Of a stretch of 64,000 nucleotides of DNA, positions 1-64,000 are shown piece by piece. The translations under genes and the position numbers were made by a program. The stretch's first letter is position 1. The number at the start of each line of letters is the position of its first letter. Origin of the DNA: an uncultured Kiloniellaceae bacterium (GTDB taxonomy: Bacteria; Pseudomonadota; Alphaproteobacteria; Kiloniellales; Kiloniellaceae); the NCBI GenBank assembly GCA_947493695.1, contig CANLSF010000001.1, positions 1,364,001 to 1,428,000 on the forward strand. Direction: 5' to 3'. Below the pieces are notes generated by a model, which saw only the letters and a program-made list of their open reading frames with translations, was not told the DNA's origin and did not search any database.

Positions 1-156
1 CAATGAAGTCTCTGTCCATGCCGTGCCTGCGCGTCCGGGTCAAGACTGCATCGACCTCAATCTAGGTCAGAAACGCTTGGTTAACCATCTTTCAAGACCT
101 GATGGCGCAAACTGCGGCCCTGGATCGATAACAGTCTCTGGGAAGTCCGCGCCCGC

Positions 157-1527
157 ATGTCAGTGGCCCGCAACATACTGCTGTTCGGACTCTATACCGC
201 GATGGCGATTGCTGTTGCTGTGGAGGGGCCGTTGCGCGTCCCGCGCCTGGATCAGTCCGTTGCGGTGATGATCGGCCTGCTGATTTTTCTGGCGGGTGCT
301 CTCGTCCATGAAATGTATCAGCGTCTTTCACGCGAGTCATTTCTCGGTAAGCAAATTCTGGCACTCCGGCATGCACAATCAGAGCTTTACGAGCAGCTCA
401 ACTGGTCCCGGCGTGAGAACAAGGCACTGGCCGAAGCGGTCGAAGCCGTCGTGCGTTCCGGACGACTGCCGAGCGAACCCGGCACGGTCGACGAAGCCAT
501 CACTGAGGTCCGCGTTATAAAGTCCTTGGGGGCGTCAAAGCCCAAAGCAGAGCCGGAACACCAGGTTGCAGCCGGACCTGCCGTAACACTGGTTGCGGAT
601 CCGGAGAGCTTTGGGCCTGTGAGCTCGGGCGCACTGGGATCGGATAAGGTCTATGCTGAGCCGGACGCGCCCGGTTCGTTGCATCCCGTGCTGGAAAACG
701 ATACGCCGCAACCCGCAGCCGCCAAAGAATCTCATGCGGGATCGCCAAAGAAAACCGGTGACGCCGAGTACGCGATGCCGGACGTGATCCGCAATCTGAG
801 TGAAGACGAGATTCTGAAACAGGTGCAGAACGCTCTTCGAGATGATCGGATCAGCTTCGTGCTGCAGCCGATTGTCAGTCTGCCGCAGCGTAAGCGCCGC
901 TTCTATGAATGTTTTTCCCGAGTCCGGACCGAAGAGGATCTCATGATCCTGCCGGAAGAGTACATTGCCGTTGCCGAGCGTGAGGGTCTGATCACTGCAA
1001 TCGACAATATGCTGTTGTTCCGCTGCGTTCAGTTGGTGCGTAAGATCCAGCGCCGCAGCGATAATCTCGATTTTTTCTGTAATATTTCGCCTCATACTCT
1101 TCGAGACGATGACTTTTTCGGTGACTTCGTCGAGTTTCTCGAAAGCAATGATGTCCTGGGTCCGAACCTGATCTTCGAGTTCACACAATCCGAGTTCGCC
1201 GGGTTTGGTGACGTGGAAATGGGGCATCTGGAGCGTTTGGCGCGCGTGGGCTGCCGTCTCTCACTGGATCAGGTCACGGACCTGCAGATGGATTTACCGG
1301 CGCTTGCCGCCCGGAACATCCGCTTTGTGAAAATTCAGGCCGAGCTGCTCGCAGCAGGAACCTCTGAAGTCGATGCCTTGCTCGCATCTTTCCGGGATGT
1401 GCCGATCAAGCTGGTGGCGGAGAAGGTCGAGGAAGAGGATACCCTGCGCAAATTGCTGGATAAGCAGATCGACTTTGGCCAGGGCTACCTCTTTGGTGAG
1501 CCCCGCCTTGCACGCCCGGCGGCGTGA
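157..1527 (+). CDS. Membrane-anchored, degenerate EAL-domain protein
   Basis: 456 residues. Two hydrophobic segments (about 5-22 and 34-51) are followed by a short coiled coil (60-100), a low-complexity linker rich in Ala, Pro and Glu, and an EAL domain (about 230-450). EAL domains normally hydrolyse cyclic di-GMP. Here the signature EAL reads ECF (E251 kept). N309, E341, K392, E422 and the QGYLFG motif near 442 are also kept, but the central DDFG motif is replaced by DQVT (D371, Q372). The loss of the second metal-binding Asp suggests a c-di-GMP or protein-binding role rather than catalysis. The ATG has a GGAAG about 11 nt upstream. There is no GGDEF domain. The fold is secure; inactivity is an inference. 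Confidence 0.88.
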   Translation: MSVARNILLFGLYTAMAIAVAVEGPLRVPRLDQSVAVMIGLLIFLAGALVHEMYQRLSRESFLGKQILALRHAQSELYEQLNWSRRENKALAEAVEAVVRSGRLPSEPGTVDEAITEVRVIKSLGASKPKAEPEHQVAAGPAVTLVADPESFGPVSSGALGSDKVYAEPDAPGSLHPVLENDTPQPAAAKESHAGSPKKTGDAEYAMPDVIRNLSEDEILKQVQNALRDDRISFVLQPIVSLPQRKRRFYECFSRVRTEEDLMILPEEYIAVAEREGLITAIDNMLLFRCVQLVRKIQRRSDNLDFFCNISPHTLRDDDFFGDFVEFLESNDVLGPNLIFEFTQSEFAGFGDVEMGHLERLARVGCRLSLDQVTDLQMDLPALAARNIRFVKIQAELLAAGTSEVDALLASFRDVPIKLVAEKVEEEDTLRKLLDKQIDFGQGYLFGEPRLARPAA

Positions 1528-1651
1528 CACGCGTCGCCTGCAGGCCAAACGCTCTTTATTCCTGACACCTTATCGACAAGCTTTCTTTCAATCCACGGCC
1601 CTCTGTGTCACAAGAACGCGTCTTTCCTTGTGGCTTTTATTTTAGGTTCAG

Positions 1652-2521
1652 GTGGTTTCACTATACGAGGGTCTGTCGGCCATCTCCGACAATTACGACG
1701 GTTACATCATCGATCTATGGGGTGTGATGCACGATGGGGTGAAGGCCTTTCCTGAAGCCATCGATTGCGTGTCACGCCTGAAACAGGCAGGCAAGCAGAT
1801 TGCCATCCTTTCCAATGCTCCTCGCCGCGCTGACGTGGTGATCGCGCGCAATGCGGATCTTGGCATCGCACCGGACCTGGCTGATGTCGTGATGTCTTCG
1901 GGCGAAGATACCTGGCTGCACCTTAACGAACGGCCCGACGCGTTTTACCGTGAGCTGGGACGGCGTTGTTATCACCTGGGGCCGGAGCGCGACCAGGGCA
2001 TGCGTGAGGGGCTGGACTACGATTTTGTCGAGAGTCTCGACGAAGCTGATTTTATCCTCAACACCGGAACACTGGCCTTCGATCATACAATTGAAAATTA
2101 CCGCGAGCTTCTTGACTCAGCCCTCGCCCTGAAACTGCCGATGATCTGCGCCAATCCTGATCTGGTGGTGATTCGGGGGGGAGTCATGGAGTTCTGCGCG
2201 GGCAGTGTCGCGGAACGTTATGAGCAGCTCGGTGGCGAAGTGCGGTCCCACGGTAAACCGCATCTCGGGGTCTACGAGCGTTGCTTCTCGGCAATGGGCG
2301 TGACGGATCGCAGCCGAATTGCGGGAATTGGTGACTCCTTACGCACGGACATTGCAGGGGCGCGGGCAGCTGGAATCGCGGGAATTTTTGTCACCGATGG
2401 CATCCATCGGACTGAATTAAACGTAGACTCATCAGGAATGCCGGCGCCCGATGGGCTTGAAAGCCTTTTTGCGGCGACCCAGGCGAACCCGGCAGCTGTT
2501 CTGCCGCGGCTCCGCTGGTAA
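1652..2521 (+). CDS. HAD-superfamily class IIA hydrolase, TIGR01459-type
   Basis: 289 residues with a GTG start. HAD motif I is DLWGVMHDG (D21), motif II is the LSNAP segment (S54), the motif III lysine lies in GKPHLGVYE (K202), and motif IV is GDSLRTD (227-233). This matches the class IIA (NagD-like) subfamily known mainly in alphaproteobacteria as TIGR01459. It probably removes phosphate from a small metabolite in the cytoplasm; the substrate is unknown. The second Asp of the usual DxD motif I is Trp (W23), which I recall as typical of this subfamily, so it is not obviously dead. It stands alone, 125 nt after the EAL gene and 82 nt before the cyclase gene. Confidence 0.88.
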   Translation: MVSLYEGLSAISDNYDGYIIDLWGVMHDGVKAFPEAIDCVSRLKQAGKQIAILSNAPRRADVVIARNADLGIAPDLADVVMSSGEDTWLHLNERPDAFYRELGRRCYHLGPERDQGMREGLDYDFVESLDEADFILNTGTLAFDHTIENYRELLDSALALKLPMICANPDLVVIRGGVMEFCAGSVAERYEQLGGEVRSHGKPHLGVYERCFSAMGVTDRSRIAGIGDSLRTDIAGARAAGIAGIFVTDGIHRTELNVDSSGMPAPDGLESLFAATQANPAAVLPRLRW

Positions 2522-2603
2522 GCCGGGGGATCAAGGTCATGGAGGCGGATCCGCCTGAGTGCGATAGCACGCATTAGGGCGAAGTTCGGAGTGGGGCCGG
2601 TTT

Positions 2604-4415
2604 ATGGGTAAGCTTTATAGCCGAAAATTCGTCTGGCATTTCGATGTGCCCGTCGAGGACCTCTGGCCCAGCCTTGCAGATACTGCCCGCTTCAATGAAG
2701 CTGCCGGCCTACCCAAACATGACATCGAGGAAATTCCGCAGGACGACGGCTCGGTCGTTTACCTTGGTCATGTTCGTATGGGACCGATCGTTATGAACTG
2801 GCGCGACTGGCCGGTTAACTGGGTCACCGGCGAATGGTTCGAACACCGGCGGGATTTCTCGAAAGGTCCCCTCAAAAAGCTGAACGCTCTTTTACGCTTC
2901 GTACCTGAGGGCGCAGGCTGCCGTTGCGAGTACCATTTGGAAGCGGAAGCGGCGAATCTGCTGGGTCACATTATTCTGAGCACGAATTTCTTCAAAGGGG
3001 CGGGCAAGACCTTCGGGCAGCTGGCCGAGGATGCCGGGCGCTTTGCCCGCGGCGATCTGCCCATGGCTTTTCGATTTCAACCGCCGCCGCTGGATCCGGA
3101 TGTTCAGGCGCGGATGGATGCTATCGTTACCACCATCGAAGAGTCCGGGCACGGGCACGGGCTGGCAAAACGCCTGGCTGAACTTGTGCAGAGCGCTCAG
3201 GAAGTCGATCTGGTTCATTTGCGGCCGATCAGGCTTGCGCGTGAATGGGAGCAGAAGGAGCGGAATGTCATCGAGCTTTGTCTCGAGGCGGCCCGCGCCG
3301 GGTTACTGGCGCTGCGTTGGGATGTGCTGTGTCCACGTTGTCGGGTGCCCAAGGCCTCTGTTTCCAGTCTGGATGCTTTGCCACGCGGTGCGCATTGCGA
3401 AACCTGCAACATCGATTACGACGGCGATTTCTCCCGTAATGTCGAGTTGAGTTTTCATCCGGCGCCTGCTCTGCGGCCGATATCTGCCGGTGAGTATTGC
3501 CTCTTTGGTCCCATGAGCACACCTCACATCGTGCTGCAGTTGACGCTTGCGGCGGGGGAAACCCGCACCGAAACCATGTCGCTGGCACCCGGACGTTACC
3601 GTTTGCGAAGTCTGGAGCCGGGGCCGGAGGTGGATTTCGATCTTGAAGAAGGGCAGGCGATCCCCGAACTGATCGCGTGTGCGGAGGGCTTTGACACCGC
3701 CGCAGGCGAGGACAGCAACAGCGTCACACTACACAATCGTAGCCAACGCCCACTGACTTTGGTGCTCGAAGAACGTCCCTGGATGCGTGACGCGCTGACA
3801 GCAGACCGGGTAACGGCAATGCAAGCATTCCGAGATCTCTTTTCAGATCAGGTTCTGCGACCGGGTGACGAAGTGGAGGTCACGCGGATCTGCCTGCTAT
3901 TTAGCGACCTTCAAGGTTCTACGGCGCTTTACGGAGCCATTGGAGATGCTCGGGCGTATCATTTGGTGCGCGATCACTTCGCCTTTCTCGCGGCGATCGT
4001 GCGTGAGAACAACGGGGCTGTCGTCAAGACAATCGGCGATGCAATCATGGCGGCCTTTGCCGATCCGGCCGATGCGGTTCGGTCCGCCCTGGCAATCCAG
4101 AACAAAGTAGAAAGCTTTAACGCCACCCGGCCGGGTGAGGGAATTGTGATCAAGGTGGGGATCCACGAAGGACCTTCGATCGCCGTCACCTTAAATGGGC
4201 GGCTGGATTATTTCGGCTCCACCGTGAACATGGCAGCCCGCCTGCAGGGGACTTCGCTCGGCGGGGACGTGGTGGTTTCCATGAACCTTGCAGAGGATCC
4301 GGCGGTGGAACCCCTGCTGGCGCCTTTATCGCGGAAAGTCGAAACCACGCATCTGAAGGGCTTTGACGAGCCGGTCGAGTTTCTGCGCATTGCCCCACAG
4401 GGGCCAGCGGCCTGA
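2604..4415 (+). CDS. Class III adenylate/guanylate cyclase with SRPBCC-like (DUF5939-type) N-terminus and zinc ribbon
   Basis: 603 residues. The first ~150 residues look like an SRPBCC/START-type ligand-binding fold, followed by a helical region and a CxxC...CxxC zinc ribbon at about 243-272. A C-terminal class III cyclase domain spans about 424-595. Catalytic features are visible: FSDLQGST carries the first metal-binding Asp, KTIGDAIMAAF the second Asp, and DYFGSTVNMAARL the transition-state Asn/Arg. It should make cAMP (or cGMP) from ATP/GTP. No transmembrane segment is evident, so it is probably cytosolic with the N-terminal half sensing a hydrophobic ligand (inference). The ATG is preceded by a purine-rich GGAGTGGGG. 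Confidence 0.9.
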   Translation: MGKLYSRKFVWHFDVPVEDLWPSLADTARFNEAAGLPKHDIEEIPQDDGSVVYLGHVRMGPIVMNWRDWPVNWVTGEWFEHRRDFSKGPLKKLNALLRFVPEGAGCRCEYHLEAEAANLLGHIILSTNFFKGAGKTFGQLAEDAGRFARGDLPMAFRFQPPPLDPDVQARMDAIVTTIEESGHGHGLAKRLAELVQSAQEVDLVHLRPIRLAREWEQKERNVIELCLEAARAGLLALRWDVLCPRCRVPKASVSSLDALPRGAHCETCNIDYDGDFSRNVELSFHPAPALRPISAGEYCLFGPMSTPHIVLQLTLAAGETRTETMSLAPGRYRLRSLEPGPEVDFDLEEGQAIPELIACAEGFDTAAGEDSNSVTLHNRSQRPLTLVLEERPWMRDALTADRVTAMQAFRDLFSDQVLRPGDEVEVTRICLLFSDLQGSTALYGAIGDARAYHLVRDHFAFLAAIVRENNGAVVKTIGDAIMAAFADPADAVRSALAIQNKVESFNATRPGEGIVIKVGIHEGPSIAVTLNGRLDYFGSTVNMAARLQGTSLGGDVVVSMNLAEDPAVEPLLAPLSRKVETTHLKGFDEPVEFLRIAPQGPAA

Positions 4416-4603
4416 TCTGACCGATTTTCACAGAATCACTGAAAAACCGGGGCCAGTCCCTGTTCGCAATAGCGAACGCGCGCCAGGTTGGACTTGCGCT
4501 GTGGGAGCGGCTTATACTGGCGCGCAAAAGGTCAATGAGGCGAGACACATAGAGTGCGGATCGTCTGTTACAGGTTTAAATTAGAGACGAAACGGGGGGG
4601 CTT

Positions 4604-6970
4604 GTGAGGCTGAGCTCGGTCATTGCCGGGATCGTTGGGCTGCTGTTAACGGCAGCCTGGCTTGGTGCCTGTGCCTACTATGTCGAAGCCTTTGTCGGGT
4701 GGAACGGACTGCAACAGCTCTTGCCGCACGAATTGGCTATGGGTGTCGCGGGGGCCTGCCTGCCACCGACGCTTTTGTGGCTGGCGCTGGTCTACTTCAT
4801 GCGCGGGCAGATGATCAACGAAGATGTTGATAAGCTTCTGCGCCACTTTCAGGCCATGACCTATCCGGACGATGAGGCAAAAACCCGAGTGCAGCAGGTC
4901 AGCGCAGCCCTGAAAGCGCAAGCCCATGAACTGACCGAGACGACCGACGAAATCTTCGAGCGAATGGATGCCATGCGCCATTCTTTCAAGTCTCAGACCA
5001 GCGAGCTTGCCGGGGCTTCGGTTCGGGCTGCGTCGCAGGCCGAACAGCTCAAGGAGTCCCTTACTGCGCAAACCCAGGAAGTTGAAGCGGCCTCGACCCG
5101 GATCAATGGCCTGATGGCGGCATCGCGGGAATCAGTGGACAGTCAGCTCAAGGCGCTGGAGGAAACCGCAGGCCGTGTCGACTCTATGGTGCATCAGATC
5201 TCCAGCGGTTTGAAGCAGCCCGTGGCTGATCTGCAAGCAGCGGCAGAGCAGACAATAGCGGCTACAGAGGATGTTGCGACCCATCTCGCGCGCCGCAGCA
5301 CCGAGCTGACTACGGCGCGTGAAGGTGTTCAGGCCAGTGGCGACGCGCTGCATGTGGAACTCGAACGGGATTTGAAAGCCTTTGCCGGGGCAGGCGAACA
5401 GGTTTTCGCCCATGCACGGCAGTTCAACGAGGCCATGCGGCAACAGATCGAGTTGCTGGCGCAGGTCTTTAACGACACGGAAGGCAAGGTGACGTCGGTG
5501 CGCGCAGCCCTGGCAGAGGAACGTGCTCAGTTCGGCACCATGACCGCGGAACTGACCCAGACCTCGCAGAAAATAGGCGAGGATCTCAAACACGATGCGC
5601 GGGATGTACGCAGCTCATTTGAACTCGCCGCGACCCGGGCCAAGCTGATTACCGAAATTCTGCGCGAACAGGGTGGTGTTCTTCATACCGAGACCGATCA
5701 GGTCGTGGATCGTCTGCGCGAGGCTGCCGGCGGAATTGCCGATGAGATTGAACAGGCCGGGACGCAGCAGATCGACCGCCTGCATGATGCCGCCGCTGCT
5801 GCACGCGAATCTCTCAGCGGAGTCGGTGCCGAGATCGAGCCTGTGGTGTCGGCCATCGAGGCGGCCGGCGCGCGCGCGGTGATACAAGCCGGCGAAGTCT
5901 CCAAGTTGCTCGGAACGCATTCTGAAAGTCTGGGCATGCATGCCGAGCGGGTTAGTGAACGGGTTGACCGGATCGCTGAAACCCTGAAACGGGGCACCAA
6001 TGATTTCGACGACGCGGCGCACAATGCGGTCGCGCAAAGCGCAAAGGTCGTGGAGATTTTCCGCAGTCAGGGCAGGGTTCTCACCCTGGCGGCAGAGAAC
6101 GCCAATACTTCGGTTGGTGACCTGCGGGCCCAGGTCCGCGATGAGGTCAGTGGCTTCGGCCAGATCAGCACTGATTTCAAAGCGCTTCTGCAAGAGGTCA
6201 GGGACACTCTTGCGCAGCAGGCCGACGCAATAAAGGCGGCTTCTGCCGGGGCGATGACAACATCCAGTGAAGTCCGCGAGCAGCTTCGCGTTCAGGCGGA
6301 CGCGGTCAACAGCGTGGCCGCGACAAACCTCGAGCGGCTCGGCAAGATGGCCGAAACGATTGATGGTATCTCCCTGCAGGTTCGCACCGCTGCCGACAGA
6401 GCGATTTCCCGCGCTGAAGACCTTGGCGGTAATCTGGAGGCTCAGGCCAGCGACTTCGGTACCACGGTCGAGACGGCCTTTCAGCAGGCGCGTGATGCCG
6501 GTCAGATCTTCAAGGATCAGGGCAAGGACATTTTGGCAGCGGCCGATGAGGCCGCGATCCAGGCGCGGCACCTTAAGGAAAAGTCCATCGAGGCCAGCCG
6601 CGATGTCTTCCTGCGCACCGCGACGGTGATGATGGAGGACCTGAACTCGAGCGCGATCGACTTGAACAAGTTTATCGAGGAAGACCTGCCGCCCGAGTTC
6701 TGGAAATCCTATCGTTCCGGCGATAAATCGATCTTCGCACGGCGTCTCCTGCGTAAATCGGACCGTTTCGAGTCTCCGGAAATCAAGGCGCGCTATGACA
6801 GTGATGACCGCTTCCGGGATCAGGTCAGCCGCTATCTGAACCAGTTCGATTCTCTGATCAAGCAGTCTGCGGACTGCGATCCGGAGCATATTCTTTCCGC
6901 TGCCTTCATGACCTCAGATGTGGGCAAGCTATATCTCTTATTGTCGCGTTCGCTTGGCCGTAAGCATTGA
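4604..6970 (+). CDS. Inner-membrane protein with ~600-residue coiled coil, function unknown
   Basis: 788 residues, GTG start after a G-rich site. Two membrane segments at about 5-26 and 44-66 anchor a very long helical cytoplasmic part (about 85-690) rich in Ala, Glu, Gln, Arg and Thr with heptad character, resembling the signalling coiled coils of chemoreceptors or apolipoprotein-like helices. There is no methyl-accepting hairpin tip sequence. The last ~100 residues are a compact charged domain. I recognise similar conserved hypothetical proteins in alphaproteobacteria but no assigned function. A structural or scaffold role at the envelope is possible. The 188-nt upstream gap has a plausible promoter (TTGGAC at 4488, TATACT at 4513, 19-nt spacer) and a small hairpin at 4462-4477. 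Confidence 0.8.
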   Translation: MRLSSVIAGIVGLLLTAAWLGACAYYVEAFVGWNGLQQLLPHELAMGVAGACLPPTLLWLALVYFMRGQMINEDVDKLLRHFQAMTYPDDEAKTRVQQVSAALKAQAHELTETTDEIFERMDAMRHSFKSQTSELAGASVRAASQAEQLKESLTAQTQEVEAASTRINGLMAASRESVDSQLKALEETAGRVDSMVHQISSGLKQPVADLQAAAEQTIAATEDVATHLARRSTELTTAREGVQASGDALHVELERDLKAFAGAGEQVFAHARQFNEAMRQQIELLAQVFNDTEGKVTSVRAALAEERAQFGTMTAELTQTSQKIGEDLKHDARDVRSSFELAATRAKLITEILREQGGVLHTETDQVVDRLREAAGGIADEIEQAGTQQIDRLHDAAAAARESLSGVGAEIEPVVSAIEAAGARAVIQAGEVSKLLGTHSESLGMHAERVSERVDRIAETLKRGTNDFDDAAHNAVAQSAKVVEIFRSQGRVLTLAAENANTSVGDLRAQVRDEVSGFGQISTDFKALLQEVRDTLAQQADAIKAASAGAMTTSSEVREQLRVQADAVNSVAATNLERLGKMAETIDGISLQVRTAADRAISRAEDLGGNLEAQASDFGTTVETAFQQARDAGQIFKDQGKDILAAADEAAIQARHLKEKSIEASRDVFLRTATVMMEDLNSSAIDLNKFIEEDLPPEFWKSYRSGDKSIFARRLLRKSDRFESPEIKARYDSDDRFRDQVSRYLNQFDSLIKQSADCDPEHILSAAFMTSDVGKLYLLLSRSLGRKH

Positions 6971-7039
6971 GCACTTTACTCTGTGCAGGTGTGATTTCGA
7001 GCAGCAGCAGACGAGATGTGTAAGAGGATCTTCTGAGCC

Positions 7040-8956
7040 ATGCGGAGCATGTCGTCCAAAACGCTGTCGAGCGATGCCGGAAAAGGCGAGGGTTCGACCC
7101 GTGAGCAATTAGCGACCCTGCGCAACCTGCTGCCTTATCTCTGGCCTGCCGGGCGCAAGGATTTGCGTCTTAGGGTCCTGATTGCGCTGGTGCTGATGGT
7201 TGGGGCGAAAGTCACGACCGTCTATGTTCCTCTGATCCTGCGTGCGGCAGTCGATAACCTGTCTCCGGGCACGGGAGCGTCCGCTGCGAATCTGGTGGCG
7301 AACGAGCCCCTGATTGTCCTGCCGCTCGGTCTGCTGCTGGCCTATGGCCTGGCGCGTGTCCTTGGGGTGGCCTTCGCCCAGATCCGCGACGCGGTCTTCT
7401 CCAAGGTAGCCCAGAGTGCAATCCGGCAGGTGGCCCTGCAGACCTTCGATCATCTGCACCGACTCTCGCTGCGATTCCACCTGGATCGCCAGACCGGCGG
7501 TCTGACGCGCGCGATTGACCGGGGCACCAAGGGCATTGAGTTCCTGCTGTTCTTCGTCCTTTTCAATATCCTGCCGACGATTCTCGAGATCCTCTTCGTC
7601 AGCGGCATCCTCTGGTATCTCTTCGACTGGCGTTTTGCGGCGGTTACGATCGCGACGATCCTGCTTTACGTTTATCTGACCTTCCAGATGACCGAATGGC
7701 GGATCAAGCTGCGCCGGCGCATGAACGATGCCGACAACGACGCCAACACCAAGTCGGTCGACAGCCTGCTGAACTTCGAGACCGTAAAATACTTCGGCAA
7801 CGAACAGCATGAGACCCGGCGTTTTGATACCGCGCTGCAAAGCTATGAAAAGGCGGCGGTCGACAGTCGGGTCAGCCTCTCGGCCCTGAATGCGGGGCAG
7901 GCGATAATCATCTCAATCGGTGTCGTGGCGATTATGGTCATGGCCGCCATGGGGGTCGTCGCCGGGATTATGACCTTGGGCGATTTCGTCATGGTCAATG
8001 CCTACCTTATCCAGCTGGCCATGCCGCTTAACCTGCTCGGCACGGTGTATCGGGAGATCAAACAGTCTCTGATCGATATGGAGGTCATGTTCAATCTGCT
8101 GGGCACCGGGGCAGAGATCCTTGATCGGCCTGACGCCACATCCCTGGTGCCTGAGGGCGGGGAAGTCGTCTTCCGCGATGTGAGCTTTGGATACGATGCC
8201 CGCCGCCCGATCCTGCGCAATGTTGATTTCACCGTACCTGCCGGCAAGACCGTCGCCATTGTCGGTCCCAGCGGCGCGGGCAAGTCGACCATCAGCCGCC
8301 TGCTGTTCCGCTTCTATGACGTGACGGACGGCCAGATCCTGATCGACGGTCAGGATCTGCGGGAGGTCACCCAGGATTCCCTGCGCGCATCCATCGGTAT
8401 CGTGCCGCAGGATACGGTCCTCTTTAACGACACGGTCTACTACAACATAGCCTATGGCCGCCCGAGCGCGACCCGCGAGGAAGTCGAAGCCGCCGCGAAG
8501 CTGGCCCGGATTCATGAATTCGTCCGGGGCCTGCCCGACGGCTACGACAGCATTGTCGGCGAGCGTGGCCTGAAGCTCTCCGGCGGCGAGAAACAACGTG
8601 TGGCCATCGCCCGTACGATCCTGAAGGGCCCGGCGATCCTGCTGTTCGACGAAGCTACCTCTGCGCTGGATACCAAGACGGAACGGGCGATACAGAACAG
8701 CCTGACCGAGGTCTCACGGGACCGCACCACACTGGTGATCGCGCACCGTCTCTCCACGGTCGTCGATGCGGATGAGATCATCGTCCTGGAGGCCGGTCGG
8801 ATCGTCGAACGCGGACAGCATGAAAACCTCCTGGACCGGGAGGGCCACTACGCCACCATGTGGCGGCGGCAGCAGGAAAGCGCGCTGCAGCGGCGTCAGA
8901 CAGATGCCGAACCCGCCGTGCCGGCTTCCCCGCCGTTGCCTCTGGATGTACCCTAG
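7040..8956 (+). CDS. Atm1/HMT1-type ABC half-transporter (fused permease and ATPase)
   Basis: 638 residues: an N-terminal six-helix ABC membrane domain (about 40-340) and an ATP-binding domain (about 375-610). Walker A is GPSGAGKST near 408, the signature is LSGGEKQ near 512, Walker B is LLFDEAT near 535, and the H-loop is IAHRLS. Overall sequence and the LLNFETVKYFGNE segment are typical of the Atm1 family, which in alphaproteobacteria exports glutathione conjugates/persulfides or metal-glutathione species and is linked to Fe-S or heavy-metal homeostasis. It would work as a homodimer in the inner membrane. A second ATG at 7049 could be the true start. It is followed 67 nt later by a VOC protein. 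Confidence 0.92.
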   Translation: MRSMSSKTLSSDAGKGEGSTREQLATLRNLLPYLWPAGRKDLRLRVLIALVLMVGAKVTTVYVPLILRAAVDNLSPGTGASAANLVANEPLIVLPLGLLLAYGLARVLGVAFAQIRDAVFSKVAQSAIRQVALQTFDHLHRLSLRFHLDRQTGGLTRAIDRGTKGIEFLLFFVLFNILPTILEILFVSGILWYLFDWRFAAVTIATILLYVYLTFQMTEWRIKLRRRMNDADNDANTKSVDSLLNFETVKYFGNEQHETRRFDTALQSYEKAAVDSRVSLSALNAGQAIIISIGVVAIMVMAAMGVVAGIMTLGDFVMVNAYLIQLAMPLNLLGTVYREIKQSLIDMEVMFNLLGTGAEILDRPDATSLVPEGGEVVFRDVSFGYDARRPILRNVDFTVPAGKTVAIVGPSGAGKSTISRLLFRFYDVTDGQILIDGQDLREVTQDSLRASIGIVPQDTVLFNDTVYYNIAYGRPSATREEVEAAAKLARIHEFVRGLPDGYDSIVGERGLKLSGGEKQRVAIARTILKGPAILLFDEATSALDTKTERAIQNSLTEVSRDRTTLVIAHRLSTVVDADEIIVLEAGRIVERGQHENLLDREGHYATMWRRQQESALQRRQTDAEPAVPASPPLPLDVP

Positions 8957-9023
8957 GTCATGGCCGTCGGAGTTTATGAGCCATGGCCTAGAGACTGATC
9001 ATTCGGAACACCTGGAGAAGGAT

Positions 9024-9449
9024 ATGACACCCCGCCTGACCCATGTTGCGCTACATCTGCGCGATCTGGACGCCTCGATTGGCTTTTACCGCGATATTTG
9101 CGGCATGAAGATCATCCACGAACGCGAGGATGGCGGAACCCGGGTGGTCTGGATGGCCGAGCCGGGTCGTGAGACCGACTTTATCTTTGTCCTGATTCCA
9201 GGTGGTCCGGGCCGCGATCAGGCCGAAAATGATTTTAGCCATTTTGGTTTCGCCCTTGAAAGCCGTGCCGCCGTGGACCGGGTTGCGGAAGCCGCAGAAC
9301 GCGCCGGGTGTCTGGCCTGGTCACCGCGTGATGAACCCTATCCGGTCGGATACTATTGCGGTCTGCGCGATCCGGACGGTAATTTCGTCGAATTCAGCTA
9401 CGGCCAGCCGCTTGGGCCCGGCGCTGCGCCCCTAAACGCAGAGAGTTAG
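9024..9449 (+). CDS. VOC-family (glyoxalase I-like) protein
   Basis: 141 residues, starting at the ATG preceded by GGAGAAGG; the frame is open further upstream into the end of the ABC gene, but this start fits the family. It begins RLTHVALHLRDLD with the metal-ligand His of the first beta-alpha-beta-beta-beta unit. A second His lies in FSHFGFAL and the C-terminal Glu in DGNFVEFSYG, the arrangement of lactoylglutathione lyase. Length and residues fit a metal-dependent VOC lyase or isomerase acting on a small electrophile. Proximity to an Atm1-type glutathione-linked exporter is suggestive, but the substrate is not established. Confidence 0.85.
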   Translation: MTPRLTHVALHLRDLDASIGFYRDICGMKIIHEREDGGTRVVWMAEPGRETDFIFVLIPGGPGRDQAENDFSHFGFALESRAAVDRVAEAAERAGCLAWSPRDEPYPVGYYCGLRDPDGNFVEFSYGQPLGPGAAPLNAES

Positions 9450-9545
9450 GGGCGGGAGTTCGTCCGGGGTTCGGATAAAAACTGACTTTGGGTCAGGATT
9501 TCAGCTGTTCCGGCAATGCTTACCGCGGGATTCGGCTTTTTCACC

Positions 9546-9573
9546 TTGACGCCAGGGGGGTGCTGCCTTAAAA
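9546..9573 (+). promoter_or_regulatory. Candidate sigma-70 promoter for rpmB
   Basis: TTGACG (9546-9551) and TTAAAA (9568-9573) separated by 16 nt, about 75 nt before the rpmB start. Assigned by consensus match only. Confidence 0.4.
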
Positions 9574-9647
9574 ACCGCTCCGCACCGGGCGTTTCTGCCC
9601 GGATTATCGTTTTATGCCTGCGTTTTAGATTAACTGGGAATGGTATC

Positions 9648-9944
9648 ATGGCTCGTCGTTGCGACTTCTCCGGCAAAGGTGTTCAGACCGGAAATAATGT
9701 AAGTCACGCAAAGAACAGGACTCGCCGCCGGTTTTTGCCGAATCTGCAGCAGACCTCGATGCTGAGCGACGTTCTTGGTCAGACGGTACAGTTCCGCCTC
9801 TGCACCAACACGATCCGCACCATCGAAAAGCGCGGCGGTCTCGACGCTTATCTTCTCTCGACACCTTCCGCAAAGCTGGGCCAGCGTGCACGTCAGCTCA
9901 AGCGCCGGGTCAAAAAGGTTCTGGAGAATCAGGCAGCTGCCTAA
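9648..9944 (+). CDS. rpmB: 50S ribosomal protein L28
   Basis: 98 residues beginning MARRCDFSGKGVQTGNNVSH, the standard L28 N-terminus, so the start is fixed here although the frame is open upstream. The conserved NRTRRRFLPNLQ segment and a basic C-terminus (LKRRVKKVLENQ) are present. L28 is a structural component of the large ribosomal subunit. The gene is monocistronic: its own promoter lies upstream and a strong hairpin terminator starts 24 nt after the stop. Neighbourhood with cobS/cobT is common in alphaproteobacteria. Confidence 0.98.
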   Translation: MARRCDFSGKGVQTGNNVSHAKNRTRRRFLPNLQQTSMLSDVLGQTVQFRLCTNTIRTIEKRGGLDAYLLSTPSAKLGQRARQLKRRVKKVLENQAAA

Positions 9945-9968
9945 GGCGCGTGTCTGAAAAAGTTGAAG

Positions 9969-9997
9969 AGGCCCATCTTTTGATGGGCCTTTTTTTA
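9969..9997 (+). terminator. Rho-independent terminator after rpmB
   Basis: A perfect 9-bp stem (AGGCCCATC / GATGGGCCT) with a TTTT loop, followed directly by a run of T. Confidence 0.93.
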
Positions 9998-10029
9998 TAC
10001 CTGATGCCCGGAATTCCAGGCTTTCCGCT

Positions 10030-11073
10030 TCACTCTTCGAGTTCGAAGAGTAAAAGCAGGTTCCGCTGCAGAATGTTAAAGTTGTTGTCTGACAGCAGAT
10101 AAACCAGCGTTTTGCCGTCCGGCCCGGATTTAACGTCGATCCCCTCCATGTTATCGACGGCCAATGGTGGCCGGATCACAGCGATTTCCGCGCCTTTCAA
10201 AGTGTTTCCGGGCGCAATATCCTTCTCCGCGATGCGCCGCAGACGCATGGCGACTCCGATGATGGGGATGTAGGAGCGTTCCAGCACCAGAATGTCTCCC
10301 CCGGGCAGACGCGCGGCCCCGGTGGGCTTGAACGCGCCCTCGCGTTGGAATCTCAGGCTGGACCAGGTCTTGTCGCCCTTGGTTGCCTTGCCGTCCCAAA
10401 GATAGGCCGCGACCTGATTGCTGCCGCCGCTGAGCTCCTGTGCCTCTGTGATGGCCAGCACGCGCCCGTCACGCAGGGTGACCAGAGATTCGATACCGCC
10501 ATTGCCGAAAGTCGTGGTCAACGGCAGCGGGGTCGGCAGCGCCGTGGGGGCGGTCTTGTCTGTGAAGGGATCCGCCGGATAGCGCCAGACCCGATGATTT
10601 CGCTCGAAGCTGACCAGCAAATCTCCACTGCTGTGGCGGGAGAGGGATTCAGCGTCGCGCTGGCGCTTATCGCTCAGGGCTTTGCCTTTCAGGTCGATGA
10701 TCGCCGTCATCGCGCCGTTGGAGAGGCCGGTCAATTGCCCCTTCTTGTCGTAACTAAGTTCAGCGCGAAACCATTGGCCGTCGTCGCTGGCGGCGGTCAG
10801 CTGCGAGAGATCGTCGGAGATCAGGAGGCTTGAAAGGCCGCCAAACGCGGCTGTCTGCGACTTCAGCACCAAACCGCCTCGCCACCGCAGCTTGCCGGCT
10901 TTTTTGCGCTCGGGCAGCGCGGGATGGAAGGCGAGCGGCGTGGCGGAAACCGCGATTGGATCTGCTTCAACCGTTTTCTCCGTACTGCATATGATCGCGG
11001 TGAGGACCAGCAGCAGGAGGGGTAGCCTCGAGAATTTCTGTGTCAAAGGATCGGGGATCTCCTGGAAAAGCAC
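10030..11073 (-). CDS. Exported esterase-like phytase-family protein
   Basis: 347 residues. A hydrophobic N-terminal segment (about 15-30, LLLLVLTAIIC) suggests export; the Cys could be lipidated but the lipobox is poor. The rest looks like a beta-propeller of the 'esterase-like activity of phytase' family: repeated short strands, FGGLSSLLISDD near the start, QRDAESLSRHSSGDLLVSFERN in the middle, and NMEGIDVKSGPDGKTLVYLLSDNN at the end. A role in hydrolysing phospho- or carboxyl-esters in the periplasm is inferred from the family only. It sits on the minus strand with its 3' end facing rpmB, a neighbour order seen in other alphaproteobacteria. Confidence 0.85.
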   Translation of the reverse strand: MLFQEIPDPLTQKFSRLPLLLLVLTAIICSTEKTVEADPIAVSATPLAFHPALPERKKAGKLRWRGGLVLKSQTAAFGGLSSLLISDDLSQLTAASDDGQWFRAELSYDKKGQLTGLSNGAMTAIIDLKGKALSDKRQRDAESLSRHSSGDLLVSFERNHRVWRYPADPFTDKTAPTALPTPLPLTTTFGNGGIESLVTLRDGRVLAITEAQELSGGSNQVAAYLWDGKATKGDKTWSSLRFQREGAFKPTGAARLPGGDILVLERSYIPIIGVAMRLRRIAEKDIAPGNTLKGAEIAVIRPPLAVDNMEGIDVKSGPDGKTLVYLLSDNNFNILQRNLLLLFELEE

Positions 11074-11242
11074 GGGATTGTGAAGCTTTTACGGGCTTCC
11101 TGACCGGACTGGAAGTTGAAAAGATAACGCAGGACGTTAACTATATCCCGACATTGAGATTTCACCACTGACATCCGTTTCCTTAAATCACAGCCTGCCT
11201 CTATAGCAGCAGATCCGCTTAAGCAGGCACAGGGAGGTTATC

Positions 11243-12010
11243 ATGCAGACACTTGCACGCAGACAGGTTCTCAGCGGCATTGCCGCGACATCTTTCGCCG
11301 CCGTTCTGGCCGATCCGCGCATGGCGAAGGCCGCGGCGGCGGAGCTTGAGACGATCTCACTTACCACCAAGGACGGACGCTCTGTGAAGGCGGCGATTGC
11401 CATGCCCTCCAAGCTCCCCGCGCCGGCGGTGGTGCTGATCCACGAATGGTGGGGCCTGAACGATCAGATCAAGGTGGTGGCGGCTGAGCTGGCCAAGGAA
11501 GGCTATATCGCCCTTGCGGTCGATCTTTACGACGAAAAGGTCGCAACCCAGCCCGAAGACGCGAAGGCTTTCATGCAGGCCGTCGATCCGGGACAGGCCA
11601 CCAATACCCTGCAGTCCTGGGTCTCCTGGCTGCGCGATCACGACGCGGTCGCGGGTAAGATCGGGACGGTTGGCTGGTGCTTCGGCGGCGGCTGGTCCCT
11701 GAACGCCTCCATCGCGGCGCCTGTCGAGGCAACGGTGGTCTACTATGGCCGCGTGGCGCGCGAAGCCGAAGACCTGAAGGCACTGACTTCGCCGGTTCTT
11801 GGCCACTACGCGACCGCGGACAAGTGGATTAATCAGGAGATGGTCAGCAAGTTCGAGGCTGAGATGGCCAAGGCTGAAAAGTCCAACCAGTCCCATTGGT
11901 ACGAAGCGGACCATGCCTTCGCGAACCCGACCTCGGCCCGCTACGACGAAGGCGACGCCAAGCTGGCCTGGGAACGTACCCTGGCGTTCTTCAAGGAACA
12001 TCTGGGTTAG
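11243..12010 (+). CDS. Dienelactone hydrolase-family protein with Tat-type signal
   Basis: 255 residues with a strong GGGAGG ribosome site. The N-terminus contains RRQVLSG followed by a hydrophobic stretch and AKA, a Tat-like export signal (residues 1-35). The alpha/beta-hydrolase core has HEWWGLN (oxyanion region), the nucleophile Cys in GTVGWCFGGG and the catalytic His in ADHAFAN, as in dienelactone hydrolases, which open cyclic ester intermediates. Export of such an enzyme is known for several proteobacterial paralogues of unknown substrate. It converges on cobT and shares a terminator with it. Confidence 0.9.
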   Translation: MQTLARRQVLSGIAATSFAAVLADPRMAKAAAAELETISLTTKDGRSVKAAIAMPSKLPAPAVVLIHEWWGLNDQIKVVAAELAKEGYIALAVDLYDEKVATQPEDAKAFMQAVDPGQATNTLQSWVSWLRDHDAVAGKIGTVGWCFGGGWSLNASIAAPVEATVVYYGRVAREAEDLKALTSPVLGHYATADKWINQEMVSKFEAEMAKAEKSNQSHWYEADHAFANPTSARYDEGDAKLAWERTLAFFKEHLG

Positions 12011-12051
12011 AGCTGCGCGTATCGATCAGAATGCAGGACGCATAAGATCCG

Positions 12052-12101
12052 AAAAAGGCCCGCCACAGGCTCCATAGGAGCCGCCTGGCGGGCCTTTTTT
12101 T
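12052..12101. terminator. Shared bidirectional terminator between dienelactone hydrolase and cobT
   Basis: A long stem built on AAAAAGGCCCGCC and GGCGGGCCTTTTTT with an inner GGCTCC/GGAGCC hairpin. The A-run on one side and T-run on the other would terminate transcription from both converging genes. Confidence 0.9.
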
Positions 12102-12121
12102 ACTCTCTATTCAGACTCGGC

Positions 12122-13996
12122 CTAGGAAACCTTGCGCCGCCGATGATGGTGGGTCGTGGCGTTCGGGCCGCCTTCATCGAAGAGCTCCGCGAGTTTTTCC
12201 ATCACCGTGCCGCCCAGTTGTTCGGCGTCGACGATCGTGACGGCACGTTTGTAGTAGCGGGTCACGTCATGACCGATGCCGATGGCCAGCAGTTCGACCG
12301 GCGAGCGGGTCTCGATGTAGGAGATAACCTCGCGCAGGTGCTTCTCCAGGTAATTGCCCGGATTGACCGACAGGGTTGAGTCATCGACCGGTGCACCGTC
12401 CGAGATGATCATCAGCACGCGCCGCTGCTCCGGACGGGTCACAATCCGGTTGTGCGCCCACAGCAGGGCTTCGCCGTCGATGTTCTCCTTCAGGATGCCT
12501 TCGCGCAGCATCAGGCCCAGGTTCTTGCGGGCCCGGCGCCAGGGCGCATCCGCGGATTTGTAGACGATGTGGCGGATGTCGTTCAGGCGGCCTGGATTGG
12601 GCGGCTTACCGTCCGCGATCCAGCGCTCGCGGGACTGCCCGCCTTTCCACATGCGTGTGGTGAAGCCCAGGATCTCGACCTTCACACCGCAGCGCTCCAG
12701 GGTACGGGCGAGGATGTCGGCACTCATGGCAGCCACCGTGATCGGTCGTCCGCGCATGGAGCCCGAGTTGTCGATCAGCAGGCTGACAACCGTATCGCGG
12801 AACTCCATGTCCTGTTCTTGCTTGTAGCTCAGCGAATGGGTCGGGCTGACCACGACGCGGGTCAGGCGTGCGGTGTCCAGGATGCCTTCTTCGAGGTTGA
12901 AGTCCCAGTTACGGGTCTGTTGCGCGAGAAGACGGCGCTGCAGCCGGTTGGCGAGCTTTGCAATCACACCCTGAAGGTGCGCCAGTTGCTGATCGAGCAT
13001 CTGCCGCAGGCGGTTCAGCTCGTCGGCATCGCAGAGTTCTGCAGCATCGACGGTTTCGTCGAACACCGAAGTGTAGGGATGGTAGGCCGCCTGATCGAGC
13101 GAATTGCGGCGATCCTGATGCTGCGGTGTCTCGGTCGGCTGCCCGGGCTGTTCGTCACCGGAATCTGCCATCATCTCGCCGTCGGCATCCGCATCCTGAC
13201 CTTCGCCGGACTCGTCCTCCATGGCTTCGCCCTGCTGGCTTTCCATGCTGGCCTGGTCCTCAGCGGATTCCTGCTGCTCGCCGTCACCCCTTGAATCCGA
13301 CGGTGCATCCTCGGAACCGTCGCCGTCTTCGTCCTCGTCCTGATCGTCGCCCAGGTCGTCCTCGCTGGTTACGTCGAGATCCAGGTGCCGCAGCATCTGC
13401 TTGACCACCTTGGCGAAGGATTCCTGGTTGTCCGCATTTGCGCTCATGTCCGCGAGGTCGCGCAGAACGTCTTCGTGCAGGTGCGGTCGCCATAGATCGA
13501 CCAGATTACGGGCGGCGGCCGGGGGCGGTGTCCCGGTGATGGCTTCGCGCGCCAGAACCCGCAGTGCCTCGGAAAGAGGCACGTCTTCGTGGCTTGTGAC
13601 GCGGGTCAGTCCTTTGGCGTGGCACTGTTCGGCAAGCGTTGCCTCGAGGTTGGCGGCAACGCCGGTCATGCGTTTCATGCCCAGGGCTTCACAACGCGCC
13701 TGTTCGACGGCGTCGAAGACCTCGCGGGCGGATTCCTGCTGCGGCCGCTGGACCCGGTGGGTGGACTCATTGTGGTACTTAAGCCGCAGCGCCACCGCGT
13801 CGGCCTGACCCCGCACCTGGGCCACGTCCGAAGCGGGAAGATCGCGCGCAGGCATCGGCAACCTGACCTCGGTGCCGGAGAGGCCCTGGCCGCTCGGCGT
13901 AAAGGCGGCAGTGATCTCTTCGCGTTCCGAGATGGCGCGCAAGGTCGCCGCCGTAACGCGTTTGAACTTCTCGATAGGGCTTTCGCTTTGATCCAT
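12122..13996 (-). CDS. cobT: Cobaltochelatase subunit CobT
   Basis: 624 residues from the ATG at 13996 ([15 protein letters not shown], the family start; the frame is open 27 codons further upstream). A long acidic linker rich in Asp, Glu, Ser and Gln in the middle is followed by a von Willebrand A domain (about 395-600) with a MIDAS motif [11 protein letters not shown]. CobT and CobS form the AAA+ chaperone-like complex that drives cobalt insertion into hydrogenobyrinic acid a,c-diamide by CobN in the aerobic B12 pathway. It lies 113 nt downstream of cobS on the same strand. CobN is not in this window. Confidence 0.96.
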
Positions 13997-14109
13997 GGTC
14001 TTTGCCTGGCGCCCTGCATCCCGACGTTGATCTGGCCCCGGGGCAACCCCGGCAGCCTGATGCAGGTGTCGTTCCAAGTCCGGTCCTTTGTGTCAGGACC
14101 GGTCTTGCC

Positions 14110-15105
14110 TTAAACGAGCGACGCACTTCCTTCCTGAAGTTCAGTGCCGAAGCAACGCTGGTAGTATTCCGTCACGACTGCACGTTCCGTCTCATCGCAC
14201 TTGTTGAGGAACGTGACGCGGAAGGCGAAACCGACATTGCCGAAGATCTTGGCGTTCTGCGCCCAGGTGATCACCGTTCGGGGGCTCATCACAGTCGAGA
14301 TATCACCGTTGATGAAGCCGCTGCGGGTCAGATCCGCCAGCGCGACCATGGCTGCGATGGTCTCCTGACCTTCTTTGGTGTCGTAATCCGGGCACTTGGC
14401 CAGAACGATGTTCTCTTCCTCGGCATGCTCAAGGTAGTTGAGGGTCGTCACGATGTTCCAGCGGTCCATCTGGCCCTGGTTGATCTGCTGCGTACCGTGA
14501 TAGAGGCCGGTGGTGTCACCCAGCCCAACCGTGTTGGCGGTTGAGAAGAGGCGGAAGGCGGAATGCGGCTTGATGACCTGGTTCTGATCGAGCAGGGTCA
14601 GGCGGCCCTCAACTTCCAGAACCCGCTGGATCACGAACATCACGTCCGGACGCCCGGCGTCGTACTCGTCGAAGACCAGCGCGGTAGGGCGCTGCAGGGC
14701 CCAGGGCAACAGGCCTTCGCGGAACTCGGTCACCTGCTTGCCGTCCTTCAGAACAATCGCGTCCTTACCGATCAGATCGATACGGCTGATGTGGCTGTCC
14801 AGGTTGATCCGGATACAGGGCCAGTTCAGTCGCGATGCCACCTGTTCGATGTGGGTCGACTTACCCGTACCGTGATAACCCTGGACCATGACCCGGCGGT
14901 TGAAGGCGAAGCCGGCGAGGATGGCGAGGGTGGTGTCGTGGTCAAAACGATAGGCCTCGTCCGCATCCGGGACATAGCTGTTGGGTTGACTGAACGCCGG
15001 GATCTGCATGTCGCTGTCGATCCCGAAGGTCTGACGTGCCGATACAGTGATATCCGGTCCCGCAGTGGGCATTTCTGAGCCGCCGAGGGCTGGTGCTGAA
15101 GACAT
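14110..15105 (-). CDS. cobS: Cobaltochelatase AAA+ subunit CobS
   Basis: 331 residues. The AAA+ domain has Walker [10 protein letters not shown] (76-84) and Walker B ALVFDEYD (about 141-148). The segment [19 protein letters not shown] (sensor region) is characteristic of CobS/MoxR-like ATPases. It hydrolyses ATP in the CobS-CobT ring that activates CobN. The order J-domain gene, cobS, cobT on one strand is a conserved alphaproteobacterial cluster. Confidence 0.97.
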
Positions 15106-15156
15106 AAGTTACGGTCCGTTGGTGAGATGTTCGAAAAGAATAGAAGCCGGTTCTTA

Positions 15157-15723
15157 CTACGGGCTTTGGCGGAAAGATACTTTAAGCGACGCATAGGCCC
15201 GTGTGACATCCTTAAGGCGGTCTTCCGCCTCCGGATCGCCGCCATTTGCATCGGGGTGCAGCTCCTTCGCCAGTGCCCGATACTTTGTGCGGATTTCCTC
15301 AATGGTCACCGGATGTTTCAGCCCAAGGACCGAGAGCGCTTCGGTTTCTTCGCTTACAGGCTGTTTGGGGGCGTCGGATTTCGACTGATCGCCGAAAAAC
15401 CCGAAATCGTCTTGAAAATCTGCGCTCTGCCATCGTTTGGCCTGTGGCTTGTCCTTGCCCAGTGGCCAGGTCTCGCGCTGCCAGACTGAATCGGCGCGGC
15501 GTTCCCGTTCGATTTGCTGTTCGTTCATGCCTTTGAAGAAATCCCAGGCCTGATTGTACTCGCGGATATGCTCCAGACAGAACCAGACGTAGTGGTTCAG
15601 CTGGTTCCTGGATTTCGGCGCACGGTAGGGGCCGTCGAGATCGCAGCCTGGAAACTGGCATGCGGGCTGGGCGGCACCCTGGGGGTCTGAATACCCCGAA
15701 TATCTGTGCGTTGAACGAGACAT
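15157..15723 (-). CDS. J-domain (DnaJ-like) co-chaperone of the cobS/cobT locus
   Basis: 188 residues. The C-terminal ~60 residues form a J domain with the HPD motif at 156-158 (ELHPDANGG), the part that stimulates DnaK ATPase. The N-terminal half has a CxxxxC...CxxH pattern (C22, C27, C49, H52) that may bind zinc, then a Trp-rich linker. No G/F region or DnaJ zinc fingers, so this is a specialised J protein. It is the first gene of the J-cobS-cobT set; whether it helps assemble CobS/CobT is not known. Confidence 0.9.
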   Translation of the reverse strand: MSRSTHRYSGYSDPQGAAQPACQFPGCDLDGPYRAPKSRNQLNHYVWFCLEHIREYNQAWDFFKGMNEQQIERERRADSVWQRETWPLGKDKPQAKRWQSADFQDDFGFFGDQSKSDAPKQPVSEETEALSVLGLKHPVTIEEIRTKYRALAKELHPDANGGDPEAEDRLKDVTRAYASLKVSFRQSP

Positions 15724-15985
15724 GGGTAAATTATGGAGGCGGTAACGGGGCGAGGCAAGGATTGTAGCGCGAAATTCGTGTGTTAGGCTTAGGTTGAGAC
15801 GTCATAAATTACAATGGCCTTGATCCTGTGTGGCCGGGTTTCGGGAAGGAAAGCTTCTGAACGCAGGGCTGCGAAGCCTCCAGGCATCCAAATCCCGATA
15901 AAATGACCTGAGAAGCATGCGGCCCGGCCGATAAATTTATGAGGTTTCAGGCAGGCAATCGGCCTGCGTAACAGGTGGCGTGGCC

Positions 15986-16028
15986 GGTCGATCTGATCGA
16001 CATCAGCTGGTCGATCTGATCGACATCA
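15986..16028. promoter_or_regulatory. Two copies of a palindromic 20-bp operator-like repeat upstream of bolA
   Basis: The 20-bp sequence GGTCGATCTGATCGACATCA occurs at 15986-16005 and again, identically, at 16009-16028, a 23-bp period (about two helical turns). Each copy carries the palindrome TCGATC-T-GATCGA. The sites lie in the 428-nt divergent region between the J-domain gene and bolA, about 125 nt before bolA. The rest of that gap (15724-15985) shows nothing I can name. Confidence 0.5.
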
Positions 16029-16151
16029 AATGCAGCTTGGCTGAAGTTCTGTTAGAAAGGTCTGCGTTTGACCAGGGCGGTATATGGATTCGGCGATGCC
16101 CTGTGTCATCTATAGCGATTGACAGCAACCTGAATGACCGAGTGATCGAAT

Positions 16152-16430
16152 ATGACCATAGCTGACCGAATGAATGAAAAACTGACCTCTGCACTCGCGC
16201 CGCAGAGACTGTCGATCACCGATGATTCCCACAAGCACGAAGGGCACTCCGGCTGGAAGCAGGGCGGGCAAACCCACTTCAGAGTCGAGATCGTTTCGCA
16301 GCAGTTCAGCGGCAAGTCCCGAGTCGAGAGGCAACGGATGATTTATGCGCTTTTGGCCGACGAGCTTGCCGAGAGTGTTCACGCGCTGCAGTTAAAAACG
16401 CTTGCACCATCGGAAGACACGAGGCGATAA
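16152..16430 (+). CDS. bolA: BolA-family protein
   Basis: 92 residues with the BolA fold: the SHKHEGHSG segment (the His-rich loop that binds a glutaredoxin-shared [2Fe-2S] cluster), the FRVEIVSQQF strand and the RQRMIYALLADEL helix. BolA proteins work with monothiol glutaredoxins in iron-sulfur trafficking and stress morphology. It is divergent from the J-domain/cobS/cobT cluster, a usual arrangement in this group. It is preceded by the duplicated operator-like palindromes. Confidence 0.94.
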   Translation: MTIADRMNEKLTSALAPQRLSITDDSHKHEGHSGWKQGGQTHFRVEIVSQQFSGKSRVERQRMIYALLADELAESVHALQLKTLAPSEDTRR

Positions 16431-16447
16431 TTTAATTGCACTAATTA

Positions 16448-16535
16448 AGTGTATTATGATTTTGATCGTACATCCAATGTGGGTATTGACGAAAAATGAT
16501 CCATTCATAATAGTGTATTCGATGTAAAATACACT
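16448..16535 (+). promoter_or_regulatory. AT-rich promoter region with repeated AGTGTATT half-sites upstream of the RHH gene
   Basis: AGTGTATT is at 16448-16455 and 16512-16519, and its inverse AATACACT at 16528-16535; the last two form an 8-bp inverted repeat with an 8-nt spacer. TTGACG (16486-16491) and TAATAG (16508-16513) with a 16-nt spacer make a candidate promoter overlapping the second site. This looks like autoregulation by the downstream ribbon-helix-helix protein, by inference. Confidence 0.45.
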
Positions 16536-16556
16536 CATAAGGATAGATGTGACTGC

Positions 16557-16934
16557 GTGTCGGGTGGTCGAGTGGTTGTTAGGAGAAGTAATCTGAGTCG
16601 GTCAGGGGCGGATGGACGAGACGGGCAGCACCAGGAAGCGCGATCTGAGAGCAGTCTGGTAAGCCGGAACATTTTGGTGTCCGGCCGCAGGACGAGTTTG
16701 CGTCTTGAGCCGGTTATGTGGGACGCGCTCGGGGAAGTGTGTCGGCGGGAGTCGAAGAACGCCAACGAGCTCTGTACGATGATCAATGCACGGCGCAATG
16801 AATCGAGCCTGACGGCTGCGGTGCGTGTTTTTATTCTTGCCTATTTTATGGCGGCGGCAACCGAGGAAGGGCATGTGAGCGCCGGACACGGAACGCTGTC
16901 GGACGACTCAAGCCCTGCGGCGGATCCGGCCTGA
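16557..16934 (+). CDS. Ribbon-helix-helix (RHH_4-type) protein
   Basis: 125 residues, GTG start. The core SGRRTSLRLEPVMWDALGEV followed by a short helix and SSLTAAVRVFILAYF is the alphaproteobacterial RHH_4 domain: a beta-strand ribbon and two helices, expected to bind DNA as a dimer. The ~35 residues before and ~30 after the domain are low complexity. No toxin partner is next to it. AGTGTATT half-sites in its own upstream region make autoregulation likely. GTG start is the best available but not certain. Confidence 0.85.
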   Translation: MSGGRVVVRRSNLSRSGADGRDGQHQEARSESSLVSRNILVSGRRTSLRLEPVMWDALGEVCRRESKNANELCTMINARRNESSLTAAVRVFILAYFMAAATEEGHVSAGHGTLSDDSSPAADPA

Positions 16935-16964
16935 CGCACTTACCCTCTTGATATTATTTCTGTT

Positions 16965-17540
16965 TCACTCGCCGCCGGTTTCTTTGTCGCCGGTATAGAA
17001 GTCCGGCCAGCTCTTGCGGGCAACCTCACCGTCGCTTTTGAAGGTGTGACAGCTGTTGAGCAAGGGAGGCTTTGTCACTTTGGTCGGCGCGGGCGCTTCC
17101 CGGCGTTTTTTCGCAAGGGTCGGATAGAGCGTCTGGTAGGCCACGGTCGCCATCGCAGTCAGCATTTCGACCAGATGTGTGCAGCCCTCAACGCCGCCGA
17201 CCTTGCTGCGCAGCTTTTGCCGCCAGCCCGGTCCGATACGCAGTCCCACCACCTTCTGAAAGTTCGGTGTGATCGCCGGGCAGATCTCGTAGGGCCCCGC
17301 ATCCGTAACGGCTTCGATCGCATGAATCAGGAATTCCTCATCGATCGTCAGACGAATCCACATGTCGTGCAGGGGTTCGTCCCGCTCTATGTAACCGCGA
17401 AAGTCGTTCGGGAAGCCATAGGGTTTGGTGTCGGTCATATGACCTTCGATGTCCCACAGACCGTCCTTGCGCGCGTAACCCTTAAAGTCGAAGCGTCGTG
17501 TATGTTGGAGTTCGCGCTCGACTGCTTGTGATAGCGCCAT
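16965..17540 (-). CDS. DUF2889-family protein
   Basis: 191 residues. The N-terminus HTRRFDFKGYARKDGLWDIE, then GHMTDTKPYG and the CTHLVEML segment are hallmarks of DUF2889, a widespread proteobacterial family without a solved function. No signal peptide or membrane segment. It is convergent with the RHH gene and 278 nt downstream of the CorC-like gene. Function unknown. Confidence 0.88.
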   Translation of the reverse strand: MALSQAVERELQHTRRFDFKGYARKDGLWDIEGHMTDTKPYGFPNDFRGYIERDEPLHDMWIRLTIDEEFLIHAIEAVTDAGPYEICPAITPNFQKVVGLRIGPGWRQKLRSKVGGVEGCTHLVEMLTAMATVAYQTLYPTLAKKRREAPAPTKVTKPPLLNSCHTFKSDGEVARKSWPDFYTGDKETGGE

Positions 17541-17818
17541 GAATGCCTTCCGCGAGTGTTATGCGTCTATGTTGAACCAAGAGGGGTTCGCCGGATCATA
17601 AACGCTCAAAACTTAAAAATTCAGGTGATGTGAGATCCCGATCCGTAGCAGCGGTCACACGCGCTGCGCAGCCGGGCAATCGCGGCCCGGCGCAGGATTC
17701 TGAATATAGTGAGGTGCGGCAGCAGGTCAACTTGAGCGTGTCGCGGCTATAGCATCGCCGCTTCCCGCCGCAGCCTGCAGTTTCGGCACAGGGGATCGCC
17801 GGCTTTTGCCAAGATAGC

Positions 17819-19120
17819 TTACGCGATCTCCGCATCTTCCGTCTCGACGTGCGTATCGTCGGGTTGCCGTTCGATCTTGATTGAGGTGATCTGATTGCGC
17901 ATGCGACCGACAATCTCGAAGCGGCAACCGTGAAAGACGAAGATCTGGCCGATGTCGGGAATACGGCGCGCCTCGTGCAAAATCAGGCCCGCGATGGTCG
18001 AGGCCTCCTCGTCCGGCAGATCCCATTCGAACTGACGGTTCAGGTCCCGGATCGTGACTTCGCCGTCCACCAGAAGGCTGCCGTCCTTTTCGGCCTTTAC
18101 ACCCTCGATATCGACATCGTGTTCATCGGCGATATCGCCGACGATTTCTTCGAGAATATCTTCCAGAGTGACGATCCCCAGCATCTCGCCATACTCGTCG
18201 ATAACGATCGCGAAGTGCTCATGCCGGCTGCGGAAGGCCTGCAGCTGTGAAAGCAGGTCGGTCGATTCCGGAATAAACCAGGGTTTGGCGGCAATGGAGA
18301 GAACATCCAGGCCCTCTAGATCGGTCGGGTTCGCCTGAACCGCCCGCAGAAGCGCCTTGGCGTGCAGGACGCCGACAACGTTGTCGCTCTTGCCCTGCCA
18401 GAGCGGCAGGCGCGTGTAGGGGCTGGAGAGGACGTCGTCGACGATTTTGGAGGCGGGCTGATCCACATTGATGGCCGCAATATTCTTGCGGTGGGTCATG
18501 ATCTCTTCGACCTCGACGTCGCCGAGATCAAGGATGGACCTGAGCATCTGACGCTCATGCCGGATTTCCTCGCCGATGCCCGAATGCAGATCGATCGCGC
18601 CACGCAACTCTTCTTCGGCTACGTCCTCGGCAAGGCTGGCGGAGAGATCGATCCCGAAGATCTTCAGAGTGGATCCGACAATCCATTGGATGGTCAGGGT
18701 GATCGGACCGAGGATCAGAACGATCGGGCGCAGGATCGGCGCGACGCTCAGGGCGGCCTTATCTGCGTTGTGCAGGGCATAGGTTTTGGGCAGCACTTCC
18801 GCGAAGATAAGAATCAGGAAGGTCATGCCCAGGGTCGCATAGGCGACGCCGGCTTCGCCGAACCAGCCGATCATCAGGCTTGTGGTTAGAGCCGAGGCGG
18901 AGATGTTGACGAGATTGTTGCCAAGCAGGATCGCGCCGATCAGCCGTTCCTTGCGGTCCCAAAGCCGATTGACCACCCGGGCGCTGTGGTTGCCGTCCTG
19001 CTCCAGGGTATGCATGCGCGGCCGGGAAGCAGCGGTCAGGGAGGTTTCGGAACCCGAAAAGAAGGCCGAGATCACCAGTAACGCGACAATGGCGGCCAAC
19101 GTAATAATCAGCTCAGTTTC
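17819..19120 (-). CDS. HlyC/CorC (CNNM-type) CBS-domain membrane protein
   Basis: 433 residues from METELIITLAAIVALLVI; a TTG 33 nt upstream (19153) could also start it. The N-terminal DUF21/CNNM domain has about four hydrophobic segments including SAFFSGSETSLTAASR. Next come a CBS pair (about 205-335; LPLWQGKSDNVVGVLHAK and FAIVIDEYGEMLGIVTLEDI) and a C-terminal CorC_HlyC domain. Such proteins are linked to Mg2+/Co2+ efflux or membrane ion homeostasis; 'hemolysin' is a historical name. It is the third gene of an aroK-aroB-corC-like operon, 86 nt after aroB. Confidence 0.93.
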   Translation of the reverse strand, partial: ETELIITLAAIVALLVISAFFSGSETSLTAASRPRMHTLEQDGNHSARVVNRLWDRKERLIGAILLGNNLVNISASALTTSLMIGWFGEAGVAYATLGMTFLILIFAEVLPKTYALHNADKAALSVAPILRPIVLILGPITLTIQWIVGSTLKIFGIDLSASLAEDVAEEELRGAIDLHSGIGEEIRHERQMLRSILDLGDVEVEEIMTHRKNIAAINVDQPASKIVDDVLSSPYTRLPLWQGKSDNVVGVLHAKALLRAVQANPTDLEGLDVLSIAAKPWFIPESTDLLSQLQAFRSRHEHFAIVIDEYGEMLGIVTLEDILEEIVGDIADEHDVDIEGVKAEKDGSLLVDGEVTIRDLNRQFEWDLPDEEASTIAGLILHEARRIPDIGQIFVFHGCRFEIVGRMRNQITSIKIERQPDDTHVETEDAEIA

Positions 19121-19206
19121 CATGAGAAGGGCTTCGTTTCGTCCTTTTAGCAAGACTGCAGCGTGACGCAGTGCTTTGAAATAACAACGCTATGTTGGTC
19201 CTCAAC

Positions 19207-20337
19207 CTAGGCCGCAAGGCTCGTCTTGAGCAGGGTTTCAACCCTGTCCAGGTCCACATCGCGTTCCAGGAAAGCTTCGCCGATGGCGCGGGCCAGCACG
19301 AAAGTGATGCGGCCGTCTGCGACTTTTTTATCGCGCATCATGTGCGACACCAGGGTCGCGCTGTTCCAGCCTGCTCCGGTGCGCGCGTTGCCGCCTATGG
19401 CCGTCAGTTCAACGGGCAGGCCGCAGGCCTGAAGGTGCTTGCGGACCCGTGTGGCATCCTCCGCCGGGCAAAAGCCCATCTGCACCGAAAGGTCGAAGGC
19501 CATCACCATGCCCAGTGCCACAGCCTCGCCGTGAATGAGTCCCCCGCCGTAGCCGGCTTCAGCCTCGAAAGCGTGCCCGAAGGTGTGCCCGAGGTTCAGC
19601 AGCGCCCGCAAGCCGGCTTCGCGTTCGTCCTGTGCGACGATGGCTGCTTTTGCGCGGCAGCTGACCATCACGGCCTCACGCCGGAGGTCCCGGTCGCCTG
19701 CAATCAGGGCCGGGCCGTTTTCTTCCAGCCAGGCGAAAAACGTGGGGTCGTTGATCAGGCCGTATTTGACGACCTCGGCGTAACCCGCGAGGAATTCGCG
19801 CTGGGGCAGGGTTTCCAGAGTGTCCATATCCGCCAGCACCATTCGGGGCTGATGGAAGCTGCCGACCAGATTCTTGCCGCGTGCCGTATTGATACCCGTC
19901 TTGCCGCCGACCGAACTGTCCACCTGTGCCAGCAGCGTCGTGGGAATTTGAATGAAGTCGAGGCCGCGCAGGGTCACGGCTGCCGCGAAGCCGGTCAGAT
20001 CGCCGATCACGCCGCCGCCCAGCGCGATCAGGGTTGTGCCCCGCTCGATCCCGGCAGAGAGCAATTGGTCGATGACCTCTTCCAGCTTGGCAAAGGATTT
20101 GGTCTGTTCGCCCGCGGGCAAGACCAGCTTGCGATGCGCGATGCCCGCCGATGCCAGGGAGGCCTCCAGCTTTGCCAGGTGTTTTGCAGCCACGTTTTCG
20201 TCGGTGATAACGACAACTGACTTCTGCCGTAAAACCGGCGCGATCAGGGCACCCGTCTGGCCGATCAGGCCACTTCCCACCTTGATGTCATACGCCCTGT
20301 CGCCGAGCGAGACCTCCAGCGTGTCTATCGATGTCAT
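19207..20337 (-). CDS. aroB: 3-dehydroquinate synthase
   Basis: 376 residues, usual AroB length. Conserved elements: LPAGEQTKSF, the NAD-binding GGGVIGDLTGF, QIPTTLLAQVDSSVGGKTGIN, and the zinc ligands in NLGHTFGHAFE and LIHGEAVALGM. It converts DAHP to 3-dehydroquinate, step two of the shikimate pathway. It begins 5 nt after the aroK stop, so the two are cotranscribed and probably translationally coupled. Confidence 0.98.
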   Translation of the reverse strand: MTSIDTLEVSLGDRAYDIKVGSGLIGQTGALIAPVLRQKSVVVITDENVAAKHLAKLEASLASAGIAHRKLVLPAGEQTKSFAKLEEVIDQLLSAGIERGTTLIALGGGVIGDLTGFAAAVTLRGLDFIQIPTTLLAQVDSSVGGKTGINTARGKNLVGSFHQPRMVLADMDTLETLPQREFLAGYAEVVKYGLINDPTFFAWLEENGPALIAGDRDLRREAVMVSCRAKAAIVAQDEREAGLRALLNLGHTFGHAFEAEAGYGGGLIHGEAVALGMVMAFDLSVQMGFCPAEDATRVRKHLQACGLPVELTAIGGNARTGAGWNSATLVSHMMRDKKVADGRITFVLARAIGEAFLERDVDLDRVETLLKTSLAA

Positions 20338-20342
20338 GTCTG

Positions 20343-20984
20343 TTATTTCCCGGCCTTCATCGCCGTTTGGTCGTTCGTGACGTTCGCGTCTGCCGAGGGC
20401 TTCGCGAAATGAGCGGTAATGGCGTCGAGCGCGCGCTGAACGGTGGTCTCCACCGGACCGTCGAGGGAATCGATCACGATGTCGGCCTCGCCGTATATCG
20501 GATAGCGCTTATCGATCAGATCACCCAGGATCTGTCTGGGGTTGCCCTGGTTAAGCAGAGGGCGGTGATTTCTTCGGCTCGTACGCTTGACCAGCAGATC
20601 CAGATCCGCGCGCAGCCAAAGCGAGGTCCCATGCCTGCGGATGGTTTCGCGGGTTCGCGGATCCATGAAGGCGCCGCCCCCGGTTGCCAGGATCTGTACC
20701 TGATCGTCCAGCAGCCGCTCGATGACCTTGCGCTCGCCGTCGCGGAAGGCGGCTTCGCCGTGGCGCTCGAAGATCTCCTGAACCGTGCAGCCCGCCGCGG
20801 CCTCGATTTCCGTGTCGGCATCGACAAAGGGCAAACCTAGGGATTCCGACAGGCGCCGCCCGATGCAGCTTTTTCCGGCCCCCATCAGTCCCACCAGAAC
20901 CAAAGCCTTCGGCAGGGGCTGCAAGGCCGCCTTGTCCTTGAGCTCATGCTTCTGCCGTACCGGGGTAGAAATCTCTGTCTTCAC
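20343..20984 (-). CDS. aroK: Shikimate kinase
   Basis: 213 residues. Walker A GLMGAGKS (32-39), substrate-binding Asp in FVDADTEIE, R81 in EAAFRDGE, and the GGGAF motif (102-106) that contacts shikimate. It phosphorylates shikimate at the 3-OH using ATP. The ~25-residue N-terminal extension is longer than in E. coli AroK. First gene of the aroK-aroB-CorC-like operon. Confidence 0.97.
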   Translation of the reverse strand: MKTEISTPVRQKHELKDKAALQPLPKALVLVGLMGAGKSCIGRRLSESLGLPFVDADTEIEAAAGCTVQEIFERHGEAAFRDGERKVIERLLDDQVQILATGGGAFMDPRTRETIRRHGTSLWLRADLDLLVKRTSRRNHRPLLNQGNPRQILGDLIDKRYPIYGEADIVIDSLDGPVETTVQRALDAITAHFAKPSADANVTNDQTAMKAGK

Positions 20985-21465
20985 GTCTTCCGACCGTCTG
21001 CTTGCGGCATCAATTCAAACTGTTGGTTGGCGATTCCGCGCCGCCGACAGTATGTCGGGTCACAGATCGTAAATCACGCCTTAACCCTGGCGAAGTGATA
21101 ACCGGCTTCCATCTGTTTCCTGTCACTCTGTGAAATCGACCAGATGCCAAGAAAACTGCCGTAAATTCGCCATACTCCAAAGTTATGGTCATTTCGGCTA
21201 AGCGATGCAAGCTTCGCGCGCTCTATCCCTTTGTTCCCCTGTGACCTCAGGCGGATCTCCGTGCTGGAATCCAGGCATGGGGCTCGGCGAAATGCGCGAT
21301 CCTTGCGGATCGCTGACAGATCGATAGAATCGCGGGGGTATGAAGAGGGTAGAACGCTGATCTATTCCATCAAATATGACCGCGAGCGGCGATCCGCTCT
21401 TTTCGAGAGAGTCCAAGCATGCCACTGTTCTTTTTTCTTCGAATCCAGAGTTCGCAGTTTCGCCC
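20985..21465. other. 481-nt divergent intergenic region between aroK and the small membrane gene
   Basis: No convincing gene. Open frames here overlap both strands without family matches. One clear feature is a perfect 7-bp hairpin (GCGATCC, TTGC loop, GGATCGC) at 21296-21313. It should hold the promoters of the aroK operon and of the 21466 gene. Confidence 0.4.
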
Positions 21466-21606
21466 ATGAGAAGAGCCAGCCTAATCCTCGTCGTCCTGCT
21501 GTTCGGTTTGGTCGGCGCGGGCGCCCTGTTCCTGACCACATGGGACATTCCGGCACCCTCAGCCCCTGTCGAAAAAGTCATTTCCAATGAGCGCTTTCCA
21601 CGCTGA
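21466..21606 (+). CDS. Small conserved single-pass membrane protein
   Basis: 46 residues: MRRASLILVVLLFGLVGAGA (signal-anchor) then TWDIPAP, a Pro-rich stretch and VEKVISNERFPR. The frame is open 30 codons further upstream, but this ATG gives a standard N-in signal-anchor. Small proteins ending in WDIPAPxxxVEKV...RFP occur upstream of the same large exported protein in other alphaproteobacteria as far as I recall, so I take it as real. It overlaps the next gene by 20 nt, implying translational coupling and a shared role at the inner membrane. Confidence 0.7.
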   Translation: MRRASLILVVLLFGLVGAGALFLTTWDIPAPSAPVEKVISNERFPR

Positions 21607-23767
21607 CCGGCCGCTGTCGCGGCCCGCGCCGTCCCCTGCACTGATCCAGGCACCTGACCGGATCTCAGCAGCGGGCCGCTGCGCCGCGCTTGCCGCATCG
21701 ATGGTGATTGGCCTGAACCTCTGGACGCTTCCTGCATCGGCCCAGCAGGAGACACCGGGAAGTCCCGTACGCCTCGCGCCACCTGTTTCTCTGGTCCCCG
21801 GGCAGAAGCCTGGGGCGAATGCACCGAGTGTGCCCTCGTCGGAGACAATCAGAAGTCTCTCGGTCAAACAGCCCGGCAGTCAGCCTGCGCCACAGCGCAA
21901 GAAGGGCATCGAGATCGATTCCCTGTCCGATGTCGACCCCAACTCCATCGGCGCGATTGATTCGGGTCGTGGCGGCCTGGGTGCCGATCTCTGGCGCGGC
22001 AGCGAGCGGGCGACCATAGCCGGCCTTCTGCAGCGCGCGCCGAAAGGCGTGGCTTCGCCGGCTCTGCGCGATCTTCTGCGCCGCACTCTGTTGTCGGTGG
22101 CCAATCCCCCTGCCGAGGGATCCTCTTCAGCAGTGTTGGCGGATCTGGCCGCTGGCGGTGCACTTGGTTTTGCGTCTGGCGGCTCCAAGAATGAATCCGC
22201 GCCGGGCTTTCTTTCCCTGCGTGCGGAAGCGCTCGCTGCATTGGGCGAGTCCGAAGCGTTGAAAGACCTGCTGGCCGTGGTTCCCAGTCGCGATGTCGAC
22301 GAGGTTATTTCGCGGGTCCAGGTCGAAACCCTGATCCTGCTGCAGGACGACGTGACCGCCTGCGCCATCGTGCGTGATGCCGTAGTGTCCTATCCCGCCG
22401 ATCCCTTCTGGCCCAAGGCGCTGATGTATTGTCAGATCGTCCAGGGCGATTTGAATGGTGCGATCCTGGGACTGGATCTTCTGCGCGAGGGCGGTGACGA
22501 GGATGCCACCTTCTTCTCCCTGGTCGAAAGCGCTGAAGCGGCGCAAGCCGGGGCGGTAAACGACGTGATCGCGGCGGAGCCCACACCCCTGCATATGAGT
22601 CTGGCGCGCGCGACCAATCAGCGGGTCATTCCCGAAGACATCACGGCGGCACAGCCAACGGTTCTGGCCGCGATTGCGGCTTCCAGTGTCTATGGACTGC
22701 CGGAACGGGCTGCTGCTGCAGAGCAGGCTGTGCGCCTGGGCAGCTTTCCAGCCACCGGGCTGGGTGAAATCTACAACGCCTTCACCTTCGGTCCGGACGA
22801 ACTCTATGCACCGATTGAAGCCGCGTCGCTGCTTGAGGGCGCCAGAGCACGCGCCCTTCTCTATCAGGCCTCGGTTCAGCAGGCACTGCCGGCTGCCCGC
22901 GCCGAACTCCTCAGTGAGGCATTCGCGCGGATGCGCAAGGACGGTCTGACATCGGTCGGCAACAAGCTGTTGCTGCCCCTCCTGACCGATATCGAGCCAA
23001 GCCGTGAGCTGGTGTGGTTTGCCGAGACAGCGGGACGTGCCCTCTATCTCGCGGGCCGCACGGAGCAGGCCGATGCCTGGGCGACGGAGGCCGACCGGCT
23101 TGCAGCGGTGAACCCTCAGGCCAGGGGCGCTGCCCTCGGGCTCTGGCCTTACCGGCGCATGTCCAGCGCGCCAGCAGGCGTTGCAGGTCGGACCGGGGCC
23201 GAACTTACCGGCCTTGAGGCGACCAAACGAGGCGCAACCAGGATCGCGGCAACGCAACCCAACGCGGTCGGGCTGGCGGTGTCAGCGAATGGCTCTGTGA
23301 AAGACATCAGCTTCGCCGACTGGATATCGCAGCGCGCGCGCTATCTGCGCGATCTGGAAGAATCAACCGGAAGCGATGTTGCCGATGCCTTGACTGAAGA
23401 CAGCCCGGGTCTTTCTGCGCGTCAGGTGATCCTGTTGCGCGCAGTTCTCGGGGCGCTCGGGGAAAACGACAGCCCTTCATGGTCCGCGTTTGCTCTCTTC
23501 AATGCCGCGCAGAGCGATATTGACGGCAGCCAGGCTGAAAGCGCGTCAGGCACTGATCCTCTGCTGCTTCTGGCTCTTGAGCAGGCCAGCCGCGCGAACC
23601 GCAAGGGCGAGACTATTCTGCTGGCAACCCTGCTTGCGGGAGATCCCTCTGCCACCCATCGTGACACCCTGGCGATCGTCACGGCCCTCTCTGGCCTCCA
23701 GCGCCTCGGCCTGAGCCGCGAAGCGCGCGCCCTGGCCATGGAAGCCGCCGAAAGCAACGGACTCTAG
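21587..23767 (+). CDS. Large exported helical-repeat protein, function unknown
   Basis: 726 residues. An internal hydrophobic segment (about 32-50, CAALAASMVIGLNLWTLPA) ending SAQQ looks like a signal peptide preceded by a long N-region. A Pro-rich spacer (55-105) follows, then mostly alpha-helical Ala/Leu/Glu-rich sequence reminiscent of TPR-like solenoids (for example ALGESEALKDLLAVVP, AAAAEQAVRLGSF). I do not recognise an enzyme motif. Overlap with the preceding 46-residue membrane protein and 3-nt spacing to xerD suggest one transcription unit. Probably periplasmic. Confidence 0.8.
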   Translation: MSAFHADRPLSRPAPSPALIQAPDRISAAGRCAALAASMVIGLNLWTLPASAQQETPGSPVRLAPPVSLVPGQKPGANAPSVPSSETIRSLSVKQPGSQPAPQRKKGIEIDSLSDVDPNSIGAIDSGRGGLGADLWRGSERATIAGLLQRAPKGVASPALRDLLRRTLLSVANPPAEGSSSAVLADLAAGGALGFASGGSKNESAPGFLSLRAEALAALGESEALKDLLAVVPSRDVDEVISRVQVETLILLQDDVTACAIVRDAVVSYPADPFWPKALMYCQIVQGDLNGAILGLDLLREGGDEDATFFSLVESAEAAQAGAVNDVIAAEPTPLHMSLARATNQRVIPEDITAAQPTVLAAIAASSVYGLPERAAAAEQAVRLGSFPATGLGEIYNAFTFGPDELYAPIEAASLLEGARARALLYQASVQQALPAARAELLSEAFARMRKDGLTSVGNKLLLPLLTDIEPSRELVWFAETAGRALYLAGRTEQADAWATEADRLAAVNPQARGAALGLWPYRRMSSAPAGVAGRTGAELTGLEATKRGATRIAATQPNAVGLAVSANGSVKDISFADWISQRARYLRDLEESTGSDVADALTEDSPGLSARQVILLRAVLGALGENDSPSWSAFALFNAAQSDIDGSQAESASGTDPLLLLALEQASRANRKGETILLATLLAGDPSATHRDTLAIVTALSGLQRLGLSREARALAMEAAESNGL

Positions 23768-23770
23768 GCG

Positions 23771-24739
23771 GTGGGAAAGGCGGTCTCCGCCGGTCTCTCT
23801 GCCGGCAGCGATGCCTTTCTGGAAATGCTTGCGGCTGAGCGGGGGGCTGCGGCCAACACCCTGGACGCCTACCGGCGTGACCTTGAACATTGCGAGGAGT
23901 TCCTCTCCGGACGTCGCCGTAACCTCGGCGATGCGGAGACAGATGATCTGCGCGCCTACCTGCGCTTTCTAACGGCCAGCGGAATGGCGCCACGTACCGC
24001 GGCCCGGCGGCTTTCCGCGCTGCGCCAGTTCTATCGCTTTCTTTACGAAGACCGCCTGCGCGCGGACGACCCCACCACCGGTCTGGAAAGTCCGCGCCAG
24101 GGACAGCCGCTCCCCAAGATTCTCAGTGAAGCCGAGGTCGAAAGGCTGTTGGAGGCCGCGCGCGCAGATTCCTCCCCCGAAGGAACGCGGCTGACAACCC
24201 TGCTGGAACTGCTCTACGCCACCGGCCTGCGGGTCTCCGAGCTGGTTTCTCTGCCGCTCTCGGCGACTGCCCGTGATCCACGTGTACTGCTGGTCCAGGG
24301 CAAAGGCGGGCGCGAGCGGCTGGTGCCCCTGAGTGTCCCGGCCCGCGAAGCCTTGTCTACATACCGCGAGATCCGGACCAGCTTTCTCATGAGCAAGCTG
24401 GCGGCCAAACGCGCCGGGGGCGCGAAAGTGCGGCCGCCTGAATCCCCCTGGCTTTTTCCCTCGCGAGGCAAGAGCGGACATCTGACGCGCCACCGGGTCG
24501 GCCAGTTGCTGAAGGACCTGGCCATCGCCGCCGGGATCGATCCGGCGAAGGTCTCGCCCCATGTCATGCGGCACGCCTTCGCCAGCCATCTGCTGGATCA
24601 TGGCGCCGATTTGCGAGCGGTTCAGAAGATGCTCGGCCATGCGGATATCTCCACCACGCAGATCTATACCCATGTCCTCACGGAACGCATGAAGAGCTTG
24701 GTTCTCAATCACCACCCGCTTTCCGCCAAGACGCGCTGA
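23771..24739 (+). CDS. xerD: Site-specific tyrosine recombinase XerD
   Basis: 322 residues, GTG start 3 nt after the previous stop. The N-terminal core-binding domain (about 10-100) has DAYRRDLEHCEEFL; the catalytic domain carries R in ATGLRVSEL, K in QGKGGRERLVPL, HxxR in HVMRHAFASHLL, H in LGHADISTTQ and Y in IYTHV. This full set marks an active XerC/D-type recombinase that resolves chromosome dimers at dif with FtsK. XerD rather than XerC is favoured by the neighbourhood; assignment between the two is fairly but not fully secure. Confidence 0.93.
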   Translation: MGKAVSAGLSAGSDAFLEMLAAERGAAANTLDAYRRDLEHCEEFLSGRRRNLGDAETDDLRAYLRFLTASGMAPRTAARRLSALRQFYRFLYEDRLRADDPTTGLESPRQGQPLPKILSEAEVERLLEAARADSSPEGTRLTTLLELLYATGLRVSELVSLPLSATARDPRVLLVQGKGGRERLVPLSVPAREALSTYREIRTSFLMSKLAAKRAGGAKVRPPESPWLFPSRGKSGHLTRHRVGQLLKDLAIAAGIDPAKVSPHVMRHAFASHLLDHGADLRAVQKMLGHADISTTQIYTHVLTERMKSLVLNHHPLSAKTR

Positions 24740-24827
24740 AGGCCTTCCCGCGCGGCCGTTTCCGGTGGTGCGCAAGATTGCGGTTTGATTCGACTTAAGT
24801 AGAAAACGCTGCCTGCAAAAAGCTCTG

Positions 24828-24855
24828 TTGCAGCGCGAAACAATCTGTCTATACT
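24828..24855 (+). promoter_or_regulatory. Candidate sigma-70 promoter for malyl-CoA lyase gene
   Basis: TTGCAG (24828-24833) and TATACT (24850-24855) with a 16-nt spacer, about 145 nt upstream of the start. Confidence 0.5.
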
Positions 24856-24999
24856 GCGCCGCAACATATGCCGGAAATTACCCGGTAGCACTGCGATTGA
24901 GATCATTTCGAACCCGTAATTTCAATACTGGATGTTGCGTAGCACAATCCGGCAGGCCCAACCCGAGCTCTTCAGGCTCCAGATCGAACGAGGAAAATT

Positions 25000-25980
25000 A
25001 TGAGTTTTACTATTGTTGAGCCGGCAACCGCCCGCCTGAACCGCAGTGAGCTGGCCGTTCCGGGCAGCAGTCCCGCATTTTTCGAGAAGGCCGCGAAGTC
25101 TTCTGCGGACGTGATCTTTCTGGATCTGGAAGATGCTGTTGCGCCTGACGACAAGGTTCAGGCCCGTAAAAACATCATCGAGGCTCTGAACGATCTGGAC
25201 TGGGGCGAGAAGACCATGTCCGTTCGGATCAACGGTCTGGATACCCACTATATGTATCGCGATGTGGTGGATCTGATCGAGCAGGGCGGCGAGCGTCTGG
25301 ACATGATCATGATTCCGAAGGTTGGGACTGCCGCCGATGTTTATGCCCTCGACATGCTGGTCACCCAGGCCGAGGACGCCATGAGCCGCAAGAAGAAGAT
25401 CGGCTTCGAGATGATCATCGAGACCGCCCTGGGCATGTCCAACGTAGAAGAGATCGCCGCTGCTTCCTGGCGGAACGAGAGCCTGCACTTCGGTGTTGCC
25501 GACTACGCGGCATCGACCAAGGCCCGCACCACCGTCATCGGCGGCCCCAACGCCAACTATGGTGTGTTGACCGACAAAGACGGTGATGCACCCCGCGACT
25601 ATCACTGGGGTGATATGTGGCACTATGCCGTATCGCGCATGGTGGTGGCTGCTCGTGCGCACGGTCTGCGCCCGATTGACGGGCCTTTCGGCGACTTCTC
25701 CGATCCGGACGGTTTCAAGGCGCAGGCTTATCGGGCTGCAGTGCTCGGCTGTGAGGGTAAGTGGGCGATCCACCCCAGCCAGATCGACATTGCCAACGAG
25801 GTCAATTCGCCCTCCGAAAAAGAAGTCACCCAGGCTCAGCGTATCCTGCAGGCCATGGAGCAGGCTCAGGCCGAAGGTAAGGGCGCCGTCTCCCTTGATG
25901 GCCGTCTGATCGACATTGCCTCGATCAAGCAGGCCGAAGTGATGGTCAAAAAAGCCGAGCAGATTGCCGCTGCGGGATAA
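25000..25980 (+). CDS. mcl1: L-malyl-CoA / beta-methylmalyl-CoA lyase (HpcH/HpaI-CitE family)
   Basis: 326 residues. The sequence follows Rhodobacter Mcl1 closely: NRSELAVPGSSPAFFEKAA, VIFLDLEDAVAPDDK (metal-binding acid residues), MSVRINGLDTHYMYRDVVDL, IMIPKVG, HFGVADYAAS, PIDGPFGDFSDPDGF, KWAIHPSQIDIANEV and DIASIKQAEV. Mcl1 reversibly cleaves malyl-CoA and beta-methylmalyl-CoA to glyoxylate plus acetyl- or propionyl-CoA in the ethylmalonyl-CoA, serine-cycle or related routes. It is monocistronic, with its own promoter and terminator. Which pathway it serves here cannot be told from the window. Confidence 0.92.
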   Translation: MSFTIVEPATARLNRSELAVPGSSPAFFEKAAKSSADVIFLDLEDAVAPDDKVQARKNIIEALNDLDWGEKTMSVRINGLDTHYMYRDVVDLIEQGGERLDMIMIPKVGTAADVYALDMLVTQAEDAMSRKKKIGFEMIIETALGMSNVEEIAAASWRNESLHFGVADYAASTKARTTVIGGPNANYGVLTDKDGDAPRDYHWGDMWHYAVSRMVVAARAHGLRPIDGPFGDFSDPDGFKAQAYRAAVLGCEGKWAIHPSQIDIANEVNSPSEKEVTQAQRILQAMEQAQAEGKGAVSLDGRLIDIASIKQAEVMVKKAEQIAAAG

Positions 25981-26012
25981 TACCCACAGCAGAGGCGAAA
26001 GAGCTGAATGCG

Positions 26013-26043
26013 AAAGGCCCTGCCGATAGGCGGGGCCTTTTTT
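26013..26043 (+). terminator. Rho-independent terminator after malyl-CoA lyase
   Basis: AAAGGCCC-TGCC / GGCG-GGGCCTTT stem with a GATA loop followed by T residues. Confidence 0.9.
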
Positions 26044-26255
26044 GCTGCGAAAGTGGTTCCTTTGAGATCACGTTTGATGCTGTTTTTGGGATCTGCCTCG
26101 AGGCTTGTATTATGCCCCTTCACGAGCTTCGCCAGCAAAGTGCGCGCCGTCGGCGTGATGTCTTTTCTCAGCTATGCGTGAAAGTCTTGGCAAAAAGAGT
26201 TGGGTCGGCACAAAGTACAGAAATTGCAACCAAAAATTACATTATGCTTTGCTCT

Positions 26256-26281
26256 TGAACAAGAAGATTCATTCTTGTTCA
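26256..26281. repeat. 10-bp perfect inverted repeat in an AT-rich leader region
   Basis: TGAACAAGAA at 26256-26265 and its exact reverse complement at 26272-26281, with a 6-nt spacer. It lies in the 591-nt AT-rich gap between malyl-CoA lyase and the PEP-CTERM gene. It could be an operator or part of an RNA; no T-run follows directly. Confidence 0.45.
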
Positions 26282-26432
26282 GGACGTATCTTTACAGTAA
26301 TTCCACGAAATAATCTGTCGTATTATCTTACAATCTAGTCTGATCGATAAGTTTATTAAAAACAATGTGCTGTGTGTGATTTTCTTTGTAAGAACAGCGC
26401 TTTTCGGGGCAAAAACAGTCGAAAAAATTTAC

Positions 26433-26511
26433 AATTCAACTGAATTCCACACACCAGAAAAAGTTAACGCCTTGCGGTAGAAAGAACTTTCGCTCCGGCA
26501 CAGTTATTGCA
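26433..26511 (+). promoter_or_regulatory. Sigma-54 promoter with upstream palindrome for the PEP-CTERM gene
   Basis: CCGGCACAGTTATTGCA (26495-26511) matches the sigma-54 consensus TGGCAC-N5-TTGCA, with GG at 26497-26498 and GC at 26509-26510 exactly 10 nt apart. The transcript would start about 50 nt before the ATG at 26572. The palindrome AATTCA-AC-TGAATT at 26433-26446, about 50-60 nt upstream, is a possible activator site. In other bacteria PEP-CTERM genes are controlled by RpoN with the PrsK-PrsR two-component system. Confidence 0.65.
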
Positions 26512-26571
26512 CAACCCAGGGTTCTTGCATCCTGGCCGGTTTCGGCCTCATGAATTGGGGGTTCTTTTACT

Positions 26572-27129
26572 ATGCGAAAGCTTTTTACGGCGTTCATTCT
26601 TGCGATGGCGACGCTCTCTGCAACATCGCTCGCGCAGGCGGGTGTTATCACCAATGGATCAGGGCAGGCGACTGCCATCACCGGACTGAAGGTGGCAGGC
26701 GGTTTCTATGATGTTTCTTTCAAGGTTGGGTCATTTGACGATGTTTTCGGCTCAGACCCGACACCCTCGATGATCCCGACCTTTACCGGCGACAACGTCA
26801 CGCCTTTCATGGCTATCGAGGCGATCATCTCGGAATTGAACGCCGCCGCAACACCTTTGGTCGCTGATCAGACCGGCGCAACGGGTAACGTTGTTTTTGT
26901 ACCCTATTTCTTCGAAGCGAATATGTTGGCAGCGATCACTCAGCTCGGGGAACCTTTGCCCTGGACGTCGGGAGGGACCTTTACCGGCGGCAGAAATACG
27001 CCGGGCATTGGCGCGCTCGATTTTGCCTTTGCGGTTTTCACACCGGCCATTCCGGAGCCCGGCACCTTGGCGCTTTTCGGTCTTGGACTTGCCGCTTTCG
27101 GTTTTGCGCGCCGCAAACAGCTCGTCTGA
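26572..27129 (+). CDS. PEP-CTERM sorting-signal protein
   Basis: 185 residues. Signal peptide MRKLFTAFILAMATLSATSLAQA (cleavage about 23/24); small, beta-rich mature part low in Cys; C-terminal tripartite sorting signal IPEPGTLALFGLGL then AFGFARRK, i.e. PEP motif, hydrophobic segment and basic tail. The tail is recognised by an exosortase, which cleaves and anchors the protein at the surface or in exopolysaccharide. The exosortase is not in this window. The sigma-54 promoter upstream fits known PEP-CTERM regulation. A second PEP-CTERM protein lies at 48314. Confidence 0.9.
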   Translation: MRKLFTAFILAMATLSATSLAQAGVITNGSGQATAITGLKVAGGFYDVSFKVGSFDDVFGSDPTPSMIPTFTGDNVTPFMAIEAIISELNAAATPLVADQTGATGNVVFVPYFFEANMLAAITQLGEPLPWTSGGTFTGGRNTPGIGALDFAFAVFTPAIPEPGTLALFGLGLAAFGFARRKQLV

Positions 27130-27227
27130 GCGGGTTCGGGGCTAGCGCGTATCGCATTCGATTGATGCGTCCAGTGAACGCGATATAGATGGGCTCCGTC
27201 TTATGAAGACGGCGGTCCGCTAAGGTG

Positions 27228-27262
27228 AAGAGGGTCTCGTATTTATGCGGGGCCCTTTTCAT
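27228..27262 (+). terminator. Terminator hairpin after the PEP-CTERM gene
   Basis: A 12-bp stem (AAGAGGGTCTCG with CGGGGCCCTTTT, three G-U pairs) around an 8-nt loop, ending in T residues. A smaller perfect hairpin (CCGTCTT-ATG-AAGACGG) precedes it at 27196-27212. Confidence 0.7.
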
Positions 27263-27370
27263 TTTCTGAGACCGCGCGTTTTATTACAGCGCTTCGGCAG
27301 TTGACTTCTGTCAAGAGCTTGGAGGACGGAGGGTGCTACTCTCGCAGGGCTTCATCGGAGGTGCGCAATC

Positions 27371-27889
27371 ATGAGACTGCAATTTCCAACGCTTGTTGCT
27401 ATGGCGATCCTTGCGCTGACGAGCATCAGCCCGGTCGCTTTGGCGCAATCTGCTGACCCACATGAACTCTACGAGCAGCGCTGTTCCGGTTGTCACACCG
27501 ACCACGCCCGTGACTTCGTTCAGGAATCCATCCTGCGCGCGGACGGGAAGCTGATTGGCCGGGACAGCAGTATGGATGTGCGGGCATTTCTTGCACGCGG
27601 CCACGGCAAACTCAGCGCCGCCGAGGTCGAGGTCATGATGACGCATCTGACATCGGTCCTGGATGCGGGGGCTCTGTTTCGCGACAACTGCGTCATCTGT
27701 CACGGTCGCGCCGTGCTTTTTGCGCGCAGCCAGCTTGGCATCAGGAACGAGGTTCTGGTTGGCCGTTACTCGGGTCATGCGGTGGCGGAATTTTTGAAGA
27801 CCCATGGCCGACTGGAGGCAGCCGAAATCGGTGTTGTCGTCGAAGCATTGGCGAGCCAGGTCCCTGGCGATTCCTATCGCCTGAACTGA
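27371..27889 (+). CDS. Exported small di-haem c-type cytochrome-like protein
   Basis: 172 residues with GGAGG 11 nt before the ATG. Signal peptide about 1-26 (ending ALAQS). Two haem-binding motifs: CSGCH (38-42) and CVICH (107-111). Spacing and the RCSGCHTDHARDF context suggest two short class I-like domains, with little Met-ligand sequence after each. It probably carries electrons in the periplasm; the partner is unknown. No oxidase or dehydrogenase gene is adjacent. Confidence 0.85.
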   Translation: MRLQFPTLVAMAILALTSISPVALAQSADPHELYEQRCSGCHTDHARDFVQESILRADGKLIGRDSSMDVRAFLARGHGKLSAAEVEVMMTHLTSVLDAGALFRDNCVICHGRAVLFARSQLGIRNEVLVGRYSGHAVAEFLKTHGRLEAAEIGVVVEALASQVPGDSYRLN

Positions 27890-28032
27890 CCCGCCGTTGT
27901 GTCGGGTCGCAAGGTCACGCACTTTCGTCGGTGGACATTCTGCCTTCGCTGTCAATTCACGCTGCTATCACACCGCGTATGAGATCTTTCAGGCATCGAC
28001 AGTGTTTTTGGATGTCAGAGGGAGATTTCAGT

Positions 28033-28230
28033 ATGGCGCAGATGAAAAACGCTGCCCCGGCGCAAAAGGTTACGGCGACCACGCTCGCAGCCGCAGTGGT
28101 GACGTTGGCCTTCGGATTTATGCCCGAAGGTTTATCCAATGTGGTGCAGTTCAAAGCCGAGATTATCGTCGTCGTCACTTTTATTGCCGGCTATTACATG
28201 CCACCTGCCAAGCGGGATGCAGTCGAATAA
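28033..28230 (+). CDS. Small two-helix membrane protein, holin-like
   Basis: 65 residues from the ATG after GAGGGAGA (28018-28025). Two hydrophobic segments (about 16-32 and 41-56) flank a short loop, and the C-terminus reads GYYMPPAKRDAVE. The layout and the GYxxPPxxRD ending resemble small phage holins of alphaproteobacteria and tailocin relatives. No endolysin or phage structural gene is nearby, so it may be a domesticated remnant or an unrelated membrane peptide. Confidence 0.6.
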   Translation: MAQMKNAAPAQKVTATTLAAAVVTLAFGFMPEGLSNVVQFKAEIIVVVTFIAGYYMPPAKRDAVE

Positions 28231-28327
28231 CCGCAGACTGCATAGCCGCCCGGCTGCATCAGTGGCAGCGTCCGAGCCGGCAGGAAGATTGCAGCCCAGG
28301 TTTTGATCGGCCCGGGCTGCAGATTGG

Positions 28328-29005
28328 CTAGTTGGCCGCGAAGCACATGAAGAGGCCGGTACCGCCGGTCTTTGCCAGATCGGCTTGGCTGCAGCCGCGT
28401 GAGCCATGCGCTGAATTCCAGGAGGTGTTGCCGCCCCCGTGCCGGTCATGGTGCCCGACCTGCGCGCTGCCCTCACCGTTGCTGGTCCAGTTGCTGCAGG
28501 TGTGGTCTTTGTCGTCCGGGAAGTAGGCGGTGCCGTCGGCCATCGTGCCGGTCAGGATGTCGTGCTTGTTGGGTTTCTCGCCCCGGCCGTTGACCCGCTT
28601 GCCGTTCTCGTCAAGGGCGGTGCGCAGCACGATGTTCGGGTTCAGATGCAATTGATCCAGGTCGACGGCGATCAGTTCGCCCAGGGCGTTGTACCAGGGA
28701 CCCTCACCGATTCGGCTGCGGGCGGAGATCCCGCGTTTGCCGTCTTCTTCGGTGCTCAGGTAGGCCCGCCAGGTCTTGCCCGCGGCCCCGGCAGCGCCGG
28801 AATCCGCCGCCAGCTTTGCGCAATAGGCGTCCGCACCTTCCAGTCCGCCAAGGTTGCCGCCGTCACCGGGCCCGACACTTGTGATGAAAAAGCCCATGGT
28901 CTTGTCGGCGGCAGATGCGGGAGCAGTGGCGGCTGTGGTCAGGACCACCGCCAGTGAGAAGGCGACCAGTGGCAGGGTCGAGGCGAGAGTGCGAGCAAGT
29001 GTCAT
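28328..29005 (-). CDS. Exported lectin-like protein
   Basis: 225 residues from the ATG preceded by AAGGAAA; the upstream in-frame extension is not needed. Signal peptide about 1-32 (ending ASAADK). The mature part has MGFFITSVGPGDGGNLGGLE, GPWYNALGEL, NGRGEKPNKHDILTGT, TCSNWTS, VGHHDRHGGG, SWNSAHGSRGCSQ and a C-terminal GLFMCFA, a set found in proteins annotated as lectins or DUF1554-like in marine proteobacteria. Three Cys late in the protein may form disulfides. Function inferred only from annotation habit of the family. Confidence 0.8.
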   Translation of the reverse strand: MTLARTLASTLPLVAFSLAVVLTTAATAPASAADKTMGFFITSVGPGDGGNLGGLEGADAYCAKLAADSGAAGAAGKTWRAYLSTEEDGKRGISARSRIGEGPWYNALGELIAVDLDQLHLNPNIVLRTALDENGKRVNGRGEKPNKHDILTGTMADGTAYFPDDKDHTCSNWTSNGEGSAQVGHHDRHGGGNTSWNSAHGSRGCSQADLAKTGGTGLFMCFAAN

Positions 29006-29286
29006 GAGAGTTTCCTTCGTTACGTGAGATAGGCGCGAGTCACTACGGTGCCGACCGGTCTTTGTCGGAAACCGCCGCCGCGTGCCGCCGTGTACAGCGC
29101 ACTCAAAGTATTGAAGATAAGAGACTTCCGTGAAACCGGCCCCACCACACAACTTCTTGAGTGCAACTCATTCCCTTCCTGTGGTGAAATGGCTGCTGGA
29201 GAAAACGGCGCTGTGCAAAGGGATTGCGCGGTTGTCACCATTCAAGAAGCATGAATCACATGCACGAACGGGGACCGGGCTGAGGG

Positions 29287-30105
29287 ATGAGACGCGAAGA
29301 AACCCAGATCGTCGCGATTGCGCTTCTGGCGGCGATGCTGATTGCAGCGTCAAACGTCAGTCCGAACGGCACCACTGCGCTCTTCAGTCTCTATGCCTAC
29401 TGGATCGTGCGCCTCTTTATCGAAGCTCTTCTTTTCATCGCCCTGCGCCAGGTGATTGAGCTTTATCTGCCTGTGCCCTCCAGCTTCACTCTGGTTACAG
29501 GGCTGGCAATCCTGATCAGTCTGCCGCCTTTCGCCCTGGCCATTACAGCGTTTGATATTGTGCTTGGTTATCCGGAGCTGGGTTTGGCATCCGGCGCGGT
29601 GGCGCCCGTATCCAAGCTCATGGAGTTCGGCCTTGAGCTGCTTTACCTTTCAGACAATCACCTGGTGTTTTGTCTGCTCCTGAGCCTTCCGCGGATCATC
29701 ATGAACCGCGCTGCACCGCAGGCGGATCTGGCGATGGAGGAGGTCGCATCGGCGCCTTCGGTTGCCCAGGAGGTTCCGCCACCGAGTGCAAGCATTCTCA
29801 CGCGGATCGAGCCACCCCTGGCCGGTGAGGTTCTCTGGGCCGAAGCGCAGGAGCACTACGTGCGTCTCAAGACAACGCAAGAGACGCGCATGGTGCTGCA
29901 GCGCTTTTCCGACATATTGCATGATCTGCCGGCACAGAGTGGGATCCAGGTTCACCGCTCACATTGGGTGGCCTTCAAGGCGATCGCCGAAAGCTTCAAG
30001 GACGGCTCCAACCTGCGCCTTCGTCTGCAAAGCGGTGAGGTCGTACCCGTAAGCCGGTCCTATCGCAGCGCGACGGAACAGGCCTTGTCGCAGAGCCGGT
30101 CCTGA
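29287..30105 (+). CDS. Membrane-anchored LytTR DNA-binding regulator
   Basis: 272 residues. Four hydrophobic segments (about 8-25, 35-55, 67-90, 105-135) are followed by a linker and a C-terminal LytTR domain (about 175-268): VLWAEAQEHYVRLKTT, LHDLPAQSGIQVHRSHWVA and LRLQSGEVVPVSRSYR. LytTR domains bind DNA through beta strands. With no receiver domain, the membrane part probably senses an envelope or small-molecule signal directly. A divergent lectin-like gene lies 281 nt upstream and may be a target; that is inference. Confidence 0.9.
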   Translation: MRREETQIVAIALLAAMLIAASNVSPNGTTALFSLYAYWIVRLFIEALLFIALRQVIELYLPVPSSFTLVTGLAILISLPPFALAITAFDIVLGYPELGLASGAVAPVSKLMEFGLELLYLSDNHLVFCLLLSLPRIIMNRAAPQADLAMEEVASAPSVAQEVPPPSASILTRIEPPLAGEVLWAEAQEHYVRLKTTQETRMVLQRFSDILHDLPAQSGIQVHRSHWVAFKAIAESFKDGSNLRLRLQSGEVVPVSRSYRSATEQALSQSRS

Positions 30106-30501
30106 GCAGCAGCAGACCGCGCTACGCTATATTTCAATTAATGGGGTGCTTATCGGACCGTAAGTAAAGCGCGGCGGTTGCGCTTCTGCACCCTGGGTTT
30201 TCCATTTTAGTGAAATAGGGAAAACAACATATATACCCGTTGGTTAGTGAGGTTTTGTCGATTCCCGCGGCCTTTGGTGGTGCTCATACTGCCAGGTCGA
30301 AATTTGATGTAGGCACCAGATATTAGAATCGCTGTGAACTTGTTTTTTCGTTTATTTACTATGACAGAGTCAATAAATGAGAGAAACGCTAGTAAAGCGG
30401 CCGAATATGCGAAATTTAACTCTGTTTTTATACTCATGGTTTATTGATTTTCAGAACACACAACTCTGATGTCTCAACCGCGTCAAAAATGAGGGTTTTC
30501 C
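30106..30501. other. 396-nt AT-rich gap before the chemoreceptor gene
   Basis: Contains a 7-bp inverted repeat (GTTTTCC at 30197-30203, GGAAAAC at 30219-30225) with extra inner pairing, and a 76-codon minus-strand frame (30207-30437) with one hydrophobic segment that I do not trust as a gene. No clear promoter. Confidence 0.35.
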
Positions 30502-32883
30502 ATGGCTGCCAATGATCACGCCAACACCGCTAGCGCAACCAACGCCGATAGCGCGGTGCGGAGCAAGAGTAAAGGCGATCTCTTTTCTAACCTGAAGGTC
30601 GGAAAGAAGGTGGGGGTCGGCTTCGGCGCGATTCTGGTTTTTCTGACGATTGCGAGTGCTGTCTCCTACTTCGGTCTCTCAGATGCGAACGAGGAATTTG
30701 GCGAATACCGGTTACTGGCGCGGCAGACCAATGAGATGGGCCGTATCCAGGCCAACCTGCTGTCAGCACGGCTGGGTGTGAAGGATTACATCCTGAAGAA
30801 CACCAAGGAAGCGGCGGATGCCGTTCGCCGGCGCGCCGAGACTACGGAAGAAGTCATCCATGGCGCGGAAGATCTGTTTCAGGGAAGCCAGCACCTGCAG
30901 ACGATTGTCGGTGCGGCAACGGAGATTGCAAACTATCGCTCTTCCTTTGAAGACGTGACCGGTCTTGTCATCCAGCGTAATCAGCTGGTCGATCAGCTCA
31001 ACACCATCGGTCCGGAGTCCGAGCGCACGCTGACCAAGATCATGGAGAGCGCCTTCGCCGATGGCGATGCGTCGGCGGCCTATCGGGCCGGCATTGCGCT
31101 GCGTCATCTTCTGCTGGCACGACTCTATTCGAACCGTTTCCTGGTCGATAACCAGCAGGCGAGCGCAGACCGTTCTAATCAGGAGCTCAGTGACTTCAAT
31201 ACCAGTGCGACGGAGATGCTCGGTGAGCTCGAGAACCCGACACGCCGGGAGTTGGCGACCAGAGTCGTTCAACTCTCGACGAACTACCACGACACCTTTG
31301 GCCAGATCGTCAGTGTGATTTTCAAACGCAATGAAATCATCCGCGGTACCCTCGACGTCATTGGCCCGAGGCTGGCGGATCAGATGGAGCAGATCAAGCT
31401 CTCCAACAAGTCCGAACAGGATAGAATGGGACCTTTGGCGACCGAGCATATGCACGACGCTGTGATCCTGGTCGAGGTTGTTTCCGGCATCGCAATCCTG
31501 CTTGGCGTGCTCTTGGCCTTCGTCATCGGTCGCGCCATATCGCGTCCGATCATGGAAATGACCGGCGCCATGGAGCGGCTGGCGGACGGCGACATTACCT
31601 CGGAAATTCCCTCCCAGGGACGGGGCGATGAAATCGGTGTAATGGCGAAAGCGGTTCAGGTCTTCAAGGTAAATGCCGCCGAGGTTGAACGTTTGAAAGT
31701 CGAGGAACTTGAGCGTTCTGCGCGTCAGGAAAACGAGATCAAGGAAAAGCTGAACGAGCTGGCCCGCGAGCTCAATGACGAGGTGCAGGTTGCTGTTTCG
31801 CAAATCAACACGCAGGCCGAAGGTATGCGCGGGAACTCGTCGGAGATGAATGACGTGATCGGTCGCCTGAGCGAACGCACGACCATTGTGTCCGAGGGGG
31901 CCAACCAGGCCAACGGCTCGATCCAGACCGTTGCCTCTGCCACCGAAGAACTTTCCGCGTCGATCAGTGAAATAACCCGGCAGGTCAACCAGTCTTCCAG
32001 CATTGCTCAGTCGGCGGCGCAGGAGGCTGCACGCACTGACCAGACCGTTGGCGGTCTGGCCGAGGCCGCAGAGAAAATTGGCGACGTCATCAGCATGATT
32101 CAGGACATCGCCGAGCAAACGAATCTGCTGGCACTCAACGCGACCATCGAGGCCGCGCGTGCTGGTGAGATGGGCAAGGGCTTCGCGGTGGTGGCCGCGG
32201 AAGTGAAAAACCTGGCCAATCAGACCGGTAAGGCGACGGAAGAAATCAGCTCCCAGATCGGCAGCATCCGCAGCGAGACCGAGGGGGCCGTCGATGCGAT
32301 CCGTTCGATCAGCGGGACCATCAAGCAGATCAATGAAATCTCCGAGTCCATTACGGAAGCGGTCGGCCAGCAGAGCCAGGCCACGCAAGAGATCAGCGCG
32401 AGCGTCCAGTCTTCGGTTCAGCATATGAACGAGATTTCCACTCAGATCGCCGACGTGGCGGGGGAAACCGATCAGGTACGCGGCCATTCCGGTAGCCTGA
32501 TGGAAAACGCCAATTCCACCTCGGAAAACATCACGCAGCTCGATAAACGCATGGGCATGATCATGTCGTCCCTGCGCGAATCCGGAAACCGCCGTAAGGA
32601 CGAACGGGTCGAAGGCTCCTGGCAAGGGGATGCCCGCGTGAAGGGCACGGCAAAGACTTGCCGGATCGCAAACCTCTCGGCCGGTGGCGCGCTGCTGGAA
32701 GGCATGGGTGCACAGGAAACCGGTGAGACGATGACGCTCGTCGTAGCGGGGCTCCGCACCGAACTGGACTCCACTGTCGTTGCATGCTCTGAGAAAGGCG
32801 TGCATGTCCAGTTCAATGTCGATGATAGCTGCAAAGATGAAATCCGCGCTTTCCTCAGGGTGCAGTCATCGAACGCCGCGTAA
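30502..32883 (+). CDS. Methyl-accepting chemotaxis protein with C-terminal PilZ domain
   Basis: 793 residues. TM1 about 37-59, helical periplasmic ligand-binding bundle about 60-318, TM2 about 320-343, HAMP 344-396, methyl-accepting signalling domain about 430-680 with the hairpin tip IAEQTNLLALNATIEAARAG, then a PilZ domain (about 690-785) with RKDERV (the RxxxR c-di-GMP motif) and CRIANLSAGGALLEG (the [DN]xSxxG motif). The fusion implies that c-di-GMP tunes chemotactic signalling by this receptor. No che genes are near. Antisense frames of similar length over this gene are shadows. Confidence 0.95.
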   Translation: MAANDHANTASATNADSAVRSKSKGDLFSNLKVGKKVGVGFGAILVFLTIASAVSYFGLSDANEEFGEYRLLARQTNEMGRIQANLLSARLGVKDYILKNTKEAADAVRRRAETTEEVIHGAEDLFQGSQHLQTIVGAATEIANYRSSFEDVTGLVIQRNQLVDQLNTIGPESERTLTKIMESAFADGDASAAYRAGIALRHLLLARLYSNRFLVDNQQASADRSNQELSDFNTSATEMLGELENPTRRELATRVVQLSTNYHDTFGQIVSVIFKRNEIIRGTLDVIGPRLADQMEQIKLSNKSEQDRMGPLATEHMHDAVILVEVVSGIAILLGVLLAFVIGRAISRPIMEMTGAMERLADGDITSEIPSQGRGDEIGVMAKAVQVFKVNAAEVERLKVEELERSARQENEIKEKLNELARELNDEVQVAVSQINTQAEGMRGNSSEMNDVIGRLSERTTIVSEGANQANGSIQTVASATEELSASISEITRQVNQSSSIAQSAAQEAARTDQTVGGLAEAAEKIGDVISMIQDIAEQTNLLALNATIEAARAGEMGKGFAVVAAEVKNLANQTGKATEEISSQIGSIRSETEGAVDAIRSISGTIKQINEISESITEAVGQQSQATQEISASVQSSVQHMNEISTQIADVAGETDQVRGHSGSLMENANSTSENITQLDKRMGMIMSSLRESGNRRKDERVEGSWQGDARVKGTAKTCRIANLSAGGALLEGMGAQETGETMTLVVAGLRTELDSTVVACSEKGVHVQFNVDDSCKDEIRAFLRVQSSNAA

Positions 32884-32973
32884 CGCAGCAGAGACCCTGC
32901 CAGTACCCGCCTGGGCTTTTGTAAGAGCCTTCGCGGGTGCTGGTAGGATTGTCGTTGTCGTGGAGCTCTTCCT

Positions 32974-33519
32974 TCAGCTCCACTTGATCGAGCAGCCCAT
33001 GCTGGGAATCTGCTCCCGCGGACCCCGGTCCGTTTCCGCGATCAGTCGCATGGCGTTCAGAAGTTCAGGTTTCCGGTTTTGCGCATCGCCCATCCCGGCA
33101 CTGTCAAGCCGCCCCCGATACTGCAGCGCGCCCTCCTTGTTGAAGCCGAAAAAGTCCGGCGTGCAGACCGCGCCGTAGGCCTTACCGACCGACTGGTCTT
33201 CATCGACCAGATAGGGGAAGGGAAAGTCAAAGCGCCGCGCAAAAAGTTTCATATTGGCCGGGGAGTCCGTCGAGACGGTGCGGTAGTCGTTGGACATCAC
33301 CGCCAGCACATTGATGCCCTCGTCCAACAGAACCCGAGTGTCCGCGGCCAGCCGTTCGCCGATCCCCTGAACGTAGGGGCAGTGGTTGCAGATGAAGGCA
33401 ATCAGAAGACCCTTCCCACCCAGGTGATCGGACATCCTGAAGCTGGCGCCGTCCGGGTCCTTCAAGGTGAAGTCGGGCGCTTTCCAGCCGAAATCGCAGA
33501 TCGGTGTATCGAGTAACAT
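32974..33519 (-). CDS. Thioredoxin/peroxiredoxin-like family protein
   Basis: 181 residues from MLLDTPICDFGWKAPDF (an in-frame start at 33555 is possible). AhpC/TSA-like thioredoxin fold with the redox-like pair CNHC (C44, C47) in LLIAFICNHCPYVQGIGERL, then SNDYRTVSTDSPANMK, FPYLVDEDQSVGKAYGA and CTPDFFGF. This family is annotated thioredoxin-like or alkyl hydroperoxide reductase-like with no firm substrate. It lies just downstream (same strand) of the truncated carboxymuconolactone decarboxylase-family gene, suggesting a former two-gene unit. Confidence 0.88.
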   Translation of the reverse strand: MLLDTPICDFGWKAPDFTLKDPDGASFRMSDHLGGKGLLIAFICNHCPYVQGIGERLAADTRVLLDEGINVLAVMSNDYRTVSTDSPANMKLFARRFDFPFPYLVDEDQSVGKAYGAVCTPDFFGFNKEGALQYRGRLDSAGMGDAQNRKPELLNAMRLIAETDRGPREQIPSMGCSIKWS

Positions 33520-33594
33520 GCTGTGCCTTTCTCTCAAGTAAGGCGCTGGGCCCACACTGCGGTGTGGGCCCCTGCCTGAGGATTGGGGCGTCCT

Positions 33595-33753
33595 TTACGC
33601 AGCTTTCTCCGCCGGATCGGTCCAGCTGTTGGGCACAAACGCGGCATCGACCTCGGTGTGGGCGATGTGGTTGGTGTAGTTCGACATGACCTTCAGGCTG
33701 GTGCCCAGGATAACGTCAAGGACGGCCTGATTGCTATAGCCTGCGGCGGAATG
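33595..33753 (-). pseudogene. 3' remnant of a carboxymuconolactone decarboxylase-family gene
   Basis: Reading the minus strand, about 50 codons ending at a TAA (33597-33595) encode AGYSNQAVLDVILG, LKVMSNYTNHIAH and a C-terminus VPNSWTDPAEKAA, the C-terminal end of a carboxymuconolactone decarboxylase/AhpD-like protein. Immediately upstream the frame meets a TGA and all similarity stops (about 33745-33756). The 5' two thirds are missing. The break marks one edge of the accessory region to the right. Confidence 0.75.
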
Positions 33754-33873
33754 TCATCTGCTTAGTGTTTGAAGCTTCGCGTCGCTGGAACTACTCTGCG
33801 ACAGAGATATCAAGAGCTTACCCCGGATTCTGCCGGTGACAGGCAGGATCGAGTAACAAAGATCAAAGCGTCT

Positions 33874-34773
33874 ATGAACAGCCTATTTAATTCTATCGGC
33901 GACTTTTTCCTGGAAAAAGCGCTTGCGACAGAAACCCGGCGCGCCGGCCTGGCGAAGGACTCACGTCAACTCTCATTCGGCGGTGTCGAATTTCTGTGCA
34001 GCGAGGACCGCAAATCCGGCAATCTATCGGAAGCCATCGTCATGCTGCACGGCGCGGCCTCAAACAAAACCTCTTGGCTTCGTTTCGCGCAGCAGCTTAA
34101 GAGCAACCTTCCTCTGATCGTTCCCGATTTACCGGGGCATGGCAAAAGCGTCTCCGACATCAAACTCGATTACAGCATCCAGAGTCAGGTAGTGTGGCTC
34201 AAAGAGCTTTTGGCGGCGCTCGGAATCAAACGAGCCCATCTGATCGGCAATTCCATGGGCGGCGCCATTGCCATCCAGGTGGCGGCAACTTCACCCGAGC
34301 TTGTCGCATCCCTGGTGCTGATCGACACAGCCGGGGCCGAGGTCACGCCTGGCTGGTTACGACAGCATGTGGAGGCTACGGGAATCAACCCAATGCTTGA
34401 GGTGCGCGATGCGTCGGACTATCGCGCGATGATGCGCATTGGGATGGAGGCGCCCCCCTATATCCCCGGCATCATGGTTTCAGGCCTGGCCCGAGAGTTT
34501 GTCGAGCGTAGCGTCCTTAACCGGAAGATCGCCGCAGATATCGCGCAGGACTTGGATCAAACCGGGTATCTTTCAAAAATCACCGCACCATCGCTCATTA
34601 TCTGGGGCGCGATGGACAAGGTTCTGCACCTCGACAACGCTGAATTTTTACATCAGCGGATCGCCAAGAGCCGAAAGATCGTCCTGGAGAAAGTCGGTCA
34701 CGTCCCCATGGTCGAAGCACCGAAAGAAGTTGCCCTCGCGTGCAGTGAATTCTTTCGTGATCTGGGGCAGTGA
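33874..34773 (+). CDS. Alpha/beta-fold hydrolase
   Basis: 299 residues from MNSLFNSIGDFFLEKAL; a TTG at 33769 would add 35 residues but gives a poor N-terminus and overlaps the island border. Catalytic triad visible: nucleophile Ser in LIGNSMGGAIA, Asp in WGAMDKVLH, His in EKVGHVPMVEAP; oxyanion motif MLHGAASNKTSW. The start resembles membrane-associated lipases/esterases of the monoacylglycerol-lipase/LipH type. Substrate unknown. It is the first gene after the broken CMD-family gene. Confidence 0.85.
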   Translation: MNSLFNSIGDFFLEKALATETRRAGLAKDSRQLSFGGVEFLCSEDRKSGNLSEAIVMLHGAASNKTSWLRFAQQLKSNLPLIVPDLPGHGKSVSDIKLDYSIQSQVVWLKELLAALGIKRAHLIGNSMGGAIAIQVAATSPELVASLVLIDTAGAEVTPGWLRQHVEATGINPMLEVRDASDYRAMMRIGMEAPPYIPGIMVSGLAREFVERSVLNRKIAADIAQDLDQTGYLSKITAPSLIIWGAMDKVLHLDNAEFLHQRIAKSRKIVLEKVGHVPMVEAPKEVALACSEFFRDLGQ

Positions 34774-35071
34774 CGGCTGGTCAATCGATGGCCGTAGTGC
34801 AGATTTTTTTTGCTCGGCGGGGCGCGTTTTCTAGGGGACAGAGTGCTCGTGGGTACCCCTGGCAGCGTTGCAAGTCCTATTCAAGGTCTGCCCGTTGCAG
34901 CGGTAGTTGGGTGAGGAGTCTTAACCTGGATCCACTCGATTCACTTGTACGCCTGTCCCTTGGCGCAGAATGCCTTTTCCCCGAACTGAAAACTCCAGAT
35001 GCGTAAGAAGTAAAATCTCCGTCGAATAGCCATTTTATATGCTGTCCCCCTTTTAAGTAAGTTGATCTCCG
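34774..35071. other. 298-nt non-coding gap with short inverted termini
   Basis: GGGGACAG at 34834-34841 and its inverse CTGTCCCC at 35042-35049 bracket about 216 nt that hold no gene I recognise. This is compatible with a small non-autonomous element or with chance. Confidence 0.3.
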
Positions 35072-35689
35072 CTAGCGCTCACTTGCACCCAAAGAGATAT
35101 TGGTCGATCCAAGTTGCGTAAGTTTCACCGCTGCCGGTGCTGCGGTCATTGGCTCAATCGTCTCCTCTTCCTTCGGCCTGTCGTCACGCCGGGGTTCAGA
35201 GATCACCTCAATCTTTGCGGTGAGCAAAAAGAACCCGCTGTTTTCAATTTTGTCGCTATCCAGAAACGTCAGCGAAACTTCCCGGCCGTCTGCGAGAGAA
35301 AAAGACTGTGGCCGATTGTCGAAGTCCACGGACACCGAAACCGGACCCGGGGAAAAGCGCGCGATGGGAGACCCTTGAACTGAAATCCTCTCCGCAAAAG
35401 ATGAGAGATCGAACGCCACCTGAAAACTGTTGTCGTGATCGCTTGCCTTGGCGGGAGATGCGGGAAGGTCCTGGATAATCAACGCCCCGTAAATAACGGT
35501 GACCTCTTTACCCGCCTTAAGATCCAGCGTCGTATCAGGCGCCCACTCGACAGACCACCTGAAGTGCGCGTCGTTCCCGACCTCATCACTGAACCTTATA
35601 TTGGAAACCGAGACAGTAGCCGCCTGCGCCGTAACAGGCGCGAGCAAAGCGATGACCGCCAAAATCCAAGCAAACAAGCGCGTTCTCAT
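35072..35689 (-). CDS. Exported protein of unknown function
   Basis: 205 residues from MRTRLFAWILAVIALLAPVTAQA, a standard signal peptide (cleavage about 23-25). The mature part is beta-rich (ATVSVSNIRFSD, FRWSVEWAPDTTLDL, VTVIYGALIIQDLP, FSPGPVSVSVDFDN), suggesting a single immunoglobulin-like or cohesin-like domain. A charged linker of Arg/Asp/Glu/Pro comes before a short C-terminal tail. There is no PEP-CTERM tail, and I do not recognise the family. Confidence 0.7.
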   Translation of the reverse strand: MRTRLFAWILAVIALLAPVTAQAATVSVSNIRFSDEVGNDAHFRWSVEWAPDTTLDLKAGKEVTVIYGALIIQDLPASPAKASDHDNSFQVAFDLSSFAERISVQGSPIARFSPGPVSVSVDFDNRPQSFSLADGREVSLTFLDSDKIENSGFFLLTAKIEVISEPRRDDRPKEEETIEPMTAAPAAVKLTQLGSTNISLGASER

Positions 35690-35938
35690 GTCGTCTCTGG
35701 TTCCTCTGTCCGACTCCATCGCCGCACCGAGGGCGAACGATGATCGTGCTTCAGAGATTCAACACTTCACGCGGGCGTTTTATTCCAATGAAATTGGTTT
35801 TGGGGAAAAATTGGGCTTTGACGCACAAATTAAAATCTGCCCCCGATCACGTACTATGCTCGTTTGCCAGGGCCAATAGGTTGGGCCAGCTCAATCTGAC
35901 CCCGGTCATCTAAGAGACACGGTCCCCATTGCAAGGCG

Positions 35939-36514
35939 TTATCGCCATGTCGGTCTTCGGCTTAGTTGATAGTCAATTCCAGTCATTCTGACACGCCAGT
36001 GGAGCATCTCACGACTAACGCTGTATAGATCCTGAGCTCTCTGATCACTCAGCTTCTGATGTCGAATTGACATCAAAGCTGGACGGGGCAATAAAAGAGT
36101 CCCTGCTAACCAATCTGCCTCGTCTTCTTGGTCTTGACTGAAATTGCTTGGCACGAGTGAACCGTCTTCGAGAATGCAGGCATCAGCTAATTCATGTCCC
36201 AAAGTGATATGAGATATTTCGTGCATTACTACGCTGTTTTTTCGAGCAAGTGAGGCTGCATCCTTGTAGACTACAAGATGACTAGTATTCATGCGCATTG
36301 TTAGAGCAGACCAAGAGTCATCGTTAGGGTTATTAAGGTTCTGAGTATCCTCGTTGGTAAGTCCTTTAATTTCGGATGTTGACCAAACCGTAATGTCCAT
36401 GTGATCAGCTAGTCGAAATGCGGAAAGTGGTGCTGTGGCCGCTAAGCCAAGATCCTTGCGGATTTCAGCCGATCTCCTTTCGCATTGAGATTTAAATCCA
36501 CGTCTGAACGCCAT
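35939..36514 (-). CDS. ImmA/IrrE-family zinc metallopeptidase
   Basis: 191 residues. The zinc motif HEISH with the downstream Glu in EDEADWLAGTLLLP is typical of ImmA/IrrE proteases (COG2856). These cleave a partner XRE-type repressor, as ImmA does with ImmR in ICEBs1. The start codon follows the stop of the upstream XRE gene with no gap (TAG then ATG), so the two are translationally coupled and almost surely work together. The pair can act as a mobile-element switch or a toxin-antitoxin-like module. Confidence 0.9.
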   Translation of the reverse strand: MAFRRGFKSQCERRSAEIRKDLGLAATAPLSAFRLADHMDITVWSTSEIKGLTNEDTQNLNNPNDDSWSALTMRMNTSHLVVYKDAASLARKNSVVMHEISHITLGHELADACILEDGSLVPSNFSQDQEDEADWLAGTLLLPRPALMSIRHQKLSDQRAQDLYSVSREMLHWRVRMTGIDYQLSRRPTWR

Positions 36515-36832
36515 CTAATGACCTTTTGTATCTACGTGCTGTGCAAACTGCTCCGATGCTTTTTCAATAAGCTTAGCAAGCGATTTTGCGGTCCGAGGGG
36601 AGACGGTTTTCTTATTCTTAAAAGCAATTTGCAATGTGCCTACGCCTGTAAACTGAGCCGGTTCTTCTCCTAGCCAACTACAGAGTTTTTCGAGTGTCCC
36701 CACGTCGGGAACATTTCCTTTTTCGATGCGGGTTAAAGTCGTTGGACTGATGCCAATCTCTTTAGCTGCGGCTCGAACTCCCATATTCCCGCGTTTCCTC
36801 AAGACAAGACGCGCGATGTCATCGATGTTCAT
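36515..36832 (-). CDS. XRE-family HTH regulator paired with ImmA/IrrE protease
   Basis: 105 residues. Helix-turn-helix about 15-60: GVRAAAKEIGISPTTLTRIE then GNVPDVGTLEKLCSWLG. The C-terminal part is basic and helical (SPRTAKSLAKLIEKAS). First gene of a two-gene unit with the protease; probably represses its own promoter in the 157-nt divergent region before the DUF2188 gene. Confidence 0.9.
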   Translation of the reverse strand: MNIDDIARLVLRKRGNMGVRAAAKEIGISPTTLTRIEKGNVPDVGTLEKLCSWLGEEPAQFTGVGTLQIAFKNKKTVSPRTAKSLAKLIEKASEQFAQHVDTKGH

Positions 36833-36989
36833 GGCTGTCTCCGTGTGAACCGTACATTGATATTAGTGTTTTTTTAACTGGACAGTCGTCGTTGGTGTTG
36901 TTAGCTTGCGCGTACCAGTCGACGAACCACTCGCAGTGAATCATTCAGCGAATTAGGCGTCAACATCAAACTTCTAATGGAGATTTATA

Positions 36990-37217
36990 GTGCCAAAACG
37001 CAGTAATCAGCATGTTGTACCTCATTCTGATGGTTGGGCGGTTAAGCCTGCCGGTGGATCTAAAGCTTCATCGGTTCACACAACACAACAAGAAGCCATC
37101 GACCGTGCTCGCGACATTTCCAGCAATCAACGAAGTGAGCTCTTAATTCACGGGCGGGATGGGCGCATCAGAGAGCGAGATTCTCATGGCAACGATCCTT
37201 TTCCTCCAAAAGGATGA
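36990..37217 (+). CDS. DUF2188 protein
   Basis: 75 residues, GTG start with GGAGA upstream. Sequence HVVPHSDGWAVKPAGGSKAS, then TTQQEAIDRARDI, SELLIHGRDGRIRERDSHGN and PFPPKG is the DUF2188 pattern, a small domain that often lies in accessory DNA with unknown function. A terminator follows at 37256. Divergent from the XRE-ImmA/IrrE pair. Confidence 0.85.
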   Translation: MPKRSNQHVVPHSDGWAVKPAGGSKASSVHTTQQEAIDRARDISSNQRSELLIHGRDGRIRERDSHGNDPFPPKG

Positions 37218-37255
37218 CTTGCGAATCAGTTGTTCGGATCTTTCAATGCTTTTAC

Positions 37256-37287
37256 AAAGGCTTCGCCATCGCGAAGCCTTTGTTTTT
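37256..37287 (+). terminator. Rho-independent terminator after the DUF2188 gene
   Basis: Perfect 11-bp stem AAAGGCTTCGC / GCGAAGCCTTT, loop CATC, followed by GTTTTT. Confidence 0.92.
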
Positions 37288-37452
37288 GGGGAAATGTTAC
37301 ATCCTAATAGATGATCAAGTGGATCATGCTGGGCAGGGAACGGAAACACGCCTTTATCTTGAAAGGTTTTCACGAGGCGCGTTTCAAAGATCTGTATAAC
37401 TTGGCTGCTGTCGTCTCCGAAAGAAACCCAACTTTGTTTGGATTCATATTAG

Positions 37453-37653
37453 TTATTTTTTTGACGAGTAAAAACCTGACTTAACTAATTGATCGATCAA
37501 AATTTCTCTTTTCTGATTGAGTGTTTCCTGTGTTGGTTTAGAGGTGTTTTGGGAGCGAACCTCTCGTTGGGTGTTCGATAGACCTCTAGATTCGTTAGAG
37601 CTGATCGGCATTAGCAAAGGCATTTGATTTCTGTTTTGTTTTGTTTTTGCCAT
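37453..37653 (-). CDS. Small basic/polar protein downstream of the AvcD-like deaminase, unknown
   Basis: 66 residues from the ATG with a near-perfect site (GGAGG, 5-nt spacing); an ATG 12 nt earlier is possible. It follows the deaminase stop by only 26 nt on the same strand, so it belongs to its operon. The sequence is polar: Lys/Gln/Asn-rich start (MAKTKQNRNQ), Ser/Thr-rich middle, and a C-terminal helix LNQKREILIDQLVKSGF. No known domain. Candidate partner, inhibitor or sensor for the deaminase; this is inferred only from position. Confidence 0.6.
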   Translation of the reverse strand: MAKTKQNRNQMPLLMPISSNESRGLSNTQREVRSQNTSKPTQETLNQKREILIDQLVKSGFYSSKK

Positions 37654-37679
37654 TTCTGCCTCCATCCTAGTCTTTGTTT

Positions 37680-39239
37680 TTATATCGCCATGGATTCTTT
37701 TTGGTGTAGATCTGCGACTATCATTTTTTCATAAGTCGTGAAGCCGTCCATCGCTGGGCAAAATACTGGATCTGCATCTTTCTTGTTCACGGTTACTACT
37801 TTTCCGTCTTTCTTTCGGTCCACACCATGTTTAAAGAGACGAATCATATTTTTAGGCGCAACCCCTTCATATTGAAGAAATATGACCATCCTGTTCTCTT
37901 TGTTTACATACTTTTTCGAAACAGAATCTTTGTGCAAATCAGGTGCTAAGCTCTTTGCGTAAGGTTCGATGTAGTAAACCTCTGTGATGCCGCTTGCAAC
38001 AATATGCCGCGCACAGCTATGGCAAGGAAATGTTGTGCAATAAAGACGACCGCCAACCAGTCCGATCTTTCCATCCCTTGCGGCAGAAATAATAGCCTCC
38101 ATTTCGGCATGAACCGACCGGCTGTATTCGATTAAATTTTTTATTTCGGTCTTTACCAACGCATTTCGAACGACTTCAGCGTTGGTTTTTTCCGACAAAA
38201 GCCCTTCTTGGGATAGTTTATCATATACCGAGTTATATAGATTTTCTTTTCGGTCGTCGTTGTGACAAATTTTACCGCCCCACAGAAAACACCTGTGATC
38301 ATCCATGCCATCTTCTGCGCCATAGAGTCCGCCGAAAGCTTTTGGAACATCATTCCATCCGACACTGATTAACTCACCATCTTTTGAGTAAATTGCGGCG
38401 CCAACTTGTCGAGATAAACAGGCGGACTTTGAGGAGGCTGCTACGGCGTTATACATTGCGGCTTCGTGCAGCGTCGGTGTGTGGACTTTTATATTAAACA
38501 ATATCTCTAGATATCGATCTATAACTCTATCCAACTCTTCGTGATTTTGGCCATCATTTCTGATAAAAAAATCAGCTAATTGTGTCGTGTCTCTCACTTT
38601 CTGACCATAAATAGATCCTTCATTTTCGTCAGTTGAAAATATTTTACTTATTTCTGCATCATCTACTTTGTTAGATGAGAGGCGTTCTTTACGAACTTCT
38701 TCAGGGGCAAATACAGAAAATAACCAAAATACGTCGCCGTAAACATCTCTAAGAAGTTTTACTTCGTCAGGGTGTTTGACTGAGTCAATGATATGTACTT
38801 GGCGTTGGGGTAGAGCTACAAAGGGTTCTCTGTATTTGTCATATCCTTCGTCAAGGCGATCTGTCGCTATTTGTTCGATGCATTTCTCAATAATGTAATT
38901 ATTTGAAAATTTATCCCTGAGTTTATTTCCAACAATCTGCAATCTTTTAATTCGTTCGCCACCACACAGTTTGTCATCATATTTTTCATTCGCTAATTTG
39001 GCATTTTCTTTTATTTTGTCGCTGGCCTGTATCATATTCACTTTATAATTGAAGTCTTCACGTAATTTTTTCGCAAGTATCTCTGCTGTCACCGACACTC
39101 CAGACCCAACAGCGCCAACCATTGCAATAACGAGTTCAGGGCTACGTCGATCAGAAATAGATAAACGTTCGTGATCTCCAATATTTGCTTTAGTCTCAGA
39201 AGTTGTCTCAACTTGTTTGGATTTCGGTTTGACTGCCAA
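37680..39239 (-). CDS. AvcD-like anti-phage deoxycytidylate deaminase with N-terminal P-loop domain
   Basis: 519 residues in two parts. The N-terminal ~260 residues resemble a P-loop kinase fold with a degenerate Walker A, GAVGSGVS (42-49), where the Lys is Val. The C-terminal part is a zinc cytidine/dCMP deaminase domain: HAEME near residue 375 and PCHSCARH near 405 supply the His, Glu and two Cys for zinc. This two-domain layout and length match AvcD-type defence deaminases, which deplete dCTP/dCMP when phage shuts off host transcription. In Vibrio they are held in check by the AvcI RNA. The region is visibly AT-rich compared with its neighbours, a sign of transfer. Start: ATG after GAGGTAAG. 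Confidence 0.88.
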   Translation of the reverse strand: MAVKPKSKQVETTSETKANIGDHERLSISDRRSPELVIAMVGAVGSGVSVTAEILAKKLREDFNYKVNMIQASDKIKENAKLANEKYDDKLCGGERIKRLQIVGNKLRDKFSNNYIIEKCIEQIATDRLDEGYDKYREPFVALPQRQVHIIDSVKHPDEVKLLRDVYGDVFWLFSVFAPEEVRKERLSSNKVDDAEISKIFSTDENEGSIYGQKVRDTTQLADFFIRNDGQNHEELDRVIDRYLEILFNIKVHTPTLHEAAMYNAVAASSKSACLSRQVGAAIYSKDGELISVGWNDVPKAFGGLYGAEDGMDDHRCFLWGGKICHNDDRKENLYNSVYDKLSQEGLLSEKTNAEVVRNALVKTEIKNLIEYSRSVHAEMEAIISAARDGKIGLVGGRLYCTTFPCHSCARHIVASGITEVYYIEPYAKSLAPDLHKDSVSKKYVNKENRMVIFLQYEGVAPKNMIRLFKHGVDRKKDGKVVTVNKKDADPVFCPAMDGFTTYEKMIVADLHQKESMAI

Positions 39240-39311
39240 CTTCTTACCTCAAATTCTGTTACCAACAACCGGTTGATTGGCGCGCTTCAATGCAAAATAA
39301 CGCGCTATAAT

Positions 39312-39340
39312 TGTATATATGGGATTATTAGAAGAGTAAA
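39312..39340 (-). promoter_or_regulatory. Candidate promoter of the AvcD-like operon
   Basis: On the minus strand TTTACT (39340-39335) and TATACA (39317-39312) are 17 nt apart. The leader to the ATG would be about 65 nt and contains a GCGCG...CGCGC pairing and AACCGGTT. The whole 220-nt AT-rich stretch up to 39459 could hold an AvcI-type RNA; none is proven. Confidence 0.45.
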
Positions 39341-39412
39341 TGCACATAAATGCATTTAAAACGACTAAGTAGTTTTCACATTTAATGAGATTTGTACTGA
39401 AATATTTAAGCT

Positions 39413-39457
39413 GGGTCAGGTTTCAGTCTGTGCGCAGCTAGAGGTATCAGAAGCTTC
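39413..39457 (+). repeat. GGGTCAGG-type repeat, copy 1 (3' flank of tenA copy 1)
   Basis: GGGTCAGGTTTCAGTCTGTG and the bases after it resemble the sequence at 40750-40793. Both copies sit immediately past the 3' end of a tenA copy. They probably mark the same duplication or insertion border. Confidence 0.55.
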
Positions 39458-39459
39458 GG

Positions 39460-40173
39460 CTAGTATGTCGAGACTCCTTTCTCAAAAGCATCCTCAAAAA
39501 ACGCCGCCTCCAGTTCCGTCACCTTCCTAAACAACTCCACCAAACCCGCCCGCCGCGCCTCATCCAGCCCTGCGCAGGCCCGGTTCGTCTCCTCTCGCAG
39601 CCACTCCACGAAGCCCACGAACTCGTCCGTCGCATGCAGCTCGATCCATTCCCGGTATTGCGGCTGGGGCGGTTTGGCATCCGCGACCGGTTCCGCCCAG
39701 GCCTGGTAGACCCATTCGGAGCAGAGCAGGACGGTCATGGCTTCCGGGTATTGACCGCTGCCTGCGTAGCCGCTGGCGCCGCCGACGATGGCGTCTGAGA
39801 TGGCTTGCGTGACCGGGGAGGGCGGGGTGTTGCGCCAGGTGGCTTCGGGCACGCCGAGGCGTTCGAAGGACTTCAGGAAAAAGTCGTTCTCGGCGTTGGT
39901 CAGGACCGAGAGGAAGCCAGCGAGCGGGCGGCGGATGGCCATGTCGGGGGCCAGCGCGACCGCGAAGCCGACCGCCTGGGCCAGGCAATCCACGTAGTGG
40001 TAGTCCTGGATCAGATAACGGATGAAGACTTCGTCCGGCAGGGTTCCGTCCGCGAGCTGGCGGGTGAAGCGGTGGGTGGTGGCTTTGCTCCAGAAAGGCT
40101 CGGCGGAATCGCGGAGGCGGTCGGTGAAGCCGCCAGCGGCGGGCGCTTTACTTGGCGTCACTGTGTCGTTCAT
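39460..40173 (-). CDS. tenA: TenA-family thiaminase II/aminopyrimidine hydrolase-like protein, copy 1
   Basis: 237 residues from MNDTVTPSK (the frame is open upstream through a palindrome, which is not coding). TenA fold: FTRQLADGTLPDEVFIRYLI, QDYHYVDCLAQAVGFAVA, LTNAENDFFLKSFERLGV. In place of the LLPCxWxY active-site segment it has LLCSEWVY, so Cys is shifted by one and Ser sits at the usual Cys position. This points to a TenA_E-like subgroup that salvages thiamine pyrimidine precursors. It is nearly identical to the copy at 42800-43498, but its upstream thiY is truncated, so its expression is uncertain. Confidence 0.88.
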   Translation of the reverse strand: MNDTVTPSKAPAAGGFTDRLRDSAEPFWSKATTHRFTRQLADGTLPDEVFIRYLIQDYHYVDCLAQAVGFAVALAPDMAIRRPLAGFLSVLTNAENDFFLKSFERLGVPEATWRNTPPSPVTQAISDAIVGGASGYAGSGQYPEAMTVLLCSEWVYQAWAEPVADAKPPQPQYREWIELHATDEFVGFVEWLREETNRACAGLDEARRAGLVELFRKVTELEAAFFEDAFEKGVSTY

Positions 40174-40209
40174 GGTGTTGTTTTCAGTCTCGAATGAAGT
40201 CTCGGTGCC

Positions 40210-40450
40210 GGCCCGCTCCCCCTCCCGGCCACCCACATGATAATTCCGATGGGTGGCCGGGAGGGGGAGAGGGCCGGTGCCGGTTTCGGCGCAAGGCGAA
40301 ACCTAATCAAACCCGACCAAGTGGCCGGGAGGGGGAGAGGGCCGGCATCGAATCTAGATCAAACTAACAAGGGCTGGTGCCGGTTCGGCGCATGCCGAAC
40401 TTAAGCAAACTACACAGGCCGGTGCCGCAGCGGTTCAAGCCGCTCTCAAA
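40210..40450. repeat. Long palindrome and GC-rich repeat modules between thiY remnant and tenA copy 1
   Basis: Palindrome: left arm 40210-40235, loop CATGATAATTCCGA (40236-40249), right arm 40250-40275, 26-bp arms with one mismatch. After it come modules of the GGTGCCGGTTTCGGCG family with small internal hairpins (about 40266-40317, 40370-40416). The whole spacer is nearly identical in length and sequence to 43499-43775 (constant offset 3325 nt). Confidence 0.85.
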
Positions 40451-40732
40451 TTACCTACTCAGCTCAACCGCATAGCCTTCCACAGGCACCAGCTTCTCGA
40501 TCATCTTGTGCTCCTGCAGGAAGGCGGCAAACGCCTCATAGCGGCCTTTGTCCAGCGCGGCGGGGCGCAAGGCAAAACGCGGCAGGGTGTCGCGCCAGGC
40601 GCGGCGGTTCAGTTCGTCGTCCAGCTCCTTGCGGTAGCTGATGAAATCGCCCCAGGCTTCGTCCGGGTGGTTGATCATGAAGGTCACGGCCCGCTCCATG
40701 GCGCGCAGCACTTTCGGGAAGCGCGGGTCGTC
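40451..40732 (-). pseudogene. 3' fragment of thiY (NMT1/THI5-type binding protein)
   Basis: Encodes the last ~94 residues of the protein at 43776-44768, nearly identical through MERAVTFMINHPDEAWGDFI to the C-terminus VPVEGYAVELSR. Identity stops sharply at 40732/40733, with GGGTCAGG 17 nt further on. Without signal peptide or N-terminal lobe it cannot be functional. Confidence 0.88.
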
Positions 40733-40747
40733 GAGCTTTGTAGTGGA

Positions 40748-40793
40748 CGGGGTCAGGTCTTAATTTGTGCGTGACTAGAAGTATTAGATGCTC
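40748..40793 (+). repeat. GGGTCAGG-type repeat, copy 2 (border of thiY remnant and tenA pseudogene)
   Basis: GGGGTCAGGTCTTAATTTGTG begins just past the point where the thiY copy is cut and leads into the 3' end of the second tenA. A shorter related start, AGGGTCAGGCCATAAATCC, cuts the 5' end of that tenA at about 41355. Confidence 0.55.
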
Positions 40794-40810
40794 AATTTTG
40801 CCCGTTTAAG

Positions 40811-41352
40811 CTACTCACAAACCCTAAAAGCATCCTCAAAAAATGCCGTTTCCAGTTCTGTCACCTTCCTAAACAACTCCACCAAACCTGCCTGTCGCTC
40901 CTCATCCAATCCCTCACAAGCCCGGTCGGTCTCTTCCCGCAGCCATTCCACAAAACCCACAAACTCCGCCGTCGCGTGCAGCTCGATCCATTCCCTGTAT
41001 TGTGGTTGGGGCGGCTGGGCATCCGCGACCGGATCCGCCCAGGCCTGGTAGACCCATTCGGAGCAGAGCAGGACGGTCATGGCTTCCGGGTATTGGCCGC
41101 TGCCCGCATAACCGCTTGCGCCGCCGACGATGGCGTCTGAGATGGCTTGCGTGACCGGTGAGGGCGGGGTGTTGCGCCAGGTGGCTTCGGGGACGCCGAG
41201 GCGCTCGAAGGATTTCAGGAAAAAATCGTTCTCGGCGTTGGTCAGGACCGAGAGGAAACCGGCCAGCGGGCGGCGGGTGGCCATGTCGGGGGCCGAGGGC
41301 GACCGCGAAACCGACCGCCTGGGCCAGACAGTCGACGGAGTGGTAGTCCTGC
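40811..41352 (-). pseudogene. tenA copy 2, 5'-truncated and frameshifted
   Basis: Homologous to the other tenA copies from QDYHSVDCLAQAVGFAVAL to the C-terminus FFEDAF, but the first ~55 codons are missing (cut at about 41352 beside GGGTCAGG). One extra base in the VALAPDMA-coding segment (about 41292-41297) shifts the frame. The longest remaining frame starts at the Met of MATRRPLAGF (41284). More diverged from copies 1 and 3 than they are from each other. Confidence 0.85.
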
Positions 41353-41584
41353 ATGAATAGGGTCAGGCCATAAATCCTGCATTTTGCATAAATCACCCAC
41401 GTACAATCAGCCTTTGGCGCCCATCACGCTTCACCGGATTAGCTCTGGCTTTTGAGAGACTTGTGGTCCTGCCAATGGCCTCCCGAGGCGCCGTTTGTCA
41501 TCCAGTAAACAGATGCCACGGTAACAACATTTGTTGTGAATGTGGGTTTGATGCGTTAGGCTACGTGATCGGAAGGAAATTGCT

Positions 41585-41851
41585 ATGCCCCGTCTTTCAA
41601 TCGATCTCAGCGCGCAGGAACATCAGCAGCTCAAGGCTATGGCCGCGCTCAAGGGACAGAGCATCAAGGCGTATGTGTTGTCCCGCGCCTTGGTCAATAT
41701 GCCCGATCCTGCCAACATGAGCGACCGGGAAGCCCTGCAAGCTCTGAAACAGCTTTTGGCCCCGCGTATCGCGGAAGCCGAGACCGGCGATGTCGTGCGG
41801 GCAACGGCTAACGATATTAAGCGCGAAGCCCGCAAACGGCTGAAACGATAG
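41585..41851 (+). CDS. ParD-like ribbon-helix-helix antitoxin
   Basis: 88 residues. The N-terminus PRLSIDLSAQEHQQLKAMAA then QSIKAYVLSRAL is a ribbon-helix-helix DNA-binding unit. The C-terminal part (ATANDIKREARKRLKR) would wrap the toxin. One nt separates it from the ParE-like gene. The pair sits between the tenA pseudogene and the intact thiY-tenA operon, so it may have arrived with the array. Confidence 0.85.
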   Translation: MPRLSIDLSAQEHQQLKAMAALKGQSIKAYVLSRALVNMPDPANMSDREALQALKQLLAPRIAEAETGDVVRATANDIKREARKRLKR

Positions 41852-41852
41852 G

Positions 41853-42152
41853 ATGGCGACCTATGCGCTTACGCACTCGGCGCAGGAAGACTTGATCGGT
41901 ATCTGGCTTTATACACGTGAAACCTGGGGTGAGCAGCAGGCGGACCGTTATCAGGATGATCTGCGTGAATGTTTCGAGCGGCTCGCGTCCGGGATGGGGC
42001 ACAGCAAATCTCTCCCTGAAATGGACGGCGTGAAGTCGCACCTTTGCCGCCATCACTATGTTTTCTTTCTCGAGCGTCCGGGGGACATCGCGATCCTGGC
42101 CGTGATCCATGAACGCATGGATCTGATGGAACGTTTGCGCGAACGCCTTTAG
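41853..42152 (+). CDS. ParE/RelE-superfamily toxin
   Basis: 99 residues: YALTHSAQEDLIGIWLYTRE, ADRYQDDLRECFERLASG, HYVFFLERPGDIAILAVIHERMD and a C-terminal RLRERL. This is the ParE form of the RelE fold, whose members usually poison DNA gyrase. Starts 1 nt after the antitoxin stop, the standard coupling of type II modules. Confidence 0.9.
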   Translation: MATYALTHSAQEDLIGIWLYTRETWGEQQADRYQDDLRECFERLASGMGHSKSLPEMDGVKSHLCRHHYVFFLERPGDIAILAVIHERMDLMERLRERL

Positions 42153-42266
42153 CTCTTCCGGCTTCGACGCACCTAAATTAAATGTAACCGGATTTGGCCA
42201 GCTCTCGGTGCTACAGCTGAAGTGGGTTGACGTCCGACGTTCCGTACTCCCAAGTCGGCGTAACCT

Positions 42267-42695
42267 CTATTGCCCCTGCAGGGGCCAAGGCTCGCCACCG
42301 CGGTAGAGTTTGCAGTGCCATTCTGTGGCGAGAACGAAGAGCTGATCTCTATCTAGGCCCTGAAATTCGACGCCCTTGTAAACCACTCTACCAGCGCCTG
42401 TTACCAGCGTTCCTCCCAAGAGTTGGATGCTGCCCTGGCGGATTATGCTATCTGGAATGAAAGAATAGGCGTGATCGAAAGCAAAGACACGGTCTGGTGA
42501 CTCATTCACGTTGGGCGAGGTCAGGATGCGAGGAGTTGCGGTTTCGGCGTAGCAGGAGAGCTGATAATTTGCTCTCTCTTCCTCAGGAACCGGTTCTGCC
42601 GGTAGAATACTCTGCGCCAATCCTGGTTCCGCAAGCTCTGTGGCGCACAGCAAAAGTGACGCGACAGTGAGCGTTTGGATGAAACGTTTTGCCAT
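42267..42695 (-). CDS. Small exported protein of unknown function
   Basis: 142 residues with a signal peptide (about 1-27, ending GLAQS). Mature part has two Cys (SCYAE and WHCKLY) that may pair, and beta-strand-like segments such as GAGRVVYKGVEFQGL. No family recognised. It lies between parE and tenA copy 3, both within the repeat-rich array. Confidence 0.6.
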   Translation of the reverse strand: MAKRFIQTLTVASLLLCATELAEPGLAQSILPAEPVPEEERANYQLSCYAETATPRILTSPNVNESPDRVFAFDHAYSFIPDSIIRQGSIQLLGGTLVTGAGRVVYKGVEFQGLDRDQLFVLATEWHCKLYRGGEPWPLQGQ

Positions 42696-42799
42696 GCGCT
42701 TTTGCCTCGACGGGTTCAGTTGATCAGGTAATCAAGAGAGAATGCAGTCTAGCCGATTAATGGGCGACAGCCGCTTATTTGATTTCTACGGCTCTTGCC

Positions 42800-43498
42800 C
42801 TAACCCCCAAAAGCATCCTCAAAGAACGCCGCCTCCAGTTCCGTCACCTTCTTAAAGAGCGCAACCAACCCCGCCTGCCGCTCCGCATCCAACCCTGCGC
42901 AAGCCCGGTCGGTCTCGTCCCGCAGCCATTCCACGAAGCCCACGAATTCTTCCGTCGCATGCAGTTCGATCCACTCCCGGTATTGCGGCTGGGGCGGCTT
43001 CGCGTCGGCGACCGGTTCCGCCCAGGCCTGATAGACCCATTCGGAGCAGAGCAGGACGGTCATGGCTTCCGGGTATTGACCTGAACCCGCGTAGCCGCTG
43101 GCGCCGCCGACGATGGCTTCGGAGATAGCTTGCGTGACCGGTGAGGGTGGGGTGTTGCGCCAAGTGGTTTCGGGGACGCCGAGGCGCTCGAAGGACTTCA
43201 GGAAAAAATCGTTCTCGGCGTTGGTCAGGACCGAGAGGAAACCCGCCAACGGACGGCGGGTGGCCATGTCGGGGGCAAGTGCCACCGCGAAGCCGACCGC
43301 CTGAGCCAGGCAATCCACGTAGTGGTAGTCCTGGATCAGGTAGCGGATGAAGACCTCGTCCGGCAGGGTTCCGTCCGCGAGCTGGCGGGTGAAGCGGTGG
43401 GTGGTGGCTTCGCTCCAGAAGGGCTGTGATTCGTCGCGGAGGCGGTCGGTGAAGCCGCCAGCGGCGGGCGCTTTATTTGGCGTCACTGTGTCGTTCAT
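42800..43498 (-). CDS. tenA: TenA-family thiaminase II/aminopyrimidine hydrolase-like protein, copy 3 (in intact operon)
   Basis: 232 residues from MNDTVTPNKAPAAGG. Same motifs as copy 1, including LLCSEWVY. Downstream partner of the intact thiY gene, 277 nt away across a palindrome-rich spacer. With the TPP riboswitch ahead of thiY, the operon should be switched off when thiamine pyrophosphate is plentiful. Its role would be recycling degraded thiamine pyrimidine (aminopyrimidine hydrolysis to HMP), with the binding protein importing the precursor. Confidence 0.9.
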   Translation of the reverse strand: MNDTVTPNKAPAAGGFTDRLRDESQPFWSEATTHRFTRQLADGTLPDEVFIRYLIQDYHYVDCLAQAVGFAVALAPDMATRRPLAGFLSVLTNAENDFFLKSFERLGVPETTWRNTPPSPVTQAISEAIVGGASGYAGSGQYPEAMTVLLCSEWVYQAWAEPVADAKPPQPQYREWIELHATEEFVGFVEWLRDETDRACAGLDAERQAGLVALFKKVTELEAAFFEDAFGG

Positions 43499-43534
43499 GG
43501 TGCTGTTCTCAGTCTCGAATGAAGTCTCGGTGCC

Positions 43535-43775
43535 GGCCCGCTCCCCCTCCCGGCCACCCACATGATAATTCCGATGGGTGGCCGGGAGGGGGAGCGGGCC
43601 GGTGCCGGTTTCGGCGCAAGGCGAAACCTAATCAAACCCGACCAAGTGGCCGGGTGGGGGAGAGGGCCGGCATCGAATCTAGATCAAACTAACAAGGGCT
43701 GGTGCCGGTTCGGCGCATGCCGAACTTAAGCAAACTACACAGGCCGGTGCCGCAGCGGTTCAAGCCGCTCTCAAA
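43535..43775. repeat. Long palindrome and GC-rich repeat modules between thiY and tenA copy 3
   Basis: Arms 43535-43560 and 43575-43600 (26 bp, perfect) around loop CATGATAATTCCGA. It is the same spacer as 40174-40450. In RNA it would form a very stable hairpin inside the thiY-tenA transcript and may limit tenA expression or protect mRNA ends. Confidence 0.88.
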
Positions 43776-44768
43776 TTACCGACTCAACTCAACCGCATAG
43801 CCTTCCACAGGCACCAGCTTCTCGATCATCTTGTGCTCCTGCAGGAAGGCGGCAAACGCCTCATAGCGGCCTTTGTCCAGCGCGGCGGGGCGCAAGGCAA
43901 AACGCGGCAGGGTGTCGCGCCAGGCGCGGCGGTTCAGTTCGTCGTCCAGCTCCTTGCGGTAGCTGATGAAATCGCCCCAGGCTTCGTCCGGGTGGTTGAT
44001 CATGAAGGTCACGGCCCGCTCCATGGCGCGCAGGACTTTCGGGAAGCGCGGGTCGTCCAGGTTCTTGTTGTTGGCGACCATGATCAGCTCGTCGTAGGCG
44101 GCCACGCCCTCTTCCTCGACATAGAAGGCCCGGCCCTTGTAGCCCTCGATGTCCATCTGGTTGAGTTCGAAGTTGCGATAGGCGCCGATCACCGCGTCGA
44201 CCTGGCCGGAGAGGATCGCCGGGCTGAGCGAGAAGTTCACGTTGATCAGCTCAATGTCGTCTGTGGTCAGGCCGTGACGTCCCAGCATGGCGGTCAGCAT
44301 GGCGTCCTCGAAGCCGCCGACGGAAAAGCCGACCTTCTTGCCCTTCAGATCCGCGATGGATTTGATCGGGCCGTCGTCCAGCACCAGCAGCGTGTTCAGC
44401 GGCGTGGCGACCAGGGTGCCGATGCGGGTCAGGGGCAGACCGGCCTCGACCTGCAGATGCAGCTGCGGCTGGTAGGAAATCGCCAGATCGCCCCGGCCGG
44501 CGGCGACCAGCTTGGGTGGATCGTTGGGATCCGCGGGCTCGATCAGCTCGACCTCCAGGCCTTCCTCCGTGAAGTAGCCGCGCTGCTGCGCCACCACCAG
44601 CGGCCCGTGGTCCGGGTTCAGGAACCAATCCAGCAGGATGGTGGTTTTCTCCGCCGCGCGAGCGGGGCCCGCCGTGAGCACAAAGGATGACAGTACTGCG
44701 AGCGCGAGGGCGGCGAGCGCCGGGCGGAGTGCGCCCAGGGGCGACTTGAATGAAAGATTGAACAACAT
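43776..44768 (-). CDS. thiY: ThiY-like periplasmic binding protein (NMT1/THI5 family)
   Basis: 330 residues, RBS AAGGAGG before the ATG. Signal peptide about 1-38 (AALALAVLSSFVLTAGPARA). NMT1-type lobes: TTILLDWFLNPDHGPLVVAQ, GYFTEEGLEVELIEPADPND, VGFSVGGFEDAMLTAML, and a C-terminal lobe ending VEGYAVELSR. Family members bind formylaminopyrimidine for ThiXYZ import. No thiX or thiZ gene is here, so permease and ATPase must be elsewhere or shared. Led by a TPP riboswitch; intact parent of the fragment at 40451. Confidence 0.9.
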   Translation of the reverse strand: MLFNLSFKSPLGALRPALAALALAVLSSFVLTAGPARAAEKTTILLDWFLNPDHGPLVVAQQRGYFTEEGLEVELIEPADPNDPPKLVAAGRGDLAISYQPQLHLQVEAGLPLTRIGTLVATPLNTLLVLDDGPIKSIADLKGKKVGFSVGGFEDAMLTAMLGRHGLTTDDIELINVNFSLSPAILSGQVDAVIGAYRNFELNQMDIEGYKGRAFYVEEEGVAAYDELIMVANNKNLDDPRFPKVLRAMERAVTFMINHPDEAWGDFISYRKELDDELNRRAWRDTLPRFALRPAALDKGRYEAFAAFLQEHKMIEKLVPVEGYAVELSR

Positions 44769-44905
44769 GGCGGACCTCCTTAATCCGATATTCGTCTCGC
44801 CTGCGAGACTCAGATGATCAGCGCCTTTCCACGCGAAAAGGCACCAGGAGATCCGGGAGTGAGTAGCGGAGGGTCTTTGCGGAGAGCCCTCGTAAAGTGA
44901 GGACC

Positions 44906-45010
44906 GGTTTCCTTCCCTGCGCCGGCATTACCCGGATCAGGTTCGAAGGGTCACTGGACGGTCGAAAAACCCCGCTCAGTATCTCAGCCCGTAAAGGCCC
45001 CCCTAGGAAC
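44906..45010 (-). promoter_or_regulatory. TPP (thi-box) riboswitch ahead of thiY-tenA
   Basis: On the minus strand: GGGCTGAGAT in the pyrimidine-sensing arm, then ACCCTTCGAACCTGATCCGG and GTAATGCCGGCGCAGGGA, the invariant thi-box core. P1 is formed by GTTCCT with AGGAAAC. About 138 nt separate it from the thiY start. A hairpin GTCTCGC-AG-GCGAGAC (44794-44809) just upstream of the thiY RBS may belong to the expression platform. Confidence 0.96.
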
Positions 45011-45106
45011 GCCTGCGATCATCAGCCGCGGAAGGCCCTGCGTCAAGCTTACGCTTTTTATCCGAGTTCGGTGCCGGCCTCGTTAGTTTGATCCAGCTTC
45101 GGTGCC

Positions 45107-45172
45107 GGCCCGCTCCCCCTCCCGGCCACCCACATGATAATTCCGATGGGTGGCCGGGAGGGGGAGCGGGCT
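45107..45172. repeat. Long palindrome, copy 3, upstream of the riboswitch
   Basis: Arms 45107-45132 and 45147-45172 (26 bp, one mismatch) around the same loop CATGATAATTCCGA as in the two thiY-tenA spacers. Confidence 0.88.
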
Positions 45173-45355
45173 GGTGCCGGTTTCGGCGCTAGTCGAAACT
45201 TAGTCAAACTATACGGAGCGGGCTGGTGCCGGTTTCGGCGTAAGCTGAAACTTAATCAAACTATATGGAGAGGGCCGGTGCCGGTTTCGGCGTAAGCCGA
45301 AACTAAATCAAACTATACGGAGTGGGCTTGTGCCGGTTCGACGTCAGTCGATCAC
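45163..45355. repeat. 52-bp tandem repeats (three units plus a degenerate fourth)
   Basis: Units at 45163-45214, 45215-45266, 45267-45318 (exactly 52 bp each) and a decayed one from 45319. Each starts GGAG(C/A)GGGC, contains GGTGCCGGTTTCGGCG with a small hairpin TTTCGGCG..CGAAA, and ends in AATCAAACTATA or a close variant. Related single modules lie in both thiY-tenA spacers. No unique spacers between units, so it is not a CRISPR. Confidence 0.88.
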
Positions 45356-45663
45356 ATGCTCGAGGGCGTGGGAGAGAGATTGGCAATTTTCAAGAGGCAT
45401 TTTTTCGCGAATTGTTGCAGATTCTTTGCTGCGATTGCTTTCACGGGGGCACCGGCCTGTGTTAGACAGGCGCGCTATGTGAGATTCCTGTGTCGAAGTC
45501 TTTGACTCTGCCCGGATAAACCCAGTGCGGGGGCTGCGCGGCAAAGCGCAATGCTTTGAGGGCGCGGAGGCGGAACAGGAATATGTTGGGTTCAATGGGT
45601 TGAGGGGCCGGGGCCGTGCTTTTAAAACACGGCAGCACGCGCGGGGTCTTCAGGAATTAGGTC
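45356..45663. other. 308-nt leader region before accA
   Basis: No gene recognised. Should contain the accA promoter and leader; no confident -10/-35 pair was identified. A short CCGTG.CTTTTAAAA.CACGG pairing lies just before accA. Confidence 0.35.
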
Positions 45664-46620
45664 ATGCATAACTTTTTGGATTTTGAAAAGCCGATAGCCG
45701 AACTCGAAGGTAAGATCGAGGAGCTGCGGCACATCTCGGACAGCGGCGACATGAACATCGCCGATGAAGTTTCCAAGCTTCAGGAAAAATCCGACCGTCT
45801 GCTGCGGCAGAGCTATGCCCGCCTGACGCCCTGGCAGAAAAGCCAGGTTGCGCGTCATCCCGACCGCCCGCATTTCCGCGACTACGCCGAACATCTGATT
45901 GAAGACTTTACCCCGCTGGCCGGTGATCGCGCCTTTGCCGAGGACTGCGCCATTGTCGGCGGTATCGGTCGTTTCCGGGGCCATTCGGTCATGCTGATCG
46001 GTCAGGAAAAGGGCTCCGACACCAATGCCCGGGTCAAGCACAACTTTGGCATGGCCCGGCCCGAGGGCTACCGCAAGGCCCAGCGCCTGATGGAGATGGC
46101 GGACCGTTTCGGCCTGCCGCTGGTCACTCTGGTCGACACCGCGGGTGCCTATCCGGGGATCGGCGCTGAGGAACGCGGACAGTCCCAGGCCATCGCGCGC
46201 AGTATCGAGGTCTGCCTGGGCCTGAAGGTGCCGGTGATCTCCGTGATCATCGGCGAGGGTGGTTCCGGCGGCGCCATTGCGCTGGCCTCGGCCAACACGG
46301 TCATCATGCTCGAACACTCGATCTATTCGGTGATCTCGCCCGAAGGCTGCGCCTCGATCCTCTGGCGCAGCGGCGATCAGGCCAAAGAGGCCGCCGAAGC
46401 CCTGAAGCTCACGGCTCAGGATCTCAAGGCCCTTGGTGTCATTGACGAGATTGTGCCTGAACCGCTCGGCGGGGCGCACCGGGGCGCTGAAGCCACCATG
46501 ACCGCCGTCGGCAATACGATTGAGCGTGCGATTGACGACCTGCGCCGCTCGGACGGGCCGGTCCTGAAGCAGCAGCGCCGCGATAAGTTCCTCGGCATGG
46601 GACAAAAAGGTCTGTCCTGA
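45664..46620 (+). CDS. accA: Acetyl-CoA carboxylase carboxyltransferase subunit alpha
   Basis: 318 residues, usual AccA length. Family start [20 protein letters not shown], then [40 protein letters not shown] and [13 protein letters not shown] (oxyanion-forming Gly-rich loop). With AccD it transfers carboxyl from biotin to acetyl-CoA, the first committed step of fatty acid synthesis. In many alphaproteobacteria accA follows xerD directly; here about 21 kb lies between them. Confidence 0.98.
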
Positions 46621-46735
46621 GCCCCGCGGTGATCTGAACCCGGTTTCTCTTCTCGTAGACCTGATGAGGCCCTGCCGTCTTCGGCGCAGGGACAGGCCAT
46701 GTGCAGGCCCGGCTCACGGCATTTCTGCGTCACTA

Positions 46736-47830
46736 TCAGCCGGTGCGGCGTAAGCGCTGCTGACTGGCCATTGATGTGGGAGAGTTCGGGAAGATAGTCG
46801 CCAGCCCGGTCTCCGGCAGCGCGCCGATGTCGCAGCCCTCGAAATTCGCGCCGGTGATCACGGCGGTGCTGAGATCGGCACCGCGCAGGTCACTGCCGCT
46901 GAGATCCGCATTGCGCAGATTGGCATGCTCGAAGCTGCAGGCTGCCAGCACCATGTCGGAAAAGCGCACATCACTTAGGTTGGCATAGTCGAAGGAAACG
47001 GTTGCCAGATTATGACCTCTCAGGTCGTGGCCCGCGAGGTTCTGCTCGTCGAAGGAGGCCCGTTCGCCCTCTTTGCCGCCCGATCCCACCCAGATCTCGT
47101 GCCAGCGGATAATGGCTTCCAGATCCTGCCGGCTGGTGGGCACCATCGGCGCGGCTGCGGCCAGGACCAGGGCGCTGTCGCCCAGGGTGACGTTTTCGAA
47201 CGAGGCCGAGCGGAAATCCGCGTCCTGCACCAGGGCCTGCGAGACATCCAGATTGCGGATCTGCGCGCCGTGAAACCGGGAACCGGTCAGGTCTGCGCCT
47301 TTCAGGTTCACACCATCGATCCGGGCGCTGGAGAAGTTTACGTTGCGCAAGGAGGCATCTTCGAAGTCCGCGTCGATCAGATCGGCCTCACGGAATGAGG
47401 TCTCGATCTCCCGATAAACCGCGGTGCCGTCGCGCTCCTGCCCGTGGATAAGCGTGCCCTTGCGGATGTCCGCACGGCTGAGGCGGGTGCCGTGCAGGGT
47501 GGCGTTGTCGAAAATGGCTGCCTGCAGATTGGCGATCTCGAAATTGGTCTTGGTCAGATCGGTGCTTTCAAAGCTGGATCCGAACAGCACGGTCCGGCTG
47601 AAATCGGCATTGCGCAGGCTGGCGCTGGAAAAGTCGCAGGCAATGAAGTGTGCACCTGCGAAGCAGGCCGAGGAGAGATCCAGATGCGCGAGATCACACT
47701 TTTTCAGGATCACCCGGCGGGCGGCCTTGCGGCCCCGGGCAAAGCCGCGCTGCACCACCATCAGCTTTTCCAGGGCTTCCGTGGTGATCCGGCGGTCGAC
47801 GATGACGATGTTGTTGCTCTCTGTGAGCAT
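46736..47830 (-). CDS. Pentapeptide-repeat protein
   Basis: 364 residues. Two runs of A(D/N)LxX/F-type pentapeptides: about 45-115 (CDLAHLDLSSACFAGAHFIA...) and 140-220, then a break (about 225-265) and a third run (about 275-340, NLRNADLSGSDLRGADLSTA). Right-handed quadrilateral beta-helix expected. No signal peptide. Some relatives mimic DNA and bind gyrase, but most have no known role. It stands alone after accA, convergent with it. Confidence 0.88.
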   Translation of the reverse strand: MLTESNNIVIVDRRITTEALEKLMVVQRGFARGRKAARRVILKKCDLAHLDLSSACFAGAHFIACDFSSASLRNADFSRTVLFGSSFESTDLTKTNFEIANLQAAIFDNATLHGTRLSRADIRKGTLIHGQERDGTAVYREIETSFREADLIDADFEDASLRNVNFSSARIDGVNLKGADLTGSRFHGAQIRNLDVSQALVQDADFRSASFENVTLGDSALVLAAAAPMVPTSRQDLEAIIRWHEIWVGSGGKEGERASFDEQNLAGHDLRGHNLATVSFDYANLSDVRFSDMVLAACSFEHANLRNADLSGSDLRGADLSTAVITGANFEGCDIGALPETGLATIFPNSPTSMASQQRLRRTG

Positions 47831-48313
47831 GCCGTCTCCACGGAGGTTACTGAACTGTCCTTATCAGGGCGTTCCGTCGGCCCTTGGCGTGGGCCGGCGG
47901 CGAGAAAGGCGCAGATGCGTGCTGAGGCCAACCAATCGGTGGCTCCAACCTGGAAGTATCGACCCTAAGTGTTTGTAAAACGTTGAGTATGATTACAATT
48001 GTACAGGTTTTGACGATTGCGGCAGCGCTTGCGGGGCAGGCGGGCCGCTTCAGGACAGCCGTGGCGGGCCATTTCCGCGTTGAGCAGCCTCTTTCCGCAG
48101 CGGACACTGGTCTGATTCGGACAAAATTGCCCGGATTTTAGACAAAACACCTGCGCCCCCTTCAGTTCCCCGGCCAACTATGACGTTATCGCCACCAGAT
48201 ATTTCAGACAGGCGGGAGCCGCGGTATACTTCTTTGGTTGCCGGTAGGCCTCAATCGATATGGACTATGCCTGCTGGACCGGGGCAACTAAGAGTGGAGG
48301 CGAGACAAGAAGA
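47831..48313. other. 483-nt gap upstream of the second PEP-CTERM gene
   Basis: No gene recognised. The 10-bp palindrome TACAATTGTA lies at 47994-48003. No sigma-54 motif like the one before 26572 was found. Confidence 0.35.
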
Positions 48314-48967
48314 ATGAAAAAAATGAGATCACTTGCAGCGGGGCTGGCACTGGCCCTTGGAATGACCGGCTTGAGCCTGGGCAGCGCACAGGCTGCGCCC
48401 GTAATCTACACTGACTTTTTGAACTTGGTTACCACCGCAGGACCGGCAGCGATTACGTCCGAGAATTTTGACAGTGACATTGCAGACGGCACTTCAATCA
48501 CTTTCGACAACGGCGTGGTTTCGACCTTGGCCGGTGGCCGGCCGAGCTTCGGTCGAAACACTGTTTCAGGTCTCTTCCTGGCAGAACTGAGCAGCGATGC
48601 CAATGGGGGCGCATTGAACCTGATTTGGACTTTGCCTGAGCCCGTGATCGGGATTGGCCTGGGGTTTACTTTTTTAGGCCCGCTTCAATTGACCATCCCC
48701 GAATTGGACCTTGTCGTTGATATCATTGATACCCTGGGAGATAACGTCGGGTTCTTGGGAGTGATCGACAGCACCATGGCCTTTTCCCAGATCCAGTTCA
48801 GCGTCCTACCCGACAATATCCAGGGCTTCATGGCCGTGAATAGCTTGCTTTTAGTGGAGCCACCGTCTGTGACGGCGGTTCCGGAACCGGCTACGCTGGT
48901 GCTCTTCGGTCTCGGCCTGGCGGGTTTCGCCCTCGCGCGGCGGCGTAAAGGATCTGCAGGACCCTGA
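48314..48967 (+). CDS. PEP-CTERM sorting-signal protein
   Basis: 217 residues from MKKMRSLAAGLALALGMTGL (signal peptide about 1-29, ending AQA); GGAGG 12-13 nt upstream. Mature part: beta-rich, ENFDSDIADGTSITF, and FNSLLL-like strands resembling extracellular jelly-roll domains. The C-terminal sorting signal is VPEPATLVLFGLGL then AGFALARRRKG. Substrate for an exosortase encoded elsewhere. Same sorting class as 26572. Confidence 0.9.
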   Translation: MKKMRSLAAGLALALGMTGLSLGSAQAAPVIYTDFLNLVTTAGPAAITSENFDSDIADGTSITFDNGVVSTLAGGRPSFGRNTVSGLFLAELSSDANGGALNLIWTLPEPVIGIGLGFTFLGPLQLTIPELDLVVDIIDTLGDNVGFLGVIDSTMAFSQIQFSVLPDNIQGFMAVNSLLLVEPPSVTAVPEPATLVLFGLGLAGFALARRRKGSAGP

Positions 48968-49008
48968 TTGTCAGCCGGGCAGGGCAGCAGGCGGGGGAAG
49001 CCCGTCTA

Positions 49009-49506
49009 TCACCTTAAGCGGCGCGAGGAACTCACGTTGAGGCCGGCGATCAGATCCAGGCTGGTGCCGTCCTTTGTAAAGGGCAGGCACAGCCCCTCGA
49101 CGTCGAGAAAGGGTTTGTCCCGCGCCGCGCTCATGGGCCAGTAGGCATAGGCGGGCGCCTGACTGTCCCGGCAGGCGTCAAAGATCAGCCGGTTGCGGTC
49201 GCGCACCGCCGGATCGAGTTCCGAGATCTTCCGGCCGGTCAGCTCGCCGTATACATCCACCAGCTTGCTGCCGAAAAACCGGATGTGATAGTCGTCGTCG
49301 AGCACATCGTACAGGGCCAGAGACGACCAGAAGCGAATGGCGTTTTCGGGCAGGAAGTCACTGCGCAGCGGATAGGGCCGGTCGCCTTTGAGCTCTTCCC
49401 AATGGGTCAGGGCTTCGCCAAGCAGCGGCGAGATAAACTGCGCCTCATCGGATGAAACGGGTCCAAAAACTCTCTCATCCAGGGCGTATTGTGGCAGGCT
49501 CAGCAT
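49009..49506 (-). CDS. PAS-domain (PAS_5-type) protein
   Basis: 165 residues from MLSLPQYALDERVFG (a GTG two codons earlier is possible). Whole-length alphaproteobacterial PAS_5-like domain: EALTHWEELKGDRPYPLRSD, IRFWSSLALYDVLDDDYHIRFFGSKL, ELTGRKISELDP, and a final sheet FTKDGTSLDLIAGLNVSS. It may bind a small ligand or cofactor; no output domain is attached. Confidence 0.85.
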   Translation of the reverse strand: MLSLPQYALDERVFGPVSSDEAQFISPLLGEALTHWEELKGDRPYPLRSDFLPENAIRFWSSLALYDVLDDDYHIRFFGSKLVDVYGELTGRKISELDPAVRDRNRLIFDACRDSQAPAYAYWPMSAARDKPFLDVEGLCLPFTKDGTSLDLIAGLNVSSSRRLR

Positions 49507-49681
49507 AGGCACCCGTATCGTCAGCGGCCGGGGACCAGCGATATTTGCTCGCCCGGCGTAAAGTCAACTTCATAGATACACCTACTATTGCAAAGAAAGC
49601 TCTAACGGGGCCGCAGTTCTTGAGCTTTCCTGCCGGGTCGTGAGCAGAAAGCCGCGTTAAATCATAGCTATAGGCTGAGAC

Positions 49682-50092
49682 TTAAAGATCGCGCGAACCT
49701 ACCGGCGGCCCTGCCGGACAGTCGATAAAGTAGCCCCAGCCGCCGTTTCCAAGCTTTTTGGCGACTTCCGTCGAGCGGCCCTCCGCGAGCAGGTTTCCGT
49801 CTGCGTCCAGAAACTGCCAATTCGCCTGCAACAAGGCCGTATCGCCGTTGATCACTTCACTTGTCACGGTCGAGATCAGGGTGGGGCGCAGGGCGACGAA
49901 GTCAGCGAAAACCGCGCGTGCGCCTGTGTGACCGCACTTTGGCGGCTCGCTCGGTGGAAAGAAGATCTGACACTCGGGGTGGAAGAAAGCGACAATGCCC
50001 TCAAGGTCACCGGCTTTCAGGCAGGCGGCGACACAGGTGGCGATATCGCGGGGATGTTCGGCAATTCTGGGTGGCATGACGGGGTCTTTCAA
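49682..50092 (-). CDS. NTF2-like/SnoaL-fold protein A
   Basis: 136 residues; TTG start, or ATG at 50077. Sequence DIATCVAACLKAGDLEGIVA, FFHPECQIFFPPSEP and FVALRPTLISTVTS fits the NTF2-like cone fold. Second gene of a pair with 50102-50482 (9-nt gap). Family members are isomerases, hydrolases or carrier-like proteins; the function here is unknown. Confidence 0.78.
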   Translation of the reverse strand: MKDPVMPPRIAEHPRDIATCVAACLKAGDLEGIVAFFHPECQIFFPPSEPPKCGHTGARAVFADFVALRPTLISTVTSEVINGDTALLQANWQFLDADGNLLAEGRSTEVAKKLGNGGWGYFIDCPAGPPVGSRDL

Positions 50093-50101
50093 TAGGAAAA
50101 A

Positions 50102-50482
50102 TCAGGCGTTGTTGTCCATATCCAGGATCATTTTCCAGGACCCGTCCGGATGACGACGGTAATTGAGGCCGAGCCGCCCTGAGCCGCCACTGGTTTCGCC
50201 GCTTTCTTTATTGGTCATCTCCACCTCGAAATGCCCTATTAGCACGGCGAAATTGCCGTAAACCGCCAGATGTTCGATCTCAAAGCCCGATTTGAAGGTC
50301 GCGGCGGCGATTCGCGGCGCATATTTCTTGCGAATGGCGTCGATACCGATGGTGGTGGGCGTGCTCTCGTTGGCGACCACGACCTCCGGGTCGCAGGTGT
50401 CGAGCATGCCCTGCAGGTCTCCGTTGTCGAGGCTGGTCAACCACTGGTCTAACACGGCTTTGATGGCGTCTTTGTCGTTCAT
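50102..50482 (-). CDS. NTF2-like/SnoaL-fold protein B
   Basis: 126 residues: AVLDQWLTSLDNGDLQGMLD, DPEVVVANESTP and LNYRRHPDGSWKMILDMDNN give the NTF2-like pattern of the 'SgcJ/EcaC or ketosteroid isomerase-related' type. First gene of the pair, divergent from the LysR-family gene across a region with a 27-bp palindrome, so it is a likely LysR target. Confidence 0.85.
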   Translation of the reverse strand: MNDKDAIKAVLDQWLTSLDNGDLQGMLDTCDPEVVVANESTPTTIGIDAIRKKYAPRIAAATFKSGFEIEHLAVYGNFAVLIGHFEVEMTNKESGETSGGSGRLGLNYRRHPDGSWKMILDMDNNA

Positions 50483-50553
50483 GATGTTGGCCTTTTGAGT
50501 GAGGACGATGTCGATTTGCAGATTTGGCTTCCCTTTCTATCTACGCTTTCCTA

Positions 50554-50580
50554 TCGTTATAAAAACCCGTTTTATATCGA
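50554..50580. promoter_or_regulatory. Palindromic LysR-type operator candidate
   Basis: TATAAAA-ACCCG-TTTTATA with outer TCG/CGA pairing (one mismatch each side) at 50554-50580, in the 122-nt divergent region between the LysR gene and the NTF2-like pair, 25 nt before the LysR start. LysR regulators commonly bind such T-N11-A palindromes at their own divergent promoters. Confidence 0.55.
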
Positions 50581-50604
50581 ATGCATTGATCGGATTTCAG
50601 AACA

Positions 50605-51504
50605 ATGAAGCGGAGCCAGCTCAACGATATGAGCATCTTTGTCGAGGTTGCGCGCAGTCACGGCTTCCGTGCGGCGGCGGAGCGCCTGCAGATCGGACCG
50701 GGCTCGGTCAGTGAGGCCGTCAAACGCTTCGAGGATCATCTGGGTGTGCGGCTCTTCGAGCGGACCTCGCGGCAGGTGGCCTTGACTCCGGCGGGCGAAA
50801 AGCTCTTCGCGCTCAGTCTTCCTGCCATGACTGAGCTGGAGAAGGCGGTCTTCGAAGTTCATGTCAGCGACGCGGCACCCTCCGGCACCCTGCGGCTCAG
50901 TGCACCGCGCAGTTGCGGGGCGTTTTTCCTGGACCGGATGATCATGCGTTTCGCCAAAGCCTATCCCCAGGTCGACGTCACGCTGATTTACGACGATCAA
51001 AAGGTCGATCTGGTCGGCGGCGGTATCGATGCCGCGATCCGCTCCAGCGCGCTCTTGGAGCAGGACACGCATGCCGTTCCCATCGGACCGATGCTGGGGA
51101 TGTCGGTCATTGCCGCACCGGATTATCTGGAGCGCGCGGGCCGTCCGGAAACGCCCCCCGATATCGCTGGTCACGATGGCATCTGCTATGCTTTCGGCGA
51201 TGCAGGCCGTCTGGCGCCCTGGAGCTTCAACGGACCTGAGGGCGTCTACAGCGTGATGCCGAAGGCCCGCTTCGTGGTGAACGACGTCACCGCGATTCTG
51301 AGTTTTTCCGAAGCGGGGCTCGGTCTGGGTTACATCTACAGCAAGGCTGCGGAACCCTTGATCGAGGCAGGCCGCGTGGTGCCGATACTTGAAGGCCAGC
51401 CCACGGCCCTGCATCGCTACACTATCAACTACCTCAGCAAACGCCACATGCCCGCACGGCTACGGGCCTTCATCGATCTGGCGAAGTCGGACGACGTGGA
51501 CTAG
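50605..51504 (+). CDS. LysR-family transcriptional regulator
   Basis: 299 residues. The N-terminal winged HTH has FVEVARSHGFRAAAERLQIG, VSEAVKRFEDHLGVRLFERT and VALTPAGEKL; a periplasmic-binding-like effector domain spans about 90-290. The subgroup is that of CrgA/AaeR-like regulators. Divergent from two NTF2-like genes with a palindrome between, so it likely controls them and itself. Confidence 0.94.
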   Translation: MKRSQLNDMSIFVEVARSHGFRAAAERLQIGPGSVSEAVKRFEDHLGVRLFERTSRQVALTPAGEKLFALSLPAMTELEKAVFEVHVSDAAPSGTLRLSAPRSCGAFFLDRMIMRFAKAYPQVDVTLIYDDQKVDLVGGGIDAAIRSSALLEQDTHAVPIGPMLGMSVIAAPDYLERAGRPETPPDIAGHDGICYAFGDAGRLAPWSFNGPEGVYSVMPKARFVVNDVTAILSFSEAGLGLGYIYSKAAEPLIEAGRVVPILEGQPTALHRYTINYLSKRHMPARLRAFIDLAKSDDVD

Positions 51505-51704
51505 AGCAAAGCCTCTGCATTCCAGCAGCATCACACTCGAACGCGTCAAATTTACTTCTTTTGAGACGTCACTTTTCTAATATGCAATCACTACCACAGG
51601 TCGATCTACCCTGACTTTAATTAACGATCTGTTATTTCTACTCAAGTACTGTATAACTTTCATTTCTATGTACAACTTCACTCAATCGGCGTGGATCAAT
51701 ACAA

Positions 51705-52109
51705 ATGCAAAATTGGCGTATTTTCGCGCTGGGGCTTGTTGGCCTCAGCTTGGCTGGCTGTTCTTCAATCGTGCAGGGCACGGATCAGGACATCACCATT
51801 AACACGAACCCACCGGGCGCAAACTGCAAGCTAGAGCGCGAAGGCGCGGAAATTGCCTCGGTTACAAACACACCTAGCACCGTGACCGTCAGTAAGCTTA
51901 AGCATGACATCACAATTTTCTGTGAAAAAGAGGGTTATCAGACCGCGACCTACATCAATAACAGCGGTTGGGAAAGTGGTTCTGGTGCCGCAGGAATTGC
52001 TCTTGATGTCGTTCTGACTCTTGGGGTGAGCAGCGCGATCGACTCCGCAACGGGCGCCGACAATAAATACGAAAGTCCCGTGAACATTACGCTCGTGCCC
52101 GTCGAATAA
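51705..52109 (+). CDS. Lipoprotein, PEGA-like
   Basis: 134 residues with a lipobox: LVGLSLAGC, Cys at 19. The mature part SSIVQGTDQDITINTNPPGA then NTPSTVTVSKLKHDITIFCE resembles PEGA-type surface-sheet domains, followed by a Gly/Ala hydrophobic stretch (SGAAGIALDVVLTLGV) that could be a membrane segment. Widespread in proteobacteria without known function. A terminator follows. Confidence 0.85.
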   Translation: MQNWRIFALGLVGLSLAGCSSIVQGTDQDITINTNPPGANCKLEREGAEIASVTNTPSTVTVSKLKHDITIFCEKEGYQTATYINNSGWESGSGAAGIALDVVLTLGVSSAIDSATGADNKYESPVNITLVPVE

Positions 52110-52166
52110 GTAAGACTCAGACGTCGACAGTTTTATTGCTGACGATCTCTATCTTGCGAGCGCGTT

Positions 52167-52211
52167 TTTAAAAAAGCCTCCTGTATCTTATCTGATGCAG
52201 GGGGTTTTTTT
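52167..52211 (+). terminator. Terminator after the lipoprotein gene
   Basis: A-rich arm AAAAAGCCTCCTG and a matching CAGGGGGTTTTTTT arm around an inner TGTATC/GATGCA pairing. The T-run supports rho-independent termination. Confidence 0.75.
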
Positions 52212-52410
52212 GTAGCGCGATATCTTCTTCTGGAGATCGCGGAGGGCTGAACTCCAGAGGCGCGATTGTTGTTTTCGCGGCCCGAACTCTCCATCTGAGC
52301 TACAGATAAGCCTGTCTGACTCATCTCTCCTTTCAGATTTTTATTTACCGGCTTATCCCAATCCAGCCGAACCTACAGGCCACAAAATTTGACCTTCAAA
52401 TAATATTCGT

Positions 52411-52420
52411 ATACTAGTAT
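52411..52420. promoter_or_regulatory. ATACTAGTAT palindrome upstream of tctC
   Basis: A perfect 10-bp palindrome 60 nt before the tctC start, of the size and GTATAC-like composition bound by FadR-subfamily GntR regulators. The GntR gene is the last of the same operon. Rest of the 52110-52479 gap: the terminator above, otherwise nothing clear. Confidence 0.4.
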
Positions 52421-52479
52421 TCTTGTAAAAAGAGTGGCGCCAAAGGTTGCCGGAAAATAAATTTGAGGGAGGTCTCATC

Positions 52480-53475
52480 ATGAAAATTAAAACGCTTATT
52501 GGCGGTGCGCTTGCTGCCGCGCTCGTTTCGACACCGGCGCTGGCCGAAGGCTGGCCCGAAAAACCGATCACCTTGATCGTGCCCTGGGGTGCGGGTGGTG
52601 CAACGGATCAGGTTACACGTGTTGTGGCCGGTGCGCTCGAGGCGCCGCTGGGTCAGAAGGTTGTGGTCGTCAATCAGCCGGGCGCGTCGGGTTCGATCGG
52701 CTCGAAGGCGGCGCTGGATGCGCCGAAGGACGGTTACACCTGGACCGCCGGGGCGGCCAAGGATCTGGGCACCTATGCGGTGACCGGCAAGCTCGATACC
52801 TCCATCAAGGACTGGCATCTCTTTCTGAGTTCCGCACTGGTCAATGTGATCAGCGTAAATCCTGATTCCGACATCAAGGACATGGCGGGCTTTCTGGCTG
52901 CTATGAAAGCCGGCAACGGCACCGCAGTCGGCACGTCGGGTGTGAATTCCGCCGGCCATTCCGCCATGGAAGCTCTCGTGAAAGCCTCGGGCGGCGGTTA
53001 CAAACACGTCACCTACGACGGCGGCGCAAAGGCCGTGCTCTCAACTGTTTCGGGCGAGACGCAGGCTACCAGCCAGCTGATCACAGAGCAGATCGAGATG
53101 CTGAAGGCCGGCCGCCTGCGTCCGCTCGCGGTTCTGGCGGATGCGCCGATTGAAGTGCCGGGCCTCGGAACGATCCCTGCGATCACCGATGTCCTGCCGG
53201 ACTTTAAGCCCACACCGATTTATTTCGGCGTCTTCGTGCCCAAGGGCGTGCCGGATGACGTGGTTACCAAGCTCGAAGCCGCCTGGTTGGGAGACATCGC
53301 GAAATCTAAAGCGCTGATGGACTACACCACGAACAAAGGTTCCGTCATGACGGTGCATGCGGGTGACGATGCGCAGGACCGTGTCTGGGCTTCGATCCAG
53401 TCCAACGCCTGGTTGCTGCATGATGGTGGCAAGTCGGTCAAGAGCCCGGAAGACCTCGGTATTCCGCGGCCCTGA
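52480..53475 (+). CDS. Tripartite tricarboxylate transporter substrate-binding protein (TctC/Bug family)
   Basis: 331 residues from MKIKTLIGGALAAAL after GAGGGAGG. Signal peptide about 1-22 (ALAEG). Bug-family features: WPEKPITLIVPWGAGGATDQ, VNQPGASGSIGSKAAL, KDGYTW and GVFVPKGVPDDVV. It captures a carboxylate in the periplasm for the TctAB membrane pair that follows (28 nt to tctB). The substrate class is not fixed by sequence: di- and tricarboxylates, aromatic acids and sulfonates are all known. Confidence 0.93.
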   Translation: MKIKTLIGGALAAALVSTPALAEGWPEKPITLIVPWGAGGATDQVTRVVAGALEAPLGQKVVVVNQPGASGSIGSKAALDAPKDGYTWTAGAAKDLGTYAVTGKLDTSIKDWHLFLSSALVNVISVNPDSDIKDMAGFLAAMKAGNGTAVGTSGVNSAGHSAMEALVKASGGGYKHVTYDGGAKAVLSTVSGETQATSQLITEQIEMLKAGRLRPLAVLADAPIEVPGLGTIPAITDVLPDFKPTPIYFGVFVPKGVPDDVVTKLEAAWLGDIAKSKALMDYTTNKGSVMTVHAGDDAQDRVWASIQSNAWLLHDGGKSVKSPEDLGIPRP

Positions 53476-53503
53476 CGTCTGATCTGGAGGAAGACGTCCG
53501 GCG

Positions 53504-53992
53504 ATGACTGATCAGCGGATCGATAAACTCTCCGGCGTCTTCTTTTTCCTGCTGGGGATTGCCGTTCTTGGCGCGTCCCTGGCGATGCCGGACTTTCAAG
53601 AGCAGGGGGCTTCAATCTATGAGGCCCCCGGTCTCACTCCGGCACTGCTCGGGGTAGCACTTGCTGTCTCCGGGCTTTTGCTGGCCTTGCGCCGTGCTAA
53701 GGAGAAAAGCTTCGACAGCCTGTCGGACCTGCGGGCGCCTGAGAATCGGCGACGGGTTTTGCTGGCGGTCGGTCTCACACTTTTCTATGCCCTGGTTCTT
53801 CTGGGGCGCTTACCTTTCCTTGCGGCGACCGCGCTTTTCGTTTTCAGTTTCGTGCTCAGCTTTGAACATCTCATCGATCAGGACAGTTCGAAACTGCCGA
53901 AACGTTCGGCCATCGCGGCTATTCTGGCGGCGGTGGTCAGCTTCTCCATCGAGTTTCTTTTCCAGGATCTCTTCCTGGTTCAGTTGCCTTAG
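53504..53992 (+). CDS. Tripartite tricarboxylate transporter small membrane subunit TctB
   Basis: 162 residues with four hydrophobic segments (about 10-28, 43-62, 84-118, 135-158), standard TctB topology. 9 nt before tctA. Works with TctA in proton- or sodium-driven uptake. Confidence 0.88.
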   Translation: MTDQRIDKLSGVFFFLLGIAVLGASLAMPDFQEQGASIYEAPGLTPALLGVALAVSGLLLALRRAKEKSFDSLSDLRAPENRRRVLLAVGLTLFYALVLLGRLPFLAATALFVFSFVLSFEHLIDQDSSKLPKRSAIAAILAAVVSFSIEFLFQDLFLVQLP

Positions 53993-54001
53993 GACGGCAC
54001 C

Positions 54002-55510
54002 ATGAACCAGCTCGATCTCATTGCAAATGCCCTAATAAACGCTGCCGCGCCTGAACAGCTTTTCACCATGCTCTGGGCGACCCTGCTGGGCATGCTGATC
54101 GGGATGCTGCCTGGTTTGACGGCGACCATGGGGCTGGCGTTGCTGACGACGCTCACCTTCCATATGGATGGTCATACGGCCATCGTCTCGCTGCTGTGCA
54201 TGTACGTCGGCGCTATTTTCGGCGGCAGCCGCAGCGCGATCCTCTTGAATATGCCCGGCACACCGGCCAGTGCGGCGACGACCTTGGACGGTTTTCCCAT
54301 GGCGCAAAGCGGACGCGCCCGCGAAGCGCTGGGTCTTGCGACCATTGGCTCCTGTTTCGGCACGCTCGTCGGTGTTGGCCTGCTGGCTGTCGGTGCACCG
54401 CTTCTGGCTGACTACGCGCTGAAGTTCGGTGCCTTCGAGTTCTTCTGGCTTGCGGTGTTCGGCATTGTCATCTCAGGCCGTCTTACCGCCATGGAGGATC
54501 CGTTGAAGGGCTGGATCGCCGGTCTTCTGGGGTTGATCATTGCGATGATCGGGCAGGAGAGCGTTTTTGCCTATGCGCGGTTTTCCTATGGCATCACCGA
54601 CCTGACCGGCGGGATCAATCTTATTCCCGCGATGGTCGGCGCTTTTGGTTTCGCCGAAATTCTCACCGCCATTGCCGGGCGCAAAAGTCCCATACTGGCC
54701 AAAGCGACAGGCCGGGTTCTGCCGTCTTTGTCGAAGCTTAAAAACTACTGGGTGACCATCCCCCGATCTGGCGCTGCCGGAACGCTGATCGGCGTCATTC
54801 CCGGCGTGGGCGAGGACATCGGCGCCTGGGTTTCCTATGCCCTGGCCAAGCGCTTCAGCAAGGAAAAGGATCGCTTCGGAAAAGGTTCGGAGGAAGGCCT
54901 GATCTCCGCCGAAACCGGGAACTCCGCCGCCGTACCCGGCGCGATTATCCCGGTCCTCACGCTCGCGGTGCCGGGCTCTGCGCCTGCCGCCGTTCTGCTC
55001 GCGGCCATGGTGATCCATGGTGTCAGGCCGGGACCCTTGATCATGATCGAGAACCCCGCTTTTGTGTATGACGTGGCCGCAACCCTGACCTATGCCGCCT
55101 TCACGATCACGCTTCTGGGCCTGCTGCTCAGTGGCAGTCTGATGCAGGTTCTGCGCATCCCCCGCGAACGGCTGATGCCGGTAATCTTTGTCCTTTGCAC
55201 GGTGGGCTCCTTCGCCATCGCCAACCGCCTGTTCGATGTGCTGGTGATGGTGGGCTTCGGTATCGCGGGATTCGTTCTCCGGCAGATGAAGTTCCCCATG
55301 GCGCCGATTGTGTTGGGTCTGGTTCTGGGCAGTCTGCTCGACAAAAACCTCCGCCGGGGGCTCATTCTGTCCGATGGCTCGCTGGAGCCTTTCCTGACCC
55401 GCCCGATCAGCTCTGTGCTGATGCTGGTCACATTACTGTCTATTGTGCTGGTGATCATCCCCTTCGGGCGAAAGAAAAAGCCGACCCTGCCACAACGCGA
55501 CGACGTCTGA
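54002..55510 (+). CDS. Tripartite tricarboxylate transporter large membrane subunit TctA
   Basis: 502 residues, about 11-12 membrane segments. Signatures: GMLPGLTATMGLALLTTLTF, AIFGGSRSAILLNMPGTPAS, AAGTLIGVIPGVGEDIGAWV and GNSAAVPGAIIPVLTLAVPG (the duplicated Gly/Pro-rich TctA motifs). Forms the conducting part of the transporter with TctB. Confidence 0.95.
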   Translation: MNQLDLIANALINAAAPEQLFTMLWATLLGMLIGMLPGLTATMGLALLTTLTFHMDGHTAIVSLLCMYVGAIFGGSRSAILLNMPGTPASAATTLDGFPMAQSGRAREALGLATIGSCFGTLVGVGLLAVGAPLLADYALKFGAFEFFWLAVFGIVISGRLTAMEDPLKGWIAGLLGLIIAMIGQESVFAYARFSYGITDLTGGINLIPAMVGAFGFAEILTAIAGRKSPILAKATGRVLPSLSKLKNYWVTIPRSGAAGTLIGVIPGVGEDIGAWVSYALAKRFSKEKDRFGKGSEEGLISAETGNSAAVPGAIIPVLTLAVPGSAPAAVLLAAMVIHGVRPGPLIMIENPAFVYDVAATLTYAAFTITLLGLLLSGSLMQVLRIPRERLMPVIFVLCTVGSFAIANRLFDVLVMVGFGIAGFVLRQMKFPMAPIVLGLVLGSLLDKNLRRGLILSDGSLEPFLTRPISSVLMLVTLLSIVLVIIPFGRKKKPTLPQRDDV

Positions 55511-55520
55511 GAGAAAGTTT

Positions 55521-56222
55521 ATGCCGAGGCCCCGCAAAGATCAGAGTGACCAGCCGGATTTCAGCCTGGATTTCGCGCACATGGATCTGGATCGCACCAA
55601 GCCGATTGGACCCCAGGTCTACGAAGGTGTGCGCCTTGCGATCATCCTTTCCAAGCTGCCGTCGGGTGCACGGCTGAACGAGCCCGAGGTCGCCGGGTAT
55701 CTGGGCGTAAGCCGTACGCCGGTGCGTGAAGCCTACCTGCGTCTGGTGAGCGATGGGCTGATTCAGAGCCGTCCGCAGGTCGGATCCATCGTCGCCCCTC
55801 GGGATGAGAACCGGGTGATCGAGGGCATTATCGTGCGCCGGGCGCTGGAGTGCGAGGTGGTCCAGATTCTGGCGCAGAACCAACCCTCGCTGGACACCAT
55901 AAACCCCTTGCTTGCGCTACAGGAAAGCGCCGTCCGGATGGGCGATCCGGTTGCCTTCTTCCGGGCGGACGAAGCCTTTCATGCGGAGCTCGCGCGCTTG
56001 GCGGGCATTCCCGCCGCCTGGCGTCTCGCGCATTCCGTCAAGGCACACACGGACCGGGCCCGTATGCAATTGATGAGCGGAATTGAGAACCGGATTGGCC
56101 TGGCTCTCGGGGAACATCGGAAGCTTGTGGAGGCCATCGAGGCCGGGGATGTCGAAGCGGCCCGGGAAACCGTCTCCTTCCACATCAATTCCGTGTTCGA
56201 TGCGGTCGGGAAGCAAAGCTGA
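55521..56222 (+). CDS. GntR-family regulator with FCD domain
   Basis: 233 residues: winged HTH about 25-90 (PSGARLNEPEVAGYLGVSRT then PVREAYLRLVSDGLI) and an FCD ligand-binding domain about 100-225. Starts 10 nt after tctA, so it is the last gene of tctCBA-gntR and most likely an effector-controlled repressor of the transporter. Confidence 0.93.
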   Translation: MPRPRKDQSDQPDFSLDFAHMDLDRTKPIGPQVYEGVRLAIILSKLPSGARLNEPEVAGYLGVSRTPVREAYLRLVSDGLIQSRPQVGSIVAPRDENRVIEGIIVRRALECEVVQILAQNQPSLDTINPLLALQESAVRMGDPVAFFRADEAFHAELARLAGIPAAWRLAHSVKAHTDRARMQLMSGIENRIGLALGEHRKLVEAIEAGDVEAARETVSFHINSVFDAVGKQS

Positions 56223-56230
56223 AGCTTCGA

Positions 56231-57349
56231 TCAGGTGTGTTCAAGTCTTGCCGCGGGTTCGAACTTGGCAGGCTCGAAGCCCGGCTTGCTCTCTCCGAGA
56301 ATCTTGCCCGGGAACGTGAAGCGGATAATGGTGCCGCTGTTGCTTTCCGGCGTCTCGGCGTGGATTTCTCCGCCGCGTGCGTTCACAAGACGTTTGATCC
56401 CCAGCAGTCCAAATCCACTTTCCGTGTTGAAGGCGGCACCGCCAAGGAATGCGATTGACGGGTCATGGAATCCGCGCCCGTTGTCACAAACAGTGAACTC
56501 CAGGCAGTCTTCGCTTATCTGTGAGACGCAGACACGAACATTGGCGGAGGCCTGCCCGGAATGTTTCACTGCATTGTCGATCAGGTTCCTGAGAATGATC
56601 TGAAGCGCGACGTCATCGCAGGCCAGACGGACAGCCTTTGATGAGAAGTGGTGCTCATCCTGTGGATCGAGCACTGTGAAAATGTTTGAACAGAGCTGGC
56701 CTAAATCGAACTCGACACACCTGACTTCGACGTTCGCTGCCCGCGCGTAGGTCAGGACATCGGAAATCAGGCCCGTTGCCTTGATGCTTACGTTTTCGAG
56801 CATCTCGATCAGTTCGAGCTTCCCGTCGCCGTGGTCCTCAAAATCAGAACGCAGCATGAAGGCAATTTCCTGGACGTTCAGCATCGGCGTGCGCAGGTCG
56901 TGGGCGGCCATGGTGACGAACTGTTCCATTTCCGCGGTCAGTGCCTTGACCTCGGCGGCAGCCATGATCTGGGCTTGCTGTTGCTGGCGCTCTGAAGAAA
57001 GGTCGATTGCGGAGCCGACAAGTCGATAAACTTCGCCCTTGGTGTTGCGCAAAGGTGTCAGGGTCGTTCTGACAAAACGCTCTTTGGCAAAAAGCGGCAG
57101 GGCAATTTCATAACTTGCCGCGATTCCGGATTCGGCCACGGCTTTATGATGTTCGTAGGCTGCCCGTCCCAAGCGTCCGGGATAAAGTTCCAGCGCGGTT
57201 TTGCCGAGCACATGCGCTTTGCTGAAGCCGCTTCGTTCAATAGCGGCGTTATTCCACGCGATATAGGTCAGCCAGCGCGCCGGATCCAGATCCAGAACGA
57301 AAACCGGATTGCCAATGCTATCTAAAAGCTCGAGCTCGCTTTGTTCCAT
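56231..57349 (-). CDS. PAS-domain sensor histidine kinase
   Basis: 372 residues. PAS domain about 5-120 (NPVFVLDLDPARWLTYIAWN...), coiled linker, HisKA phosphoacceptor in TMAAHDLRTPMLNV (about 150), and HATPase_c about 240-350 with N-box NLIDNAVKHS, G1 DNGRGF and GFGLLGIKRL. No membrane segment, so it senses a cytoplasmic signal. No response regulator is adjacent. It converges on gntR with a 8-nt gap. Confidence 0.93.
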   Translation of the reverse strand: MEQSELELLDSIGNPVFVLDLDPARWLTYIAWNNAAIERSGFSKAHVLGKTALELYPGRLGRAAYEHHKAVAESGIAASYEIALPLFAKERFVRTTLTPLRNTKGEVYRLVGSAIDLSSERQQQQAQIMAAAEVKALTAEMEQFVTMAAHDLRTPMLNVQEIAFMLRSDFEDHGDGKLELIEMLENVSIKATGLISDVLTYARAANVEVRCVEFDLGQLCSNIFTVLDPQDEHHFSSKAVRLACDDVALQIILRNLIDNAVKHSGQASANVRVCVSQISEDCLEFTVCDNGRGFHDPSIAFLGGAAFNTESGFGLLGIKRLVNARGGEIHAETPESNSGTIIRFTFPGKILGESKPGFEPAKFEPAARLEHT

Positions 57350-57801
57350 GGAGACTCGTCAATCCTGCAAAAATCACGCCGACAGTGGGTAAAATCATAC
57401 GCTTACTTGGTTAATAAAGAGTGAGACAAGCGTATGTGTTAAGGAATCGGTGATCCGGGCGACGCAGAGACTCTCAAGTTTTAGAGTGTTATTAATTTTC
57501 AATAATACTCGCAAAGGTAGTTGTGTGTGTCAAGATGATTTGCGTTTAGAAAATTGATTTAACTGGATAAAATTCTTGAGTCGAATTCAACTGGAGTGCG
57601 CGCGGTACCAGCTCACTGGACGCGGTTCAGGGGCAGCCAGCTCGTTTCACCCCGGTCATGCGCAGCAGGTTTAGGCTTCGATGCTAACAGGCTTTCTTCT
57701 GCCGTCGACAGGCTCGCCAAGACCCCTGTCTAGCCGTTAGACTGGCCCTGTCCATAACCCGGCGCGTTCTGATGCTGGGCTTAATCGCAGGGGAGACTGC
57801 C
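57350..57801. other. 452-nt divergent region with a 9-bp inverted repeat
   Basis: CATACGCTT at 57396-57404 and AAGCGTATG at 57428-57436 (exact inverse, 23-nt spacer) lie just upstream of the kinase gene. The remainder is AT-rich up to about 57560, then GC-rich; no gene recognised. Confidence 0.4.
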
Positions 57802-59016
57802 ATGCCGGAAAAGCTGTCCGGAGATCAACGCGAATTGCGGGCCAGGGCGCGTGCACTGGCGCAGGATGTCATCGCGCCCCGCGCCGCCGCTGTCGATCGG
57901 GAGGAGAGCTATCCCTGGGATAACGTCCGCGCCCTGAACGAAGCGGGCTTCTTCGGCATGACGATTCCAAAAGCGCATGGCGGACCCGGTTTGAGCTACC
58001 TGGACGCGGCCCTGATGATTGAGGAGATGGCCAAGGTCTGTGGCGTCACCGGACGTATCGCGGTGGAGGCCAACATGGGCGCGATCGGGGCGATCATGGC
58101 CTATGGCACCGAGGCGCAGAAGACCCTGGCTGCGGAGATCGTGCTCAGCGGTGACAAGCCCGCCATCTGTATCACCGAGCCTGCCGCAGGCAGCGCCGCG
58201 ACCGAGATGACCACCCGCGCCGACCGCAAGGGCGATTACTACATTCTGAACGGTGGCAAGCACTGGATTACCGGGGGCGGTGTCTCGCGGCTGCATCTGG
58301 TTTTCGCCCGGGTCTTCGACGGAGAGGTCGAGCAGGGGATCGGCGGCTTTATCGTTGTGCGAAACGGTGCTCCCGATATAGAGCTGGAGAAACCTGAAAC
58401 CGGCCTGATCATTGGCCGCCGAGAACCGACCATGGGTCTGCGGGGGATTCCTGAAACCGAGATTCTCTTCAAGGATCTGGCAGTTCATCAGGATATGCTC
58501 CTGATGCCACCGCAGGGACTGCGTCGTGGCTTCGGTGCGCTCATGACGGCCTACAACGCCCAGCGGGTGGGTGCGGGGACGGTCGCGCTGGGTCTGGCGG
58601 CGGGGGCCTATGAACAGGCCCTGAGCTACAGCAAAAACCGCCAGCAGTTCGGCCGTCCGATCTGCGAGTTCCAGGGCCTGCAATGGATGCTGGCCGATAT
58701 GTCGATCCAGATCGATGCTGCCCGCGCACTGCTGCACAAGGCTGCCGACTGCGTGGGCTTTCCCGATGTATTGGAGGCGGCGCAGGCCAAGGTCTTCGCC
58801 TCCGAGATGGCGATCAAGGTGACCAACGATGCGCTGCAGGTCTTCGGGGCGGCGGGCTATTCACGTAACAATCCCATGGAGCGCATGCTCCGGGATGCAC
58901 GTATGTTCACCATTGGCGGCGGCACGGCGCAGATCCTGCGCACGGTCATCGCTTCCAACATCCTGGAGCGCAAACTGCCCCAGAGCCGTGACGGCTATCT
59001 GAACCTGCCGAAGTAA
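57802..59016 (+). CDS. acd: Acyl-CoA dehydrogenase-fold enzyme, probable 3-sulfinopropionyl-CoA desulfinase
   Basis: 404 residues from MPEKLSGDQRELRAR with GGGGAG upstream; an ATG 30 nt earlier is possible. Full ACAD fold with FAD-binding ITEPAAGSAATEMTTRA, ITGGGVS and QFGRPICEFQG. The usual catalytic Glu positions carry no Glu: YNAQRVGAG has Gln (Q254) and MFTIGGGTAQILRT has Gly where EGT is common. R85 in VTGRIAVEANMGAIG is present. To my recollection Acd of Advenella mimigardefordensis has just this set (Arg84, Gln246, no catalytic base) and splits sulfite from 3-sulfinopropionyl-CoA, giving propionyl-CoA. Desulfinase is thus more likely than dehydrogenase. 37 nt before a ThDP enzyme. Confidence 0.85.
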   Translation: MPEKLSGDQRELRARARALAQDVIAPRAAAVDREESYPWDNVRALNEAGFFGMTIPKAHGGPGLSYLDAALMIEEMAKVCGVTGRIAVEANMGAIGAIMAYGTEAQKTLAAEIVLSGDKPAICITEPAAGSAATEMTTRADRKGDYYILNGGKHWITGGGVSRLHLVFARVFDGEVEQGIGGFIVVRNGAPDIELEKPETGLIIGRREPTMGLRGIPETEILFKDLAVHQDMLLMPPQGLRRGFGALMTAYNAQRVGAGTVALGLAAGAYEQALSYSKNRQQFGRPICEFQGLQWMLADMSIQIDAARALLHKAADCVGFPDVLEAAQAKVFASEMAIKVTNDALQVFGAAGYSRNNPMERMLRDARMFTIGGGTAQILRTVIASNILERKLPQSRDGYLNLPK

Positions 59017-59053
59017 TCCCACCGGCTCTTCTGCCCTTTTTCGGAGCTCGCTT

Positions 59054-60673
59054 ATGACCACGGCCGCGCAGATCCTTGCTCAGGCACTTTACGATGCGGG
59101 CTGCCGCCATGCCTTCGGTATACCCGGCGGCGAGGTGCTGACCGTGATGCATGCCCTCTCGGATGCCGATCTGGATTTCACCCTGACCAAGCACGAGAAT
59201 TCCGCCGGCTTCATGGCCGAAGGCACCTATCACGCGACCGGCGCGCCCGCTGTACTGATCGCGACCCTTGGGCCGGGGGTAGCCAATGCGGTCAACGTCA
59301 TCGCCAACGCCGAACAGGACCGGGTGCCGCTGATCTTCCTGACCGGTTGCGTCGACGAGGCCACCGCCGCCGGTTACACTCATCAGGTCTTTGATCACCG
59401 CGCCTTGCTCGAGCCCATCACCAAGGCGAGCTTTACCCTGGCCGACGGCGCGGTGGAGACCATCGTCGCCAAAGCCCTGACCATCGCGATGGAGGGACGG
59501 CCCGGACCCGTGCACATCGATGTGCCCATGTCGGTCGCGGGCGCGCTGCAGGAAAATCTTCGCAAGGTCGTCCCGGTAACCTATGCCCCCGTTGCACCTG
59601 CGCCCGGGCCGGATCTTGAGAAAGCGCGGGCTCTCTTTGCTGCCGCGGAACGTCCGATCCTGCTGGCCGGTCTCGAGGTTTTGTCGCAGGGCGGCGAGCA
59701 GGGCGTTGCCGACTTCGCGCGTCTCCATCAGATCCCGGTGATCACGACCTACAAGGCCAAGGGTATTCTGCCTGAGGACGATCCGCTCTCGCTCGGTGCT
59801 GCCGGTCTTTCGCCGCTGGCCGATCAGCATCTGCTGCCGTTGCTGGAACAGGCCGATCTGATTCTGCTCGCCGGGTACGATCCAATCGAGATGCGTCAGA
59901 ACTGGTGTCGTCCCTGGGACCCGGAAAAGACCCCGGTGATCGAATTGACCGCTGCGCCCAATCATCACGGTATGCACGAAGCGTCTGTGATATTTGTATG
60001 TCATATCGAAACGGGATTGGGGGACATTGGGGATCATCCCGCGGACATGAAAGCTGCGCGCTGGCCCGGTGGAGAGGCGGCGGCGGTGCGGGAATCTCTC
60101 CGCGCTGCCTTCCGCACGAACGAGGACTGGGGCCCTGGTGCTGTGATGGAGGAAGTGCGCCGGCGATTGCCGGAGAACGGCGTTGCCACTGCTGACAGCG
60201 GCGCCCACCGCATTCTGCTCAGCCAGCTCTGGGATTGCCCGCAAGCCCGCGGTTTGCTTCAGTCCAGCGGCCTCTGCACTATGGGCTGCGCCCTGCCGAT
60301 CGCCATGGGTTTCAAGCTTGCTGCCCCCGATCGCCCGGTCGTGGCCTTCACCGGAGACGCGGGCCTGGAGATGATCCTGGGAGAGCTCGCAACCCTGCGG
60401 GATCTCAAGCTGCCGCTGGTCATCGTGGTCTTTATCGACCGTTCACTGGGCCTGATTGAGTTGAAGCAGCGTGGTCAGGGACTGCGCAATCTGGCGGTCG
60501 ATTTCGGCGGGACCGATTTCCCGGCGCTCGCTGAAGCCCTTGGCGGAAAAGGGTTTTCAGTCGACAACCGCGCCGATATGGCCACTGCCGTCGATGCAGG
60601 ACTGGCGGCGGCGGAGGGCTTTACCCTGATCGCCGCCGAGATTGGTCCTCGCGCCTACGATGGCCGCTTCTGA
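59054..60673 (+). CDS. ThDP-dependent enzyme (acetolactate synthase-like)
   Basis: 539 residues, three-domain ThDP enzyme. Pyrimidine-binding domain with the cofactor-activating Glu in TLTKHENSAGFMAEG, central Rossmann-like domain (about 190-320), and PP-binding domain with GDAGLEMILGELATL (the GDG...N motif region, with GDAG here) and VVFIDRSLGLIELKQ. It resembles acetolactate synthase, glyoxylate carboligase and the sulfonate-processing decarboxylase/transferase group. Pairing with the Acd-like gene suggests organosulfur or propionate-like metabolism, but the reaction is not fixed. Confidence 0.88.
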   Translation: MTTAAQILAQALYDAGCRHAFGIPGGEVLTVMHALSDADLDFTLTKHENSAGFMAEGTYHATGAPAVLIATLGPGVANAVNVIANAEQDRVPLIFLTGCVDEATAAGYTHQVFDHRALLEPITKASFTLADGAVETIVAKALTIAMEGRPGPVHIDVPMSVAGALQENLRKVVPVTYAPVAPAPGPDLEKARALFAAAERPILLAGLEVLSQGGEQGVADFARLHQIPVITTYKAKGILPEDDPLSLGAAGLSPLADQHLLPLLEQADLILLAGYDPIEMRQNWCRPWDPEKTPVIELTAAPNHHGMHEASVIFVCHIETGLGDIGDHPADMKAARWPGGEAAAVRESLRAAFRTNEDWGPGAVMEEVRRRLPENGVATADSGAHRILLSQLWDCPQARGLLQSSGLCTMGCALPIAMGFKLAAPDRPVVAFTGDAGLEMILGELATLRDLKLPLVIVVFIDRSLGLIELKQRGQGLRNLAVDFGGTDFPALAEALGGKGFSVDNRADMATAVDAGLAAAEGFTLIAAEIGPRAYDGRF

Positions 60674-60690
60674 TCCGAATCTAAGCTGTG

Positions 60691-61209
60691 CTATTCAGCA
60701 GCATCGCGCCGCGGAAGGCGCCAGTTCGGGCGCGGGAAGTGGCAGGTGTAGCCACCCGGATGCTTTTCCAGATAATCCTGGTGCGCGTCTTCCGCTTGCC
60801 AGAACTCGCTGGCCGGCACAACCTCGGTGACCACCCGTCCGGGCCAGAGGCCTGAGGCTTCCACGTCGGCGATGGTCTCGCGCGCGACGCGCTCCTGCTC
60901 TTCGCTGGCGTAGAAGATGATCGAGCGATACTGGCTGCCGATATCGTTGCCCTGCCGATGCTCGGTTGTCGGGTCATGAATCTGGAAAAAGAGTTCCAGA
61001 ACATTGCGGTAGCCGATGCGCTCCGGGTCAAAAGTGATCTCGATGCTTTCCGCATGGCCGGTCATTCCGGTGCGGATATCCGCGTAGTCGGGAGAGGCCG
61101 TTTTGCCACCGGTGTAACCGACGCGGGTCGTGATTACCCCTGGGAGTTTGCGGATCAGATCCTGCATGCCCCAGAAGCACCCACCGGCAAGTGTTGCTGT
61201 TTCCGTCAT
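60691..61209 (-). CDS. msrA: Peptide methionine-(S)-S-oxide reductase MsrA
   Basis: 172 residues. Catalytic Cys in GGCFWG (C11), then [43 protein letters not shown] (substrate and recycling Cys-free core) and [12 protein letters not shown] with the resolving Cys. It reduces Met-S-sulfoxide in proteins. No msrB fusion. Ends 17 nt from the ThDP gene's end (convergent). Confidence 0.97.
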
Positions 61210-61335
61210 CTCGTTCCTCCTGTTCCCGAGCGATCGTCCATCGCCGGTGTTTCATCCCATTATGTAGGTCGATTATTCGTAGATTGACAGGGCTTTGGCA
61301 TCACGCTTGTGTCAGAAACGGCAGTTTAGCGGGGA

Positions 61336-62523
61336 TTAGTCCTCTTTTTCCCTTTGGGGTGCTTCCCCTTCTATCTCATAGTCTTTGGGCAGGTTCGGTG
61401 GTTTATAGGCGGATACCAGCTTTGTTCGCTCGATTGCGGACCAGTGAATCCGCGCACCCTCGGCAATGAAACGCGGTTCGGACCTGGGCAGATACCAGCC
61501 GAGCCAGGACTTGCGTTTCGGCCACTCCTTAAGCTTATCGCTTTTGGGAATCCACTCGAGGACCGGCCAGAAACCGCGCATGGAATTGTGCAGTTTGCCT
61601 TTCGGATCCGGCGGCACGTATGTGTGTTGGCTTCCCTTGCGCTTATGGCCTTTGATCAGATGGTTCATCATCGCGGTGTTCACAAGCAGGCCCTGCGCCG
61701 CCGCTTCGTCCAGCAGCCATTGCAGGGGATACTTCGACAGGGCGCTCTCATTCTCCGGGTAGCCGCCGCCGACATCTGAATGCACCCCCGAAAACCAGAC
61801 CTGTTTAATGTCCTGCTCAACGTCTTCGTCACTTTTGGCGAAGGGATTTGCAACGAATTTTTGAGGCTGATCCCAGTGGTTCAAGCGGAACATACGCCGG
61901 CGTTCATCGATCGCCATGGCCTGGCGGAAGACTTCGACGCTGGGATTGCGCCGTGTGTAGGGTAGCTTTTGCAGACTTGGAATGAAAAAGCGGTCCCGCC
62001 GGGGCACCAGCACCGAACTGACCGTGTCCCAGACACCGACAAATTTTATAGGAACCTGACGGGCCGAGGCCACGCGATGAAAGTGCCAGGCTATTTTCAG
62101 ATCGCCGCTTTCGCCCGCCTGTTTGTAGGCGCCAAGGGCATAGTCGCAGAGATTTTTCTGCTCGGGTTTCAAAAGCCCGATGGTGTGCAACAGCGCCGCC
62201 AGGACCCGCGCGGTATAGCTCCCGCGGCTGAAGCCGAAGAGGTAGATATTGTCGTCGGTCTTATAGCTGTCGATCAGGAAGCGATAGGCGCTGAGAACAT
62301 TGTCATCCAGCCCATAGCCTGTTGCCAGCCCAAGCACGGTCTTGGTGTCCTGCCGGGCTTCCGCCCAGGTATCGCGCAAGGCGAGGGTTCCAACACCCGG
62401 ATCGTAAAACACAGACTGCTTCTGATTTTTGCTGACCACCCTGAAAAGCTTTAGGACGTTCGACAGGTTGGTCTCGATCTGATTTCCCGTACCGTCGCAG
62501 CAGATGACAATGTTTTTTGCCAC
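61336..62523 (-). CDS. DUF2235-family alpha/beta hydrolase
   Basis: 395 residues. Start KNIVICCDGTGNQIE, nucleophile elbow GFSRGSYTAR (about 99-108), FVGVWDTVSS, VWFSGVHSDVGGGYPEN with the catalytic His, typical of DUF2235. Relatives include Tle1-type T6SS phospholipase effectors, but this one has no effector tag and no VgrG, PAAR or immunity gene nearby, so it is more likely a house-keeping cytosolic member. Confidence 0.9.
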   Translation of the reverse strand: MAKNIVICCDGTGNQIETNLSNVLKLFRVVSKNQKQSVFYDPGVGTLALRDTWAEARQDTKTVLGLATGYGLDDNVLSAYRFLIDSYKTDDNIYLFGFSRGSYTARVLAALLHTIGLLKPEQKNLCDYALGAYKQAGESGDLKIAWHFHRVASARQVPIKFVGVWDTVSSVLVPRRDRFFIPSLQKLPYTRRNPSVEVFRQAMAIDERRRMFRLNHWDQPQKFVANPFAKSDEDVEQDIKQVWFSGVHSDVGGGYPENESALSKYPLQWLLDEAAAQGLLVNTAMMNHLIKGHKRKGSQHTYVPPDPKGKLHNSMRGFWPVLEWIPKSDKLKEWPKRKSWLGWYLPRSEPRFIAEGARIHWSAIERTKLVSAYKPPNLPKDYEIEGEAPQREKED

Positions 62524-62759
62524 GGACCCTCTCCCCTTTCACGCGTAAAGTCCGTCAATCGTACAACTAATTGCACTGATGCCAAAGCACTCTAGGTACT
62601 TCAGGAGAATAGACATTCCCGGCGCATTCGGTAGTCTGGTGTCAGAGTGCTCAACCAAGGGCTGTTACAAAAGCTGATCAAGGCCTGGCGCTCTGGAGAA
62701 AAAGCAGTTCAAGGATAACGGACAAAACTGTCCGACCTCGATATTCGGGAGGAATAGAT

Positions 62760-63818
62760 ATGTTGAAAGAGCTCACCTTCACCACGACCAGAATTGCCGG
62801 AGCCGCACTTCTTGCTGCGACCATTACAGGCGTTTGGACGCTTTCGACGACAACGCCGGCCTTTGCGGAGGGCGGGATCGTCGGACTGATCACCAAAACC
62901 AACACCAATCCTTTCTTCGTCAAAATGAAAGAAGGTGCCGAAGCCAAGGCATCCGAGCTCGGCATGGAGCTGCGGAGTTTTGCGGGAAAGTATGATGGCG
63001 ATAACGAAGCCCAGGTGGCGGCCATCGAAAGCCTGGTGGCGGCCGGGGCAAAGGGCATTCTCATTACGCCATCCGACCCGGCAGCCCTCACGGATACGGT
63101 GAAGCGTGCCCGCGAAGCCGGCGTGCTGGTCATCGCACTGGACACACCTTTCGACCCGATCGAAGCCGCTGACGCCACCTTTGCGACCGATAACTTCAAG
63201 GCGGGCGAACTGATCGGTCAATGGGCCGCTGCGAAGATGGGAACCGATGTCGGTAACGCCAAGATCGCCACCCTCGATCTCTCTGAAGCGCAGATCACCG
63301 TGGATGTGCTGCGCAATCAGGGTTTTCTCACAGGCTTTGGGATCGACGTCAAAGATGTGAAGAAAATGTACGACGAGGATGACCCGCGTCTGGTGGGTGG
63401 TGATTCGACCCGGGGGTCCGAGGAAGGCGGGCGTACGGCCATGGAGAACCTTCTGCAAAAAGATCCTGAGATAAACCTGATCCATACCATCAACGAACCG
63501 GCGGCGGCGGGAGCCTATGAGGCCCTTAAAGCCTTTGGTAAGGAGAAGGACGTTCTGGTGGTATCGGTTGATGGCGGTTGCCCAGGCGTGCAGAACGTAG
63601 CCGATGGTATTATCGGCGCAACCTCCATGCAGTTCCCGCTCAAGATGGCGGCGCTTGGTGTTGCGGCGGTTGCCGACTTTGCCGCGACGGGTGCCAAACC
63701 GAAGAACACACCTGGTCTTGATTTCCTCGATACCGGCGTGACTCTGATCACTGATCAGCCCGTCGACGGCGTCCCGTCGATCTCCTCCAAGGAAGGCCTG
63801 ACTCAGTGCTGGGGTTGA
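62760..63818 (+). CDS. Sugar ABC transporter periplasmic binding protein (FrcB-like)
   Basis: 352 residues; signal peptide about 1-35 (TTTPAFAEG). Ribose/fructose-type peri-binding fold: [74 protein letters not shown] and [16 protein letters not shown]. Closest known relatives transport fructose (FrcB of Sinorhizobium). The permease begins 100 nt on. Confidence 0.93.
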
Positions 63819-63848
63819 TATCTCCTCTCTGATTCGATGATTGCAGTG

Positions 63849-63882
63849 CCGAGGTTCGTTCATTTGAAAGGGCGAACTTCGG
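63849..63882 (+). repeat. Stem-loop between the binding-protein and permease genes
   Basis: CCGAGGTTCG and CGAACTTCGG pair over 10 bp (one G-U) around a 14-nt loop, with no T-run. Such hairpins often reduce read-through and stabilise the message of the abundant binding protein. Confidence 0.6.
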
Positions 63883-63918
63883 TTGCTTCAAGTGCTTGAA
63901 AAAGGGGTGCCATTCTTC

Positions 63919-64000
63919 ATGGCGGAAAAAAACGCGCCCGTGAGTGAGGCGGAAAAGGCCGTGTCTTTTGACGACGAGGCCCATGGCCCGCTTGCGAAAC
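63919..64000 (+). CDS. Start of ABC sugar transporter permease (FrcC-like), cut by the window edge
   Basis: The first 27 codons, MAEKNAPVSEAEKAVSFDDE then AHGPLAK, are open to the right edge. Charged leader of an ABC permease is expected here because the binding protein of the same system lies 100 nt upstream. Only position and the open frame support it. Confidence 0.55.
   Translation, partial: MAEKNAPVSEAEKAVSFDDEAHGPLAK

Follow-up and report, generated by a model that had tools for sequence, protein, structure and literature searches.

The gene of an AvcD-type anti-phage deaminase in an uncultured Kiloniellaceae bacterium is followed by a small protein gene of a conserved, unannotated partner family, whose members carry near the N-terminus a peptide that, by its sequence, has the form of sliding-clamp docking peptides. 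The deaminase type is already known; the small partner with its clamp-type motif is the new part. The window, by which we mean the whole 64,000-nucleotide stretch that was analysed, contains the following features in and around the operon.

37680-39239, minus strand: anti-phage dCTP deaminase of the AvcD type, 519 aa, identified from family scores, with a TTG start and GAGG upstream.
37453-37653, minus strand: small basic partner protein of an unnamed family, 66 aa, pI 10.4, with an ATG start and a GGAGG ribosome site.
37609-37626, minus strand: candidate sliding-clamp docking motif Q-M-P-L-L-M, residues 10-15 of the small protein, called from the invariance of Q10 and motif enrichment.
37456-37509, minus strand: C-terminal stretch REILIDQLVKSGFYSSKK, residues 49-66 of the small protein, a presumed helix, marked by R49 and the consensus RxxAxxRLxxSGI.
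39240-39459, minus strand: AT-rich operon leader (GC 0.37).
36990-37217, convergent with the deaminase operon: DUF2188 gene (PADLOC candidate model PDC-S16, E 2e-39).
36515-36832, minus strand: HTH gene.
35939-36514, minus strand: ImmA/IrrE-type gene.
39460-40236, 40811-41284 (a fragment) and 42800-43561: three tenA copies, with other genes between them.
41585-42152, plus strand: ParDE toxin-antitoxin pair between the tenA copies.
44897-45014, minus strand: TPP riboswitch.

A first-pass annotation had read the operon as one of an AvcD-type deaminase, and the family searches bear this out. The 519-aa protein scores 475.2 bits against NF041025 (curated cutoff 400, E 1.9e-142) and matches the PADLOC dCTPase model PDLC02373 at E 1.5e-163. 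It consists of two domains, a degenerate P-loop domain and a dCMP/dCTP deaminase domain with the HAE and PCxxC zinc-site residues. The four zinc-site residues H377, E379, C406 and C409 show no variation among the 33 members of an alignment that we picked ourselves and that includes the window protein. Judged by family score and zinc-site residues, the protein is an anti-phage dCTP deaminase of the AvcD type. The P-loop sequence GAVGSGVS, with Val for Lys, is present as annotated, but it is no peculiarity: the Lys position (V48 in the window) holds V, C, I, A or L in all 33 members and Lys in none, so a degenerate P-loop is characteristic of the family. Among 385 genomes drawn from the class, 15 carry the deaminase, the window's genome included (E<=1e-40), and a search of 60 further genomes of the order returned none at E<=1e-30. 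The family score places it with AvcD of the AvcID systems (NF041025, PADLOC dCTPase), and it has its two domains, zinc-site residues and degenerate P-loop in common with the aligned relatives. AvcID is described with an RNA antitoxin; the constant companion here is a downstream small protein gene, and no conserved RNA was seen.

The small ORF starts 26 nt past the deaminase stop and is preceded by GGAGG at 5-nt spacing; these features and its length of 66 aa, all claimed in the first pass, were confirmed in the sequence. The proposed pairing with deaminase homologues proved to be conserved. An alignment-based scan of genome contigs gave 427 deaminase relatives, and among the best 80 of the 427, which were the ones examined, a small basic ORF sits at the stop codon of the deaminase in 77 (57 recognized by HMM and 20 by eye, the latter assigned from position and motif alone); the 80 loci include near-copies such as L055/L056 and L062/L063. 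The three others are a locus with the partner upstream of the deaminase (L088, by HMM), one whose contig ends too early (L077) and one with no partner (L075). The corresponding scan of viral contigs gave 40 deaminase relatives, which only alignment could find, as a single-protein pattern search of the viral contigs with the deaminase returned no relative. The viral loci L115, L119, L123 and L128, with less than 100 nt upstream, and L139, with no sequence downstream, are not assessable for a partner on those sides. Deaminase-partner pairs are seen in several phyla. A record titled Mycobacterium sp. KBS0706 (L048) holds a pair of the alphaproteobacterial type, which suggests either a mislabelled record or a long-distance transfer.

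A first partner HMM was built from 20 hand-chosen seeds. The window is itself a seed, and its small ORF matches the model at E 3.1e-17. The model was run against 19,888 reading frames from 145 loci (genome, viral, class-genome and plasmid). At E<=0.01 it matched an ORF just downstream of the deaminase in 34 of the 122 held-out loci, which share descent with the seeds and are not independent of them. It also matched two loci, L033 and L069, in which the deaminase gene has a frameshift that brings the partner into its reading frame, and no other frame among the 19,888. We rejected L033 and L069 as deaminase-partner fusions, since the C-terminal part of the deaminase appears to be out of frame in both. 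The remaining 86 held-out loci, which gave no match to this first model, hold divergent members or other partner types, or are partnerless. Iteration of the HMM extended the family to 68 loci, which form 63 clusters at 70% identity. When the partner profile was run against the 385 class genomes, strong matches (E<=4.6e-10) appeared in three, each beside a deaminase of the window clade; the remaining 12 of the 15 deaminase-bearing class genomes gave no strong match. Eight weaker genome matches (E 3.7e-4 to 9e-3) were taken as chance; at the one whose surroundings were inspected (L157) there is no deaminase nearby.

The small ORF evolves as a protein. In all 15 partner pairs compared (50-99% identity, at least 40 codons) pN/pS lies between 0.05 and 0.55, so the ORF is conserved at the protein level. 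A ribosome-site motif precedes 45 of the 68 partners versus 277 of 2101 control ORFs. In 37 of 66 loci (L033 and L069 left out) the partner start does not lie beyond the deaminase stop, and there the gene overlap also constrains part of the small ORF. The idea of a chance reading frame would agree with the database searches: the family has no match above cutoff in Pfam, NCBIfam, PHROGs or PDB, the window ORF has none in PADLOC, the small protein has no match in phages, and the plasmid search returned only two places, both inside nifA at a chance-level E of 0.4. It is contradicted by the hold-out HMM and by the position and selection tests, all of which place the ORF far above chance. The small ORF is real, and we regard a chance frame as vanishingly improbable and in practice refuted.

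The partners are small, basic proteins with a median length of 66 aa, and Met1 and Gln10 are the sole invariant residues among the 30 that were aligned. R49 is nearly invariant (at least 90%) in the same alignment and opens the C-terminal consensus RxxAxxRLxxSGI. We take this C-terminal stretch to be a helix and the end that probably binds the deaminase, and the small protein is likely to be mostly disordered. The nearest known family is Fur_reg_FbpA (PF13076), which resembles residues 48-64 in one of 30 members; the likeness is weak and differs from a family match in scoring 16.3 bits, below the gathering cutoff of 22.

The invariant Gln opens a Q-[LM]-x-[LF]-x-[LF] peptide at residues 6-14, in an N-terminus that is otherwise divergent. 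Of the 63 clusters, 50 match the expression Q[LMIF]x[LMFI]x[LFMI], compared with a mean of 1.4 and a maximum of 5 in 500 shuffles, and 23 match the stricter QLxLx[LF] (shuffle mean 0.23). Five of the 13 clusters outside the regular expression are Q[PRK]EF variants, and L079, L081 and L082, whose partners were assigned by eye or served as seeds, are without the Gln. None of the 63 small-partner clusters has the exact consensus pentapeptide QL[SD]LF; what they match is the less strict hexapeptide. Among control ORFs of 45-100 aa from elsewhere in the loci, only 10 of 4619 have the motif within their first 20 residues. The association also holds when no HMM is used: close to the deaminase stop, an ORF with the motif begins in 58 of 79 genome loci versus 27 of 2778 random anchors, in 8 of 38 viral loci versus 8 of 1268, and in 4 of 15 loci of the window and class genomes versus 3 of 426.

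The version in the window, QMPLLM, fits the clamp-peptide forms QxxL[LF] or QLxLxL/F, and the partners of L041 and L073 have the Hda hexapeptide QLSLPL itself. QLSLPL is described as docking Hda, and QFKLPL as docking Caulobacter HdaA, to the sliding clamp (PMC3836487). The consensus of such peptides is given as QL[S/D]LF or QxxLF, and a KD of 280 nM is reported for the binding of QLSLPL to E. coli DnaN (PMC12309361). In sequence, the partner has the N-terminal hexapeptide Q-L-x-L-x-L/F in common with Hda, HdaA and other clamp clients; unlike them, the partner has no AAA+ or enzyme domain and is tied to a defence deaminase. We infer that the peptide may bind DnaN, and such a docking-like tag suggests a coupling of the defence to DNA replication.

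Other deaminase clades have other partners. In a sister clade the downstream partner is a protein of about 170-230 aa, which overlaps the deaminase stop by 4-8 nt in several loci. It has 11 members beside a deaminase or a deaminase fragment (L006, L009, L010, L012, L016, L024, L025, L173-L175 and L179), and the three members scanned have no Pfam match. We take this partner to be DUF488-like; its profile weakly reaches three DUF488-looking proteins (E 6e-7 to 4.5e-6). Nine of the 11 have, by eye, a clamp-type peptide: QLSLF (L024), QLDLF (L016), QLSLPF (L174), QLSFNL (L025), QLSFPY (L009), QLALPY (L006), QYALSL (L173), QPLLF (L179) and QPLLLP (L175). No such peptide could be called by eye in L010 and L012. 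Another clade has a different downstream ORF, 56-91 aa long and marked by a tryptophan motif, WPxW or similar (L008, L011, L013, L014, L132-L136 and L138), in which no clamp-type peptide was seen by eye and, for the three members scanned, no Pfam match. As sister clades have the WPxW ORF or no partner that we found, the clamp motif is not required by all such deaminases. Partner type follows the deaminase tree: it needs 14 changes versus a shuffled mean of 44.0, on a tree of 135 rows made by a quick search with SH-aLRT as its only support measure and with partner labels assigned partly by eye.

The reading that we favour, to which we give not quite an even chance, is that the two genes form an anti-phage module in which a clamp-docked partner regulates the deaminase and restrains it until replication is disturbed. 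The deaminase would drain dCTP/dCMP during infection. The N-terminal Q-[LM]-x-[LF]-x-[LF] peptide of the partner would dock on the host sliding clamp (DnaN), and the conserved C-terminal end would bind the deaminase, so that its activity would be kept in check at the replisome or cued by the replisome state. In a normally replicating cell the partner would sit on the clamp with the deaminase off; a phage that halts or takes over host replication would release the deaminase. In this scheme the partner presumably restrains rather than activates the enzyme. The pairing, the coding signals, the motif enrichment, the peptides of the 170-aa partners and the agreement of partner type with the deaminase tree speak for this reading. 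Against it stand the clusters outside the motif and the missing exact pentapeptide, the upstream relatives that have no such motif, the sister clades that do without it, the 12 class genomes with a deaminase but no strong partner match, and the RNA nature of the AvcD regulator described in the literature (PMC10511110).

The same anatomy would also serve an activator or delivery factor that takes the deaminase to replication forks, where dCTP would be drained at the place of phage DNA synthesis, and clamp-binding peptides are described as recruiting many replication and repair proteins (PMC12309361). We consider this improbable, on the argument that a diffusible nucleotide-pool enzyme would gain little from local delivery. 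A dedicated inhibitor or chaperone that never touches the clamp is unlikely but deserves more weight; its QLSLxF stretch would be a beta-strand added to the deaminase. Strict operon pairing and reading-frame overlap suit a stoichiometric partner of this kind, and the hydrophobic alternation suits strand addition. It accounts less well for the clamp pattern, a Gln followed by LxLxF, that stands at residues 6-14 while the rest of the N-terminus diverges, and for the different 170-aa partners that have QLSLF, QLDLF and QLSLPF.

The system might also be a classical type III AvcID, in which the antitoxin is an RNA from the leader or the small-ORF region and the small protein is secondary. AvcI is indeed reported as a noncoding RNA that inhibits AvcD (PMC10511110, PMC12409362). 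The protein-level conservation of the small ORF argues against this reading, as does the leader. The first-pass annotation had described the leader as AT-rich with a candidate promoter and hairpins. Its AT-richness stands; the promoter and the hairpins are weak, as a sigma-70-type scan of 37200-39600 placed no site in the leader (four in all, compared with 4.7 expected from shuffles) and the fold is weak (z = -2.0). A functional RNA in the leader is likewise not supported: when the 220 nt are compared with the leaders of 12 relatives, blastn gives nothing better than E 0.18, and there is no Rfam match at E<=1. The Rfam search, which has no AvcI model for comparison, was also empty upstream of the deaminase in L026, L022, L027, L020 and L116. 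We consider the RNA antitoxin for this operon still more improbable than the delivery factor.

The favoured reading, a clamp-docked regulator, has parallels in other small bacterial modules that touch DnaN. SocB of Caulobacter belongs to such a module, in which it is the toxin that acts on the clamp. RipA of RipAB (Rosmer) is described as a similar case, in which the toxin acts on the clamp (PMC12795458); in the present operon, where the contact with DnaN is putative, it is the partner of a nucleotide-depleting enzyme that would dock. How AvcD-type deaminases sense infection and are silenced is known for few systems only, and the present answer, drawn from those few, is an RNA antitoxin lost on transcription shut-off (PMC12409362). 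A conserved, unannotated partner with a clamp-docking-type peptide offers a concrete second answer that is testable by a handful of point mutations. Among the titles and abstracts listed in searches of the open-licence literature on dCTP deaminases and AvcID, none reports this partner. Because the searched protein-family libraries miss it, the partner would complete the annotation of many loci among the 427 relatives.

Several viral contigs and the gammaproteobacterial plasmids of L019-L022, L026 and L027 have an ORF of 56-78 aa immediately ahead of the deaminase gene. These upstream ORFs were searched with an HMM built from 13 Trp-ending downstream partners and no upstream member. It finds those of the viral contigs L116 and L118 at E 1.1e-5 and L120 at 9.7e-5, and that of an Acidobacteriia MAG (L088) at 2.4e-5. 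Those of a Klebsiella plasmid (L020) and an E. coli plasmid (L021) follow at 0.015 and 0.026, and L140, L126 and L019 at 0.2-1.1. The upstream ORFs of L022, L027 and L026 were not found, and those of L022 and L027 fall short of E<5 with the downstream-partner HMM. Between profiles, the upstream ORFs match the Trp-ending downstream partners in 19 columns at the C-terminal end with a probability of 94%; the score is 37.7, and none of 30 column shuffles exceeds 10.6. The Trp-ending partners in turn match the window-type downstream partners with 96%. As the direct match of upstream and window-type profiles reaches only 13.8%, the link between them runs through the Trp-ending partners. Homology with the downstream partners is not supported for the upstream ORFs of ETEC p58 (L026) and its relatives (hhalign probability 13.6%). 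Four chosen upstream pairs have pN/pS values of 0.49, 0.51, 0.79 and 0.60, and the upstream relatives are without the clamp-type motif. In the deaminase tree the upstream-partner group lies inside the downstream-partner group.

By profile similarity, a clade of E. coli and Klebsiella plasmid copies thus has ORFs related to the partner directly upstream, in the place described for AvcI. The founding AvcID papers are reportedly those of Hsueh and of Tal (2022). AvcI is described as a noncoding RNA encoded upstream of or adjacent to avcD (PMC10511110, PMC9455884, PMC12409362) that binds and inhibits AvcD in the Vibrio and E. coli systems (PMC10511110, PMC12409362). The main text of PMC10511110 does not contain the words ORF, open reading frame or small protein. 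A wider proposal would make the ancestral regulator a small clamp-docking protein whose gene follows the deaminase in most lineages but precedes it in the enterobacterial/vibrio clade, where the AvcI region would overlap or abut it. The AvcD-type deaminases of this large clade would then in general be protein-partnered, replication-coupled defence switches. We think this rather unlikely; if true, the region studied as AvcI overlaps or abuts the partner gene, and the RNA-only (type III) reading of AvcID needs revision.

The deaminase operon forms the end of the tenA-duplicated stretch (39460-43561), downstream of the TPP riboswitch. GC is 0.36-0.46 across 36.0-39.5 kb versus 0.52-0.67 in the flanks within 33-46 kb. 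The distance from flank to flank is 8.0 kb in the window, 2.1 kb in one congener (G038) and 4.9 kb in another (G037); for a third (G036) no left-flank match near the right flank is among the matches listed. The operon is probably a lineage-specific insert beside the DUF2188, HTH and ImmA/IrrE-type genes. A repeat of about 70-130 nt with inverted halves lies at 40202-40331, 43527-43656 and 45099-45338. It has matches at many sites in the window's genome and its three congeners, and looks like a REP-type interspersed element.
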